51,309 nt of DNA from an uncultured Eubacteriales bacterium (lineage in GTDB: Bacteria; Bacillota; Clostridia; Peptostreptococcales; Anaerovoracaceae), in NCBI GenBank assembly GCA_902786355.1, contig CADABZ010000014.1, forward strand, positions 1 through 51,309, written 5' to 3'. Shown here one piece after another: positions 1-51,309 of the stretch. A program made the position numbers and the translations under genes. The first letter of the stretch is position 1. Every line of letters begins with the position of its first letter. The notes beneath the pieces are model-generated. The model was not told the origin of the DNA. It searched no databases and worked only from the letters and a program-made list of their open reading frames with translations.

Positions 1-2
1 CA

Positions 3-203
3 GATGAATATATAGATTCGCATTTTGAAGAAATAAAATCACATGGCTCTGATATCGAAACAAGGCTTGATGATTCTAATTGTTCAGCTGAGCAACTGAG
101 ACAAGATAACCACCAAATCATAGATGGGTACCAATCTAACGGAGAACAGATCACTCTAATCACAGAAAGCTTCGATGATTCGATAAGGGGAGTATTGGAT
201 TAG
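3..203 (+). CDS. C-terminal end of an unidentified protein (truncated by window edge)
   Basis: An open frame enters from the left edge and stops with TAG at 201-203, giving 66 visible residues. The piece is hydrophilic and acidic (DEYIDSHFEEIKSHG at its start, ending IRGVLD) and looks helical. The absence of stops over the whole piece and the following ribosome-site leader of the next gene suggest it is a real C-terminus. I recognise no domain. It could instead be a chance frame, since only 200 bases are visible. Confidence 0.4.
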   Translation, partial: DEYIDSHFEEIKSHGSDIETRLDDSNCSAEQLRQDNHQIIDGYQSNGEQITLITESFDDSIRGVLD

Positions 204-223
204 CAAATTCCAGTTTGCGGAGG
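203..223 (+). repeat. Hairpin leader repeat abutting a ribosome binding site (copy 1)
   Basis: GCAAA-TTCCAG-TTTGC forms a small hairpin directly followed by GGAGGAAAG and the ATG at 228. Similar elements occur at 1311-1334, 2132-2151, 4601-4624, 5418-5436, 5550-5572 and 5585-5608, sharing AAAT(T/C)(C/G)C, a short spacer and TTTG.CGGAG. Four of them sit immediately before a start codon. I cannot tell whether they are a mobile mini-element or a translational control leader. Confidence 0.45.
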
Positions 224-227
224 AAAG

Positions 228-704
228 ATGATTTATCGTGCACTTAAGACAAGTGAATATGATCTTCTGAAGGATTTTCTATATGAAGCGATATATATTC
301 CGGAAGGTGTAGATCCACCTGGCAGGGATATCGTAAAACAGCCTGAGCTTGCCCTGTACTATGAAGATTTTGGGAGCGGCAAAGCCGATCACTGCATTGT
401 TGCAGAGGATGCCGGCAAAGTGATCGGTGCAGTCTGGACAAGAATAATGGATGACTACGGGCATGTAGATGATAACACTCCGTCTTTTGCTATATCGCTC
501 CTTGAGGATTACCGCAGTCAGGGCATTGGTACTCAGCTTATGAAGCAAATGCTGCTGCATCTAAGAGAAAGTGGATTTGAGAAAGCTTCTTTGGCCGTTC
601 AGAAGGCAAACTACGCAGTCAGAATGTATAAGAAAGCCGGGTTCAAGGTAATAGATGAGACTGCAGAAGAATACATTATGATATGCGACTTAAAGGAGAT
701 ATAG
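228..704 (+). CDS. GNAT-family N-acetyltransferase
   Basis: 158 residues, the usual length of a single GNAT domain. The acetyl-CoA pyrophosphate-binding motif is visible as YRSQGIGTQLM at about residues 95-105 (pattern Q/R-x-x-G-x-G/A), followed by the typical helix, a beta strand (KASLAVQKANYAVRMYKKAGF, where N and Y positions match the family) and a C-terminal strand. Such proteins transfer acetyl from acetyl-CoA to an amine in the cytosol; the substrate cannot be read from the sequence. Ribosome site GGAGGAAAG lies 5-6 bases before ATG 228 inside the hairpin leader. It is followed after two bases by a HEAT-repeat gene, so the two are probably co-translated. Confidence 0.85.
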   Translation: MIYRALKTSEYDLLKDFLYEAIYIPEGVDPPGRDIVKQPELALYYEDFGSGKADHCIVAEDAGKVIGAVWTRIMDDYGHVDDNTPSFAISLLEDYRSQGIGTQLMKQMLLHLRESGFEKASLAVQKANYAVRMYKKAGFKVIDETAEEYIMICDLKEI

Positions 705-706
705 GA

Positions 707-1303
707 TTGAACGAATCGGAACTCTATAAAGAGCTGGGAATACTGACTAGGGACAAAGACAAATGGGAAGAAAGCATCCCTTATATTGCTGCCCTGCTTT
801 CGCATGAGTCCGTAAAAATACAGGCCAAGGCTCTCTGGCTGCTTGGAGAAATGGGCCTTGCATATCCTGCTTCGGTTCATGACTATGTCTCTTTGATAGC
901 ATCTTTCCTTGACAGTGACATCCCTCTTCTGCGTGAACGGGCTGTAAACGCGCTCGGCAGGATCGGACGCGAAAGTTATCAGTTGATTGGGCCATATTGG
1001 TCAGACATGTTCCGATTTGCAAATGATGAAGATGCAGGAGTCAGACTGAGCTTTATATGGGCATCAGAAAACATAGCCACTAATACTCCTGATATCTATG
1101 AGAGCTATATGTCTGTGTTTGAGGCTTTGCTGTATGACAAAGATGATAAGGTAAGAATGGAAGCGCCGGAAATTTTTCGTGTTCTGGGCAAGCGCAGACC
1201 GGAACTCGTAATGCCGTATGTCAAGCAGCTAAGGCATATATCCGAAACAGACACTAATCGAGTTGTCAGGATACACTGCCTGGGTGCGATAAAGGCAGTC
1301 TAA
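707..1303 (+). CDS. HEAT-repeat protein
   Basis: The most likely start is TTG at 707, two bases after the stop of the acetyltransferase and 6 bases after AAAGGAG (692-698); an upstream ATG at 683 lies inside the previous gene and has no ribosome site. The product is about 198 residues, all helical, with roughly four HEAT-like helix pairs, e.g. VKIQAKALWLLGEMG, LLRERAVNALGRIG and VRLSFIWASENIA, each with the Asp/Arg-rich turn typical of the repeat. HEAT proteins act as protein-binding scaffolds, and similar small ones resemble DNA alkylation repair folds, but no catalytic residues can be identified. Coupling with the GNAT gene suggests they work on the same target. Confidence 0.75.
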   Translation: MNESELYKELGILTRDKDKWEESIPYIAALLSHESVKIQAKALWLLGEMGLAYPASVHDYVSLIASFLDSDIPLLRERAVNALGRIGRESYQLIGPYWSDMFRFANDEDAGVRLSFIWASENIATNTPDIYESYMSVFEALLYDKDDKVRMEAPEIFRVLGKRRPELVMPYVKQLRHISETDTNRVVRIHCLGAIKAV

Positions 1304-1339
1304 AAGTATGTATAAATCGCTATTTGGCGGAGACAACAT

Positions 1340-1622
1340 ATGAAACTAACAATGCTGGGAACAGGAAATGCTCTGGTTACAGAATGCTACAACACCTGTT
1401 TTGTGATAGAAGATAATAAGCAGTATTTCATGGTTGATGGCGACGGAGGCAGCACTATCCTCCATCAGCTGAAACATGCCGGATATGACTGAATGGATAT
1501 GCGTCATATCTTTGTGACGCACAAACATGTGGATCATCTTCTGGGGATCATCTCAGGTGATGGACGGAGCAGCCGAAGTTCTTGCATATGGAACAGCAGT
1601 AAAGATCGTCGGAAAGAAATAG
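1340..1622 (+). pseudogene. Broken metallo-beta-lactamase-fold hydrolase (ribonuclease Z-like)
   Basis: From ATG 1340 the frame reads MKLTMLGTGNALVTECYNTC..., the N-terminus of RNase Z-like MBL hydrolases. It stops at TGA 1490-1492. Reading on in the same frame gives MDMRHIFVTHKHVDHLLGII, which contains the HxHxDH zinc motif as THKHVDH. A TGG (Trp) to TGA change explains the stop. After about 1556 the similarity ends. In another frame a 21-codon piece (MDGAAEVLAYGTAVKIVGKK, 1560-1622) looks like the end of a different protein, so a deletion has probably joined two remnants. The full family length is about 250 residues. Not functional as read. Confidence 0.75.
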
Positions 1623-1628
1623 AATGTT

Positions 1629-1660
1629 CAGACCCGTTGCAATTCCAGCGGGTCTGTCTT
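1629..1660 (+). terminator. Rho-independent terminator-like hairpin
   Basis: CAGACCCG (1629-1636) pairs with CGGGTCTG (1649-1656), followed by TCTTT. It closes the remnant region upstream of the next promoter. Confidence 0.5.
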
Positions 1661-1674
1661 TATGCTATACTTTT
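1657..1674 (+). promoter_or_regulatory. Extended -10 promoter, copy of a repeated 18-mer
   Basis: TCTTTATGCTATACTTTT contains an extended -10 (TGC TATACT). The identical 18 bases occur at 7214-7231, with further similarity upstream. Here it precedes the gene starting at 1713 by about 45 bases. Confidence 0.5.
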
Positions 1675-1712
1675 TGGTAGATAAAAAAATGGGAATTGCG
1701 GAGGTCTATAGA

Positions 1713-2120
1713 ATGAAGAAAACGATAGAAGAACTGCTTCTATGCCCATACTGGATCATTGACATATTGCCGTCGCAAGTGCCTGAAAACAGTCCCGGCC
1801 AATACTTTACTGTTGAAAAGTATTTCCTTCAGGGCGAACGGATGGAAGAGATAAAACAAAAACATATCGACCTGGTCCTGAAGCTGAATTGCTATAGGGA
1901 CATCTCAATAAACGAAGAAACTGTGATCAATCCCCTACCGGAGCACGTTGCCAATGAGATGAAGCAAAGGTATCTCTATATTATGATAGATGAAAGCATG
2001 ATACTTTCCGAACCTGATGACACTCATTTGACTGTTTTTAACCCGGATCCAAAGCTCCTGGAATTAATCAGGCAGATTGCTTCCGGCGAGGGCCTTTTTG
2101 TTTGGAAGCCTCCTTTTTAG
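1713..2120 (+). CDS. Conserved hypothetical protein (135 aa)
   Basis: Start ATG 1713 is chosen over an upstream ATG at 1662 because GGAGGT (1700-1705) lies 7-8 bases before it and 1662 falls in the promoter. The N-terminus MKKTIEELLLCPYWIIDILP followed by QVPENSPGQYFTVEKYF is, from memory, characteristic of a small protein family found in Clostridia without assigned function. The middle is an amphipathic helix; the end has LLELIRQIASGEGLFVWKP. No catalytic motif, signal or membrane segment is visible. It stands alone between a pseudogene and the TetR operon. Confidence 0.7.
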   Translation: MKKTIEELLLCPYWIIDILPSQVPENSPGQYFTVEKYFLQGERMEEIKQKHIDLVLKLNCYRDISINEETVINPLPEHVANEMKQRYLYIMIDESMILSEPDDTHLTVFNPDPKLLELIRQIASGEGLFVWKPPF

Positions 2121-2131
2121 GTATACAGTTA

Positions 2132-2178
2132 GACAAATTCCGGTTTCCGGAGCGGGCGACCATGATTGCCCGTTTTTT
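2132..2178 (+). terminator. Leader-repeat copy followed by a terminator
   Basis: CAAATTCCGGTTTCCGGAG (2133-2151) is a degenerate copy of the hairpin repeat. It runs into CGGGC (2153-2157)...GCCCG (2168-2172) with TTTTTT (2173-2178), a rho-independent terminator for the gene ending at 2120. Confidence 0.6.
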
Positions 2179-2181
2179 ATA

Positions 2182-2223
2182 TTGACAGAAAAATGAAAGA
2201 CAAAATATAATAACAACTGTTAT
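2182..2223 (+). promoter_or_regulatory. Promoter with overlapping inverted-repeat operator for tetR-like gene
   Basis: -35 TTGACA (2182-2187), 18-base spacer and -10 TATAAT (2206-2211). ATAACA-AC-TGTTAT (2210-2223) is a dyad that overlaps the -10 and the start point, the expected place for autorepression by the TetR-type protein that begins at 2244. The promoter and the dyad are seen; binding is inferred. Confidence 0.65.
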
Positions 2224-2243
2224 AATATATCGGAGGTCTAGTC

Positions 2244-2789
2244 ATGCCAAAGAAACCCACAACTACCAAAGAAAACATGATAGAAGGCACCTTCCAGCTG
2301 ATACGGCATAATGGATATGAAGCTTTTTCGGCAAGGAATCTCGCAGCTTTTCTGGGGTGCTCCACACAGCCGATCATGTATCAGTTTCCAAATCTGGCAG
2401 AACTGAAAGAACTTGCATATCAAAAGGCAGACAGCTTCCATAGCGAATACATACTGTCCGGCGCAAACTTGCTGGAAATAGGACTGCGGTATGTAAAGTT
2501 TGCTGCTGATGAGCCTATGCTGTTCAGGTTTCTCTTTCAGTCCGGCCATTTTGCAGGGCTCAGGCTCGAAGACCTTCTGAAGACGCCGGATGCGGCCCCT
2601 TTGCTGGAAATTGCAAGTAATGAAGAGGGGCTGACTTTGGAAGAAGCAATGTCATATTTTGAACCCCTATACGCGGCAGTACATGGATATGCAAGCCTTA
2701 TCGCAAATAACGGAATGGATTATGACCCCGCCGCGATACGCAGGACTCTGATATCTCTGGCAGAGGCAATAACAGGAAAGGATGAATAG
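2244..2789 (+). CDS. TetR/AcrR-family transcriptional regulator
   Basis: 181 residues, usual TetR length. The N-terminal DNA-binding domain is visible at about residues 10-55: a first helix (ENMIEGTFQLIRHNGYEAFSARNLA) and the helix-turn-helix around AAFLGCSTQPIMYQFPNLAEL, the last part matching the common Y.hF.n..eL signature. The C-terminal half is a helical ligand-binding domain, divergent as usual. GGAGGT precedes ATG 2244 by 7 bases. It is followed after 5 bases by a CPBP protease gene, so it probably represses itself and that gene through the dyad at 2210-2223. The ligand is unknown. Confidence 0.85.
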   Translation: MPKKPTTTKENMIEGTFQLIRHNGYEAFSARNLAAFLGCSTQPIMYQFPNLAELKELAYQKADSFHSEYILSGANLLEIGLRYVKFAADEPMLFRFLFQSGHFAGLRLEDLLKTPDAAPLLEIASNEEGLTLEEAMSYFEPLYAAVHGYASLIANNGMDYDPAAIRRTLISLAEAITGKDE

Positions 2790-2794
2790 TTATA

Positions 2795-3526
2795 ATGACA
2801 AAATTGTATAAGAAAAGTGAGATCACTTTTACTATAGTGTGGATCGCAGCATATGTGGTGCTGAGCAGCCTGGCAGACAATGTTTCCTTAGGACTCGGGG
2901 TTGCCAAATCGATTACAGCAGTTCTCCATGTTGTTATGGCGTTGATCCTCTTCTTCTGGATCGGGAAAAACGGACTGATGAAAAAATATGGTCTTTGCAG
3001 ATCATCAGTGCCGGCAAAGAACTTTTTGTATTACATCCCATTGGCAGTAATAGCATCGGCATCCCTGTGGACAGGCATAGGGCTTCGTTTCACAATCCCG
3101 GAGACGATATGCTTCGTTGTCAGCATGTGCTGCGTCGGGTTCATTGAGGAAGTGATTTTTAGAGGGTTCCTCTTCAGAGCCATGGAAAAGGACAATCTCA
3201 GGACTGCGATCATAGTATCATCGCTGACTTTCGGTCTGGGACATATCTCTAATCTGTTTAACGGAAGCGGGCGCACGCCTGCGTCATCGGCAGTACAGAT
3301 CATATTTGCTGTACTCGTAGGGTTAGTACTTGTAACTATTTTTTACCGTGGAGGATCTTTGATCCCATGCATAGTATTTCATTCAGTGAATAACGCACTT
3401 GGGGCCTTTGGAGCAGAAGGACAACTGGATCAGCGGACTGAAATGATAATAAATCTGATACTTATTGTTATAGTACTCGGTGGATACTTGCTATATCTGT
3501 ACAGAATTGCTCCAAGGAAAGAGTAA
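2795..3526 (+). CDS. CPBP-family intramembrane metalloprotease (CAAX protease-like)
   Basis: 243 residues with about seven hydrophobic segments. The three family motifs are in order: EEVIFRGFLFR (about 118-128; catalytic Glu-Glu and Arg), the His motif LGHIS (about 149), and HSVNNALGAF (about 201). These are the residues that bind zinc and activate water in Rce1-like proteases of the membrane. In bacteria many members process or protect against peptides. It overlaps nothing and follows the TetR gene by 5 bases, so the pair forms an operon with its own promoter and terminator (3542-3577). The substrate is not evident. Confidence 0.85.
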   Translation: MTKLYKKSEITFTIVWIAAYVVLSSLADNVSLGLGVAKSITAVLHVVMALILFFWIGKNGLMKKYGLCRSSVPAKNFLYYIPLAVIASASLWTGIGLRFTIPETICFVVSMCCVGFIEEVIFRGFLFRAMEKDNLRTAIIVSSLTFGLGHISNLFNGSGRTPASSAVQIIFAVLVGLVLVTIFYRGGSLIPCIVFHSVNNALGAFGAEGQLDQRTEMIINLILIVIVLGGYLLYLYRIAPRKE

Positions 3527-3541
3527 AAAGAATCACTATAA

Positions 3542-3577
3542 ATGTCCCGGATCATCAAACTCCGGGACATTTTGTTT
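3542..3577 (+). terminator. Rho-independent terminator
   Basis: ATGTCCCGGA (3542-3551) pairs with TCCGGGACAT (3561-3570), nine-base loop, then TTTGTTT. It ends the TetR-CPBP operon. Confidence 0.8.
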
Positions 3578-3677
3578 ACAATGAATATGTTATTATGAAA
3601 GAAATCAAAGAATTCTTTTGATGCAGGACATGAATGGTATGGAACATGCTGCTGGGGACGATAAGGAGGTTGGCATA

Positions 3678-4601
3678 ATGTATAGCGAAAAGATCATCGT
3701 AGGAAAGGGAACTGAGTTCCCGCTGGACGGCTTGCTTACTTTACCTGATGGTACGAAAGGTCCTGTTCCTGCAGTTGTTATGGTGCACGGCTCCGGCTCA
3801 AGCAACATGGACGAAAAAGTAATGAAACTGACTCCGTTCCGTGACCTTGCTGAAGGGCTTGCAAGGCATGGCATAGCATCCATCCGATATGATAAGAGGT
3901 CATTCGTCCATGCAAAGAAAATGCTGAAGCAGATAATCACAGTTAAGGAAGAGACCATAGATGATGCGGTACTTGCGATCAATATTCTGAAATCCGATCC
4001 TCGTATTGATGCAGAGCGGATCTTTATTCTCGGGCACAGCATGGGAGCCACGCTTGCACCAAGGATAGACAGCGAGGGCGGGAATGTCAGAGGCCTCATA
4101 TTGATGGCAGGCTCGCCGTACAGGCTTGAGGATATCATGGTGAGACAGTTCGGGCAGGCAAAGGGCAGCAAATCATATATGAAATTGGCCGCCATCATAG
4201 AAGATAAAGTGTTTACGAAGAAGTTCGACGGTCTTTATGAAATGAGCGATGAAGAGGCAAAGAGCAAAAAATTTGCCGGCGGCACGACTCTTTATTACTT
4301 CAAGGAAATGGGGCAGAAGACAGCTGCAGATTACCTGCTTCAAAGCGAGAAACCGGTATTGATAATGCAGGGCGGAAGAGACTTCCAGGTTCTGGCGGAT
4401 GAAGATTATCAGAAGTTCAAAGAACTGCTGGCGGAACGCAGTAATACTTTCTACAAATTATATCCTCAGCTGAATCATGTATTTGTTGATGCCATTTACG
4501 ACGATATAGGTAAGGCAGCTAAGGAATACAGCACGGAGAGACATATCGGAGAGGAAGTTATTACGGATATAGCCTCATTCATAAGCACCATTATGGAATA
4601 G
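3678..4601 (+). CDS. Alpha/beta-fold hydrolase
   Basis: Start ATG 3678 is favoured over ATG 3618 because AAGGAGGT (3663-3670) lies 7 bases before it; this gives 307 residues (MYSEKIIV...). The oxyanion-hole region is VVMVHGSGSS, the nucleophile elbow is GHSMGA (Ser in FILGHSMGATL), the acid is probably Asp in GGRDFQV and the base His in LNHVF, all in the usual order. Such proteins hydrolyse esters or peptides in the cytosol; no signal peptide is seen. The layout (beta-rich N-terminal lip, then core) resembles acyl- or dienelactone-type hydrolases. Monocistronic by appearance; substrate unknown. Confidence 0.85.
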   Translation: MYSEKIIVGKGTEFPLDGLLTLPDGTKGPVPAVVMVHGSGSSNMDEKVMKLTPFRDLAEGLARHGIASIRYDKRSFVHAKKMLKQIITVKEETIDDAVLAINILKSDPRIDAERIFILGHSMGATLAPRIDSEGGNVRGLILMAGSPYRLEDIMVRQFGQAKGSKSYMKLAAIIEDKVFTKKFDGLYEMSDEEAKSKKFAGGTTLYYFKEMGQKTAADYLLQSEKPVLIMQGGRDFQVLADEDYQKFKELLAERSNTFYKLYPQLNHVFVDAIYDDIGKAAKEYSTERHIGEEVITDIASFISTIME

Positions 4602-4632
4602 TAAATCTTCCAGTAAACAGAGGAAAAACCGC
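4601..4632 (+). repeat. Leader repeat copy before methyltransferase gene
   Basis: TAAATCTTCCAGTAAACAGAG (4601-4621) resembles the hairpin leader repeats at 203, 2132 and 5585 and includes the ribosome site AGAGGA, 9 bases before ATG 4633. This is the most degenerate copy. Confidence 0.3.
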
Positions 4633-5418
4633 ATGAATGAAGTAAATAAAACACTCTATATTCCGCTGTATGGAAAATCAAAGGTGAGCCGGCAAGGAAT
4701 TATCCTGAACGATCCTTCTGCTGAAAGAATATGGAAAGAAGAAGCCTTTCCTATTTGCGGTCAATCCAGGTCAAAATGGCTTGCTTACAATATGGCCATG
4801 AGAGCCCGTGTGTTTGACGACTGGACAGACAGTATGCTGAAGCGGAGCGATGATGCGTTGGTACTTCACTTTGGGTGCGGCCTTGACAGCAGGAATATGA
4901 GGGTAAAAACTCCCTGTTCTGAATGGGTGGACTGCGATCTTCCGGATGTCATAGAGATTCGCAGGAGGTACTTTCAGGAAGATGAAACGTACCATATGAT
5001 GGCTCTGGATGCGTCAAAACCTGAGCAGATCGGATCACTCCCGGATCATGATATAGCCATCGTTGTTCTTGAGGGACTTAGCATGTATCTGACAAACAGC
5101 CAGGTACATGACTTATTGCAGGCTCTTGATGAAAAGTATCGGAAACTTCATATTCTGATGGATGTTTATACCGAATTCGGTGTCAAGGCATCTAAGTATA
5201 AAAATCCGGTCAATGATGTCGGCGTTACTAAGCTGTATGGGATAGATTCCATCGGGCGAATCATCGATGGACTTCGGATCAGATTTGTAAAAGAGCACAG
5301 CTTCACTCCTGACGCGCTGGTCAAAGAGCTTGCACCAGTCGACAGGCTGTTTTTCAAGATGCTGTTTACCGGCAAGCTGTACCGAAAGATATATCGCCTG
5401 TACGAACTTGAAGCATAA
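4633..5418 (+). CDS. Class I SAM-dependent methyltransferase, LCMT/Ppm family
   Basis: 261 residues. The SAM-binding motif VLHFGCGLDSRNMRV (about 77-91) with its LDSR tetrad is diagnostic of the leucine carboxyl methyltransferase / TcmP O-methyltransferase group. A preceding Arg pair region (MAMRARVFDDW) and the following acidic residue in WVDCDLPDVIEIRR match the family, as does VLEGLSMYL later. These enzymes methylate carboxyl or hydroxyl groups of small molecules. No biosynthetic partner lies next to it, so the substrate is open. The gene is preceded by a leader-repeat copy. Confidence 0.85.
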   Translation: MNEVNKTLYIPLYGKSKVSRQGIILNDPSAERIWKEEAFPICGQSRSKWLAYNMAMRARVFDDWTDSMLKRSDDALVLHFGCGLDSRNMRVKTPCSEWVDCDLPDVIEIRRRYFQEDETYHMMALDASKPEQIGSLPDHDIAIVVLEGLSMYLTNSQVHDLLQALDEKYRKLHILMDVYTEFGVKASKYKNPVNDVGVTKLYGIDSIGRIIDGLRIRFVKEHSFTPDALVKELAPVDRLFFKMLFTGKLYRKIYRLYELEA

Positions 5419-5436
5419 ATTCCAATCTGCAGATGA

Positions 5437-5547
5437 ATAACATGTGGTTGGATGAACGGTATAAGAATGAATTCGTATTATCTTTGCAGCAAAGACCGCT
5501 GGATCAATCCGGTGATGAAAGAATTCATACGGATAGTGATACAATAG
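5437..5547 (+). pseudogene. Possible C-terminal remnant of a LysR-type regulator
   Basis: A frame without a proper start reads ...SYYLCSKDRWINPVMKEFIRIVIQ and stops at TAG 5545-5547. The pattern K-D-R-W-x-N/S-P-x-x-K-x-F-I at the very end is typical of LysR effector domains. An in-frame TGA at 5434-5436 lies just upstream and no upstream part is present. I regard it as the last ~35 codons of a lost gene. The evidence is short, so chance resemblance is possible. Confidence 0.35.
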
Positions 5548-5549
5548 AT

Positions 5550-5608
5550 ATATAAATCGCCGTTTGACGGGTCTTGAAAAACGATCTGCAAATTCCCTTT
5601 TGCAGAGG
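5550..5608 (+). repeat. Two leader-repeat copies upstream of the ACT gene
   Basis: TAAATCGCCGTTTGACGGG (5553-5571) resembles the copy at 1313-1330 (TAAATCGCTATTTGGCGGAG). The second copy, TCTGCAAA-TTCCC-TTTTGCAGA (5584-5604), is a strong hairpin merging with the ribosome site GAGGAGGAG before ATG 5621. Confidence 0.45.
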
Positions 5609-5620
5609 AGGAGAATACTG

Positions 5621-5986
5621 ATGGAATTGAAGAAAATTGATTATGCATTAACAGTATGTAAAGTATCAGAGGTGTCGGATATCAGCTTAGCTGCCGATTT
5701 CTTCTTTATCGGGAAGACGGATGAAGAATTATCGCTGGTGTGTAAAACTGAGGATACGCCTGAAAACACGGTAGAGCGTGATGATGGCTGGAGAGGATTC
5801 CGTATTCAGGGTGTTCTCGATTTTTCGCTGATTGGAATTCTGTCAAAGCTGTCCGGTATCCTCGCTGAGCATAAAATCGGGATCTTTGCAGTATCGACTT
5901 ACAACACGGATTATATTCTTGTAAAAGAAGAAAACTATGAGAGAGCACTGACTGTTTTAGCTTCTGAAGGATACACAGTAGTATAA
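5621..5986 (+). CDS. ACT domain-containing protein
   Basis: ATG 5621 is chosen because GAGGAGGAG lies 7-8 bases upstream; an earlier in-frame start at 5564 lies in the repeat. 121 residues. The C-terminal half (FRIQGVLDFSLIGILSKLSGILAEHKIGIFAVSTYNTDYILVKEENYERALTVL in outline, residues about 64-118) shows the ACT fold order: strand, helix with L-x-x-L-S-x-I-L-A, strand SIFAISTY-type and YILVK. The N-terminal half is a second, divergent ACT-like unit. This matches the small CASTOR-like ACT proteins (YbbJ/DUF type), thought to bind amino acids. No enzyme domain is attached. Confidence 0.8.
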   Translation: MELKKIDYALTVCKVSEVSDISLAADFFFIGKTDEELSLVCKTEDTPENTVERDDGWRGFRIQGVLDFSLIGILSKLSGILAEHKIGIFAVSTYNTDYILVKEENYERALTVLASEGYTVV

Positions 5987-6089
5987 TTTCTGTTTTCTGG
6001 AAGAATATGGTTTGCAGCAGCTACCGGACCTAACGAATCGGACCGGGATTTGTATAGGAGATGGACTTCGTATCAGTGAGGATAATAGC

Positions 6090-6638
6090 ATGGACCTTAT
6101 AGATTTTGATGGCAAATGCGTACGGATAACTACTGCCGCGGGCGAGGTATATGAGGGGATCGTTACCTATTGCAGTGAGGATTATGTATTCCATGAATTC
6201 GGCTGCAGTCAGGAGGCTTTGCACCTTACGCCGATCCTGTTTTACAGGGACGACATATCTGATATCACAAGTCTTGAAGATGTGAACGGCCCATTCGGAC
6301 AATATTCAGAAAAATATGGCCTTCTTGAAAAAAAGTGTCTGGACTGGGGGACTGATATGATAGGAGAGGTCTTTGAGTCTGATGATGATGATCAGAAACT
6401 CAGAATGCTGGCATGCATGAATGATAATTTTCAGTCGTTGCTGGACAGAGCTGTCAGCGGCATGGCTCCATGGCGCTCAGGAAGTGCTGCATTGGATTCA
6501 GAATATGAGGAAGGTGAGCAGGGGCCTGTGTATCTGGGGGAACTGGAAGACATGCTGAACAGTCTGGTCAGATACAGTGAGAGCAAAGAAATCGCTGAAG
6601 AGGCGAAGTGCCTTCTGACCCGGCTTGCCAGGACATGA
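6090..6638 (+). CDS. Hypothetical protein with Sm-like N-terminal domain
   Basis: Start ATG 6090 is preferred (GAGG 8-9 bases upstream, and the conserved-looking fold begins here); an open frame extends to 6012. The first 55 residues (MDLIDFDGKCVRITTAAGEVYEGIV...) have the strand pattern of an LSm/Sm-like barrel, with G-K-x-V-x-I-x-T and G-x-x-Y-E-G. The remaining ~125 residues are helical and acidic with a DDDDQK turn. Total 182 residues. Proteins of this layout occur in Clostridia without known function. Ends before a bidirectional terminator. Confidence 0.6.
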   Translation: MDLIDFDGKCVRITTAAGEVYEGIVTYCSEDYVFHEFGCSQEALHLTPILFYRDDISDITSLEDVNGPFGQYSEKYGLLEKKCLDWGTDMIGEVFESDDDDQKLRMLACMNDNFQSLLDRAVSGMAPWRSGSAALDSEYEEGEQGPVYLGELEDMLNSLVRYSESKEIAEEAKCLLTRLART

Positions 6639-6679
6639 GTGAGAGTTTGTAAGACTGCTTGAAGAATGACCTCAGGAAA

Positions 6680-6714
6680 AAAGCCTTCGGTATGACTGAC
6701 TTACCGAAGGCTTT
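6680..6714. terminator. Bidirectional terminator
   Basis: AAAGCCTTCGGTA (6680-6692) pairs with TACCGAAGGCTTT (6702-6714). It has A-rich and T-rich flanks on both strands and serves the convergent genes ending at 6638 and 6743. Confidence 0.8.
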
Positions 6715-6742
6715 AGTTATAAAATGAAACTTTGTCTGCGGA

Positions 6743-7192
6743 CTACTTAGTGAATCCGTGTCTGAGGAGTTCGCTGGCTTCTTCGAATTCCTTCTCTGCA
6801 GCTATTCTCTCTTTTTCTTCTTCTGCTTTTCTCTCTGCGATGATCTTTGCGATCAGGCTTCTTGTATAAGCCATATCATACTTGAACTTCTCGATTCCCT
6901 TCTTAAATGAATCCTCGAGATCAGCCATTGCCTGCTCGGTTTCTTTTTTCTGCATTTCCATCTTAGCAAGTCTTGCACTCTCAGCCTGCTTTTCATATGC
7001 TCTGTCTACTTCATCAGCTACGACCTCAGCATCGAAACGTGCAACTGTTGCATTGTGTGCCATAAGCTTAGCGTCAAGAGCTTCTTCAGCGCTCTCTTCA
7101 GCAAGTGCGATAATTGCTACCTGACTGCAGCGGAGCTGTTCGGTGCTCTGCTGCATGACGAAGATGATACGCCTGAGGCCTTTTTCGGACAT
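6743..7192 (-). CDS. Coiled-coil hypothetical protein
   Basis: 149 residues if the first ATG (7192) is used; ATG at 7156 (MQQSTEQL...) is an alternative, and neither has a clear ribosome site. The protein is almost all alpha-helical, rich in Ala, Glu and Lys (KAEEEKERIAAEKEFEEASELL near the end) and should form a coiled coil. No membrane segment or signal. Codon use resembles neighbouring real genes and the terminator at 6680-6714 fits its 3' end. Function unknown; it may be truncated at its N-terminus. Confidence 0.55.
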   Translation of the reverse strand: MSEKGLRRIIFVMQQSTEQLRCSQVAIIALAEESAEEALDAKLMAHNATVARFDAEVVADEVDRAYEKQAESARLAKMEMQKKETEQAMADLEDSFKKGIEKFKYDMAYTRSLIAKIIAERKAEEEKERIAAEKEFEEASELLRHGFTK

Positions 7193-7213
7193 GCCGGAAT
7201 TTCACCGAGTCTT

Positions 7214-7231
7214 TCTTTATGCTATACTTTT
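7214..7231 (+). promoter_or_regulatory. Second copy of the 18-base extended -10 element
   Basis: TCTTTATGCTATACTTTT is identical to 1657-1674, and the preceding ~16 bases are also similar (AATTTCACCGAG versus AATTCCAGCGGG). It points toward the ferredoxin gene at 7388 and the short remnant at 7301. Confidence 0.45.
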
Positions 7232-7300
7232 CAGCAAGAGGTATAAAATGTCCGTTGTATCGTTATGGACTGATAGAAGAAAGGTTTGCGGTGAAAAAAG

Positions 7301-7381
7301 ATGAGATGTCCGCTCGGAGGTCATGCTCATGTTAATGTATGGCTTTGCAGAAGCTGCAGGAAGATTGTAATTGATTATTAA
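7301..7381 (+). pseudogene. Short zinc-ribbon tail, probable gene remnant
   Basis: 26 codons from ATG 7301 to TAA 7379-7381. The end, VWLCRSCRKIVIDY, matches how small zinc-ribbon proteins of the DUF6487 type finish (C-x-x-C-x-K-I-I-I-D-Y). The expected first CxxC knuckle is reduced to a single Cys, and no ribosome site stands just before the ATG. Most likely the last part of a deleted gene; a tiny functional peptide cannot be excluded. Confidence 0.35.
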
Positions 7382-7387
7382 AATAAT

Positions 7388-8206
7388 ATGAAGAAATATC
7401 TCCCTCCGATACTGATGTTAGTAATATTTGAGGCAGTAGCCGTCACACTGTGGCAGACAAAAGATAATATCTTTTATCTGTTCAATTTCAGTTACATTGG
7501 CTGCTCTATTGCCTTGGGTATGTTCCTGTTTATCAGAAAGCACAGGAATGCCAGACGCATCGTTCAGCTTCTGGTTGGCCTGTATATGCTGATCTACCTC
7601 GGCCTGATCTGCAGGGAGAATATGCAGATCGAAGGTTTCTGGTACTATCTGTTCACAGGTGTGTTTGAAGCTGCGACGATACACTATGCGGTCGCAAAGA
7701 TTTTCGGCCCTCTGATTTTCGGACGAGGCTGGTGCGGCTATGCCTGCTGGACGGCAATGGTGCTGGACTTTCTTCCTTATAAGACTCCGTCACATGAAAG
7801 AAAGAACCTGGGCTGGATCCGGTATGTGACATTTGCGGCTTCACTGATATTCGTTGCAGCACTCTTTCTCGCCCATGTAGGGAACATTGAGAGGATCATG
7901 TTCTGGGCATTTATAATAGGAAACGCGGTATATTATGCTGTAGGAATTGCTATGGCATATGCATTTAAGGATAACCGCGCATTCTGCAAATACTTCTGTC
8001 CGATAACAGTGTTTCTCAAGCCTATGAGTTATTTTGCCCGTATACGTGTGACATGTGACAAGGAAAAATGCATCTCATGCGGGAAGTGCGCAAGGGTGTG
8101 CCCGATGGATGTTGATGTCCGTGATAATTCAAGAAACAGAAAAAACGGCACAGAGTGTATTCTCTGCATGGAATGCGTAAAGAACTGCCCGGCAGATGCA
8201 CTCTAA
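7388..8206 (+). CDS. Membrane-bound 4Fe-4S ferredoxin (NapH/MauN-like)
   Basis: 272 residues. Five or six membrane segments occupy residues 1-195, with the conserved GRGWCGYACW motif (about 114-123) and CKYFCP (about 198-203) found in NapH/NosR/CcoG-like proteins. Two cytosolic [4Fe-4S] sites follow: CISCGKCARVCP (about 224-235) and CILCMECVKNCP (about 257-268). It should move electrons across or along the membrane. No NapG or reductase partner adjoins it, so the donor and acceptor are unknown. A weak, A/T-rich leader without a good ribosome site precedes ATG 7388. A strong terminator follows. Confidence 0.85.
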   Translation: MKKYLPPILMLVIFEAVAVTLWQTKDNIFYLFNFSYIGCSIALGMFLFIRKHRNARRIVQLLVGLYMLIYLGLICRENMQIEGFWYYLFTGVFEAATIHYAVAKIFGPLIFGRGWCGYACWTAMVLDFLPYKTPSHERKNLGWIRYVTFAASLIFVAALFLAHVGNIERIMFWAFIIGNAVYYAVGIAMAYAFKDNRAFCKYFCPITVFLKPMSYFARIRVTCDKEKCISCGKCARVCPMDVDVRDNSRNRKNGTECILCMECVKNCPADAL

Positions 8207-8230
8207 ACTATTAATTTTAAAAACCCCGTT

Positions 8231-8263
8231 AGCTTCAGAGCTCATCTCTGAAGCTGTTTTTTT
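8231..8263 (+). terminator. Rho-independent terminator
   Basis: AGCTTCAGAG (8231-8240) pairs with CTCTGAAGCT (8246-8255), then GTTTTTTT. It separates the ferredoxin gene from the feo promoter. Confidence 0.85.
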
Positions 8264-8278
8264 GTAACGAAAAAAATC

Positions 8279-8311
8279 TTGACTTACAATAGTTAGTTCT
8301 GTATAACTAAC
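8279..8311 (+). promoter_or_regulatory. feo promoter with inverted-repeat operator
   Basis: -35 TTGACT (8279-8284), 17-base spacer, -10 TATAAC (8302-8307). GTTAGTT (8292-8298) and AACTAAC (8305-8311) form a dyad with a 6-base centre that overlaps the -10. The TTAGTT/AACTAA arms recall operators of DtxR-type iron regulators, so iron-dependent repression of feoAB is plausible. The promoter and dyad are seen; the regulator is inferred. Confidence 0.6.
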
Positions 8312-8350
8312 ATAGTTAAAGATGACAAACCAATGCGCGCGGTTTATCAG

Positions 8351-8398
8351 CCGGCATAATTCATATCAGCGAATCGTTCTGATGCGACATCATGCCGG
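8351..8398 (+). promoter_or_regulatory. Structured 5' leader of feoA
   Basis: CCGGCAT (8351-8357) pairs with ATGCCGG (8392-8398), enclosing an inner stem ATCAG (8365-8369)/CTGAT (8379-8383). The element lies between the feo promoter and feoA. It has no poly-T tail, and I do not recognise a known riboswitch core. Confidence 0.4.
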
Positions 8399-8434
8399 AC
8401 ACTACAAAAAAATACAATTATTTTGGAGGTTATG

Positions 8435-8650
8435 ATGACACTTTTAGAAGCTGAGACGGGGAAGACTTATAAGGTCAAAGAAATTGCTACAGATGATGAG
8501 GATATGAATGCTTTTCTGTTCCGCCTCGGATGTTATGAGGGAGAGCCTATTACAGTTGTATCCAAGAAGAAAAACAGCTGCATAGCTGTTATCAAGGACG
8601 GAAGGTACAATCTGGACAAAATGCTGTCCGATGCAATAGTGATCGAATGA
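8435..8650 (+). CDS. feoA: Ferrous iron transport protein A (FeoA)
   Basis: 71 residues from ATG 8435; GGAGG (8425-8429) is 5 bases upstream, which favours the second of two adjacent ATGs (8432, 8435). The protein is a single SH3-like FeoA domain: MTLLEAETGKTYKVKEIATD, then FRLGCYEGEPITVVSKKKNS and the ending YNLDKMLSDAIVIE. FeoA is cytosolic and supports Fe2+ uptake by FeoB, probably by contacting its G domain. It is followed by feoB 69 bases downstream under the same promoter. Confidence 0.9.
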   Translation: MTLLEAETGKTYKVKEIATDDEDMNAFLFRLGCYEGEPITVVSKKKNSCIAVIKDGRYNLDKMLSDAIVIE

Positions 8651-8719
8651 TCACGGGCTTTTGCTGTATAACGCAGTGCCATTATTATTGCCTGAGATAT
8701 AAACAGGAGGAATCAGATT

Positions 8720-10744
8720 ATGAGAATTGCTTTTGCCGGTAACCCGAACAGCGGCAAGACCACAATGTACAATGCTCTCACGGGCAGAAGTGAAAAGGTC
8801 GGAAACTGGGGTGGAGTAACTGTTGGCAGCAAAGAATACCACATCAAGAAAGAGTATACAGGAGACAGGGAAGTAATTGCTGTAGACCTTCCTGGGGCTT
8901 ACTCCATGTCGCCTTTTACTCCGGAAGAGGGAATCACGAGTGAGTACGTACGCACCGCCAATCCGGACGCTATAGTCAATATTGTAGACGCATCCAATCT
9001 CAGCAGATCGCTGTTTTTCACTACTCAGCTTCTTGAGCTGGGTATCCCTGTGGTAGTTGCGCTCAACAAGAGCGATATCACTTCAAAGGAAGAGACCGAG
9101 ATAGATGCAGACAAGCTTGCTGAAAAGCTGAACTGCCCGGTATACAAAACAGTATCCATAGAAGATAAAAACAACGGACTCAAAGAGATGATAGAGAAGG
9201 CTATATCTCTTGCAGGCACGATGCAGAAAGCACCGTATATGCAGGCAGATATCGATCTTCACGACAAGAATGCTGTAGATGCAGAAGACCGTAAGCGCTA
9301 TGACTTCGTTAACAAGATCGTAGCAGAGGTCGAGAAGAGAAAAGTTCTCTCTGCAGAGACTACTAAGCACGATAAGATCGATGCAGTCCTCACTAATCCG
9401 ATCGCAGGTATTCTGGTATTCGCACTTGTTATGTGGTTTGTATTCTGGGTATCACAGGCCTGGCTCGGACCTATGATCGCAGACTGGCTCGTTGGATACA
9501 TTGAGTCTTTCCAGGGCTGGGTAGCAGGTCAGCTTGAAAACAGCCCGGCGATCGTTTCAGCTCTTCTTGCTGATGGTATCGTAGGCGGTGTAGGTGCAGT
9601 TGTCGGATTCCTGCCTCTTGTAATGGTAATGTACTTCCTTATCGCACTTCTTGAGGACTGCGGATACATGGCTCGTGTAAGTGCTGTAATGGATCCTATC
9701 TTCAAGAGAGTAGGTCTTTCCGGTAAATCCGTAATTCCTGTAGTTATCGGCACAGGCTGCGGTATCCCTGCCATCATGGCATGCCGTACGATCCGCGATG
9801 AGAGAGAGAGAAGAGCAACAACAATGCTTACTACCTTCATCCCATGCGGAGCTAAGATCCCTGTAATCGCACTTTTCGCAGGAGCATTCTTCGCAGGAGC
9901 AAGCTGGGTAAGCACACTTAGCTATTTCTTCGGACTTGTCCTGATCTTCCTTGGCGCACTGCTGATCAAGGCAATCACAGGATACAAATACAGAAAATCA
10001 TTCTTCATCATGGAACTTCCTAAGTGGAAAACACCTAGCCTGAAATTCGCTTTCAGATCAATGATGGAGAGAGCTAGGGCATATATCATCAAGGCTGCAA
10101 CGATCATCCTCGTATGCAACACTGTTGTACAGGTAATGCAGACATTCGACTGGCATTTCCATGTTGTCGAGGAAGGTGCAGAGAGCACATCCATCCTTGC
10201 ATCTATTGCAACACCGTTCGCAGTACTTCTGATCCCTCTGGGCTTCGGAGTATGGCAGCTTGCTGCAGCAGCTATCACAGGATTCATCGCTAAGGAGAAC
10301 GTAGTAGGAACACTTGCAGTAGTATACGGCCTTACAGCATTCATCGACGTTGATGAACTCGAGATGGTCGGAGGAGCTAACACTGTTGCTATGACAATGG
10401 GTCTTACTTCCGTAACAGCTCTTGCTTATCTGTTCTTCAACCTCTACACACCTCCATGCTTCGCTGCTATCGGAGCTATGAATTCAGAAATGAAGAGCAA
10501 AGGCTGGCTCTGGGGAGCTATCGGACTCCAGCTCAGCACCGGATACACAGTGGCATTCCTGATCAACCAGTTCGGAACGCTCTTTACAGAAGGCCACTTC
10601 GCTGCAGGCTTCGTGCCTGGACTCATAGCTGTCGCATGCTTCGTGGTTGCCATAGTCCTCATCGGAAAGAGAGTCAGAGCACACTTCGATGAACAGTATG
10701 ATCTGCACAGAAAACTCAAAAAAACAGAGGGTGCAACAGCCTGA
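8720..10744 (+). CDS. feoB: Ferrous iron transporter FeoB
   Basis: 674 residues, full length for the family. The N-terminal G domain has the P-loop GNPNSGKTT (7-15), the DLPG switch II motif, and NKSD for guanine recognition. The switch I region reads VGNWGGVTV where VGNWPGVTV is usual, a single Pro-to-Gly change. A spacer with charged residues leads to the membrane part with both Gate motifs: GCGIPAIMACRTIRDERER and FIPCGAKIPV. It imports Fe2+ across the cytoplasmic membrane using GTP hydrolysis. AGGAGG precedes ATG 8720. Codon use is strongly biased, suggesting high expression. Confidence 0.97.
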   Translation: MRIAFAGNPNSGKTTMYNALTGRSEKVGNWGGVTVGSKEYHIKKEYTGDREVIAVDLPGAYSMSPFTPEEGITSEYVRTANPDAIVNIVDASNLSRSLFFTTQLLELGIPVVVALNKSDITSKEETEIDADKLAEKLNCPVYKTVSIEDKNNGLKEMIEKAISLAGTMQKAPYMQADIDLHDKNAVDAEDRKRYDFVNKIVAEVEKRKVLSAETTKHDKIDAVLTNPIAGILVFALVMWFVFWVSQAWLGPMIADWLVGYIESFQGWVAGQLENSPAIVSALLADGIVGGVGAVVGFLPLVMVMYFLIALLEDCGYMARVSAVMDPIFKRVGLSGKSVIPVVIGTGCGIPAIMACRTIRDERERRATTMLTTFIPCGAKIPVIALFAGAFFAGASWVSTLSYFFGLVLIFLGALLIKAITGYKYRKSFFIMELPKWKTPSLKFAFRSMMERARAYIIKAATIILVCNTVVQVMQTFDWHFHVVEEGAESTSILASIATPFAVLLIPLGFGVWQLAAAAITGFIAKENVVGTLAVVYGLTAFIDVDELEMVGGANTVAMTMGLTSVTALAYLFFNLYTPPCFAAIGAMNSEMKSKGWLWGAIGLQLSTGYTVAFLINQFGTLFTEGHFAAGFVPGLIAVACFVVAIVLIGKRVRAHFDEQYDLHRKLKKTEGATA

Positions 10745-10786
10745 CGAATTGCTGATAATCCTTCATGCATAATACTTCCTTACATA

Positions 10787-10816
10787 TATGCGCGGCACTT
10801 GATTGTGCCGTGCATA
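10787..10816 (+). terminator. Hairpin after feoB
   Basis: TATGCGCGGCAC (10787-10798) pairs with GTGCCGTGCATA (10805-10816) with one G-T pair. There is no real T-run (CTTGTATAAT follows), so it may stabilise the mRNA end or attenuate read-through into the small gene downstream. Confidence 0.45.
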
Positions 10817-10938
10817 CTTGTATAATTACAGAAGCCGGTCTTCCTGCTGACAGAACTTTAAAGAATCACATGCTGCATCTGCAGAAGACAGACATAATAA
10901 CCTGAACCAGAATATATAGATAGAGGAGGCAGAGTGAT

Positions 10939-11127
10939 ATGAATGCTGCAACACTGATTGCTGTTCTGGCACTCGCGATCATGCTTTTCCTGGCTGTGAG
11001 ATATATATACAGAGAGAAGAAGAAAGGCAATGCCTGCATCGGATGTCCGTATGCCGGCTCATGCCAGAAGCATAATGCCGGGATGAGCTGTGATTCAAAT
11101 ATACCGCAGAGCAGAAAGACTGAATAA
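10939..11127 (+). CDS. FeoB-associated Cys-rich membrane protein
   Basis: 62 residues. One N-terminal membrane helix (ATLIAVLALAIMLFLAV, residues 4-20), a basic stretch REKKKG, then ACIGCPYAGSCQKHNAGMSC with the C-x-G-C-x(4)-C pattern of the FeoB-associated Cys-rich family. GAGGAGGC lies upstream of the ATG. Location 195 bases after feoB supports a joint role; the cysteines could bind Fe2+ or sense thiol state. It ends before a bidirectional terminator. Confidence 0.85.
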   Translation: MNAATLIAVLALAIMLFLAVRYIYREKKKGNACIGCPYAGSCQKHNAGMSCDSNIPQSRKTE

Positions 11128-11142
11128 CAGAGATAATAAAAG

Positions 11143-11170
11143 CCGGACACCGCTTTTGCGCGGTGTCCGG
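11143..11170. terminator. Bidirectional terminator
   Basis: CCGGACACCGC (11143-11153) pairs with GCGGTGTCCGG (11160-11170). Flanks are suitable on both strands (TATTGT on +, CTTTTATT on -). It serves the feo block and the symporter gene on the other strand. Confidence 0.8.
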
Positions 11171-11224
11171 TATTGTATTGGTAAAATTCAGAGGTTGTTT
11201 CAGTCAGTCAGCGAGTGCCTGAGA

Positions 11225-12649
11225 TTATTTCTCAAGCATCTTCTTCTGCTCATAATACGGAATGTATTCATCGCCGCTGAAGTAATTCTGGACCAGCTTG
11301 ACAACTGTTCCTGACAGCAGGAATACTCCGATCAGGTTAGGGATAGCCATCAGGCCGTTGAATGTCTCTGCGACTTCCCAGATGAGACCGAGGTCCATAG
11401 TTGCTCCGAGAATTGCTACCAGAGCATAAATGACGAGGAATGGCTTCTGAGCCTTGCTTCCGAAGAGGAATTCAGAGCATCTTGTTCCGTACAGTCCCCA
11501 GCCGAGGACAGTTGAGAATGCGAAGCAGCACATAGCAACTGCTGTGAATATAGATACCCAGCTTCCGTATGTGTTGGTGAAGCCCTGGATCGTAAGCTCT
11601 GCACCGGCAGGCTGACCGTATTCGATGCTTGCCTGTCCGCAGAGGATGATGAGTGCTGTCATGGTGCAGATGACGATGGTATCAACGAATACCTCGAAGA
11701 TCCCGAAGAATCCCTGCTTTACAGGATGATTGACATCTGCGCTGGCGTGAGCCATTGAACCGGTACCGAGACCTGCTTCATTGGAGAATATTCCTCTTGC
11801 GATTCCTTTCTGAAGGCTGAGGAACATGCTTCCTACGACACCGCCTGTAACGCCTGCAGGGCTGAAAGCACCTTTAAATATGCTTGCGATAGCGCCAGGA
11901 ACAAATCTGAAATTGATCACGATGACGCCAAGTCCGAGGAGGATATAGAAGACAGCCATGAAAGGTACGAGCTTCTCTGTTACAGCACCGATCCTCTGTA
12001 CGCCGCCGATGAGAATGAAGGCGATGAGGACTGCCAGAATGATGCCGAGGATGAAGTTGAGTGTAGAGATACCTTTCTCACCCATGACATTGAAGGATGT
12101 GAGTGCGGTATCGATCGAAGTGGTGATCGTGTTGACCTGAGTGGCATTGCCTGTTCCGAAAACTGCAAATATGCCGAATATCGCAAATATGCTGCCGAGC
12201 CATTTCCATTTTTTGCCAAGGCCGTTGGTGATGTAGTACATAGGGCCGCCGACATATGTGCCGGTATCATCGATCTCTCTGAAGTGTACTGCAAGGGTGA
12301 CTTCCGAGAACTTGGTGCACATGCCGAGGATAGCTGAGATCCACATCCAGAAGACTGCTCCCGGCCCGCCGATAGCCACAGCTCCTGCAACACCGGCTAT
12401 GTTTCCTGTGCCTACTGTTGCCGCAAGGGCCGTGCACAGGGCCTGGAAAGGTGAGATAGCTCCGTCTTTTGTATCAGTCTTGATGAAGATCTTGCCGAAG
12501 GTCTCTTTCATAGCGAGACCGAACTTGCGGACCTGGATGAAACGGGTCCTGATGCTGAGATAGAGCCCTATGCCCAGTATGCATACCATTGCAGGCACGC
12601 CCCAGACAAAATTGTTGATTGCGGAATTAATACTTGCGATAGTTTCCAT
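11225..12649 (-). CDS. Sodium:alanine/glycine symporter (AGCS family)
   Basis: 474 residues with about ten membrane helices. The AGCS signature region is clear: FQALCTALAATVGTGNIAGVAGA with the following GGPGAVFWMWISAILGM, and later GGPMYYITNGLG and SNEAGLGTGSMAHA. The protein takes up alanine or glycine with Na+ across the cytoplasmic membrane. AAGGAGA lies 8 bases before the start (ATG at 12649). The mRNA leader contains a tandem glycine riboswitch and terminator, so glycine is the most likely substrate or at least the signal. A LysR-type regulator is divergent. Confidence 0.95.
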   Translation of the reverse strand: METIASINSAINNFVWGVPAMVCILGIGLYLSIRTRFIQVRKFGLAMKETFGKIFIKTDTKDGAISPFQALCTALAATVGTGNIAGVAGAVAIGGPGAVFWMWISAILGMCTKFSEVTLAVHFREIDDTGTYVGGPMYYITNGLGKKWKWLGSIFAIFGIFAVFGTGNATQVNTITTSIDTALTSFNVMGEKGISTLNFILGIILAVLIAFILIGGVQRIGAVTEKLVPFMAVFYILLGLGVIVINFRFVPGAIASIFKGAFSPAGVTGGVVGSMFLSLQKGIARGIFSNEAGLGTGSMAHASADVNHPVKQGFFGIFEVFVDTIVICTMTALIILCGQASIEYGQPAGAELTIQGFTNTYGSWVSIFTAVAMCCFAFSTVLGWGLYGTRCSEFLFGSKAQKPFLVIYALVAILGATMDLGLIWEVAETFNGLMAIPNLIGVFLLSGTVVKLVQNYFSGDEYIPYYEQKKMLEK

Positions 12650-12765
12650 TAATAGTTCTCCTTACTTCGGTGAGCATATATCCGGACGAAGAGGAGGGCA
12701 GAAACACAGCACATAAGCTGAACGCCATAAAAGGTGCCGCGATGACGACAGAAAGGAGAGCGAAT

Positions 12766-12808
12766 AAAAAAGGGAACAAGCATACCAAATAAATGGCATC
12801 ATGTTCCC
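12766..12808 (-). terminator. Expression-platform terminator of the glycine riboswitch
   Basis: On the minus strand GGGAACA (12808-12802) pairs with TGTTCCC (12778-12772), with an inner ATGCCA/TGGTAT stem, followed by TTTTTT. The sequence GGAACAGGGAACA just before it offers an alternative pairing, as expected for a switch. Confidence 0.8.
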
Positions 12809-13014
12809 TGTTCCTTGTACCTGAAAGTATTACTTCTTCGGCGGCCCTTAAAAAGGCTCTCTCCAGAGGCTCGTCAGCATCCCGTCTTGTTACCTGAAAG
12901 CTTCACGTCTGTCTTGATGAGGACAGCCGCTTTCTCCTTCGGTGTCAGCATTATAGTACCTTGTGCTCTGACCGGTCATAGTCAGCTTAGATACCGGCTG
13001 TGATCTTTCCGCAG
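12766..13014 (-). promoter_or_regulatory. Tandem glycine riboswitch upstream of the AGCS gene
   Basis: On the minus strand, the second aptamer has CTCTGGAGAGAG (12857-12868), GCCGCCGAAG (12836-12845) and CTTTCAGGTAC (12817-12827). The first aptamer has CACCGAAGGAG (12934-12944) and CTTTCAGGTAACAAGACGG (12882-12900). These are the conserved glycine aptamer cores in the expected order. The 5' half of the first aptamer (around GGAAAGATC, 13002-13010) is separated from its core by a longer than usual insert of ~60 bases. A terminator hairpin follows the second aptamer. Confidence 0.85.
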
Positions 13015-13184
13015 ATGCTTCATACGAATATTGTTTATTAATTTACAACAAAATATCACAGGGTAGAATTACGGAACAACATTTGTTAAAATATTCACAT
13101 CGTTGTTTACGAAAAATACACGAATGATCAGAAATTCCCGAAACTTGCTCAAAACGGGTGATTATCTGGCCGGATGGAGAAGAT

Positions 13185-14051
13185 ATGAATACACAGAAAA
13201 TCAGGATACTCCTGTCAGCAATAGATAATGGAAGTCTCACCAAAGCAGGCAGCGAACTTGGGTACACTCAGTCATATATGACACAGACGGTGAAATCATT
13301 CGAAGAAGAGATCGGTTTTCCGCTACTTATAAAGACTAACAGAGGAGTAGAACCTACCAATGAAGCAAGAACCCTTCTGCCGTCAATGAGGCAGCTTCTG
13401 AGAAGTGAAGAAAAGCTTGAGCAGGAGATGGCAGAAATACAGGGTATAAAGAGGGGCACCATAAGGATCGGCTCATTCGTAAGCACATCAGTGCGCTGGG
13501 TGCCGCGTATCCTCGAGTATTTCCAGAACAACTATCCGGAAGTGGAATTCCAGATAGAAGAGCTTGGACATGAGGAGATGATCAGAGGCCTTACAGATGG
13601 TTCACTGGATATCGCACTTATGAGCAGACCTGATAAAGCCAATATAGATTTCATACCTGTGCTTGATGATCCGATGATGGTAGTCTTCCCTCCGAAATAT
13701 GACCTCAGCTCTTACGATTATGTCCCGGTGGAGATACTGAAGGACTATCCTTTTATCATGACATACAGAGGGTATGATGTAGATCCGCACAGAGTGTTTG
13801 ATGCTGCCGGATTTACGCCTGAAGTGAAATACTACTCCAGAGACGACTTTGCTGTGCTGTCAATGGTGCAGAGAGGACTGGGTCTGGCGATACTTCCGGA
13901 GCTCACTATAGAGGAATATCCGGGAGACTATGACTTCCGTATGCTCGATCCGGAAGCATACAGAACCATGGGAGTCGGGATCAGATCTATCAGTGAAGCC
14001 GGTCCGCTGGCAAGATTCATAATCAAGTTCATACGGGACAATATCAAGTGA
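13185..14051 (+). CDS. LysR-family transcriptional regulator
   Basis: 288 residues from ATG 13185 (GGAGAAG 6-7 bases upstream); an upstream frame start at 13158 lacks a ribosome site. The N-terminal winged helix-turn-helix is at 1-60: KIRILLSAIDNGSLTKAGSELGYTQSYMTQTVKSFEEEIGFPLL, then the linker helix, then a periplasmic-binding-like effector domain from about residue 88 (GTIRIGSFVSTSVRWVPRILEYF). It is divergent from the AGCS symporter, with the riboswitch leader between, so it may regulate itself or that gene. The effector is unknown. A strong terminator follows. Confidence 0.92.
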   Translation: MNTQKIRILLSAIDNGSLTKAGSELGYTQSYMTQTVKSFEEEIGFPLLIKTNRGVEPTNEARTLLPSMRQLLRSEEKLEQEMAEIQGIKRGTIRIGSFVSTSVRWVPRILEYFQNNYPEVEFQIEELGHEEMIRGLTDGSLDIALMSRPDKANIDFIPVLDDPMMVVFPPKYDLSSYDYVPVEILKDYPFIMTYRGYDVDPHRVFDAAGFTPEVKYYSRDDFAVLSMVQRGLGLAILPELTIEEYPGDYDFRMLDPEAYRTMGVGIRSISEAGPLARFIIKFIRDNIK

Positions 14052-14057
14052 AAAAAG

Positions 14058-14088
14058 AGATCCGGCAGACGAACTGCCGGATCTTTTT
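14058..14088 (+). terminator. Rho-independent terminator
   Basis: AGATCCGGCAG (14058-14068) pairs with CTGCCGGATCT (14074-14084), five-base loop, T-run after. It ends the LysR gene. Confidence 0.85.
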
Positions 14089-14119
14089 CTCTGGTCTGTA
14101 TCCTGATGATCCAGGGTAA

Positions 14120-14209
14120 TTAGTTCTGCTTGAGAACAGATGGTGTCTTGCTCTCGATGAAGTGAGTGATAACTGCAGATACTACGAAAACTCCGATTCC
14201 ATATGCCAT
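14120..14209 (-). CDS. 29-residue small membrane peptide
   Basis: On the minus strand AGGAGGTAACATC precedes ATG 14209, a near-perfect ribosome site, and the frame runs 29 codons to TAA at 14122-14120. The peptide begins MAYGIGVFVVSAVITHFIES, a single hydrophobic segment (residues 2-18), followed by a short polar tail KTPSVLKQN. It is too short for routine gene calling. The strong ribosome site and clean composition support translation. It lies convergent with the LysR gene and divergent from glucokinase. It resembles small accessory subunits of transporters only in general form; the function is unknown. Confidence 0.6.
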   Translation of the reverse strand: MAYGIGVFVVSAVITHFIESKTPSVLKQN

Positions 14210-14521
14210 GATGTTACCTCCTGTTGATTTATATTCTGGCTCTTTCGAGCTCTTTTTCTCTCTGACAATAATTTAACGCAATCCATGCAGTTAGTAAAAT
14301 GGCAGTTCTGCATACTCGGTATAAGTAAATGTAATACCAGAAAGATCCGGCGCGGTCTCATCAGATCTGCTGCTCGTTGACACCACATCGCATGCTGGAT
14401 CAATCAGCAGAAATTGATAGAACTTCAGGTGCTTCAGATGTTATAGTAATAGTGCATAATAATCAGGAAAACAGCAGATCTCATTATGTCTGCGTGATAT
14501 CAGCAAAAGAGGAGACTAGGT
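14210..14521 (+). promoter_or_regulatory. Intergenic region with long-range inverted repeat before glucokinase
   Basis: AGATCTGCTG (14363-14372) and CAGCAGATCT (14472-14481) are perfect inverted repeats about 100 bases apart. They enclose a smaller hairpin (GCTG...CAGC near 14394-14408) and a possible -10 TATAGT near 14440. If transcribed from upstream, this would be a structured leader ending 40 bases before the GTG start. I recognise no known RNA family. The left part (14210-14300) presumably contains the promoter of the small minus-strand peptide, but no clear -35/-10 is visible. Confidence 0.35.
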
Positions 14522-15457
14522 GTGGACAGACTATTTATTGGCGTAGATGTCGGAGGTACTTCGTTAAAACTCGGAGTAGTAGATGAACAGGGCAGCGTGA
14601 CTCAGCAGATGGAGGTGATCTATTCTGCAGAAAAAGAACAGCGTCCGGTCATGGATGTGATAATAGAGAGCATACGGAAGCTCGCTGATGAAAACGGCGG
14701 TATCGGCTGCTTTTCAGGCATAGGGATATCTGCTGCCGGATGCATCAATTCCGTAACAGGAAGCGTGGCCGGCAACGGCGGAAATGTAAAAGGCTGGGCC
14801 AATACCGAAGTGTGCCCGATACTGCGCGAGGAGTTCGGGATCCCGGCGGCTCTTGCCAATGATGCCAACTGTGCAATACTTGGAGAACTGTGGACCGGAG
14901 CTGCCAGAGGATATACTGACGTCCTGGGCATTACCCTCGGGACCGGTGTCGGCGGAGGTGTTATCACAGGCGGGAGGCTGCTTGAAGGAGCACATGGTTT
15001 TGCCGGTGAACTTGGCCACTTTACAACACATGCCGGAGGAGATGCCTGCATATGCGGGCAGGAGGGCTGCTACGAGCGTTATGCTTCGACATCAGCTCTT
15101 ATAAGAACAGCGAAGGATGCTGACCCGGAGCTCGGAAACGGGAGACTTCTGTTCAAAGCAGCTGAATCAGGTGATGAGCAGGCGCTGGCTATCCTGAATA
15201 ACTGGATCACCGAGATCGCGTATGGGATCACAGGGTATGTTCACGTATTCGATCCGCAGCTCATTCTTATCGGAGGAGGAGTGTCGGCTCAGCAGAAGCT
15301 TCTGATAGAACCTCTCAGAGATAAGGTCCTGTCAATGGTGATGCCTGATTTCGCGGATGACCTTGAATTCAGAGCCGCGGCTCTCGGCAATACTGCCGGA
15401 CTGGCGGGTGCTGTATATTATCTTCTCAGCAAAGAGCATTTTTCAGAGAGTATGTAA
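14522..15457 (+). CDS. glk: ROK-family glucokinase
   Basis: 311 residues from GTG 14522; GAGGAG lies 6-7 bases upstream and the protein starts at its first beta strand (DRLFIGVDVGGTSLKLGVV, phosphate-1 motif). The ROK substrate motif is GHFTTHAGGDACICGQEGCYER, containing the zinc-binding CxCGxxGCxE. Adenosine-side LIGGGVS is near residue 257. It phosphorylates glucose in the cytosol with ATP. It is followed 28 bases on by a YbaK-type gene. ROK repressors are excluded because no N-terminal helix-turn-helix is present. The sugar preference for glucose is by family resemblance only. Confidence 0.9.
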   Translation: MDRLFIGVDVGGTSLKLGVVDEQGSVTQQMEVIYSAEKEQRPVMDVIIESIRKLADENGGIGCFSGIGISAAGCINSVTGSVAGNGGNVKGWANTEVCPILREEFGIPAALANDANCAILGELWTGAARGYTDVLGITLGTGVGGGVITGGRLLEGAHGFAGELGHFTTHAGGDACICGQEGCYERYASTSALIRTAKDADPELGNGRLLFKAAESGDEQALAILNNWITEIAYGITGYVHVFDPQLILIGGGVSAQQKLLIEPLRDKVLSMVMPDFADDLEFRAAALGNTAGLAGAVYYLLSKEHFSESM

Positions 15458-15484
15458 GGAAGCTGCCCCGGCAGCATATTGTTG

Positions 15485-16039
15485 ATGATGAGCGGACTTA
15501 TAAGATATAAGGGCAGGCCTGAGGATACAGCCGGCAGGCCTGATAAAGAGATAAGAGTATATGATTTTCTGGATGAACTGGGGATAGAGTACTACAGGCT
15601 CGATCATGAGCCTGCAGATGCAGATCATCCTCAGGTATGCGCGGATGTAGAAGAGGCTCTCGGCGCTAAGATATGCAAGAACCTTTTCCTGGCCAACAGA
15701 CAGAGAACCAGGTTCTATATGCTGATGATACCTTCTGACAAGGTGTTCAGAAGCAGTGACATATCAAAGCAGGCAGGAAGCTCCAGGCTGCATTTTGCAG
15801 AACCTGAATACATGGAGAAATACCTGGACACGACACCGGGATCAGCGAGTGTCATGGGACTTATCAATGATCATGATAATACCGTACAGCTGCTGGTGGA
15901 CGAGGATGTGCTGAATGCTGAGTTCGTGGGATGTCATCCCTGCATCAACACTTCCAGCCTGTGCATAAGGACGGAAGATATATTCGGGACTTTTCTGGAT
16001 GCAGTCGGTCATGACTATATAACTGTACATGCCGAGTGA
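15485..16039 (+). CDS. YbaK/ProX-type aminoacyl-tRNA deacylase domain protein
   Basis: About 184 residues; the start could be ATG 15485 or 15488 and no good ribosome site is visible, so translation may be coupled to glucokinase. The YbaK fold is evident: LDELGIEYYRLDHEPA at the N-terminus, LGAKICKNLFLANRQRTRFYMLMIPSDK in the core and FVGCHPCINTSSL at the end. The G-x-H-P-x-x-N-T motif marks the ProX/PrdX branch (prolyl-tRNA synthetase-associated domain), which clears Ala- or Cys-tRNA(Pro) or acts as a proline sensor in Stickland fermenters. A PrdA-like gene lies in the same window at 47311, but far away. Confidence 0.85.
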   Translation: MMSGLIRYKGRPEDTAGRPDKEIRVYDFLDELGIEYYRLDHEPADADHPQVCADVEEALGAKICKNLFLANRQRTRFYMLMIPSDKVFRSSDISKQAGSSRLHFAEPEYMEKYLDTTPGSASVMGLINDHDNTVQLLVDEDVLNAEFVGCHPCINTSSLCIRTEDIFGTFLDAVGHDYITVHAE

Positions 16040-16068
16040 CGTGCTGAGCTCATAAGGAGGGACTTACG

Positions 16069-16626
16069 ATGATGACTTTACCATTTGAGCAGGAACTCAT
16101 GGACGGAAGAGGGGAACCTGAGAACATTAAATTCAGAAGAGCGTTCCCATCAGACATAGACGCTGTAGTTGCTCTGCAGGACCGGATCGTGGAAGCTCTG
16201 CCGGACAAAGACCTGTATGCAGCCTCCACAAGAGAAGAGTATCTCACACAGTTAAACGAGGATATCTGTTTCATTGCTGAGTGCAGAGACAAGGTCGCCG
16301 GCTTCTCCGTTATGGTGCCGAACGACCCGGATAACCCGCGCAATTACGGAAAATACCTTGACTATGACAGAAAGCAGCTCGCTGAAACAGCTTCTCTGGA
16401 TCTGACGATGGTCGATCCGGAATTCAGGGGACGCGGGATACAGCGCATGTTCAACAAGCTCCGTATCGGCAAAGCGATCGAAATGGACGCAAAAGAAGGC
16501 CTCTGCACGATCTCCCCGGATAATCCTTACAGCTACAGGAACTTCCTTGTGCTGAATTTTGAGATAATCGATCAGAGAGAGATGTACGGAGGCAGGCAGC
16601 GCTATCTTCTGCGCAAAGTGTTCTGA
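16069..16626 (+). CDS. GNAT-family N-acetyltransferase
   Basis: 185 residues; AAGGAGGG lies 9 bases before ATG 16069. The acetyl-CoA site is seen as VDPEFRGRGIQRMFNKLRI (about 122-140), the R-G-x-G pattern of the family. The flanking strand (SLDLTMV) and the late NPYSYRNFLVLNFEIIDQR fit the GNAT fold. A N-terminal extension of ~20 residues (MTLPFEQELMDGRGEPENI) precedes it. Substrate unknown. The gene is convergent with the thioesterase gene ending at 16645 and no clear terminator is visible between them. Confidence 0.8.
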   Translation: MMTLPFEQELMDGRGEPENIKFRRAFPSDIDAVVALQDRIVEALPDKDLYAASTREEYLTQLNEDICFIAECRDKVAGFSVMVPNDPDNPRNYGKYLDYDRKQLAETASLDLTMVDPEFRGRGIQRMFNKLRIGKAIEMDAKEGLCTISPDNPYSYRNFLVLNFEIIDQREMYGGRQRYLLRKVF

Positions 16627-16644
16627 AACTCAGATCAGCTTGTT

Positions 16645-17376
16645 CTACAGTAATCTTGCAAGAAAGGCGGCTTTGCCGTCTTTTTTGACTGCACCGATCT
16701 CAAAGGAGCCGTCATCAGACCGTCTGCACCTGAATGTAAGGACTTCACCTTCATAGCTCTGAGTTATGTACTGGACCTCAATGTCGTGTATGTCCATGGC
16801 TGAGAGCTGCTCAGAGCTGAAACAGCCGAGCATCGCTCTTATATGGTTGACGTTGTTCATGTGTCCGCCGAGGTCTATGTCAACACTGCGTATCGTATAT
16901 GTCCCCAGAGTCTGCGCTTCCGTAAAATCCCTGCCGATCTTTGAAAATTCGAACTCAGGGGCAGGCTCATCGAAGGCTATATCATCAGGGTACAGACCTG
17001 CCATCGGCACGATACGGCCTGTTTCATGACTGACTACGGCCCAGATGCTCCTGACGGTGAAAAGCGTCTCTTCGCCGCTCAGAAGAGCGAAATCCCTCTC
17101 GCATTTTGCTCTGTCGGAAGGCTGGATCCATGTTTTCTGACGGACAGAATCCATCATGACAGGCATCCTGTCAATGTGCATGATCGTCTTCGAAATGATC
17201 CAGAAGTAATTCCTTCTGTTCATCCCGGCAGGGCCTATGTCAAAATGATCCGCGTGCAGTGTAGCGGTGTTCTGGAACATGTCAAAAGCGGCAGGTATGC
17301 TGAGGCGTGAGCCGCTGTCACACATGCTCGGAAGTATCGTTGATTCTCTTTCGTATCTGCATCCCATTTTGCTCAT
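16645..17376 (-). CDS. Acyl-ACP thioesterase
   Basis: 243 residues from ATG 17376 (MSKMGCRYERES...); GGAGG lies 6 bases before it, inside the end of the upstream gene, so the longer start at 17394 is less likely. Two hot-dog domains: the first (residues 1-125) with NTATLHADHFDIG and WIISKTIMHIDRMP, the second with NVNHIRAMLGCF. The Asn-His pair of D-L-G-G-H-M-N-N-V-N-H is the FatA/FatB-type active site region. It would release free fatty acids from acyl carrier protein. It starts one base after the stop of a YbgC-type gene, so the two are translationally coupled. Confidence 0.88.
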   Translation of the reverse strand: MSKMGCRYERESTILPSMCDSGSRLSIPAAFDMFQNTATLHADHFDIGPAGMNRRNYFWIISKTIMHIDRMPVMMDSVRQKTWIQPSDRAKCERDFALLSGEETLFTVRSIWAVVSHETGRIVPMAGLYPDDIAFDEPAPEFEFSKIGRDFTEAQTLGTYTIRSVDIDLGGHMNNVNHIRAMLGCFSSEQLSAMDIHDIEVQYITQSYEGEVLTFRCRRSDDGSFEIGAVKKDGKAAFLARLL

Positions 17377-17377
17377 A

Positions 17378-17797
17378 TCAGTCCTCCGGTTCATATTCAG
17401 CCTGGCATGTACGGTAGAATTCAGGCTTTTCCTTAGGGAGTATGACAGGTTTTCCGTTCCTGTCTATAAAACCGTGAGAAGATGTGCCCTTTGCCCGTAT
17501 CTCGCCTGTGACAGCATCTGTGACTTCATATGTAAAAGAGCATTTGAGTCTGGATAGTTTTACCATTCTTACTGCTATCCTGATCGTGTCGCCGTATTTC
17601 ACAGCATGCATATACTTGCAGGAAACCTCAAGCGTCGGACTTACGATATCTTCCGCCTCAAGCCGTGCATAAGGGTAGCCGGTCTGCTCCATGAAGGAGC
17701 ATCTTGCTTCCTCGAAATATCTTATGTAATTAGAGTGATGGACGATTCCCATCTGGTCAGTCTCATAATAATTGATTTTTCGTTCGTAATATCTCAT
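17378..17797 (-). CDS. YbgC/FadM-type acyl-CoA thioesterase
   Basis: 139 residues, single hot-dog domain. The motif DQMGIVHHSNYIRYFEEAR (about 14-32) is the 4-hydroxybenzoyl-CoA thioesterase signature with catalytic Asp. Ribosome site AAGGGG precedes the start. It hydrolyses acyl-CoA or acyl-ACP thioesters in the cytosol. It forms a two-gene operon with the acyl-ACP thioesterase downstream and shares a clear promoter (17833-17861, minus strand). Confidence 0.9.
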   Translation of the reverse strand: MRYYERKINYYETDQMGIVHHSNYIRYFEEARCSFMEQTGYPYARLEAEDIVSPTLEVSCKYMHAVKYGDTIRIAVRMVKLSRLKCSFTYEVTDAVTGEIRAKGTSSHGFIDRNGKPVILPKEKPEFYRTCQAEYEPED

Positions 17798-17832
17798 ACC
17801 AAGCCCCTTGTGTGATTGTGATGAACATAGTA

Positions 17833-17861
17833 ATTGTAATATTTCACTTTATGATTGACAA
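17833..17861 (-). promoter_or_regulatory. Promoter of the thioesterase operon
   Basis: On the minus strand -35 TTGTCA (17861-17856), 17-base spacer, -10 TACAAT (17838-17833), about 35 bases before the start codon. Confidence 0.65.
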
Positions 17862-17882
17862 GCTTTAAGGTCCACAATTGCC

Positions 17883-17911
17883 ATGACATAATGTCCCGTA
17901 TGTGGTAGAAT
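17883..17911 (+). promoter_or_regulatory. Promoter of the oxygen-defence operon
   Basis: -35 ATGACA (17883-17888), 17-base spacer, -10 TAGAAT (17906-17911). It is divergent from the thioesterase promoter and ~100 bases before the desulfoferrodoxin start. Confidence 0.5.
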
Positions 17912-18011
17912 ACAGATGCTGTCAGAAACAGTACCGGAGCTGCGCGGGCAGCTGCCAGTCCGAAAGATGGATCATATAGCAGCGGCGGCTGTATTCAGAG
18001 GAGGATATACT

Positions 18012-18389
18012 ATGGATATGAAGTTTTATAAATGCAAGCACTGCGGCCAGATGGCAGCTATCGTCAAGGAGACAGGTGTCCCTATGATATGCTGCGGCGA
18101 GCCGATGGAAGAGATCATTGCAGGAACTACTGATGCTGCAGTTGAGAAACACGTCCCTGTCTATGAGGTGAAGGACAACCTGGTCTGTGTCACTGTAGGC
18201 GCTGCAGAGCATCCTATGCTCGATGTCCATTATATCGAGTGGATCGCTCTCAAGACAAAACAGGGCAATCAGAGAAAAGCCCTCAAGCCTGGTGATGAGC
18301 CAAAGGCAGTATTCGCAATTTGTGAAGGCGATGAAGTTGAGGCTGTATATGCATACTGCAACCTCCACTCACTCTGGAAAGCAGAATAA
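18012..18389 (+). CDS. dfx: Desulfoferrodoxin (2Fe superoxide reductase)
   Basis: 125 residues from ATG 18012; AGGAGG (17998-18003) lies 8 bases upstream, so the longer open frame is not used. The N-terminal desulforedoxin domain binds Fe by four Cys: KCKHCGQ and ICCGEPM (positions about 7, 10, 29, 30). The second centre has His ligands in KHVPVYE, EHPMLDVHY and the Cys-x-x-His motif in YCNLHSLW. It reduces superoxide to peroxide without oxygen release. It is followed 27 bases on by a flavodiiron protein, a classic oxygen-defence pair of anaerobes. Confidence 0.93.
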   Translation: MDMKFYKCKHCGQMAAIVKETGVPMICCGEPMEEIIAGTTDAAVEKHVPVYEVKDNLVCVTVGAAEHPMLDVHYIEWIALKTKQGNQRKALKPGDEPKAVFAICEGDEVEAVYAYCNLHSLWKAE

Positions 18390-18416
18390 TCAGTAATACA
18401 TAAGGAGAGACAATTA

Positions 18417-19604
18417 ATGGAAATCACAAAAGATATCATCTACGTAGGTGTCAATGATCATGACGTTGACCTGTTTGAGGGCCACTATATAGTACCTGAA
18501 GGTATGGCATACAATTCATACCTGATCTGCGACGATAAGATCGCTGTAATGGATTCTGTTGACGGACATTTCACTGATGAATGGATCGGTAATATCAAGG
18601 CTGCAGCCGGTGACAGAACACCTGATTACCTGGTAGTACAGCACATGGAACCTGACCATTCCGGAAGCATCAGAGGATTCATGGAAGCATTCCCTCAGGC
18701 ATCAGTCGTAAGCTCACAGAAGGCATTCGGCATGATGAAGAATTTCTTTGAGGGAGAGGAATACGCTGACCGCAGAGTCGTTGTCAAGGAAGGCGATACT
18801 CTCGAACTCGGAAGCCATGTTCTGAACTTTATCGCTGCACCTATGGTCCACTGGCCTGAGGTCATCATGACATATGAAAGCACAGACAAAGTGCTCTTCA
18901 GTGCTGACGGCTTCGGAAAGTTCGGAGCTCTCGATGTATGCGGAGAGACCGGCGCAGATGATGATGACTGGGCATGTGAAGCAAGACGCTACTATTTCGG
19001 CATCGTAGGCAAGTATGGAATGCAGGTCCAGGCTGTTCTTAAGAAAGCTGCCGGCCTCGATATCCAGACCATCTGCCCGCTCCACGGACCGGTTCTCATG
19101 GAGGACCTCGGATACTATCTTGATCTCTACAATACATGGTCATCATATGGTGCTGAGACCAAAGGCGTAGTGATCTCTTACACTTCCGTATACGGCAACA
19201 CGAAGAAAGCAGTTGAGCTCCTCGCTGAGAAGCTTGAAGAGAAGGGTGTGCCGAAAGTAGTTGTCAATGATCTTGCAAGAAGTGATATGGCTGAATGCGT
19301 AGAGGATGGTTTCAGATATGACACACAGGTCTTCGCTACGACCACTTTCAACAATGACATCTTCCCGTTCATGAAGGAGTACATCCATCATCTGACAGAG
19401 AGAAACTACCAGAACAGGACTGTTGCATTTGTTGAGAACGGATCATGGGCGCCTGTAGCTGCCAAGACTATGAAGGGCATGCTCGAAGGCTGCAAGAACC
19501 TCACTTCAGCTGAGAACGGCGTAAAGATCGTTTCCGCCCTCAATGACGAGAGCAGAGCACAGATCGAGGCGCTCGCAGAAGAACTCGCAGCACTCTACAG
19601 ATAG
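18417..19604 (+). CDS. fprA: Flavodiiron protein (FprA-type O2/NO reductase)
   Basis: 395 residues, standard two-domain size. The N-terminal MBL-like domain holds the di-iron ligands HMEPDHSGS (about 80-88), VHWPE (about 144) and CPLHGP (about 222). The C-terminal flavodoxin domain (from about 248) has SYTSVYGNTKKA, the FMN phosphate loop, and FVENGSWAPVAAKTM. No rubredoxin extension is present, so an external rubredoxin or similar donor is needed. It reduces O2 to water or NO to N2O. Ribosome site AAGGAGAG. It forms an operon with the superoxide reductase and ends at a strong terminator. Confidence 0.95.
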   Translation: MEITKDIIYVGVNDHDVDLFEGHYIVPEGMAYNSYLICDDKIAVMDSVDGHFTDEWIGNIKAAAGDRTPDYLVVQHMEPDHSGSIRGFMEAFPQASVVSSQKAFGMMKNFFEGEEYADRRVVVKEGDTLELGSHVLNFIAAPMVHWPEVIMTYESTDKVLFSADGFGKFGALDVCGETGADDDDWACEARRYYFGIVGKYGMQVQAVLKKAAGLDIQTICPLHGPVLMEDLGYYLDLYNTWSSYGAETKGVVISYTSVYGNTKKAVELLAEKLEEKGVPKVVVNDLARSDMAECVEDGFRYDTQVFATTTFNNDIFPFMKEYIHHLTERNYQNRTVAFVENGSWAPVAAKTMKGMLEGCKNLTSAENGVKIVSALNDESRAQIEALAEELAALYR

Positions 19605-19648
19605 TCAGGCCAGCGCGTATCCTGAACAGAGCTGTATGACAAAACATA

Positions 19649-19681
19649 AGCACCAGGGTTTTCGACCCTGGTGCTTTTTTC
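19649..19681 (+). terminator. Rho-independent terminator
   Basis: AGCACCAGGG (19649-19658) pairs with CCCTGGTGCT (19666-19675), then TTTTTT. Confidence 0.85.
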
Positions 19682-19718
19682 ACGGCATATTCTGATCTGC
19701 ATTGTCAGATCAGATGTC

Positions 19719-20165
19719 TTATTTGATAAATTTATCTATGGCTCTGTTGAGCTCTTCTATCGCTTCTATATCGTCACGTCTTACTGCATCTATGACGCAT
19801 GTGGACAGGTGCTCCTTGAGTATGACCCGGCTGACCGAATTGATCGCAGATTCGATCGCAGAAAGCTGGATCAGCACCTCTGAACAGTCGCGTCCGTCTT
19901 CGACCATCCTTCGGGTCGACTCCATATGACCGATTATACGAGCCATGCGGTTGAGGACTTTGCGGGTGTGATCAGCAGAGTGTATATGTCCGTGATCATG
20001 CTGGTGCGTTCCTTCTGTATGCGAATGTGTGTGTGTGTAGACATTGCCGTTCTCGTCAACATGCGAATGCTCATGGATGTGCTGATGATCATGTGTGTGA
20101 CCATGCTCGTGGCTATGGTCATGGGTATGAGCGGATGTCTGTAATGTTTCTTTTCTGTCTGCCAT
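19719..20165 (-). CDS. CsoR/RcnR-family metal-sensing repressor with His-rich N-terminus
   Basis: 148 residues. The C-terminal ~85 residues are the DUF156 fold: TRKVLNRMARIIGHMESTRRM, then GRDCSEVLIQL and KEHLSTCV, giving the metal-binding Cys, His and Cys of the CsoR fingerprint. The first ~65 residues carry 21 His in H-x repeats (THDHSHEHGHTHDHQH), a metal-chelating extension. The family represses metal exporters and lets go of DNA when it binds Cu(I), Ni or Co. No exporter lies next to it. AGGCAGC before the start acts as weak ribosome site. The metal cannot be told from the sequence; the H-x repeats favour Ni/Co/Zn. Confidence 0.88.
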   Translation of the reverse strand: MADRKETLQTSAHTHDHSHEHGHTHDHQHIHEHSHVDENGNVYTHTHSHTEGTHQHDHGHIHSADHTRKVLNRMARIIGHMESTRRMVEDGRDCSEVLIQLSAIESAINSVSRVILKEHLSTCVIDAVRRDDIEAIEELNRAIDKFIK

Positions 20166-20314
20166 AGCTGCCTCCCGTGATTTGCTTTATTTTATCAGAT
20201 GGAGTTTTCTAAAGGAACCCCGCAGGGGGGATAGAGACAGGTAAAGAGCAGGGTGCAGAACCGGAATTGAAGAGCGCCGGATGCGGATATGGCACAGAGC
20301 AAAAATGTAGATGT

Positions 20315-20359
20315 TTGAAAGGTTCGTGAAATAAGATATAATAATATAACTATAGTTAT
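20315..20359 (+). promoter_or_regulatory. Promoter and palindrome upstream of glutaminase
   Basis: -35 TTGAAA (20315-20320), 16-base spacer, -10 TATAAT (20337-20342). A perfect 14-base palindrome ATAACTATAGTTAT (20346-20359) starts four bases after the -10, covering the likely start point; it could be an operator. Confidence 0.6.
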
Positions 20360-20452
20360 GTCCAGGTGCAGTGCGTACCGGGATAATGCATGGCTGGCCG
20401 GCAGACCGATATCCGGTATCTTATGCCGAAGCCAGGGCAGAGAGGAGACAGT

Positions 20453-21508
20453 ATGGCGGACAAAGAAATTAACAAAGAAACAAACAATACGATCGACATG
20501 CATTATCAGATGATGGATACCGCGAGTTCGACCAGTATCATCCAGAAAGCCATGGATCTTGCAAGAGAAGAGATACCTAAGGGCGCTGTTGCTACATATA
20601 TTCCGGAACTCAGCAAGGCTGACCCGCATCAGCTCGGGATCTGCGTATATCCGCTCAAGGGAGAGAAGATCTGCCTCGGAGATTATGATGTCAGATTCAC
20701 TATGCAGTCTGTGTCAAAAGTACTGATGCTGATAGTTGCTCTCGAAGTCTGCGGACTCAAGAATGTATTTAAAAAAGTCGGAGCAGAGCCATCAGGAGAA
20801 GCTTTTGACTCCCTTGTTGAGCTGGATATGAACGATTCCAAGCCATATAACCCGCTTATCAATTCAGGAGCACTTGCGATCTGCGGTCTTCTTCTTCCGG
20901 AGGTCTCTTTCCAGGATATGCTCAGATATACAAGAGAGATCTGCACAGATCCTGAAATAACACTCAATCAGACAGTCTTCGATTCCGAAATGAAGACATG
21001 CTCAAGGAACCGTTCCATAGCATATCTGCTTGAGAGCAAGGGCGTCATAACTACAGACGTAGAGGATACACTGAAGTTCTACACCAAGATGTGCTCGCTC
21101 AACGTAACTGCTGAGTCACTGGCTAATCTCGGCAAGAAGCTGGCTAACGACGGTGTATGCATCAAGACCGGAAAGAGATTCATGTCTTCACAGACTGCAC
21201 GTATCGTAAAAACACTGATGCTGACATGCGGCATGTACGACGGATCGGGAACATTCGCGATCAGAGTAGGCATCCCGACCAAGTCCGGCGTTGGCGGAGG
21301 CCTTCTGTCGGTTTCTGACAAGAGAGCCGGGATCGGCGTTTTCGGACCTGCTCTCGATGCACAGGGCAACAGCATAGCCGGATGCAAGCTTCTGAGAGAG
21401 ATCTCCAATGTTCTGAGACTCAACCTCTTCTATGACCCGGAGTGGAACAAGGAAGATCATGGCGATACAGTTGTCAGCAGACTCATTGAGTCCTCAGTAG
21501 GAATCTGA
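20453..21508 (+). CDS. glsA: Glutaminase
   Basis: 351 residues from ATG 20453 (AGGAG 5-8 bases upstream); an upstream start at 20390 is less likely. The serine beta-lactamase-like fold has the catalytic Ser-x-x-Lys in MQSVSKVLML (about 83-92), NPLINSGALA with the substrate Asn, and KSGVGGGLLS near the end, all strong glutaminase-A motifs. It converts glutamine to glutamate and ammonia in the cytosol. The family is usually ~310 residues; the extra ~25 at the N-terminus (NKETNNTIDMHYQMMD) are helical. The next gene starts 5 bases after the stop, so the two form an operon. Confidence 0.93.
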   Translation: MADKEINKETNNTIDMHYQMMDTASSTSIIQKAMDLAREEIPKGAVATYIPELSKADPHQLGICVYPLKGEKICLGDYDVRFTMQSVSKVLMLIVALEVCGLKNVFKKVGAEPSGEAFDSLVELDMNDSKPYNPLINSGALAICGLLLPEVSFQDMLRYTREICTDPEITLNQTVFDSEMKTCSRNRSIAYLLESKGVITTDVEDTLKFYTKMCSLNVTAESLANLGKKLANDGVCIKTGKRFMSSQTARIVKTLMLTCGMYDGSGTFAIRVGIPTKSGVGGGLLSVSDKRAGIGVFGPALDAQGNSIAGCKLLREISNVLRLNLFYDPEWNKEDHGDTVVSRLIESSVGI

Positions 21509-21513
21509 TAGAA

Positions 21514-22098
21514 ATGAACATTACAGTATATTGCGGAGCACACTGCGGCAAAGATCCGGAATTCGGCAAGAGAGCACGCGAACTCGGGACATGGATGGGA
21601 GAGCATGGACACAGACTTGTGTACGGAGCCGGTGACGTCGGTATGATGGGCATCGTTTCGAACGCGGTCCTTGAGGCCGGAGGCGAAGTTCTGGGCGTAA
21701 CACCTGATTTCTTCATCCTTGCCGAGGAGATACATGAGAGTCTGACAGAGCTGAGAGTCACAGCAGATCTGACTGAGAGAAGAGCGATAATGATCGAAGA
21801 AGGAGATGCCTTCATCGCTCTTCCGGGCGGGACCGGGACACTCGATGAGATAAGTGAGGTCATGAGCCTCACAAGACTTGGTCTGCTCGGAGACTCCAAG
21901 CGACCGGTGATGCTGTATAACATCAACGGATATTATGATCACTTATTCCGCTTTCTCGACAGGATGGCTGAAGAGGAATTCTTTGGGCACAGTGACAGAG
22001 ATAATGTGATCGAAGTAAAATGTCTCGGGGATATAGAAAAAACACTGCTGACAGCAGGGCAGTCCGATACAGGACGCAACCGTCTGTACAGCAGATAA
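21514..22098 (+). CDS. LOG-family (TIGR00730) nucleotide 5'-monophosphate phosphoribohydrolase
   Basis: 194 residues, usual length. The signature PGGTGTLDEISEV (about 109-121) and the Rossmann core YGAGDVGMMGIVSNAVLEAGGEVLGV are both present. Members split the base from nucleoside monophosphates (cytokinin-type LOG proteins) and many bacterial ones act on AMP-like substrates. It is tightly linked to glutaminase but no functional link is evident. The start ATG at 21514 has AATCTGATAG upstream and no clear ribosome site, consistent with coupling to glsA. Confidence 0.9.
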   Translation: MNITVYCGAHCGKDPEFGKRARELGTWMGEHGHRLVYGAGDVGMMGIVSNAVLEAGGEVLGVTPDFFILAEEIHESLTELRVTADLTERRAIMIEEGDAFIALPGGTGTLDEISEVMSLTRLGLLGDSKRPVMLYNINGYYDHLFRFLDRMAEEEFFGHSDRDNVIEVKCLGDIEKTLLTAGQSDTGRNRLYSR

Positions 22099-22124
22099 AA
22101 GGTTTACTGATTCAGAAAACCTTT
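22098..22124 (+). terminator. Hairpin between LOG gene and ABC exporter genes
   Basis: AAAGGTTT (22098-22105) pairs with AAACCTTT (22117-22124), with an inner CTGA/TCAG. There is no clear T-run. It may end the glsA operon or be a processing site. Confidence 0.4.
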
Positions 22125-22142
22125 ACGAACTACAGGTAATTA

Positions 22143-24200
22143 ATGAAGCACCTTTTTAAGACACTGATACCTCATAAGATGACTGCACTGCTTGTCCTGC
22201 TGCTTATGGCAGGACAGGCTTTCTGTGAGATGAATCTGCCGATGTACACTCAGAACATCATCGATGTCGGGATACTCAATCACGGTGTCGAGCATGTCCT
22301 CCCTGAAGCAATCACTACGGGGGATATGGCAGCGGCTGAAGAGTACATGTCTGCTGAGCAGAAGGCGGAGTGGGAGTCCCTCTATACTCTGTCTGAAGAT
22401 GTGATGAAGCGAAATGAGCTCAGCGAGGAGAAGCTCGATGAATACGACGAGGTTTTTACCCGTCCTCTCGCACACACCTATGCTGACAGCATAGGTGAGA
22501 GCATCGAAAGCGATACAGAGAATGAACACAGCCTCAGATCCCTTGCAGCTGCATATGCGGCAGAGTGCGATGAAGCTGCCGGTCTTGATATGCTTGCAAT
22601 ACAGAACCGTTACATGTGGAGATGCGGATGCATGATGCTGCTGATGTCAGTGATAGTACTTGTCTTCACAACAGGGATCTCTTTCCTTGCTGCAAGAGTA
22701 GGAGCGAGCATAGGAAAGGATCTGAGATCACGTCTGTTCAGCAATGTAATGTCTTTCTCCAATGCGGAGATCAGCAGATTTCAGACATCATCTCTCATCA
22801 CACGTGCGACCAACGATATCCAGCAGGTCCAGATGACGACTACGATGATGCTGCGAATGATGCTGTTCGCACCGTGCATCTGCACATGGTCGATCATCAA
22901 GGTATGGCAGACACATGCTCATATGAACTTTGTGATCGTGACAGGCGTCATCGCGATCCTCCTCATGGTGATGCTTCTCTTCGTAGTTGCGATGCCGAAA
23001 TTCCGCATAATGCAGACTCTTGTAGATGCTCTCAACGCTGTTTCAAGAGAGATAATCACAGGCATCCAGGTCATCAGAGCCTTCGGAAGAGAATCAACAG
23101 AGGAAAAGCGTTTTGACAAGGCCAACAGCGATCTTTACCGCAATCAGCTGTTCGTCAACAGGACTATGATCTCAATGACTCCTATACTCATGATCATAAT
23201 GTACGGTCTGAGTATATGGATCACATGGGTCGCTGCCGGCAGGATAGATATGGGACAGCTTCAGGTCGGTACAATGACGGCATTCATAGCTTATGCTATG
23301 GAGATAGTCTTCTCATTTCTTATGATAGCGAGCATGGCGATACTCCTTCCGAGAGCAGGGATCGCTGCAGACAGAGTATTTGAAGTCATTGAGACCGAAT
23401 CTTCAGTAAAAGACAATGTGACAGATGCAGCTTCTGATGCACCAGTAACAGACGGGACTGTCAGATTCGAGAATGTTTCGTTCAGATATCCTGATGCAGA
23501 CGAGAATGTCCTCAGTGACATCAGCTTTGAGGCAAAACCCGGCCAGACGACTGCGATCATCGGCTCGACCGGCTGCGGCAAGACGACACTCATCAGTCTG
23601 ATCCCGAGATTCTATGATGTTACATCGGGAAGAGTGACTGTAGGCGGCAGAGACGTAAGAGATATAGGTCTTAAGGCCCTCAGGAATGCTATAGGTTATG
23701 TGCCGCAGAAGGGTATCCTCTTCTCAGGAACGATCGAAGAGAACATCCGCTGGGGCAAGGAAGACGCCTCAGATGAAGAAGTAAGACGCGCTGCTGATAT
23801 CTCTCAGGCTTCAGAATTCATAGAAGAGAAACCTGACAGATATGAGAGTACGATCTCACAGGGCGGTGCAAATGTTTCAGGAGGACAGAAGCAGAGGCTG
23901 GCGATCGCAAGAGCGGTCATCAAGCAGCCTGAGGTCCTGATATTTGATGATTCTTTCTCAGCGCTTGACATGAAGACTGATGCAGCTCTCAGGAAAGCTC
24001 TGTCAGGAACATGCCGTGATGCTGTAAGGATAATAGTTGCGCAGAGAGTAGGAACGATCCTCAACGCAGAACAGATCATAGTCCTCGATGAGGGAAGAAT
24101 CGCAGGAAAAGGAACACACGGCGAACTGATGAAGACCTGCAGTGTATACCGCGAGATCGCTGTATCACAGCTGTCAGAAAGAGAACTGGAGGCAGTCTGA
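22143..24200 (+). CDS. ABC exporter half-transporter, degenerate-site subunit
   Basis: 685 residues: six-helix exporter domain then an ATPase domain from about residue 436. Between the first two helices (about 40-155) there is an acidic, helical insert of ~100 residues, larger than usual. ATPase motifs: Walker A GSTGCGKTT (about 473), signature NVSGGQKQR (about 577), Walker B VLIFDD with Asp in place of the catalytic Glu, and Gln in IIVAQRV where the switch His is expected. These are the marks of the subunit that supplies the inactive site in a heterodimer such as TM287/288. The partner gene starts one base after its stop. The substrate is unknown (multidrug or lipid type). Confidence 0.92.
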   Translation: MKHLFKTLIPHKMTALLVLLLMAGQAFCEMNLPMYTQNIIDVGILNHGVEHVLPEAITTGDMAAAEEYMSAEQKAEWESLYTLSEDVMKRNELSEEKLDEYDEVFTRPLAHTYADSIGESIESDTENEHSLRSLAAAYAAECDEAAGLDMLAIQNRYMWRCGCMMLLMSVIVLVFTTGISFLAARVGASIGKDLRSRLFSNVMSFSNAEISRFQTSSLITRATNDIQQVQMTTTMMLRMMLFAPCICTWSIIKVWQTHAHMNFVIVTGVIAILLMVMLLFVVAMPKFRIMQTLVDALNAVSREIITGIQVIRAFGRESTEEKRFDKANSDLYRNQLFVNRTMISMTPILMIIMYGLSIWITWVAAGRIDMGQLQVGTMTAFIAYAMEIVFSFLMIASMAILLPRAGIAADRVFEVIETESSVKDNVTDAASDAPVTDGTVRFENVSFRYPDADENVLSDISFEAKPGQTTAIIGSTGCGKTTLISLIPRFYDVTSGRVTVGGRDVRDIGLKALRNAIGYVPQKGILFSGTIEENIRWGKEDASDEEVRRAADISQASEFIEEKPDRYESTISQGGANVSGGQKQRLAIARAVIKQPEVLIFDDSFSALDMKTDAALRKALSGTCRDAVRIIVAQRVGTILNAEQIIVLDEGRIAGKGTHGELMKTCSVYREIAVSQLSERELEAV

Positions 24201-24201
24201 T

Positions 24202-26067
24202 ATGGCAGAAAACAATGACGGCCTCCGCAGGGATGAGCCTAGGAAAAAACAGCGCAGAGGAAACGGCCCGAGCTCAATACTTGCGCCGGGAGAAAAGCCT
24301 CAGGATTTCAAAAGAGCTGTAAGTGATACCCTCAGTTATATGGGAGGGTACAAGCTTGCTGTCGTATTTGTCATCCTGATATCGGCGCTGGCAACTATAT
24401 TTGAAACTCTGGGACCGAAGGTCATGGGGCAGGCCACCACTCTGCTTGCAGAGGGTGCATCCGCAAGGCTGCACGGGACAGGAGGAGTCGACTTTGAAGC
24501 AGTCGGACGGATACTGATCCTGACACTGATACTCTATGCGGTAGGGGCTTTCGCGCAGTGGCTTCAGGCTTTTATCATGACTAATATAACTCAGAAGATC
24601 GTCTACAGGATGAGACGTGACATATCTGAGAAGATAAGCCGGATGCCTGTGGGCTATTTTGAAAGGACCCAGACCGGAGAGATACTCTCGAGGATAACCA
24701 ACGACGTCGACACCCTCGGACAGACTCTGAGCCAGAGCATATCCAATTTTATCTGGGCTATAGTGAGTATGGTAGGGATAGTAGCGGTGATGCTGACTAT
24801 CAATGTCACCATGACGCTTATCGCGCTTCTGGTCATACCTCTTTCGGCACTGGTGATGGGACTTCTGATCAGGATCTCTCAGCCGTTCTTCCAGGCGCAG
24901 CAGCAGTATCTGGGCGTGATCGACGGCCAGGTCGAGGAGAATTTCTCCGGACATCTCGTCATTAAAGCCTTCAACCGCGAAGAGGAGATGAAGGGGCAGT
25001 TTGACAGGACCAATGAGAAACTGTACGAATCAGCCTGGAAGTCACAGTTCTTCTCCGGTATGATGAGACCTCTCATGAAGATAGTGAGCAACCTCGGTTA
25101 TGCAGGCGTCGCGATATCAGGCGGCATACTCTGTGTCCGTGGGGCGATAGGCGTAGGAGATATCCAGGCTTTTGTCCAGTATGTCAAGAACATAGGGCAG
25201 CCGATCCAGGAGATAGCCCAGATCATGAATCAGGTGCAGTCGATGGCTGCTGCTGCTGAGAGAGTCTTCGAATTCCTCAGGGAGGAAGAGGAGAGCGACA
25301 GAGCCGATGCTTCAGATGAGACCGGAATGATAGACGGCGCTGTGGAATTCGATCATGTATCTTTCGGCTATGAGCCTGACCATATCATTATCCATGATTT
25401 CAGTGCAAGAGTGGAGCCAGGGCAGAAGGTAGCGATAGTAGGACCTACCGGAGCAGGAAAGACTACCATGGTCAAGCTCCTGATGAGATTCTATGATGTT
25501 AACAGCGGATCCATCAGGATAGACGGCAGGGATATAAGAGAGTTCACCAGGAAAGCGCACAGGGAGAACTTCGCAATGGTCCTCCAGGACACATGGCTTT
25601 TCAGGGGAACTATCAAGGAAAACATTAAGTACGGAAGAGAAGATGCGACCAATGAGGAGATAATCGCGGCCGCAAAGGCAGCCAAGGCCCATCATTTCAT
25701 CAGGACCCTGCCGGGCGGATACAGGATGGTCCTCAATGAGGATGCGACCAATATCTCCGAAGGCCAGAGACAGCTTCTGACGATAGCAAGAGCGATCCTG
25801 GCAGATAAGAGGCTTCTGATCCTCGACGAGGCGACATCGTCTGTAGATACGAGGACAGAGATAGAGATCCAGAAGGCTATGGATGCTCTGACAAGCGACA
25901 GGACGAGCTTTATAATAGCGCACAGACTGTCGACTATCAGGAACGCGGATCTCATCCTCGTAATGGATCACGGAGATATAGTGGAACAGGGCAGGCACGA
26001 AGAGCTTCTGGCAAAAGGAGGTTTCTATGCAGACCTGTATAATTCTCAGTTTGAAAATGTCAGTTAA
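24202..26067 (+). CDS. ABC exporter half-transporter, catalytic partner
   Basis: 621 residues from ATG 24202 (GGAGG 9 bases upstream, inside the previous gene). A cytosolic basic tail (RRDEPRKKQRRGNG) precedes six membrane helices and the ATPase domain. Walker A is GPTGAGKTT (about 414), Walker B LLILDEATSSVD with catalytic Glu, and the switch His is in IIAHRLSTI. Its signature reads ISEGQ rather than SGGQ. With the partner's altered Walker B and switch, this gives one degenerate and one competent site in the dimer, as known for heterodimeric bacterial exporters. The two genes are translationally coupled. Confidence 0.93.
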   Translation: MAENNDGLRRDEPRKKQRRGNGPSSILAPGEKPQDFKRAVSDTLSYMGGYKLAVVFVILISALATIFETLGPKVMGQATTLLAEGASARLHGTGGVDFEAVGRILILTLILYAVGAFAQWLQAFIMTNITQKIVYRMRRDISEKISRMPVGYFERTQTGEILSRITNDVDTLGQTLSQSISNFIWAIVSMVGIVAVMLTINVTMTLIALLVIPLSALVMGLLIRISQPFFQAQQQYLGVIDGQVEENFSGHLVIKAFNREEEMKGQFDRTNEKLYESAWKSQFFSGMMRPLMKIVSNLGYAGVAISGGILCVRGAIGVGDIQAFVQYVKNIGQPIQEIAQIMNQVQSMAAAAERVFEFLREEEESDRADASDETGMIDGAVEFDHVSFGYEPDHIIIHDFSARVEPGQKVAIVGPTGAGKTTMVKLLMRFYDVNSGSIRIDGRDIREFTRKAHRENFAMVLQDTWLFRGTIKENIKYGREDATNEEIIAAAKAAKAHHFIRTLPGGYRMVLNEDATNISEGQRQLLTIARAILADKRLLILDEATSSVDTRTEIEIQKAMDALTSDRTSFIIAHRLSTIRNADLILVMDHGDIVEQGRHEELLAKGGFYADLYNSQFENVS

Positions 26068-26124
26068 TACGATTCAGTTGTATAATTAATATAATCGAAA
26101 CAAAAAGAAGGGAGTAGCAGATCA

Positions 26125-27834
26125 ATGAGAACATTCATGGAAGAGTACAATTACTGGCTTGAGTCTGATGCAGTAGACAGCAAGACGAAAGAGGAACTCA
26201 GAAGCATAGCGGACAACAAGGAAGAGATCGAGGGGAGATTCAAGGCTATGCTTTCCTTCGGTACTGCCGGACTGAGAGGCATCATGAAAGCCGGAATTGG
26301 CAATATGAACGTATATACTGTCAGATATGCGACACAGGGACTGGCTAATCTTATTATCGAAAAGGGAGGACAGATCGGAGGCAATTCCGAAGAAGGAAAT
26401 GGTGTAGCCATCGCTTATGACTCCAGAAACAATTCTGCACTCTTTGCGAAAGAGGCAGCTTCAGTACTCGCAGCCAACGGCATCAAATCCTATCTCTTTG
26501 ATGCTCTAAGACCTACCCCTGAGCTGTCATTTGCAGTCAGGGAGACAGGTTCTCTGGCAGGCATCAATATCACAGCCAGTCACAACCCGAAAGAATATAA
26601 CGGATACAAGGCTTACTGGGCTGACGGAGCCCAGCTCGGACCTGAGCATGCAGATGTCGTATCCGCAGAGATCGCCAAGATCGATATTTTCAAAGATGTC
26701 AAAACAATGGATTTTGACAAGGCTCTTGAAGAGGGACTGATAGAGATGCTCGGAGAAGAGATGGATGAGACATATCTCTCGAAGGTAATGGAGACATCCA
26801 TCACAAGAAAGTACATCGACCAGGTAGCCAAGGACATGAAGATCGTATTCACACCGTTCCACGGCGCAGGATACAGACTTGTCCCTGAGATCCTCAGAAG
26901 ACAGGGCTACGGCGCGATCATCCCTGTAGAAGAGCAAATGGTTCCGGACGGGAATTTCCCGACAGTCAAGTCGCCTAACCCTGAGAATACAGAGGGTTTT
27001 GCACTTGCGATCGAATATGCTAAGAAGAACGGCGCAGAGCTTGTCATCGGAGTAGACCCTGACAGCGACAGATGCGGAGCGGTCGTCAAGAGCGGAGATG
27101 ATTATAAGGTGCTCTCGGGCAACCAGATCGCATGCCTCATGCTCGACTACATCATCACTGCAAGAAGAGAAGAAGGCACGATGCCGGAGAATCCTTTTGC
27201 ATGCAAGTCCATCGTATCCACTGTAATGGCCAATAAGATCTGCGAGATGAACAATGTCAAAATGTTCGAAGTTCTGACAGGATTCAAGTTCATTGGCGAG
27301 AAGATCAAGCAGTATCATGAGACAGGTGAGTACAGCTTCATATTCGGATTCGAAGAAAGTATCGGATTCCTCGGCGGCACATATGCAAGAGACAAGGATG
27401 CTGTATTCGCTGCTATGATGATGGCAGAGGTAGGCTGCTACTATAAGGCTAAGGGCATGTCTGTCTATGAAGGACTTCAGGCTCTGTACAAAAAGTACGG
27501 TTACTACATCGAGAAGACTGAATCCACTGTATTCGGCGGATATGATGCAAAGGACAGAATGGATGCTGTCATGGCCCGCATCAGAGCTGACCAGCCTAAG
27601 GATCTCGGACTCGGGATCGTCGGAGTCAAAGACTATCAGGCAGGAGTTCCTGGATTTACAAAGAGCAATGTGCTCTTCTATGATCTCGAGGATGGCTGCG
27701 CAGTAGCGATCAGACCGTCCGGAACAGAGCCAAAGATCAAGACATATGTAATGGCTTCAGGAGACAGCTCAGAGAAAGCTTCAGAAAATCTGGGTCAGAT
27801 CCTGAAGAGTGTGGAAGCAGTCCTGGAGGCATAG
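26125..27834 (+). CDS. pgcA: Phospho-sugar mutase (phosphoglucomutase type)
   Basis: 569 residues, the size of PgcA-type alpha-phosphoglucomutases. The N-terminal FGTAGLRGIMKAG binds the phosphosugar. The phosphoserine loop is TASHNPKEYNGYK (about 150-162), the metal loop DPDSDRCGAV (about 310-319), and the sugar-specific loop GFEESIGFL. The C-terminal domain has RPSGTEPKIKTYV. It interconverts glucose-1-P and glucose-6-P (or mannose analogues) in the cytosol. AGAAGGGAG lies before ATG 26125. It follows the ABC genes by 57 bases and overlaps by coupling with the next gene. Confidence 0.93.
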   Translation: MRTFMEEYNYWLESDAVDSKTKEELRSIADNKEEIEGRFKAMLSFGTAGLRGIMKAGIGNMNVYTVRYATQGLANLIIEKGGQIGGNSEEGNGVAIAYDSRNNSALFAKEAASVLAANGIKSYLFDALRPTPELSFAVRETGSLAGINITASHNPKEYNGYKAYWADGAQLGPEHADVVSAEIAKIDIFKDVKTMDFDKALEEGLIEMLGEEMDETYLSKVMETSITRKYIDQVAKDMKIVFTPFHGAGYRLVPEILRRQGYGAIIPVEEQMVPDGNFPTVKSPNPENTEGFALAIEYAKKNGAELVIGVDPDSDRCGAVVKSGDDYKVLSGNQIACLMLDYIITARREEGTMPENPFACKSIVSTVMANKICEMNNVKMFEVLTGFKFIGEKIKQYHETGEYSFIFGFEESIGFLGGTYARDKDAVFAAMMMAEVGCYYKAKGMSVYEGLQALYKKYGYYIEKTESTVFGGYDAKDRMDAVMARIRADQPKDLGLGIVGVKDYQAGVPGFTKSNVLFYDLEDGCAVAIRPSGTEPKIKTYVMASGDSSEKASENLGQILKSVEAVLEA

Positions 27835-28917
27835 ATGAAGCAGGATAGGTTGGTGACACTCATAGGAGTGCTCACTGTCGTGACGGCACTACTGGCAATG
27901 TCCGTAGGCAGGTTCATAATGGGAGGAGTCATCCTCCTGCTTGCCTTCGGTATATTCTGGAACAGAGGATTCGGCAAATTCAATGACCGGAGTCTGTATG
28001 AGAAGATCATCAGAACAGACATACCTGTATCTGATCTGTACAGAGTCTTCAGGAATATGGAGACACCTCTTGGCAAAGCGTGGATAGGAAAGCACAAGGG
28101 TTTCGAGGGAGACAGCATAATATTCGGACCCAGCCCGTACAAGGACTGTGTGATCATCTCCCGCAAAGGCAAAAACCTGGATATCAAGCATATAACGCTT
28201 ATTGACAATATCATCCGCGCCCAGGAGGACGAATACCGCTTCAGAGGTTTTGTCGATCCGGCCGAGACAGAGGTAACGCCTGTACAGTATGCGAGGTTTG
28301 CGGGCCTTAAGCTGGCTTCAGTCGTGATGATAAAGCATCTCATGGAGATGATAGAGGAGATGGCCGCGGGAGGACATCCGCAGATACCGTCCAGACTTGA
28401 TGTATATGAATTCTATTACCACAACTCCAGTGAAGGCTTCTTCAGAAACTCTGACGGGGACGATATCCTTGAAGTAAAGAGCTCATATCATCCGTTTGAG
28501 GCGAGAGTTCTCGATACAGATGGCAATGAAATGGCGGCTGTTATACCCCGGTCGTTCAATGCCAAGGGGATCATCAATGACAGCGCAGGCTTTGATATGA
28601 CGGCTGACGGCTCTCATTTCGGAGAGATCACTGTCTTCAAGGAAAACGGAATCGAAGGCTTCATGCTCGACACAGATGCGGGAAGATTTACTGCCACTAT
28701 TTTCCCTGCATGTATGAGAGCCAACATCTCCTGCAACTATCTTGTGGAGAAGGACGGTGAGCTCAAGGCTGTGATCGGAGGTTCGCCTAACATACTTTTC
28801 GAATCATCCGGATACTGTCAGAATGACCTTGTGCTGTCCTATGATGAAGACTATCTTGTGCTGTATGCAGCGCTTGAAATATTCATAATGACACATAACA
28901 AGAAGTTCCTTAAATAG
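27835..28917 (+). CDS. Unknown membrane-anchored protein with beta-rich C-terminus
   Basis: 360 residues. Two close membrane helices (LIGVLTVVTALLAMSVG and FIMGGVILLLAFGIF) occupy residues 8-45. The middle is mixed. The C-terminal ~150 residues (ILEVKSSYHPFEARVLDTDG, DMTADGSHFGEITVFKENG, AVIGGSPNILF) have a repeated strand-turn pattern that recalls a LURP-one/tubby-like barrel, though I am not sure. No catalytic motif. ATG starts directly after the stop of pgcA, so the two are translationally coupled. Function unknown. Confidence 0.6.
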   Translation: MKQDRLVTLIGVLTVVTALLAMSVGRFIMGGVILLLAFGIFWNRGFGKFNDRSLYEKIIRTDIPVSDLYRVFRNMETPLGKAWIGKHKGFEGDSIIFGPSPYKDCVIISRKGKNLDIKHITLIDNIIRAQEDEYRFRGFVDPAETEVTPVQYARFAGLKLASVVMIKHLMEMIEEMAAGGHPQIPSRLDVYEFYYHNSSEGFFRNSDGDDILEVKSSYHPFEARVLDTDGNEMAAVIPRSFNAKGIINDSAGFDMTADGSHFGEITVFKENGIEGFMLDTDAGRFTATIFPACMRANISCNYLVEKDGELKAVIGGSPNILFESSGYCQNDLVLSYDEDYLVLYAALEIFIMTHNKKFLK

Positions 28918-28992
28918 TGTATTTGTAGTATACTATTACTCGGAAAAACATCGGCGTGAGCCGCAATATTCAAAGAATTATCGGAGGAAGGT

Positions 28993-29772
28993 ATGAAGAA
29001 AATACTCCTGCCACTTGAAGAGACTGACAGAAGTCTTAAGGCTCTTCACTATGTAATGAAGAAATACGAGCCGGATGAAGTCGAGATCGTCCTGATGATG
29101 GTCGATGACAGTCTGGCATATTCAGTCAGATCTGAGACAGAAGAAGCTCTCAGAGCTCTTGACGATAAGCTTGAAGTTATCAGTGCATCACTTCCGGAGT
29201 ATAAAGTTACGACAAAATCAGCAGTCGGAAAGCCGGGCGTAAGGATCACCAGAGCAGCACGCGAGGTAGGTGCAGATGTCATCATCATGACTAAGTCATC
29301 CAAGGATGATATGCTCAACAACATCGGATCCACAGCTGAATACGTCATCAACAATGCACCATGCGATGTGACAATAATTTCCGAGGCAGTCAATTCCAGA
29401 AATGATTACAGGGGACTGATCTACAGAACAGCATCCTCAGTTGTAAATCTCAGAGGACTTCTCGGAGACAAGCAGAGTGAATGTCTGCTTCCTAGCGTCA
29501 ATGTCGACTGCAACTATCACATTGAGGTGACTGTCGGAAGGATCAAGTTCTATCACACTGCATACAATCCTGATACAAGAAACTGGGATCTGCCGCCGGT
29601 TGAAGGACAGCCGGTAACCTGTGATATAGCAGCCGGTGAGACTGCTGATATACTCGTCAAGGCAGACAGCACTGACGGAAGAGCTGACAGGATCAGGATC
29701 GTCAACAGAGATATGAAGAAGGAAGCAGTATTCTCATACAGGATCACTGCAGCCCATAAGACTGAAGACTGA
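28993..29772 (+). CDS. Universal stress protein domain with an extra C-terminal beta domain
   Basis: 259 residues. Residues 1-135 are a Usp fold: MKKILLPLEETDRSLKALHYV start, VEIVLMMV strand and ADVIIMTKSSKDDMLNNIGSTAEYVI, matching the family G-S-T-A nucleotide loop region. The remaining ~120 residues (after NDYRG) are beta-rich with PSVNVDCNYHIEVTVGRIKFYH and look like an immunoglobulin-type or Usp-linked domain I do not recognise. GGAGGAAGG precedes ATG 28993. It lies immediately upstream of the SCIFF promoter. Likely cytosolic ligand binding. Confidence 0.75.
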   Translation: MKKILLPLEETDRSLKALHYVMKKYEPDEVEIVLMMVDDSLAYSVRSETEEALRALDDKLEVISASLPEYKVTTKSAVGKPGVRITRAAREVGADVIIMTKSSKDDMLNNIGSTAEYVINNAPCDVTIISEAVNSRNDYRGLIYRTASSVVNLRGLLGDKQSECLLPSVNVDCNYHIEVTVGRIKFYHTAYNPDTRNWDLPPVEGQPVTCDIAAGETADILVKADSTDGRADRIRIVNRDMKKEAVFSYRITAAHKTED

Positions 29773-29786
29773 CAGACTGTAATGCG

Positions 29787-29815
29787 TTGACACAGGATGC
29801 GCATAATGGTATTCT
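29787..29815 (+). promoter_or_regulatory. Promoter of the SCIFF gene
   Basis: -35 TTGACA (29787-29792), 17-base spacer, -10 TATTCT (29810-29815), about 56 bases before the SCIFF ATG. Confidence 0.65.
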
Positions 29816-29870
29816 AACTTGAAAGAATTGTGACACAGTAAGTCAAAATTCCATACAGGAGGACAATATA

Positions 29871-30020
29871 ATGAAGAGGATCAACACTATCACAACAAGA
29901 GATATGGCTAAGTCACGCGTTGAGGGCGGATGCGGCGAGTGCCAGACATCATGCCAGTCAGCAAGCAAGACATCCTGCAGCGTAGCTAATCAGCACTGCG
30001 AGCAGAAGAAGGAAAAGTAG
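29871..30020 (+). CDS. scfA: SCIFF-family ribosomal peptide precursor, five-cysteine variant
   Basis: 49 residues from ATG 29871 with AGGAGGAC 7 bases upstream. The family core is unmistakable: GGCGECQTSCQSASKTSCS at residues 19-37. Normal SCIFF (six cysteines in forty-five residues) reads ...CQSACKTSCT...; here residue 32 is Ser instead of Cys and residue 37 is Ser instead of Thr. Only five cysteines remain (21, 24, 28, 36, 43). Reported cross-link chemistry in the family joins Cys32 to Thr37. The maturase gene follows after a terminator-like hairpin. Conserved position and ribosome site indicate a real, expressed gene. Confidence 0.93.
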   Translation: MKRINTITTRDMAKSRVEGGCGECQTSCQSASKTSCSVANQHCEQKKEK

Positions 30021-30031
30021 CATACCGCAGG

Positions 30032-30063
30032 GGCGCTGCTTAAAGAGCAGCGCCTCTTTTTTT
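30032..30063 (+). terminator. Terminator between SCIFF and its maturase
   Basis: GGCGCTGCT (30032-30040) pairs with AGCAGCGCC (30046-30054), then TCTTTTTTT. Partial read-through would give much more peptide than enzyme, a common layout for peptide/maturase pairs. Confidence 0.85.
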
Positions 30064-30081
30064 AGTGACAGACAGACCATA

Positions 30082-31524
30082 ATGATACATCAATATTTCC
30101 TTAACGGATACTATATAGTAATAGATGCCAACAGCGCCTCGGTACACAATGTGGATGAGGTCGCTTATGATATGATCAGGATCGCAGATGGCTGTGTTGC
30201 TGACGGCAGATCTGCATCTGAGACACTGAGATCGCCGGAGACCAGAGACAGACTAATTTCTGAGATCAGACAGATCCACGACATCAGCTCCGGAGAATGC
30301 TCAGAGCTTATCGGCGAACTTGCTTCTCTTGCGGATGAGGGCCTTCTGTGGTCCGCAGATCCTTATGAAGAGGCAGCCGGAGAACTCAAGATAAAGCAGT
30401 CGGTGCTTAAGGCGATATGCCTTCACGTAGCACACGGCTGTAATATGGACTGCGAATACTGTTTTGCAGGAAAGGGCGATTACTCAGGAAAAAGCGGTAT
30501 AATGAGTCTTGAAGTCGGCAAACGTGCGCTCGACTATCTTGTCGAGAATTCGGGCAGCCGCAGGCACCTTGAAGTAGACTTCTTCGGAGGAGAGCCGCTC
30601 CTCAACTGGGATGTCTGCAAAGAGCTTGTAAAATACGGACGCGAACTTGAGAAGAAGCATGACAAGATATTCAACTTCACGCTGACGACTAATGGCGTTC
30701 TCATAGACGATGATGTCATCGATTTTACCAACAGAGAGATGGGCAACATTGTCCTCAGCATGGACGGAAGAAAAGCGACTCATGACAGGATGCGCCACAG
30801 CAAGTCCGGAAGCGGTACATACGACAGCATAATGGACAACTTCAGGGCTCTTGTGGATTCGCGTACAGAGGAAGGTGCCGAAAGGCGTTCTTCTGAATAC
30901 TACATGAGAGGCACATATACTGCGTATAATAAGGACTTTTCCAGAGATGTGCTTGCCATGGCAGATCTTGGATTCAGAGAGACATCGATAGAGCCTGTAG
31001 TTTCTGACCCTGATGTCCCGTATGCACTCAAAGAAGAAGATCTCCCTCAGCTTTTCGAAGAATATGAGAGGCTGGCAACAGAGATGCTTGAAAGAGAAAA
31101 ACGCGGAGATGGCTTCAATTTCTATCATTACACAGTCGATCTCACAGGCGGTCCGTGCATCTACAAGAGGGTGTCCGGATGCGGAGTCGCTACAGAATAT
31201 CTTGCTGTAACACCGACGGGAGATCTGTACCCGTGCCACCAGTTTGTGGGAGATGATGAGATGATAGCCGGAAATATCTATGAAGGCATCACTCATCCTG
31301 AGATCGTGGACATTTTCCGCGGCAACAACAATCTCTACACAAGAGATGAGTGCAGAAACTGCTGGGCAAAACTCTACTGTGCAGGCGGCTGTGCAGCCAA
31401 CAACTACCATTCAAACGGCGACATCAACAAAGTCTACCGCTTTGGCTGTGAACTTCAGCGCAAGAGGATAGAATGCGCGCTGATGCTTGCCGCTGCAAGA
31501 CGCGAGATATCTGAGGGGGAATGA
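30082..31524 (+). CDS. scfB: Radical SAM SCIFF maturase
   Basis: 480 residues. An N-terminal peptide-recognition region (MIHQYFLNGYYIVIDANS..., RRE-like) comes first. The radical SAM cluster motif CNMDCEYCF (about 115-123) follows. The C-terminal SPASM/auxiliary-cluster region has CGVATEYLAVTPTGDLYPC, CRNCWAKLYCAGGC and a late Cys in RFGCELQ. It should form a Cys-to-Calpha thioether in the SCIFF peptide encoded just upstream. All cluster Cys look intact. ATG 30082 has no strong ribosome site in the terminator-proximal leader. The stop is followed one base later by the rdgB start. Confidence 0.95.
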   Translation: MIHQYFLNGYYIVIDANSASVHNVDEVAYDMIRIADGCVADGRSASETLRSPETRDRLISEIRQIHDISSGECSELIGELASLADEGLLWSADPYEEAAGELKIKQSVLKAICLHVAHGCNMDCEYCFAGKGDYSGKSGIMSLEVGKRALDYLVENSGSRRHLEVDFFGGEPLLNWDVCKELVKYGRELEKKHDKIFNFTLTTNGVLIDDDVIDFTNREMGNIVLSMDGRKATHDRMRHSKSGSGTYDSIMDNFRALVDSRTEEGAERRSSEYYMRGTYTAYNKDFSRDVLAMADLGFRETSIEPVVSDPDVPYALKEEDLPQLFEEYERLATEMLEREKRGDGFNFYHYTVDLTGGPCIYKRVSGCGVATEYLAVTPTGDLYPCHQFVGDDEMIAGNIYEGITHPEIVDIFRGNNNLYTRDECRNCWAKLYCAGGCAANNYHSNGDINKVYRFGCELQRKRIECALMLAAARREISEGE

Positions 31525-31525
31525 T

Positions 31526-32188
31526 ATGCGCACTGCTATACTTGCTTCACAGAACAGAAACAAGATCATCGAGATCAGAGCAATCCTTGAAAAATACGGC
31601 CTTCATGTGATATCAAGAGATGATGCAGGCCTGCCGAAGGATGATATAGAAGAGACAGGAACTACATTTGAGGACAATTCATATCTCAAGGCTTATACTA
31701 TTTTCGAGATGATAAGAAAGCATCCTGAGCTTTCTGAATATCTTGACAGCCCTGTTATAGCTGATGATTCGGGGCTTATGGTAGATGCTCTCGGAGGAGC
31801 TCCGGGAGTGTACAGTGCGAGATATGCAGGTGAAGGCTGCACCTATGATGATAATAATGTCAAGCTTCTTTCAGAACTTGACGGCAAGTCAGCAGATGAA
31901 AGAGGTGCAGGATTCGTTACTGTGATCACTCTTATCTATCCTGACGGCCCGGGTATACCGAAGGCCGCAGAGAAGAAAGATGATGCATATGTGCTTATGG
32001 CCAAGGGTGAGCTCAGAGGCCATATAGCTGATGAGAAGCGTGGAAGTGAAGGGTTCGGATATGACCCTGTATTCATTCCGGAAGGTTATGATAATACTTT
32101 CGCAGAGCTCGGCACTGATTTCAAAAATACGATCAGCCACAGAGCAAGGGCTCTAGCGGAACTTGAGAGACTGCTGAAGGATGAGTGA
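31526..32188 (+). CDS. rdgB: XTP/dITP diphosphatase (RdgB/HAM1)
   Basis: 220 residues from ATG 31526 (GAGGGGGA upstream); an earlier start at 31487 lies inside the maturase gene. Family motifs: ILASQNRNKIIEIRAIL at the start, VIADDSGLMVDALGGAPGVYSARYAG and FGYDPVFIPEGYD. The enzyme removes non-canonical purine nucleotides (ITP, XTP, dITP) from the pool. A 20-residue loop containing AAEKKDDAYVLM replaces the shorter loop of many homologues. It is the third gene of a tightly packed run (scfB-rdgB-yihY-dgk) and overlaps the next gene by 8 bases. Confidence 0.95.
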   Translation: MRTAILASQNRNKIIEIRAILEKYGLHVISRDDAGLPKDDIEETGTTFEDNSYLKAYTIFEMIRKHPELSEYLDSPVIADDSGLMVDALGGAPGVYSARYAGEGCTYDDNNVKLLSELDGKSADERGAGFVTVITLIYPDGPGIPKAAEKKDDAYVLMAKGELRGHIADEKRGSEGFGYDPVFIPEGYDNTFAELGTDFKNTISHRARALAELERLLKDE

Positions 32189-33377
32189 TTTCTGGCGCAA
32201 TACTGTAACAGAAACTGAAGAGAACAGCAAAAAACTGCCTCTTACCTGGGCAAGACTCAGAAAGGTCTGCTTCCATCTGTGGAGACAGTTTGACGACCCA
32301 TATTATGCGGGATTTGCAGCGCAGATCGCGTACTTCTTTTTCATGTCTTCAGTACCTATGCTGATCGTACTGACTCAGGTCCTCGGTATCTTCGATATAT
32401 CGATGGACTTCATAAGGATATGGCTAGAGAATCACCTGTCACATCAGATGAGTGCCTTTATGGAAAGCCTGTTTACAGCTTCTTCTGCGACACTTTCCAA
32501 TGTCGTGCTCATAGCACTGGCTTTATGGGCGAGCTCATCTCTGGCTTTTTCACTGTCGAGACTTACGACTTACACCCTGAGCTATGGCAGGTACAGATTC
32601 AATTTCTTCACTGAGAGGGCGAAAGCTATACCTATTGCAATGCTCTCTATACTTGCTGTCGCATCTTCTCTGATAGTGTATGTGTACGGCGAGACTATAG
32701 CCGCCAGAGTATTCCACAGCACATTCGCTGCTGAGCTGATCGCCTCACTGAGGACGCCGCTGCTCGGACTGATGTTTTTCACCATCATCCTGTCAAATTA
32801 CTACCTGCTTCCAAGGATCAGAGTTCCTGTGAGAGCGATACTTCCGGGAGCTGTCGTGGCTACTTTCGGCATAATGCTTGTAACATGGATATACTCACTG
32901 TACACAGCCAGAGCCACAAACCACAACCTTCTCTATGGTGCTTTTTCAAGTATCGTAGCTATGATGCTGTGGTTCTATATGATAAGCTGGGTGCTGTGCA
33001 TAGGAATGATGTTCAATAAGTCCTGGGACATCCATATGCGCAGAGGCAGACTCACGCCGGCCAAGATCAGGGAATACCTCATCAATCAGTACCCGGTCAA
33101 CGGGGAAGAGATGTTCAATAAGCTGATCATCGGCGAATACGATATGGAGGACCCGTCACTGGACAGCATCGCGGTGAGATTTTCCAGGAAATTCGATCCG
33201 GGATATAAGGAAAAACGGGAGCGTGAGATTCGGGAGCTTCAGGAAGAACGAAGGATCCGGCTCAGGATAGAAAAAGAGATCGAGGACGAGCTCGATGAAG
33301 GACCGCTGATAGATGCTGATCCTGATGAAAATGAAAACGGAGAGCATAAAGAACAGAGAGAGGAAAAACAGAAGTGA
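32181..33377 (+). CDS. YihY/BrkB-family inner-membrane protein
   Basis: 398 residues. Six membrane helices between about residues 35 and 275, with the family-typical AAQIAYFFFMSSVPMLIVL start and YGAFSSIVAMMLWFYMISWVLCIG late segment. The C-terminal ~110 residues are cytosolic and highly charged, ending in an acidic/Glu-Lys-rich tail (EDELDEGPLIDADPDENENG). Function of the family is not settled; the old label RNase BN is wrong. Overlaps rdgB by 8 bases and the next gene by 4, so translation is coupled. Confidence 0.9.
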   Translation: MSDFWRNTVTETEENSKKLPLTWARLRKVCFHLWRQFDDPYYAGFAAQIAYFFFMSSVPMLIVLTQVLGIFDISMDFIRIWLENHLSHQMSAFMESLFTASSATLSNVVLIALALWASSSLAFSLSRLTTYTLSYGRYRFNFFTERAKAIPIAMLSILAVASSLIVYVYGETIAARVFHSTFAAELIASLRTPLLGLMFFTIILSNYYLLPRIRVPVRAILPGAVVATFGIMLVTWIYSLYTARATNHNLLYGAFSSIVAMMLWFYMISWVLCIGMMFNKSWDIHMRRGRLTPAKIREYLINQYPVNGEEMFNKLIIGEYDMEDPSLDSIAVRFSRKFDPGYKEKREREIRELQEERRIRLRIEKEIEDELDEGPLIDADPDENENGEHKEQREEKQK

Positions 33378-34288
33378 ATGACAATAAGGAAAGACAAAGA
33401 CTTCTGCTCATAATGAATCCGAGATCAGGCGTAATGCTGGCACCGAAGTACCTCTCAGAGATAGTAGAGCGTTTCTCCAGAGCCGGCTTCCTGACACAGA
33501 TACTGATGACGACTGCGAAGGGAGATGCCAGGGAATTCGCTATAAGCTACGGCGGAGAAGTGGATATCGTTGCCGTATCGGGAGGCGACGGGACACTCAA
33601 TGAAGTGATCGACGGAATGATCACCGCGGGACATCATACCCGGATAGGATATATACCTTCAGGCTCGACTAATGATTTTGCCAATTCGATAGGACTGACA
33701 GGGTCGATATTCGACTGCGTTGATACTATCATCGAAGGAAATGCGCAGAATTTTGACATCGGGAGTTTCAACGGCAGGTATTTCAGCTATATCGCCAGCT
33801 TCGGAGCTTTTACCTCAACCAGCTATTCAGTTCCGCAGACGGTCAAAAACATGCTCGGCCACACGGCCTATATCCTCGGAGGGATCAAGGATATACTGAG
33901 CATCAAGCCGATACACGCCAGCATAATAACAGACAGAGGGACACCGCACGAGAGGGCGTTCGAAGGCGATTATCTGTTCGGTGCTGTGTGCAATTCAAGA
34001 TCCGTTGCCGGGATACTCAAGCTCGACAAACAGACGATCGACATGAATGACGGAATGATGGAAGTATTCCTGATCAGGATGCCTAAGGACATTATCGATA
34101 TGAATGAGATAGCGATCAACATGCTGAACGGCACACTCCATTCAAGCCAGATCGAGTTCTACTCTGCCAGAAACATAGAAGTTGATGTCCAGCCCGGGAC
34201 ACACTGGACACTGGACGGTGAATATGAAGAGGGCCGTGATCACTGCGAGATCAGAGCGGTCGAATCCGCTATAAAGCTCATACGCTAG
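33374..34288 (+). CDS. Diacylglycerol/lipid kinase family protein
   Basis: 304 residues with GTG start at 33374 overlapping the previous stop. The catalytic domain starts RLLLIMNPRSG, and the nucleotide motif is VSGGDGTLNEVIDGM (about 67-81), matching GGDGT of the DagK/YegS family. PSGSTNDFANSIG and the late DGE (HWTLDGEYEEG) are also in place. It phosphorylates a lipid such as diacylglycerol at the membrane. The genomic link to YihY and a metal-dependent hydrolase may reflect envelope maintenance. Confidence 0.92.
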   Translation: MNDNKERQRLLLIMNPRSGVMLAPKYLSEIVERFSRAGFLTQILMTTAKGDAREFAISYGGEVDIVAVSGGDGTLNEVIDGMITAGHHTRIGYIPSGSTNDFANSIGLTGSIFDCVDTIIEGNAQNFDIGSFNGRYFSYIASFGAFTSTSYSVPQTVKNMLGHTAYILGGIKDILSIKPIHASIITDRGTPHERAFEGDYLFGAVCNSRSVAGILKLDKQTIDMNDGMMEVFLIRMPKDIIDMNEIAINMLNGTLHSSQIEFYSARNIEVDVQPGTHWTLDGEYEEGRDHCEIRAVESAIKLIR

Positions 34289-34313
34289 CAGGCTGCAGGG
34301 AAAGGAGAGTCCA

Positions 34314-34976
34314 ATGCTTATAAGATACACAGGCCATGCATGTTTCAAGATCAGAGATAATGAGACAGGTTATTCGATCGTGATAGACCCATATCAGCCG
34401 GACAGCGTTCCGGGTTTCCGCAGGATCGTTGATACTGCAAGCGAAGTGCTCTGCTCACATGATCATTTCGATCACAATCACAGAGAGTCACTGCAGATCG
34501 AACCGGCTGAATCAAGCCCGTTCGATATCACATATATCGATACATGGCATGATCCGCAGAAGGGTGCTCTCAGGGGGCCTAACCGCATATACATCATAAC
34601 CGACAGAAGGACAGGCGAGCGCCTTGTTCACTACGGCGATATAGGTGAAGTGATGGATGACCTGCTGACTGAGGAGAATATGGCACTGCTCAAGGATGCA
34701 GATGTCGCTCTCATCCCGGTGGGAGGGACATATACATATGATGCTGATGAAGCACTCGAACTCATCAGGAGAACAACACCTAAGGTCGCTGTTCCTATGC
34801 ATTTCAGGACGGAGACAGGGTATTTCGGTCTGAGCAATATAGGTTCTATTGAGGAATTTCTCACAAAAGCACAGAAGACAGGCATGAAGGTCATGATCGC
34901 CAAGGTTCCGTTCTATGATACAGAGGCATATAAGCTGGATGATGTCATCCTGGCTCTGCGCCCGCAGAATGCATAG
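34314..34976 (+). CDS. MBL-fold metal-dependent hydrolase (UPF0173/UlaG-like)
   Basis: 220 residues. MLIRYTGHACFKI at the start, the zinc motif CSHDHFDHN (about 47-55; HxHxDH shape as SHDHFDH), GDIG near residue 108 and PMHFRTETG near residue 162 place it in the UPF0173/UlaG group. Members act on lactones or phosphodiesters. AAGGAGAG lies 5-8 bases before ATG 34314. It is separated from the lipid kinase by 25 bases and probably belongs to the same transcript. Confidence 0.88.
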   Translation: MLIRYTGHACFKIRDNETGYSIVIDPYQPDSVPGFRRIVDTASEVLCSHDHFDHNHRESLQIEPAESSPFDITYIDTWHDPQKGALRGPNRIYIITDRRTGERLVHYGDIGEVMDDLLTEENMALLKDADVALIPVGGTYTYDADEALELIRRTTPKVAVPMHFRTETGYFGLSNIGSIEEFLTKAQKTGMKVMIAKVPFYDTEAYKLDDVILALRPQNA

Positions 34977-35084
34977 CATGCCGGAGTGCCTGATTCCTAA
35001 GGACCGGCAAAAAAATCTTGTATCTAAATGCTGTATGGCATTAAAATAGAAAAGTAATGATAATTTTATATGGAGGTTAATAAA

Positions 35085-35468
35085 ATGATCAAAGAATTCA
35101 AAGAGTTTATAAGCAAAGGCAACGTAATGGACATGGCTGTAGGTATCATCATCGGCGGTGCATTCACAGCTATCGTTAACTCACTTGTTGACAGCATCCT
35201 GATGCCTATCATCGGAGCTATCAGCGGCGGAAAGAGTGTTGCAGACATGTCTATAACAGTAGGCAATGCAGCTATCGGATACGGAGCATTCCTCCAGGCT
35301 ATCATCGATTTCCTTCTGATTGCTTTCGTACTGTTCATGATCATCAAGGCACTGAACAAAGCAAAAGCTGCAGTTGCCGAGGAAAAGGAAGAAGCTCCTG
35401 CAGAGCCTGAAGAAACACCTGCAGATATTGCTCTTCTCACAGAGATCCGCGATCTTCTCAAGAAATAA
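35085..35468 (+). CDS. mscL: Large-conductance mechanosensitive channel MscL
   Basis: 127 residues from ATG 35085 (GGAGGT 8-9 bases upstream); an in-frame ATG at 35070 precedes the ribosome site and is not used. Two membrane helices: VMDMAVGIIIGGAFTAIVNSLV with the N-terminal FKEFISKGN amphipathic helix, and FLQAIIDFLLIAFVLFMIIKAL. The glutamate-rich linker then leads to the C-terminal bundle helix ALLTEIRDLLKK. It opens under membrane tension to release solutes. The periplasmic loop is short (~28 residues). A promoter is likely in the A/T-rich 34990-35060 but I cannot fix it. Confidence 0.96.
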   Translation: MIKEFKEFISKGNVMDMAVGIIIGGAFTAIVNSLVDSILMPIIGAISGGKSVADMSITVGNAAIGYGAFLQAIIDFLLIAFVLFMIIKALNKAKAAVAEEKEEAPAEPEETPADIALLTEIRDLLKK

Positions 35469-35483
35469 ACAGGGAGGTCCCAT

Positions 35484-35690
35484 ATGTTCACAGGCAGTAT
35501 ACTGCTGATCCTTGCGATCGTGTATATCGTCCTGAAAGTACTGAATACCAGAGCAAAGTTTGCTGAGCAGGATGCTCAGAGGTTGCGTCAGGAACAGGAA
35601 GCTCAGGAGGCAATGGAAGAAGCTGCAGAAGAAGCGGAGATCCGGGAAACTGCAGTAGATGTCGATGCAGAGACCATTGAGAATGAATAA
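35484..35690 (+). CDS. Small single-helix membrane protein (68 aa)
   Basis: GGGAGGT lies 6 bases before ATG 35484. One membrane helix, ILLILAIVYIVLKVL (residues 6-20), then a long acidic/charged helix with EQEAQEAMEEAAEEAE and an acidic end. No known family. The next gene (GH2-galactokinase fusion) starts inside its last codons, so the two are translationally coupled; a topological or anchoring role near that enzyme is possible but unproven. Confidence 0.7.
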   Translation: MFTGSILLILAIVYIVLKVLNTRAKFAEQDAQRLRQEQEAQEAMEEAAEEAEIRETAVDVDAETIENE

Positions 35691-38355
35691 CAAGTGGAAT
35701 ATCACTTACCCAAGGCCTCAGCTGGTCAGAAATGACTGGCTGGGGCTCAATGGTAAGTGGAGATTCAGAACTGAATCAGCATCTGCAGAAAGCACTGAGA
35801 AATGGGAGGAGATAAACGTCCCGTTCTGTCCTGAGAGCAGACTCAGCGGTATCTGCAGAAGGATAGCGCCCGGAGAGAAAATGATCTACGAGCGGTCTTT
35901 TGTTCTGCCTGATATATGGAAGCAGAAAAGGATCATACTTCACTTCGGTGCGGCAGATCAGATCGCTGATGTGTTCGTTGACGGGAGCGCAGCAGGGCAT
36001 CATGAGGGCGGATATCTTCCGTTCAGCCTGGATATAACAGATCAGATCGCTGCTGATGAATCTGTGCACCGGCTGAGAGTCGAGATCAGAGATGACCTCG
36101 ATCACAGATTCCCGTGGGGCAAACAGAAACGCGACAACGGAGGCATGTGGTATACGCCGGTCTCCGGCATATGGCAGAGTGTCTGGCTTGAACCTGTGGC
36201 CGAAGAACACATCACAGGACTGAAAACAGACTGCGGCACAGACTGGGCTGAGATACGGGTGACCGGGGTAGATGAAGGCTCGATATTATTCCTCGGCGAG
36301 AGATATCTTCTGATCAAGGATGAGGACTCAGAAGAAAAAGCCTCCATGATCCATCTCGATATAAGGAATCCGCATCTGTGGACGCCGGAAGATCCTTTCC
36401 TGTATGAATTTACTATTGAGACAGAGCAGGACACTGTCAGTTCATATTTTGCTCTGAGAACGCTGACGATCGAGAAGAAGGACGGATACAGCAGACTCTG
36501 TCTTAATGGCGAACCGTACTTTTTCAACGGCCTTCTCGACCAGGGTTACTGGCAGGATGGCATATACACGCCGGAAAGTCCGGATAAATTTGCCGGAGAT
36601 ATACTGGCAATGAAGAGTCTTGGGTTCAACACTCTGAGAAAACATATCAAAATAGAGCATGAACAGTTCTATTACGAATGTGACAGGCTTGGGATGGCAG
36701 TGTTCCAGGATATGGTCAATAACTCTGAGTACTCTTTCATCAGAGATACGGTCCTGCCTACGATAGGAATCAGAAAGCTGAGCGACCGGAGACTGAACCG
36801 TTCAGAAGAAAACCGGCGCATATTCCTTGAGTCCATGGAAGAAACGGTCAGGCATCTGTACAATCACCCGTCAGTATGTCTGTGGACGATATTCAATGAA
36901 GGATGGGGACAGTTCGATGCTGATGCAGCTTATGACAGACTGAAAAGTCTTGACGGCAGCAGATTCATAGACAGCACGTCCGGGTGGTTCTGTCAGAACA
37001 GAAGCGATGTCGACAGCCATCATGTGTACTTCAGACCGGTGAACCTGACTGCCGGAGACAGACCGCTTATCCTTTCGGAATTCGGCGGATATGCCTGCAA
37101 GATCCCTGATCATTGCTATAACAGAGACAAAACATACGGATACAGAAAATGCAAAGATGAGGCGGCCCTCCTGAGGGATATGGCCCGTCTCTACAGAGAA
37201 GAGGTAATACCTATGATAGATAAAGGTCTGTGTGCCGCGATATATACGCAGCTTTCAGATGTTGAGGACGAGACCAACGGGATCCTTACATACGACAGAG
37301 AGATCCTCAAGTTCAGATCATATACAGGCACAGGCAGGATAGAAGTTCTGGGCAATCATACAGATCATCAGGGCGGCAAAGTCCTCGTTATGCCTGCAGA
37401 GCAGAAGATAAGGGCATATGTGGCTGAAAATCACAGTGACCGTATAATGGTCGCCTCCGAAGGTTTCGAGCCGTTTGAGGTCAGTATAACCGACAGGACG
37501 GGATATAAGAAAGGCACAACAGCATCTCTCGTCACAGGCATACTGGAAGGCTTCATAGATCTTTTCGGGCCGTTCGGAGGCAGCGGCAATGGTTTTGATG
37601 TATATATGAAGAGCGAGGTGGCTGTAGGGAGCGGACTAAGCTCGTCAGCTGCATTCGAGATACTGATGTGCCGCATAATCAACGACCGTTATTACGGCGG
37701 AAAGGCAGATGCGGTTGAGATCGCTAAGATTGCCATGTTCGCTGAAAGAGAATACTACGGCAAGCCTTGCGGAATGATGGACCAGCTTGCTATCAGCCTT
37801 GGTCAGCTCGCTATGATCGATTTCAACGGCAAGGAACCGGAGATCGATCTTATCGACTATGACTTCGGCAAAGCCGGATATGATATTCTTGTAGTCCCTA
37901 CAGAGTCAGACCATGACGGACTGGATGATGAGTATGCGGCAGTACCGGCAGATATGTTTAGGGTGGCGGAAGCTCTGGGAGTTTCGAGACTCGGAGATAT
38001 CAATGAAGAACAGTTCAGAAGGGCTATTCCTGAGCTTGAAAAACTCGCAGCCAGGGGAGAGATCACAGAACTTCAGATCGACAGGGCAAGACATTATTTC
38101 AATGAGAACGAAAGAGTTCTTGCTGCTGCAGTTGCACTCAGGACAGGCAATATAGACAGATTCCTTCAGTGCGTGAATGAAAGCGGACTCAGCTCAGAGA
38201 ACCTCCTCAGAAATGTCGTTCCGAGAGGAGTCACAGAAAACGATCTTTCAAGAAAACTCAGGGAGTACCGTGCTAAGCCTGACACAGCAGCAGTAAGACT
38301 GATAGGAGGAGGCTTCGGAGGAAGCATACTCGTTTTCAGAAAGAAAGACCTGTAG
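35683..38355 (+). CDS. Glycoside hydrolase family 2 - galactokinase fusion protein
   Basis: One open frame of about 890 residues. Residues 1-545 are a complete small GH2 enzyme: sugar-binding domain (PRPQLVRNDWLGLNGKWRF), immunoglobulin-like middle and TIM barrel. The acid/base Glu is in FNEGWGQ (about 406) and the nucleophile Glu in LSEFGGY (about 466). Residues from ~548 are a GHMP galactokinase lacking the first ~40 residues: GRIEVLGNHTDHQGG (galactose motif), VGSGLSSSAAF (ATP loop), CGMMDQL (catalytic Asp) and GGGFGGS. The join lies near base 37320. Cytosolic, no signal peptide. I know of no described enzyme of this pairing; it would hydrolyse a beta-galactoside and phosphorylate the freed galactose. 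Start ATG 35683 overlaps the preceding gene. Confidence 0.9.
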   Translation: MNNKWNITYPRPQLVRNDWLGLNGKWRFRTESASAESTEKWEEINVPFCPESRLSGICRRIAPGEKMIYERSFVLPDIWKQKRIILHFGAADQIADVFVDGSAAGHHEGGYLPFSLDITDQIAADESVHRLRVEIRDDLDHRFPWGKQKRDNGGMWYTPVSGIWQSVWLEPVAEEHITGLKTDCGTDWAEIRVTGVDEGSILFLGERYLLIKDEDSEEKASMIHLDIRNPHLWTPEDPFLYEFTIETEQDTVSSYFALRTLTIEKKDGYSRLCLNGEPYFFNGLLDQGYWQDGIYTPESPDKFAGDILAMKSLGFNTLRKHIKIEHEQFYYECDRLGMAVFQDMVNNSEYSFIRDTVLPTIGIRKLSDRRLNRSEENRRIFLESMEETVRHLYNHPSVCLWTIFNEGWGQFDADAAYDRLKSLDGSRFIDSTSGWFCQNRSDVDSHHVYFRPVNLTAGDRPLILSEFGGYACKIPDHCYNRDKTYGYRKCKDEAALLRDMARLYREEVIPMIDKGLCAAIYTQLSDVEDETNGILTYDREILKFRSYTGTGRIEVLGNHTDHQGGKVLVMPAEQKIRAYVAENHSDRIMVASEGFEPFEVSITDRTGYKKGTTASLVTGILEGFIDLFGPFGGSGNGFDVYMKSEVAVGSGLSSSAAFEILMCRIINDRYYGGKADAVEIAKIAMFAEREYYGKPCGMMDQLAISLGQLAMIDFNGKEPEIDLIDYDFGKAGYDILVVPTESDHDGLDDEYAAVPADMFRVAEALGVSRLGDINEEQFRRAIPELEKLAARGEITELQIDRARHYFNENERVLAAAVALRTGNIDRFLQCVNESGLSSENLLRNVVPRGVTENDLSRKLREYRAKPDTAAVRLIGGGFGGSILVFRKKDL

Positions 38356-38404
38356 ACAGCGCGCTCAGCAGGACTTCCGGCAGCTAAATACAGTCAGATG
38401 AAAT

Positions 38405-38435
38405 AAAACGGCGGATCATTGCGATCCGCCGTTTT
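38405..38435. terminator. Bidirectional terminator
   Basis: AAAACGGCGGATC (38405-38417) pairs with GATCCGCCGTTTT (38423-38435). It serves the convergent fusion gene and serA. Confidence 0.85.
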
Positions 38436-38461
38436 CAGTCATATCAGTTACTGAATAATGA

Positions 38462-39598
38462 TCAGAGTACTCTTGTTCTGATCACGCAGTCACATGAGAA
38501 TGGCTCTGTGCTTTCCTTTACATCAGCGATGAAGTAACCATATTCGCCGCCTCTGACCTTAGCACCAGCGATAGCTGCGAGCTTGTCTCCGTAGAACTCT
38601 TTCATCTTAGCCTGAACTTCATCAGCTGTCTTGTCGTTCTTAACGATGAAGCAGTGTCTCTCAGCACCGGACTTCTCAAGAGTAACTCTAGGGAAGTTTA
38701 CAGAGTTGACGATGTTTCCGTTCTCGAGGTAATCCATGAGCTGATCTGTAGCCATTACAGCACAGTTCTCCTCAGCCTCTGCTGTGGAAGCTCCGAGATG
38801 AGGTGTAGCAACGATTCCCTTCTTGCCGATGTACTCAGGCTCGAGAAGGTCTGTCATGTATTTTCTTATCTTGCCGGATTCAAGAGCTGCAACTACATCA
38901 TCAACAACGATGAGGTCAGGTCTTGCATAGTTCATGAAGATTACTCCGTCCTTCATCTTAGCGATGAGGTCTTTGTTGACCATTCCCTTTGTTGTAGGGA
39001 GTGATGGAACATGGATGGTAATAAAGTCGCATTCAGGGACCATCTCTTCAACACTGTCCTTGAGATCAACATCAGCAGTCAGGCAAGGATGCGGTGTGAA
39101 TGCTTCGTATCCTACTACCTTCATACCGAGAGCTTCTGCTGCGTTGGCGATCTTAGCACCGATAGCTCCGAGTCCGATGACTCCGAGAGTCTTTCCGGCG
39201 ATCTCAGTGCCGGCGAACTGCTTTTTGCCTTTCTCTACGTTAGCAGCTACATCACCTTCGAGTGTCTGTCCCCAGGAGATGCCTTCATACATATTACGGG
39301 CACCCATGATCATTCCTGCTATAGCAAGCTCTTTTACAGCATTGGAGTTAGCTCCAGGTGTGTTGAATGCTACGATTCCTTTTTCGCTGCACTTATCAAG
39401 AGGGATGTTGTTGACGCCTGCTCCTGCTCTTCCGATAGCGAGGAGATTGTCAGAGAAATCCATGTCGTGCATCTTGTAGGATCTTACAATAATGCCGTTA
39501 GCCTTATCGATATCGTCAGTAAGCTCAAACTTGTCGGTAAGTCTGCAAAGACCCTTGGATGAAATGTTGTTAAGAGTACCGATAAAATACTTATCCAT
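38462..39598 (-). CDS. serA: D-3-phosphoglycerate dehydrogenase
   Basis: 378 residues. The NAD-binding motif GVIGLGAIGAKIANAAEALGMKV sits mid-protein. Catalytic Arg is in NYARPDL, Glu in DLLEPEY and His in TPHLGAST. The C-terminal ~70 residues (SGAERHCFIVKND...) replace the usual ACT domain with a shorter tail. It oxidises 3-phosphoglycerate to start serine synthesis. GCGGAGGAC lies before the start. It faces pckA divergently and serC is two genes away, so the serine branch surrounds pckA. Confidence 0.95.
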   Translation of the reverse strand: MDKYFIGTLNNISSKGLCRLTDKFELTDDIDKANGIIVRSYKMHDMDFSDNLLAIGRAGAGVNNIPLDKCSEKGIVAFNTPGANSNAVKELAIAGMIMGARNMYEGISWGQTLEGDVAANVEKGKKQFAGTEIAGKTLGVIGLGAIGAKIANAAEALGMKVVGYEAFTPHPCLTADVDLKDSVEEMVPECDFITIHVPSLPTTKGMVNKDLIAKMKDGVIFMNYARPDLIVVDDVVAALESGKIRKYMTDLLEPEYIGKKGIVATPHLGASTAEAEENCAVMATDQLMDYLENGNIVNSVNFPRVTLEKSGAERHCFIVKNDKTADEVQAKMKEFYGDKLAAIAGAKVRGGEYGYFIADVKESTEPFSCDCVIRTRVL

Positions 39599-39687
39599 TA
39601 TGTCCTCCGCTTTAGTTTTAATAATACTGTATTTAGTTTACATCAGGGTTCGCCGCTACGTAAAACGGCAACAGCCCATGTATAGTC

Positions 39688-39717
39688 ATTATAGCATCAT
39701 GAACAGACCATATTCAA
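39688..39717 (-). promoter_or_regulatory. serA promoter
   Basis: Minus strand: -35 TTGAAT (39717-39712), 18-base spacer, -10 TATAAT (39693-39688). The leader of ~80 bases contains a small GCCG/CGGC hairpin. Confidence 0.65.
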
Positions 39718-39750
39718 CAACAGTACTATGCAGGCCATTATAAATACAAG

Positions 39751-39779
39751 TTGAAACAATGACATAAAATGAATACTAT
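39751..39779 (+). promoter_or_regulatory. pckA promoter
   Basis: -35 TTGAAA (39751-39756), 17-base spacer, -10 TACTAT (39774-39779), followed by a ~60-base leader with AGGAGG before ATG 39848. Confidence 0.55.
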
Positions 39780-39847
39780 TATAGTGACCGAAAATGTGGA
39801 TTTTCACAAATTAAGATCATATTCGGCTGTTAACAGGAGGTATATAA

Positions 39848-41461
39848 ATGGCAAAAGTTGATCTGACAAAATACGGAATTACAGGTACTACTGAGCTGGT
39901 ATACAATCCTTCATTCGAGATGCTTTTCGAAGAAGAAATGAAGCCAGAACTCGAGGGTTACGATAAGGGACAGCTTACAGAGCTCGATGCTGTCAATGTA
40001 ATGACAGGAATCTATACCGGACGTTCGCCTAAGGACAAATACATCGTTATGGATGAGAACTCAAAAGACACTGTATGGTGGACAACTGATGAGTATAAGA
40101 ACGACAACCATCCGATGTCAGAGGAAGTCTGGGGCAAGGTCAAGGAAATCGCTGTAAAGGAACTCTGCAACAAGAGACTTTTCGTAGTAGACGGATTCTG
40201 CGGCACCAACAAAGACACACGTATGGCAATCCGTTTCATCATGGAGGTAGCATGGCAGGCACACTTCGTTAAGAACATGTTCATCATCCCTACAGATGAG
40301 GAGCTTGAGAACTTCGAGCCTGATTTTGTTATCTTCAATGCTTCCAAGGCTAAGGTCGAGAACTACAAGGAACTCGGCATGAACAGTGAGACATGCGCTG
40401 CATTCAATATCACTAGCCGTGAGCAGGTAATCATCAACACATGGTACGGCGGAGAGATGAAGAAGGGTATGTTCTCGATGATGAACTACTATCTGCCTCT
40501 CAGAGGCATCGCTTCGATGCACTGCTCTGCCAACACTGACATGGAAGGCAAGAACACAGCTATCTTCTTCGGACTTTCCGGAACAGGCAAGACTACACTT
40601 TCAACAGATCCTAAGAGACTCCTCATCGGCGATGATGAGCACGGCTGGGATGATGAAGGCGTATTCAACTTCGAAGGCGGCTGCTATGCTAAGGTAATCA
40701 ACCTCGATAAGGAATCAGAGCCAGACATCTATAACGCTATCAAGAGAAATGCTCTCCTTGAGAACGTAACCGTTGATGCTGACGGAAAGATCGATTTTGC
40801 TGACAAGAGTGTTACTGAGAACACCCGTGTTTCATATCCGATCGAGCACATCCAGAATATTGCCAAGAAGGTCAACGGAAAGTCCGCAGGCCCTCAGGCA
40901 GACAATGTAATCTTCCTTTCAGCTGATGCTTTCGGAGTACTTCCGCCTGTATCCATCCTCACACCGGAGCAGACACAGTACTACTTCCTCAGCGGATTCA
41001 CAGCTAAGCTGGCTGGAACAGAGAGAGGAATCACTGAGCCTACACCTACATTCTCAGCATGCTTCGGACAGGCATTCCTCGAACTGCATCCGACAAAGTA
41101 CGCTGAAGAGCTCGTCAAGAGAATGGAGAAGAGCGGAGCAAAGGCTTATCTGGTCAACACAGGCTGGAACGGAACCGGCAAGCGTATCTCCATCAAGGAT
41201 ACACGCGGAATCATCGACGCTATCCTGAATGGTGATGTTCTCAAGGCTCCTACCAAGAAGATCCCTTACTTCGATTTCGAAGTACCTACAGAGCTCCCTG
41301 GCGTAGACAGCGGTATCCTCGATCCTAGAGATACATATGCTGATCCTGCAGAATGGGATGCAAAGGCAAAGGATCTCGCAGGCAGATTTATCAAGAACTT
41401 CGATAAGTACACATCCAACGATGCAGGCAAGGCTCTCGTAGCAGCAGGTCCTGCACTGTAA
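39848..41461 (+). CDS. pckA: Phosphoenolpyruvate carboxykinase (ATP)
   Basis: 537 residues, typical length. N-terminal [12 protein letters not shown] is followed by [14 protein letters not shown] (substrate Arg), [29 protein letters not shown] with the ATP loop GLSGTGKTT, and [21 protein letters not shown] with metal ligands. It interconverts oxaloacetate and PEP with ATP, either to feed gluconeogenesis or, in anaerobes that ferment to succinate, to fix CO2. AGGAGG lies 8 bases before ATG. Codon bias is strong, suggesting high expression. Confidence 0.97.
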
Positions 41462-41532
41462 TGTACCGGAATCAGAGATATCAAAAATCCGTCTGTAAAT
41501 CTTCACAAAAGTGAAGTATAATGATTCAGAAG

Positions 41533-41582
41533 AAAATGCCGGCCGTGATTGACGGCTGACGCGGTCAGTCATCCGGCATTTT
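41533..41582 (+). promoter_or_regulatory. Large hairpin in the pckA-serC interval
   Basis: AAAATGCCGG (41533-41542) pairs with CCGGCATTTT (41573-41582) and the interior (TGATTGAC...GTCAGTCA) extends the stem. A TATAAT (41517-41522, near TTCACAAAAGTGAAG) stands just before it. It may end pckA transcription or be a leader element of serC. Confidence 0.5.
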
Positions 41583-41628
41583 CGATATAACCCTTTTACT
41601 ACAACAATTAAAACGGAGGTATAGTCCA

Positions 41629-42720
41629 ATGGCTGATGATTATCGCGTATTTAACTTTTCCGCAGGCCCATCAACTCTTCCGGTAGAAGTACTGAAGAAA
41701 TGTGCTGATGAGATGCTCAACTATGAAGGCACTGGCGAATCTGTAATGGAGATGAGCCACAGATCCCCTGAATTCCAGAAGATCATTGACGATGCGGAAG
41801 CTAATCTGCGCAAACTCATGAATATCCCTGATGATTACTATGTACTCTTCCTTCAGGGCGGCGGCACACTCCAGTTCTCAATGGTTCCTATCAACCTGAT
41901 GACAGGATCCGGCAAGGCTGACTACATCGTTGCCGGCCAGTGGGGTAAGAAGGCTTGGGAAGAAGCCCGCAAGTTCGGTGATGCAAGATGCGTTGCTTCA
42001 TCAGAGGAAGATAAGTATTCATATATTCCTAAGGTAACTAAGGAAGATATCAGAGACGACGTAGACTACGTATATATCTGCTACAACAATACAGTTTTCG
42101 GAACTCACTACAATGAACTCCCTGATTTCGGAGATCATCTGCTCGTAGCTGACATGTCATCATGCATCCTCTCTGAGGAAGTAGATGTTACTAAGTTCGG
42201 TCTGATCTTTGCCGGAGCACAGAAGAACGTAGCTCCTGCCGGAATGACAATCGTAATCGTAAGAAAGGATCTCGTAGGACATGCTCCTGCTAATACTCCT
42301 ATCTATCTTGATTACAAGACTCATGCTGATAAGGGATCGATGTACAATACTCCTCCTTGCTACACTATCTATGTTGCAGGCGAAGTATTCAAATATCTCC
42401 TTGCCAACGGCGGCGTAGCTGCTATGCATGAAAAGGATGTACGTAAGGCTCAGAAACTGTATGACTGCCTCGATGAATCAGACTTCTTCCACGGCACAGT
42501 TGCAAAGGAAGACAGATCTCTCATGAACGTTACTTTCGTTACTCCTAACGCTGACCTCGACAAGAAGTTTGTTGCAGGCGCTAAGGAGAGAGGCATGATC
42601 AACCTCAAGGGACACAGAATCGTAGGCGGATGCAGAGCTTCCATCTACAACGCTATGCCTGAAGAAGGTGTTGACGCTCTCGTAGCATACATGAAGGAGT
42701 TTGAAGCTGAGAATAAATAG
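41629..42720 (+). CDS. serC: Phosphoserine aminotransferase
   Basis: 363 residues. Starts VFNFSAGPSTLPVEVL; the GQGGGT-type phosphate loop appears as LFLQGGGTLQF; the PLP lysine is in FAGAQKNVAPAG (about 198); the C-terminal end GHRIVGGCRASIYNAMP matches class V serC. It converts 3-phosphohydroxypyruvate to phosphoserine, next after SerA. GGAGGT lies 7-8 bases before the start ATG 41629. Confidence 0.97.
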   Translation: MADDYRVFNFSAGPSTLPVEVLKKCADEMLNYEGTGESVMEMSHRSPEFQKIIDDAEANLRKLMNIPDDYYVLFLQGGGTLQFSMVPINLMTGSGKADYIVAGQWGKKAWEEARKFGDARCVASSEEDKYSYIPKVTKEDIRDDVDYVYICYNNTVFGTHYNELPDFGDHLLVADMSSCILSEEVDVTKFGLIFAGAQKNVAPAGMTIVIVRKDLVGHAPANTPIYLDYKTHADKGSMYNTPPCYTIYVAGEVFKYLLANGGVAAMHEKDVRKAQKLYDCLDESDFFHGTVAKEDRSLMNVTFVTPNADLDKKFVAGAKERGMINLKGHRIVGGCRASIYNAMPEEGVDALVAYMKEFEAENK

Positions 42721-42747
42721 TCACATTTGACTCGCGGAGATAAGCTG

Positions 42748-44586
42748 GTGTCTGAGAAAAGTAATACACTGCGAATAAGAGTTAAAAGACTTCTGGTGGC
42801 CATCATGTCAGTATTTCTCATACTGACACTGATGACCACCATCAGTTTTACATTGCCTCCGGCCGTATTTGCCGCAGGCGAAGAAGAGGCAGCTGCAGAA
42901 ACAACAGAGAATACCGAAGCAGAAGGCAGTGGAGAAGCAGCTGAGGCAGCACCTGCTCAGGGTGACGAAGCTGCAGCCCCGGAGAGTGATGCGGCTAATA
43001 CCGGAAACGATGCTGCTGCAGATAAAGCCGCTGCATCAGATAAAGCTGCTGCCGGGAATGAAATCGATGAGGAGCTTGAGGATGATACATCAAGCGATCC
43101 TCTTGATACAGGTCTCAGAAGACAGACCACTGTACCGGAAGTATCTGCAGATGCATATATTGTTATGTCCGGATCTACCAGCGAAGTAATCTCAGAAAAG
43201 CATTCTGACCGAAAGCTTTCGCCAGGCAAGATCACTATGCTCATGACCGCCATGGTTGTTATTGACAATATGTACAATGACAGTGAGCTTAAGAACACAG
43301 TAGGGATAACAGAAGATTTTGAAAGCATAGGAAGATCTTTCAAAGCCGGCGACACTGTAACAGTGGGAGATCTTCTGAGTGCGATGCTTGTCGGAGGTTC
43401 AGGACAGGCTGCCGAGGCACTTGCATCCTACAGTGCATCCTCCAGGGAGATATTCATCAAGGAGATGAACTCCAAGGCGATGGAACTTGGCTTAATGGAT
43501 ACCCAGTTTAACAATCCTGCCGGTTTTTATAGTACCCAGAACTACTCAACAGCACATGACTGTGCAGTTATTGCACAGACAGCCCAGAGATATCAGCTGA
43601 TCAAAGATGCCTTTAACAAGAGAAGTGTCACTGTCTCTGTCGCTAATCCTGATGGCGACAGGAAAGTCAATTTCAACAGCACTAATCCTCTTCTTGTAGG
43701 CAAGAAGCCGTCAGAGCTTTACAACCTTATAAGAGGCGGAATACAGAGTTATCTGCCTGATCCGGTAGATGCTACACAGTATGCCGGCATTGCTACATCT
43801 GACGATATGCAGCTTATAGTTGTCATGCTTGATGCAGATGAAGACACTATCGCTCATGAAGCGAAGGCACTGCTTGAATATGGCGACCTCAAGGTTACCA
43901 GAAGTGTCATTGTAAAAGCAGGCAAAAGGGTCGGAAGAGCCAGAGTCAGAGGCGGAAGCAGAGTTTTTGTCAACGCCTATACTGAGACAAAAGGATTCGC
44001 ATATGTCCCGCCGGAGGGAAGCCCGGATCTCGTGACAACTGAAGTGGTCATGTACGATGATCTCACTGCACCTCTCAGCGAGGGCGCCAAAGTAGGCGAA
44101 TTCAGGATATATGTCGCTGATGAGCTCAAGGGAACCGTAGACCTTATTACCAAAAAGAATATTCCTAAGGGGTGGTGGCCGTCACGCTACTACATTTCTA
44201 ACCTTGTAACAATAATAATAGGCATTATCCTTCTGCTCATCCTTCTGCTCGTACTGCGGATACTCTACGTCAGGAAACGCAGAGCAAGGATCCGTGCTGA
44301 GAGAAGGCAGAGAAGGATATCTGAGCTTGCGATGCAGCAGCTTGCTGCCGAGGAAGACCGCAGAAGAAGGAACTGGGAGAACAGGACGACTCCTGTTTAT
44401 GCAGATACGAAGAATCTCAGGACCAGCGATCTTCGTGAGCAGGCCAGAAAAGAGACGCGCAGAGAGGAACTTATTGCAGAAGCAGCCAAGACAGGCGTTT
44501 CCGCCAGGACGATCATGAAAAAGGCTGCGAGAGACGAGAAGAAGAAGGAAGCGGCAAGAGAAAAGGCAAACAAGACTATCCAGTAA
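42748..44586 (+). CDS. D-alanyl-D-alanine carboxypeptidase-like protein, degenerate active site
   Basis: 612 residues from GTG 42748 (GGAG 9 bases upstream), preferred over the TTG at 42727. A signal-type hydrophobic segment (VKRLLVAIMSVFLILTLMTTI) precedes an Ala/Glu-rich linker of ~80 residues, then an S11-like domain (about 140-400). Ser-x-x-Lys is present as SPGK (about 158-161), but Ser-x-Asn is SGQ (about 218) and the KTG motif is replaced around GGIQSYL (about 330). A C-terminal membrane helix (VTIIIGIILLLILLLVLRIL) and a ~110-residue basic cytosolic tail follow. It therefore probably binds peptidoglycan or scaffolds rather than cleaves it. Start of uvrC overlaps its stop by one base. 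Confidence 0.8.
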   Translation: MSEKSNTLRIRVKRLLVAIMSVFLILTLMTTISFTLPPAVFAAGEEEAAAETTENTEAEGSGEAAEAAPAQGDEAAAPESDAANTGNDAAADKAAASDKAAAGNEIDEELEDDTSSDPLDTGLRRQTTVPEVSADAYIVMSGSTSEVISEKHSDRKLSPGKITMLMTAMVVIDNMYNDSELKNTVGITEDFESIGRSFKAGDTVTVGDLLSAMLVGGSGQAAEALASYSASSREIFIKEMNSKAMELGLMDTQFNNPAGFYSTQNYSTAHDCAVIAQTAQRYQLIKDAFNKRSVTVSVANPDGDRKVNFNSTNPLLVGKKPSELYNLIRGGIQSYLPDPVDATQYAGIATSDDMQLIVVMLDADEDTIAHEAKALLEYGDLKVTRSVIVKAGKRVGRARVRGGSRVFVNAYTETKGFAYVPPEGSPDLVTTEVVMYDDLTAPLSEGAKVGEFRIYVADELKGTVDLITKKNIPKGWWPSRYYISNLVTIIIGIILLLILLLVLRILYVRKRRARIRAERRQRRISELAMQQLAAEEDRRRRNWENRTTPVYADTKNLRTSDLREQARKETRREELIAEAAKTGVSARTIMKKAARDEKKKEAAREKANKTIQ

Positions 44587-46511
44587 TGTTCATTATCGAG
44601 GAGGAACTCGCAAAACTCCCGAAAACACCGGGAGTATATATGCATAAAGACAGCCTGGGTGAAGTCATATATGTAGGGAAGGCAATCAATCTCAGAAACA
44701 GAGTGAGATCATATTTCCGCAAGACTTCCCAGGCAGACCCAAAAGTAAGAGCTATGGTCCCCAACATCGCAGAGTTTGAATACATAACCTGCGCGACGGA
44801 GATGGAAGCTCTTGTTTTGGAATGTAATCTTATCAAGAAGTACATGCCGAAATACAATATCCTCCTCAAGGACGGCAAGTCTTATCCTTACATCGAAGTA
44901 ACTGTAAATGAGGAGTATCCTAGAGTCTTCAGTACGCGGAATTTCGTAAGAGATGGGAACAAGTTTTTCGGACCATTTACAGACGGCGGAGCAGTCAGGG
45001 ATATGATGAGGATGATAGATGAAATGTATCCTCTCAAGAAGTGCCGCCAGCAGGAATTCCGCCCTGGAGTAAGACCGTGCCTCAACTATTTTATCGGTAA
45101 GTGCCGCGGCATATGCATTGGTGAAGCCGATCATGAAGAGTATCTGAAGATGACTTCAGAGATCATCGATGTGCTGAGCGGGCGTGATGCTTCTGTTGTT
45201 AAGTCGCTTACAGCAAAGATGAATGAGGCGGCGGAAAACCTGGAATACGAGGATGCTGCGCGCTACCGCGACTATATCAGGTCGATAGAAAATCTGTCGA
45301 GAACACAGAGAGCATCTATGGTAAGGGACAGGGATGTGGATGTGCTGATCCCTGTGGTCACTCAGAAGAGCAGTGTAGTTGCTCAGTACAAGGTCAGAGA
45401 CGGCAGGCTGTCAGGACGTGAGATCACATATATCAGGTCAGAGTTTTCGGGAAGTGACAGCATGACTGCGGGAGAGGTGCTCGGCTCTTTTATCAAACAG
45501 TATTATCCTCTCCAGAGCATTCTGCCGCGTGAGATACTGCTTCCGATGCATATTGAGGATGAGGCTCTGCTCGAGGAATTCCTCGATACGATCAATTCAT
45601 CCAATGCAGAGGAGAGATCGGATACTGCGCACAGGACGAAGATACTTGTTCCTGAAAGGGGAGAGAAGAAAGCCATTGTCAATATGGCATCTGAGGACTC
45701 GGTCGTACTCTCAAAATCCCTTGATGAAAGAGCTGAGAGGGAACAGGAGAAGAAGGAAACTCTCAGAAACGAGCTCTCTGCCATCATAGAATATGCAAGT
45801 GAGATCAGCGGGCAGCCGCCGATGCTTATCCCTGAGGATGATGACAGAGAATACAGAATAGAAGCCTACGATATTTCCAATTTCAATGGCCTCGATACTG
45901 TCGGCGCAATGGTGGTATATGAAGGCAGAAAGCCCGTACGTTCGGATTACCGCAAGTTCAAGGTGAGAACTGCAGAGGGTGACGATTACGGAAGTCTGCG
46001 CGAGGTGATATACAGAAGGCTCAAACGGGCAAGAAACGGGGATCCGGGATTCAGTACATATCCTGATATGATGTTCATAGACGGAGGCCTCGGACAGGTC
46101 CATGCTGTCAAGGCTGTCGTTGATGCGTTCCGCATCGCCATCCCGGTGGTCGGGCTGGCCAAAGACGATGCCCACAGGACAAGAGCGATCGTCTTTGAAG
46201 ACGGCCGTGAGATAGAGCTCAAGGGCAACCGGCTTCTGTTCAGCTATTGCGGAAATATCCAGGAGGAAGTTCACCGATTCGCGATCACCTATATGTCAGG
46301 CGTCAAAGGCAAGAAGATGATCCGGTCTGTTCTGGAGGATATACCGGGTATAGGACCGAAGCGCAGAGCGGCTCTGCTCAGGCATTTCGGGAGTATCGAT
46401 GCGATAAGAAAGGCATCTCATGAAGAGCTGATGCAGGCAGACGGGATGAATGCCACCGCTGCGGACAGCATAATTGAGTTCTTCAGGCAGGAAGAAATCA
46501 CTGAGAAGTGA
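44586..46511 (+). CDS. uvrC: Excinuclease ABC subunit C
   Basis: 641 residues. GIY-YIG nuclease at the N-terminus (LPKTPGVYMHKDSLGEVIYVGKAINLRNRV...), the Cys-rich insert KCRQQEFRPGVRPCLNYFIGKCRGIC, a UVR motif (MNEAAENLEYEDAARYRDYI), the RNase H-like domain (YRIEAYDISNFNGLDTVGAMVV) and the C-terminal helix-hairpin-helix pair IPGIGPKRRAALLRHFGS. It makes both cuts in nucleotide excision repair with UvrA and UvrB. ATG starts within the stop of the preceding gene; the first gene of this pair is the S11-like protein, a chance neighbour by function. Confidence 0.97.
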   Translation: MFIIEEELAKLPKTPGVYMHKDSLGEVIYVGKAINLRNRVRSYFRKTSQADPKVRAMVPNIAEFEYITCATEMEALVLECNLIKKYMPKYNILLKDGKSYPYIEVTVNEEYPRVFSTRNFVRDGNKFFGPFTDGGAVRDMMRMIDEMYPLKKCRQQEFRPGVRPCLNYFIGKCRGICIGEADHEEYLKMTSEIIDVLSGRDASVVKSLTAKMNEAAENLEYEDAARYRDYIRSIENLSRTQRASMVRDRDVDVLIPVVTQKSSVVAQYKVRDGRLSGREITYIRSEFSGSDSMTAGEVLGSFIKQYYPLQSILPREILLPMHIEDEALLEEFLDTINSSNAEERSDTAHRTKILVPERGEKKAIVNMASEDSVVLSKSLDERAEREQEKKETLRNELSAIIEYASEISGQPPMLIPEDDDREYRIEAYDISNFNGLDTVGAMVVYEGRKPVRSDYRKFKVRTAEGDDYGSLREVIYRRLKRARNGDPGFSTYPDMMFIDGGLGQVHAVKAVVDAFRIAIPVVGLAKDDAHRTRAIVFEDGREIELKGNRLLFSYCGNIQEEVHRFAITYMSGVKGKKMIRSVLEDIPGIGPKRRAALLRHFGSIDAIRKASHEELMQADGMNATAADSIIEFFRQEEITEK

Positions 46512-46622
46512 TTGCCGCACAAGGGCAGAATCGCTGCAGAACAAGGCTTACATGCGATTTACTTGAAAAATAAAATCCTGCATGGTATATTGAAAATGCA
46601 TCCAAGTGAAAGGAGTTTCAAA

Positions 46623-46907
46623 ATGGCAGAAGACATCAAGAATGTAAACGAAGAAGTTGAAGAGGAAGAAGATATCATCACTCTTGAATTCGATGATGAC
46701 ACCGCTGTAGATTGCTATGTATTGGGCACATTTGAGCTCAATGGTAAGGAGTATATCGCTCTTGAGCCACAGGACGGCACAGACGATGTATACATCTATG
46801 GTTATAAGCAGATCAACGACGAAGAATTCGAGATCATCGAGATCGAGTCTGAGGAAGAATTCGACGCTGCTGCAGCAGAATTTGATGCCATCATGGCAGA
46901 AGAGTAA
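46623..46907 (+). CDS. DUF1292-family small acidic protein
   Basis: 94 residues; AAAGGAG lies 6-9 bases before ATG 46623. Very acidic start (KNVNEEVEEEEDIITLEFDD) then the DUF1292 core: VDCYVLGTFELNGKEYIAL, DDVYIYGYKQIND and EEFEIIEIESEEEFD. Proteins of this type (YrzB-like) have no known activity and are common in Bacillota, often beside RNA or DNA metabolism genes. It stands alone before the tRNA-Leu gene. Confidence 0.9.
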   Translation: MAEDIKNVNEEVEEEEDIITLEFDDDTAVDCYVLGTFELNGKEYIALEPQDGTDDVYIYGYKQINDEEFEIIEIESEEEFDAAAAEFDAIMAEE

Positions 46908-46934
46908 GATATTTAAATTATCTGAAAAATACAC

Positions 46935-46963
46935 TCGACATATCAATTCAGTTAGTGTATAAT
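46935..46963 (+). promoter_or_regulatory. Promoter of tRNA-Leu
   Basis: -35 TCGACA (46935-46940), 17-base spacer, -10 TATAAT (46958-46963), about 30 bases before the tRNA. Confidence 0.7.
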
Positions 46964-46996
46964 ACATGGCGTGCCACGGAAAAGACACGTCAATAT

Positions 46997-47081
46997 GCGG
47001 ATGTGGCGGAATTGGCAGACGCGCACGGTTCAGGTCCGTGTGAGTAACATCGTGAAGGTTCGAATCCTTTCATCCGCACCA
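46997..47081 (+). tRNA. tRNA-Leu (anticodon CAG)
   Basis: 85 bases with encoded CCA. Acceptor GCGGATG pairs with CATCCGC; the anticodon arm is CACGG-TTCAGGT-CCGTG with CAG at the centre; a long variable arm (class II) and T-arm GGTTCGAATCC are present. Followed by a strong terminator. Confidence 0.95.
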
Positions 47082-47086
47082 GATTA

Positions 47087-47109
47087 CTGCGCTAAAGCGC
47101 AGTTTTTTT
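47087..47109 (+). terminator. Terminator after tRNA-Leu
   Basis: CTGCGC (47087-47092), TAAA loop, GCGCAG (47097-47102), TTTTTTT. Confidence 0.9.
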
Positions 47110-47310
47110 AATAACTGAAAATAAGTATGCAGCACTCAGAGGCGTGGGCAGAGCTGTGTCATACTCATAACGAATAGCTAAAATCTATCATGCTTTAATG
47201 CTCTATCAAAATGCTCTATTTTATGAATCAGAGCATAGTTGGTATCATTATGTGGATGAATATCCGCGATCAGTCGTGGAAACAGAATGAAATACACAGG
47301 AGGGTATGAC

Positions 47311-47721
47311 ATGTCAATAGAACTCGAATATGCTTTAGAACACAAGAATGACCCGGCAGTTCTTTGCTGCAGAATGGAGCCAGGTGAGATTTCACATCAC
47401 AATCTCGAAGACCCTGCTATCTTCCCTGATCTGATCGACACAGGTCTGCTGAATATCGATGGATGCATCACTATCGGACAGGCTCTCGGAGCTACACTCA
47501 AGGAGACATCAGACTCCCTGACACCGCTCACACCAGCTATCGTAGACAACATCCAGGATCCTGATGCAGGCGAAGCAGCAGACGCTGAGGAAGCTCCTGC
47601 TGAAGAAGCAGCTCCTGCAGCAGTTGCAGTTCCTGCAGGCACAGCTGTAAGCTTCAGCGGTGGATATGTTAAGCTCTACATTGCAGAGGGCAAGGACATT
47701 TCCATCGAGTTCCCGGTATAA
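47311..47721 (+). CDS. Small protein resembling the N-terminal part of D-proline reductase proprotein PrdA
   Basis: 136 residues from ATG 47311 (GGAGGG 6 bases upstream); an ATG at 47287 is upstream of the ribosome site. The first half, with DPAVLCCRMEPGEI, NLEDPAIFPDLIDTGLL and IDGCITIGQALGATL, then DSLTPLTPAIV, resembles what I remember of the start of PrdA-type proproteins. An Ala/Pro/Glu-rich linker follows, and the end KLYIAEGKDISIEFPV is a short beta unit. No pyruvoyl cleavage site (Thr-Thr-x-Cys region) is present, so it is not a complete reductase. It is monocistronic, between two tRNA genes. The resemblance is from memory and needs a search; alternative: unrelated small acidic protein. 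Confidence 0.55.
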   Translation: MSIELEYALEHKNDPAVLCCRMEPGEISHHNLEDPAIFPDLIDTGLLNIDGCITIGQALGATLKETSDSLTPLTPAIVDNIQDPDAGEAADAEEAPAEEAAPAAVAVPAGTAVSFSGGYVKLYIAEGKDISIEFPV

Positions 47722-47755
47722 GTCATCTTGTAACATAGTGATATAGAGAACGCAG

Positions 47756-47785
47756 TACGGCCCGGTGATCCCGGGCCGTATTCTT
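47756..47785 (+). terminator. Rho-independent terminator
   Basis: TACGGCCCGG (47756-47765) pairs with CCGGGCCGTA (47771-47780), then TTCTTT. Ends the PrdA-like gene. Confidence 0.85.
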
Positions 47786-47798
47786 TGATAACGAGAAC

Positions 47799-47828
47799 TT
47801 GATTATATGAGGGATATAGTGCTATAAT
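47799..47828 (+). promoter_or_regulatory. Promoter of tRNA-Ala
   Basis: -35 TTGATT (47799-47804), 18-base spacer, -10 TATAAT (47823-47828). Confidence 0.65.
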
Positions 47829-47842
47829 CCCACCAGAAACAT

Positions 47843-47918
47843 GGGGCGTTAGCGCAGCTGGGAGCGCGTCTGACTGGCAGTCAGGAGGTCACGAGTTCGA
47901 GCCTCGTACGCTCCACCA
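47843..47918 (+). tRNA. tRNA-Ala (anticodon GGC)
   Basis: 76 bases with encoded CCA. Acceptor GGGGCGT pairs with ACGCTCC and contains the G3-U70 pair that marks alanine tRNA. Anticodon loop CTGGCAG gives GGC. T-arm CGAGTTCGAGCCTCG. It is the probable attachment site of the integrative element to its right. Confidence 0.93.
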
Positions 47919-47921
47919 TTC

Positions 47922-47956
47922 AAACCGTTGGAATTCCAACGGTTTTCACTTTTTTT
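47922..47956 (+). terminator. Terminator after tRNA-Ala
   Basis: A 24-base perfect palindrome (47922-47945, arms AAACCGTTGGAA/TTCCAACGGTTT) followed by CACTTTTTTT. Confidence 0.85.
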
Positions 47957-47958
47957 GG

Positions 47959-48068
47959 GTGGTTGGATTTGGTTGGGAGTGGTTGGATAAATCCTCGTAC
48001 GCACGACGCCCCCAAAGCGTTGAAAAATCAATGTTTTGAGGGCGTCTGTAGTTTAGCATTGGTTGGAT
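47959..48068. repeat. GGTTGGAT direct repeats between tRNA-Ala and integrase
   Basis: GTGGTTGGAT at 47959-47968 and 47979-47988, TTGGTTGGGA at 47969-47978 and TTGGTTGGAT at 48059-48068. Their clustering beside the presumed core site suggests integrase arm-type binding sites. They also contain GGTTGGGAGTGGTTGG (47971-47986), able to form a two-layer G-quadruplex. Confidence 0.5.
48005..48046 (-). terminator. Long hairpin downstream of integrase
   Basis: GACGCCC (48005-48011) pairs with GGGCGTC (48040-48046), with inner CAAA/TTTG and TTGA/TCAA. It lies 50 bases past the integrase stop; possible terminator or att-region structure. Confidence 0.5.
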
Positions 48069-48119
48069 GACCTAGGCCAGTGATGCTGAAATATGACCTA
48101 GGCCAGTGATGCTGAAATA
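48068..48119. repeat. Perfect 26-base tandem duplication at the integrase 3' end
   Basis: The unit at 48068-48093 (TGACCTAGGCC..., 26 bases) is repeated exactly at 48094-48119. The second copy contains the last codons and stop of the integrase; the first copy is downstream of it. Confidence 0.9.
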
Positions 48120-49372
48120 GCTCGGTATCTCTCCGCGTCAGTAGTAACGTCGTAGCAATACGAGTTATATGTCGTCCTGAGGTCTTTGTGCCCAAGCTGT
48201 GCCTGAATGATCAGATCATTGACACCATCAGCATGCATCTTGGATGCGCAGGTCTTCCTTGTCTTGTGCAGACTCCTTCTAGGTATACCGAGTTCATCAC
48301 AGTAATTGTTGATTGACTTGCCGAGAACAGAATACAGACTCGCATACTTTTCATTGACAGTGAATATACATCCATCGGTCGGCATGCCCAGTCTGATCCT
48401 TTCCTGCCGGATCTTCTCTATGATATCCAGGGCAGGGGGGACAACATCCACGGCTCTCCAGCCCTCGATATCCTTGAGCCGGCCTGTAAGGCATTTCATG
48501 CCGTGACTGTATGAATCGGTCAGATAAAGGCGGTTCCCGTCAAGATCATCAAATTTGAGAGCGACGAGTTCACCTCTTCTGAGAGGAACGTACAGCAGGA
48601 ATGCGATCGCCAGCGATGTGAATATCTGGACAGTATCTCTGTGTTTGTCATACTGTTCCATTGCATGTTTGATCAGCATCTGTCTCTCATCTTCCATGAA
48701 TACTTGAGTTATGGCAGGTCCTTTTACTTCAGGCTTGAGAATGCGCTTCTTCTGTATGCGTATCTTATCGACCGGATTAGTATCTATTATTCCGATTTCG
48801 ACCGCATAATCCAGAAGTTGCCTTGCTATGCAAGTAAAAGAAATATACTGGTGGTTGTTCATGTTCTTGGAGCGAACAACACCGAGCAACCATCGTTCAA
48901 GTTCTGCTTTTGTGAGAGTCACAATAGGCTTTTTCACAATTGGTGCATCTTTATATAATGCGTTCCATGTACAGCGATGCCTTTTGATAGAAGACTCAGA
49001 AACGAAAAGGCGCTTATATTCAACCCATTCGTCATACAGAGACTCCATAGTAGCGGTTTTCTTCGCCAGCTCTTCATCCTCTGCAAGATACTTGTCATAG
49101 AGAAGGTCTTCTAACTCTTCTCTGGATTCTCTGGATATCTGTTTGCGTTTGCCGGATTCATCATCCGTGATATATGTTTTCCAGCGCCCGTCTGCAGATT
49201 GCCAGATCTTGTGCTCATGATGACTGAGCACGAATTGCAGGTGCTTTTTTCTCATTATGAGTCGCACGCCATCTTCATCCAATATACCTTGTTCATACAT
49301 CGTTGACAAGATATCATCTGCGCTGTAAAGGTCCTGAAGCCTGATCTTTTCATGAGGCGTCTTATTATCCAT
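48098..49372 (-). CDS. int: Tyrosine site-specific integrase
   Basis: 424 residues. An N-terminal ~100 residues likely include an arm-binding domain. The SAM-like core-binding region follows around MESLYDEWVEYKRLFV. The catalytic domain has Arg in YVPLRRGELVAL, the His-x-x-Arg box SLHKTRKT, and LGHKDLRTTYNSYCYDV with the second His/Lys-Asp region and the nucleophile Tyr. This places it with integrases of conjugative elements and prophages. It lies next to a tRNA-Ala and points toward it. The start region has GGGGGCGAT upstream, a plausible ribosome site. Confidence 0.93.
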   Translation of the reverse strand: MDNKTPHEKIRLQDLYSADDILSTMYEQGILDEDGVRLIMRKKHLQFVLSHHEHKIWQSADGRWKTYITDDESGKRKQISRESREELEDLLYDKYLAEDEELAKKTATMESLYDEWVEYKRLFVSESSIKRHRCTWNALYKDAPIVKKPIVTLTKAELERWLLGVVRSKNMNNHQYISFTCIARQLLDYAVEIGIIDTNPVDKIRIQKKRILKPEVKGPAITQVFMEDERQMLIKHAMEQYDKHRDTVQIFTSLAIAFLLYVPLRRGELVALKFDDLDGNRLYLTDSYSHGMKCLTGRLKDIEGWRAVDVVPPALDIIEKIRQERIRLGMPTDGCIFTVNEKYASLYSVLGKSINNYCDELGIPRRSLHKTRKTCASKMHADGVNDLIIQAQLGHKDLRTTYNSYCYDVTTDAERYRAISASLA

Positions 49373-49569
49373 AAGATCGCCCCCTTATTGGCGTATGGTA
49401 TGGTAAAGATATATATAATCTGTAGCAGATCGGTAACAAGAAGAATCTAGTGTTTGCCGGACTATTATTGCAAATCTGTAATAAGCAATCCTCAGATAAA
49501 CCATCTTCTTGGCTCAAATCTGTAATAAGAACGGACAACATCTTGTAACAGAAGTGAAACAGCCAGTTA

Positions 49570-50205
49570 TTACTTTCTGTCATCTGAGCTGCCACCTTTA
49601 CTATTCAATTCACGGAGCATCGAGGTGGTCATCACACTCGTCGGCACAGTGAAGTTTTCTGTTCCCCACAGTTGCCATCTGGTTGAGAACTTGTATAAGC
49701 TTTTTGTCCTTGTGCTGAAACCACTCTGTATACAGTCGATAAAGCCGTGCTCGATGAGAGCTGCCAAATCTTTGTAGAATTGCCCGGAATTGGAGTACAG
49801 ACCATATAATCCATCCCTTTGCCACTTCGCCCTGTTGAACGTAAAATACGCCGGATCTTCCCGTACATAGTCAGGGAATCCATCAAGGTCATGCCGGTTC
49901 TTTCCATAATATTCACTTTTGCAATATACATACAACCTGAACTGGCTGGCCGTGAGGTCCTTACATGCCGGGTGCAGCAACATGCTGCGGTAGATATTGG
50001 CCGATGTGTCGCCTACTCCTTTCGCCGACTCAATATCTTTCGGAATAAATCTCTTCCTTCTGGTACAAATAGCCAACAAAATAGATTGATTGTGGGCGCT
50101 TATGTACTGCATCGTTAAATGCGATAGTCGGTCTACCTGCACATCATTATGATTAAATGAAACAAATAGAAGGGGAGAATCCGAATTCAGCTTCAGTATC
50201 CTCAA
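49570..50205 (-). CDS. Element-encoded protein with winged-helix-like C-terminal part
   Basis: About 211 residues; the start is uncertain (TTG 50205, or ATG 50112 with 180 residues) and no good ribosome site is seen. The central part KDLTASQFRLYVYCKSEYYGKN and FYKDLAALIEHGFIDCIQSGFSTRTKSLYKFSTRW looks like a helix-turn-helix/winged-helix domain often seen in element- or plasmid-borne regulators and replication proteins, a judgement from pattern only. It is followed by ~200 bases and the integrase in the same direction. Function unknown. Confidence 0.6.
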   Translation of the reverse strand: MRILKLNSDSPLLFVSFNHNDVQVDRLSHLTMQYISAHNQSILLAICTRRKRFIPKDIESAKGVGDTSANIYRSMLLHPACKDLTASQFRLYVYCKSEYYGKNRHDLDGFPDYVREDPAYFTFNRAKWQRDGLYGLYSNSGQFYKDLAALIEHGFIDCIQSGFSTRTKSLYKFSTRWQLWGTENFTVPTSVMTTSMLRELNSKGGSSDDRK

Positions 50206-51078
50206 AACGACATTATTCAGTTGTCAAAGTACTGGTGTCATCCACCTGAGCGCTCTTATTTGAGTGCAAGGCAATGATACAATACAGAACACACGTTCGT
50301 CAATATAATTAGGAACATCTGTTTGTATTTTTGTTAAACATGATTGTGCTGAACTGTAAACAAGCACTGCAAAGTAGCGCTCACCGGCTACTTCGCATCT
50401 CAGGGGCAAGCCCTGAAACCCAATTCTCTGATTGCTTCTATGTTCAAAAACCCAGGTCAAGACCAGTAATATTGCAAATGTTTTTATTCGGAGGATATAT
50501 GAGTCGACTGCATATTTTAATATGCAAATACTGATGTCATGACGTTACTTTAGGGTGGGGTTTGGGGCTGTGCACCAATGTGGGAAAATGTCCTTGTGGA
50601 CGATTTTCCTCTGCTTGCTATTCTTGCGCAGCGAAGAAGATGACTAATATGGCGCATCATTACTTCTGTTAGAGTCGGGAGATTTTAGCCACTGGTTAAT
50701 TAAAGCGGTCTCTAACAATTCTTCAAATTCACCAGGGCTATGCCCCGCAAAAGAGCAAAAATGATGGCTTTGGAAACGTTGAAATTCCAGCACTTTCTTT
50801 TGAGCAATTTCTCAAATTTTCGATTTAAGCGCTTAAAAAAAACAAGCAATGGTATTTATCCTTTTAAATGATTATACTGATAAAAAGCATATAAAACGAT
50901 ATTTATAAGGGAGTAAAAGTTATGGACATAATACAATCCTTTTATATAAGATAGACAGTTGAAAGAGGCGGAGTTCAAAATACCACTGGGTTCTCGGGAC
51001 ATGTCTCTCTAGTTGTGCTACAATCGTATATAGTATAGAAAACAAAATGATAATTGCTTTGAGAAAGGGGGCACATTA
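50206..51078. other. Gene-poor, A/T-rich region of the element with several hairpins
   Basis: No convincing gene. Visible structures: AAGTAGC...GCTACTT (50373-50394), TCAGGG...CCCTGA (50400-50416), GGAAAAT...ATTTTCC (50583-50608), palindrome TTTAAGCGCTTAAA (50824-50837), a G-rich run GGGTGGGGTTTGGGG (50552-50566), short frames with ribosome-site-like GGAGG (50491) and an 11-codon frame at 50921 (MDIIQSFYIR, stop). A -10 such as TATACT occurs near 50875. Could hold an origin or transfer site; I see no known one. Confidence 0.5.
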
Positions 51079-51309
51079 ATGAAGAAATTAATTATCGGTG
51101 TGATGCTTACCATTGCAGTGTTATGTCTTGCAGCTTGTGGGGGCTCGTCTGTAAAGGTGGGCTCGTTCTCATCTCTCTACTTTAACGAGGATGATTATGA
51201 TAACGCTGTGCAGGAAGTCTTTACTTATTTCAGCGACTGGGAAGGCTGCACTATGACAGAAATCGGCTATGCCGGAGATGACGCTGTCAAGGCGGAAGCG
51301 GAAATCCGT
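51079..51309 (+). CDS. Lipoprotein, truncated by window edge
   Basis: 77 visible residues; AAGGGGG lies 7-9 bases before ATG 51079. Signal peptide MKKLIIGVMLTIAVLCLAACGG with lipobox LAAC, then a mature part starting SSVKVGSFSSLYFNEDDYDNAVQ with EVFTYFSDWEGC and EIGYAGDD. Members of this small lipoprotein group are common in Clostridia and of unknown role. The C-terminus is outside the window. Confidence 0.85.
   Translation, partial: MKKLIIGVMLTIAVLCLAACGGSSVKVGSFSSLYFNEDDYDNAVQEVFTYFSDWEGCTMTEIGYAGDDAVKAEAEIR

Follow-up and report, generated by a model that had tools for sequence, protein, structure and literature searches.

A lineage within the Anaerovoracaceae carries a SCIFF peptide in which Cys32, the reported sulphur donor of the thioether cross-link, is replaced by serine, and its maturase is intact. 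The Ser32 form is a stable lineage trait. It is present in 79 of the 354 distinct loci that we read, among them the locus described here. That locus lies in a stretch of 51,309 nucleotides from an uncultured Eubacteriales bacterium, which we call the window. Residues 32 and 37 of the window peptide are both serine, so a thioether from residue 32 is impossible. We argue tentatively, at a little short of even confidence, that this is a lineage-wide five-cysteine SCIFF whose maturase would still act, with another cysteine as the sulphur donor. Cys32 has been lost across a lineage that keeps the enzyme, which means the enzyme may do something different there.

The peptide family model TIGR03973 matched in 43 of 47 genomes of the window's genus, 242 of 349 of its family, 226 of 247 in an order sample and 322 of 391 in a class sample. 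SCIFF is widespread, yet its acceptor residue is disputed. Two reviews assign a Cys32-Thr37 link to Tte1186a and CteA in vitro, and a Cys32-Thr34 link to CteA co-expressed with CteB in E. coli, with attachment at a gamma carbon (PMC8326336, PMC8172795). In the reported crystal of CteB with a CteA fragment it is Cys21, outside the reported link, that is found at the open auxiliary cluster (PMC8326336, PMC6231123). According to a passage in a 2017 paper, all clear homologs of the SCIFF peptide seem functionally equivalent (PMC5300114). We searched the literature for a Ser32 SCIFF and found none; most subscription papers were outside the scope of this search, so an earlier publication is possible. 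We know of no mass spectrum of any Ser32 peptide.

The Ser32 peptide and its locus

The features of the locus are collected in Table 1. Direct reading of the codons agrees with the initial annotation, which had placed serine at residues 32 and 37 and had described the five remaining cysteines and the radical SAM and auxiliary cluster motifs of the maturase as intact. The 49-residue open reading frame translates as MKRINTITTRDMAKSRVEGGCGECQTSCQSASKTSCSVANQHCEQKKEK, with cysteines at 21, 24, 28, 36 and 43. It scores 76.3 bits against TIGR03973 (cut-off 50) and 74.9 bits against PF13165 (cut-off 27). A strict SCIFF has six cysteines in about 45 residues and an adjoining TIGR03974 maturase. The maturase is there, and there are five cysteines, so we place the peptide within the sequence family as a variant with five cysteines and not as a strict SCIFF. 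A thermocellin-type peptide would have Cys32 as the sulphur donor, and codon 32 is AGC. For the acceptor, on which the literature is split, Thr34 is present and Thr37 is absent. The initial annotation had also held that donor and acceptor are both altered. The donor half of this stands. The acceptor half holds only if Thr37 is the acceptor; this is disputed, and Thr34 is present at all 354 loci, so the donor is the one partner whose loss is certain. No second, normal SCIFF was found in the same genome, which has a single TIGR03973 match and a single TIGR03974 match.

Table 1. Features of the Ser32 SCIFF locus, in window positions
Feature	Position	Strand	Evidence or remark
Promoter-like site TTGACA-17-TATTCT with TG, 5' of the peptide gene	29787..29815	+	consensus scan, 10/12 matches
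SCIFF precursor peptide gene scfA, Ser32/Ser37 variant, 49 aa	29871..30020	+	TIGR03973 and PF13165 matches
Codon 32, AGC = Ser, replacing the reported donor Cys32	29964..29966	+	direct reading
Codon 34, ACA = Thr34, unchanged; acceptor according to the E. coli co-expression work	29970..29972	+	direct reading
Codon 36, TGC = Cys36, present in the window; Ser in 3 related genomes	29976..29978	+	
Codon 37, AGC = Ser, replacing the reported acceptor Thr37	29979..29981	+	direct reading
Intrinsic-terminator-like hairpin and T run, between scfA and scfB	30029..30057	+	13 pairs, 8 G-C
SCIFF maturase gene scfB, radical SAM/SPASM, 480 aa	30082..31524	+	TIGR03974 669.5 bits, cut-off 425
Radical SAM CX3CX2C motif (C120, C124, C127)	30439..30462	+	three cysteines in 244/244 distinct maturases
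Codon 369, Val (CteB position 344), two past cluster cysteine C367; best residue marker	31186..31188	+	

The maturase, ScfB, aligns with CteB (5wgg) over residues 1-471 at 520.7 bits. Its cluster cysteines align with the conserved cysteines of CteB, as a SCIFF maturase should have them. Against NF040492, a model for related orphan maturases, it scores 528.3 bits, well under the cut-off of 855. The closest known systems are thermocellin (CteA/CteB, from Clostridium thermocellum) and Tte1186a/Tte1186, which are ranthipeptides, a class marked by a thioether at a beta or gamma carbon, and belong to the same peptide and maturase families by the curated models. In both of these Cys32 is the reported donor, whereas the window peptide has Ser32 and Ser37 and the reported link cannot form. 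Freyrasin (PapA/PapB) is likewise a radical SAM/SPASM ranthipeptide system, but the PapB model gives the window maturase 262.8 bits, below its cut-off of 340, and the links reported for freyrasin are Cys-Asp. The anaerobic sulfatase-maturating enzyme, anSME, is a SPASM enzyme with a reported Cys or Ser target, but its substrate and product are different and its solved chains match the window maturase at only about 57 bits.

The scfB gene starts 61 bases past the scfA stop. If the hairpin and T run between them act as the sequence suggests, this would favour the peptide transcript over the enzyme transcript. Shuffled sequence gives 1.5 terminator-like hairpins on average and the scan found one, a number that by itself carries no significance. 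The promoter-like site is weak too, since the 2 kb scanned contained 4 such sites and shuffles averaged 2.2 (sd 1.3). A conserved partner gene was sought by comparing nine window genes with the 20 named Ser32 loci, and only scfB was found in 20/20. The genes rdgB, yihY and dgk (diacylglycerol kinase) and a 360-aa open reading frame each recur in 3/20, and a stress protein in 2/20. Two of the three loci that share the first four belong to the window's genus. Many of the 20 stretches are short, so the absence of a gene is in part missing sequence. The 360-aa frame (27835-28917) has no Pfam match and lies upstream of the scfA/scfB pair in these loci. The window has an ABC transporter about 3.8 kb upstream; a match at the 60-bit mark was found in 0/20 named Ser32 loci and 5/58 named Cys/Gly loci, so we leave it out of the system. 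A search of a plasmid collection for similar DNA gave no match.

Distribution of the residue 32 and 37 states

We read 285 loci found through the family models and the best 80 of at least 592 relatives from a scan with an alignment of Ser32 peptides. Eleven of the 80 are contigs already among the 285, which leaves 354 distinct loci; three other repeats and one filler slot were left out earlier. One of the two peptide patterns used in the scan contains Ser32 and Thr34, so the 80 scan loci are not a random sample. All 43 loci of the genus were read, and at least one from each of the 74 genera in the family with a match. Class-level reading covered 108 loci, and most class-level matches are outside the count. 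The search pattern included residues 21, 24, 28 and 31, and all loci fit it. Four of the 47 genus genomes (G045, G046, G068, G090) have neither peptide nor maturase, and as the completeness of one reaches 94%, both genes may really have been lost.

Three states account for nearly all of the loci. Cys32/Thr37 is found in 149, Cys32/Gly37 in 125 and Ser32/Ser37 in 78; Ser32/Ala37 and Cys32/Ala37 occur once each. Written as residues 32, 34, 36 and 37, the counts are CTCT 149, CTCG 125, STCS 75, STSS 3, STCA 1 and CTCA 1. Ser32 is never combined with Thr37 or Gly37. Thr37 is missing and Cys32 present in 126 loci. The sole Cys32/Ala37 peptide (L179, genome G748) has no maturase match on the fetched stretch and so does not enter the trees below. 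Five Cys32/Thr37 loci (L070, L071, L073, L075, L076) likewise show no maturase match within the roughly 3 kb fetched, and their enzyme may lie elsewhere.

The initial annotation proposed an alignment to see whether the variant is a clade trait, and a lineage trait is what we find. Ser32 is present at every one of the 43 SCIFF loci in the genus (residue 37 is Ser in 42 and Ala in 1), and also at loci in 17 genera of the family, the window's genus included. The 63 Ser32 loci from the family-model searches are all within the Anaerovoracaceae, and the loci read outside the family (108 class-level, 24 order-level) are all Cys32. The alignment scan adds 16 distinct Ser32 loci among the best 80 of at least 592, some of them titled Eubacterium or Ruminococcaceae. 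One could still suspect a sequencing or assembly error, which the initial annotation offered as its own refutation, or a decayed gene pair. We give this next to no credence. Ser32 is shared by 43/43 genus loci and 79/354 overall, the maturase is intact, and independent assemblies agree, including that of a cultured isolate, Mobilibacterium timonense (L205). Chance and a lone mutation are ruled out by the same genus count. One genome, G230, has two SCIFF genes on separate contigs (L120, L304), and both are Ser32/Ser37.

Residues 29, 30, 33, 34 and 35 are invariant in the 285 family-model loci, so the peptide is still under strict constraint. Within this almost frozen stretch the positions that switch are 32 and 37, and rarely 36. 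The Ser32 codon is AGC or AGT in 79/79 loci, one step from the Cys codons TGC and TGT. Residue 37 in the same loci is AGC/AGT in 69, TCN in 9 and Ala in 1. Ser27, Ser30 and Ser35 of the Ser32 peptides use TCN only (83 rows, of which four are repeats). Two serine codon families at residue 37 suggest either that Ser37 is selected or that it had more than one origin.

The lost cysteine is not generally replaced elsewhere in the peptide, as most Ser32 peptides have no extra cysteine and the window peptide has none in its tail or leader. Among 68 distinct Ser32 peptides the core has five cysteines in 64 and four in 4, one of which is cut by a contig end. A tail cysteine is commoner with Ser32 (11/68, against 4/120 in Cys/Gly and 0/145 in Cys/Thr peptides); for a leader cysteine the counts are 12/68, 20/120 and 16/145. 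In one Ser32 genus (g85, L285-L288) Cys36 has become Ser in three of four genomes, with the codon TCA in one and AGC in two. Cys36 is thus lost in 3/79 Ser32 loci against 0/275 Cys32 loci. A quick tree of 12 maturases places those without Cys36 apart, so the loss probably happened twice. The peptide of L293 (genome G071) runs past the usual end into an unrelated tail, which could reflect a frameshift or the edge of an assembly.

The maturase and its trees

The cysteines of the radical SAM and SPASM clusters are present in all 244 distinct maturases wherever the sequence covers them. The maturase of the Ser32 lineage is under purifying selection, judging from substitution rates. Its dN/dS within the genus has a median of 0.046 and a range of 0.038-0.088 (12 of 406 pairs, those with dS 0.1-1.5). 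In Cys32 genera the values are 0.023 (1 pair), 0.034 (5) and 0.169 (4).

Some maturase residues differ with Ser32, as the initial annotation had suggested they might. We number them by CteB, starting at the Met of MIHK. The best marker is residue 344, two past cysteine 342. It is Val in 59/59 Ser32 maturases and in 3/185 others. Cys/Gly maturases have Ser in 97/104 and Val in 0/104, and the 81 Cys/Thr maturases have Ala in 57, Ser in 20 and Val in 3. Residue 433, three past cysteine 430, is His in 48/53 Ser32 maturases, Phe in 97/97 Cys/Gly maturases and mostly Glu or Gln in Cys/Thr maturases. Residue 254 is Tyr in 59/59 Ser32 maturases, and also in 22/104 Cys/Gly and 20/81 Cys/Thr maturases. 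One tree puts the changes at residues 344 and 254 on the Ser32 stem, with no further change within the group, a result that depends on the tree. Of the ten columns that best discriminate Ser32, five are at most four residues from a cluster cysteine, compared with 62/434 columns overall (p 0.007). At tighter distances the counts are four within three residues (p 0.02) and two within two (p 0.2). Since shared ancestry is not corrected for, we treat these tests as hints only. The assignment of cysteines to clusters follows general SPASM geometry, by which residue 344 would lie beside the first auxiliary cluster. The marker residues trace to one or a few events and may be hitch-hikers. No new protein cysteine that could close the open auxiliary site was seen; the sole Ser32-typical one, Cys161 (44/59 Ser32, 19/104 Cys/Gly), belongs to the radical SAM portion and is distant in sequence from the ligands.

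A FastTree of 215 maturases (of 254 rows, those long enough) and a quick maximum likelihood tree of 84 of 129 both resolve the three peptide states as three groups, with the fewest possible changes. Cys/Gly and Ser32 group together in four trees, each time with full support, and Cys/Gly alone is supported at 99 or 100. Members of the Cys/Gly lineage, such as Gemmiger formicilis, Anaerococcus degeneri and Emergencia, have the nearest maturases to those of the Ser32 lineage and likewise lack Thr37. They differ in keeping Cys32 and having Gly37, and in residues 344 and 433. Ser32 is a single clade in three trees (support 89, 91 and 48/88). A careful tree with distant outgroups makes Ser32 paraphyletic with Cys/Gly inside it, and there a single clade is not rejected (p 0.30). 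In view of this paraphyly we do not claim a single origin of Ser32, and the changes on its stem depend on the tree. Thr37 would have been lost once in these trees, and the Cys32/Ala37 locus may be a second loss. Cys32 may have been lost once or several times, and even its return in the Gly37 lineage is conceivable.

What the maturase may do without Cys32

Serine and alanine have no gamma carbon, and glycine has only the alpha carbon. A gamma link at residue 37 is therefore impossible in 205 of the 354 loci (Ser37 78, Gly37 125, Ala37 2). That Cys32 is kept in the Gly37 lineage fits the Thr34 model. That switching is confined mainly to 32 and 37 fits a partnership of these two residues. Neither decides the dispute. 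Thr34 never varies, with or without Cys32, and its conservation therefore cannot be used to argue that it accepts the link.

Of the three options in the initial annotation (a different cross-link, loss of modification with a structural role, or an altered specificity of the maturase) we favour a different cross-link. In this scenario ScfB would bind the leader, cleave SAM and generate a radical within the frozen core, Thr34 being the likeliest site. The sulphur would come from another cysteine, which the first auxiliary cluster would bind at its open site, and a few residues beside the cluster loops would have changed along with the donor. The favourite is Cys28, with Cys36 possible where it is present. 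The initial annotation had named both. The apparent double loss of Cys36 among Ser32 peptides weakens it as a donor for the whole lineage and shifts attention to Cys28, or to Cys21, Cys24 or Cys43. The related enzyme PapB is described as flexible in the order and spacing of donor and acceptor (PMC9413430), which speaks for a change of donor, but earlier work as summarized in a review passage made it strictly Cys-X3-Asp (PMC8172795). Two further points count against this reading. The loss of Cys36 fits a creeping loss of thiols equally well, and the residue evidence has exceptions, since the window maturase has Gln at 433 and not the typical His, and three Cys/Thr maturases share Val344.

One can imagine instead that the cross-link was lost and that the unmodified peptide works, for instance through metal binding or thiols at Cys21, 24, 28 and 43, with the maturase kept to bind or deliver the peptide. 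The loss of Cys36 in the Ser32 group only would agree with this, as would Cys21, 24 and 28, which belong to the pattern found at every locus. The genus genomes without both genes suggest that the system may be dispensable. A pure binding role, however, leaves the kept SAM and auxiliary cluster cysteines and the purifying selection unexplained, and we consider this unlikely. Another scenario makes Cys32 a minor position everywhere. Some other modification would be the physiological one in all lineages, and Ser32 would change little. The published assignments do conflict, six cysteines are conserved against one reported link, and a review passage leaves the linkage of the other cysteines open. 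Yet Cys32 is kept in the 126 loci without Thr37, and Ser32 comes with a change at residue 37 although the rest of the stretch is frozen, so we regard this as rather improbable, but, like loss of the cross-link, as a serious rival. The enzyme could also act on the serine itself, oxidising Ser32 towards a formylglycine-like aldehyde or making an ether link in place of the thioether. All 79 loci without Cys32 have Ser there and no mix of small residues. However, in a core this invariant a fixed Ser may signify nothing special, and we know of no such chemistry for any SCIFF maturase. Among reported relatives, a SPASM enzyme turns Cys or Ser into formylglycine (PMC8172795), and radical SAM ether links are described in daropeptides (PMC9055067), although the daropeptide ether links Trp residues. 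Serine chemistry is in our judgement quite doubtful.

Our preferred reading of a new cysteine donor and the serine chemistry share one consequence. The maturase of the Ser32 lineage may have switched its reaction to a product without a residue-32 thioether, with Val344 and His433 as the record of the switch. We consider this possible, at somewhat under an even chance. If it is true, Cys/Thr, Cys/Gly and Ser/Ser are three chemistries of one enzyme family on nearly one peptide. The three natural states, with no need for engineering, also separate the two published acceptor models. Peptides of the Gly37 lineage retain both Cys32 and Thr34 but offer no gamma carbon at position 37, and in the Ser32 lineage Thr34 and the enzyme are retained but residue 32 has no thiol.

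It must be added that four loci (L007, L187, L190, L192), from four genera in four families, have two leader-core units in one open reading frame, and all of them are Cys32/Gly37.
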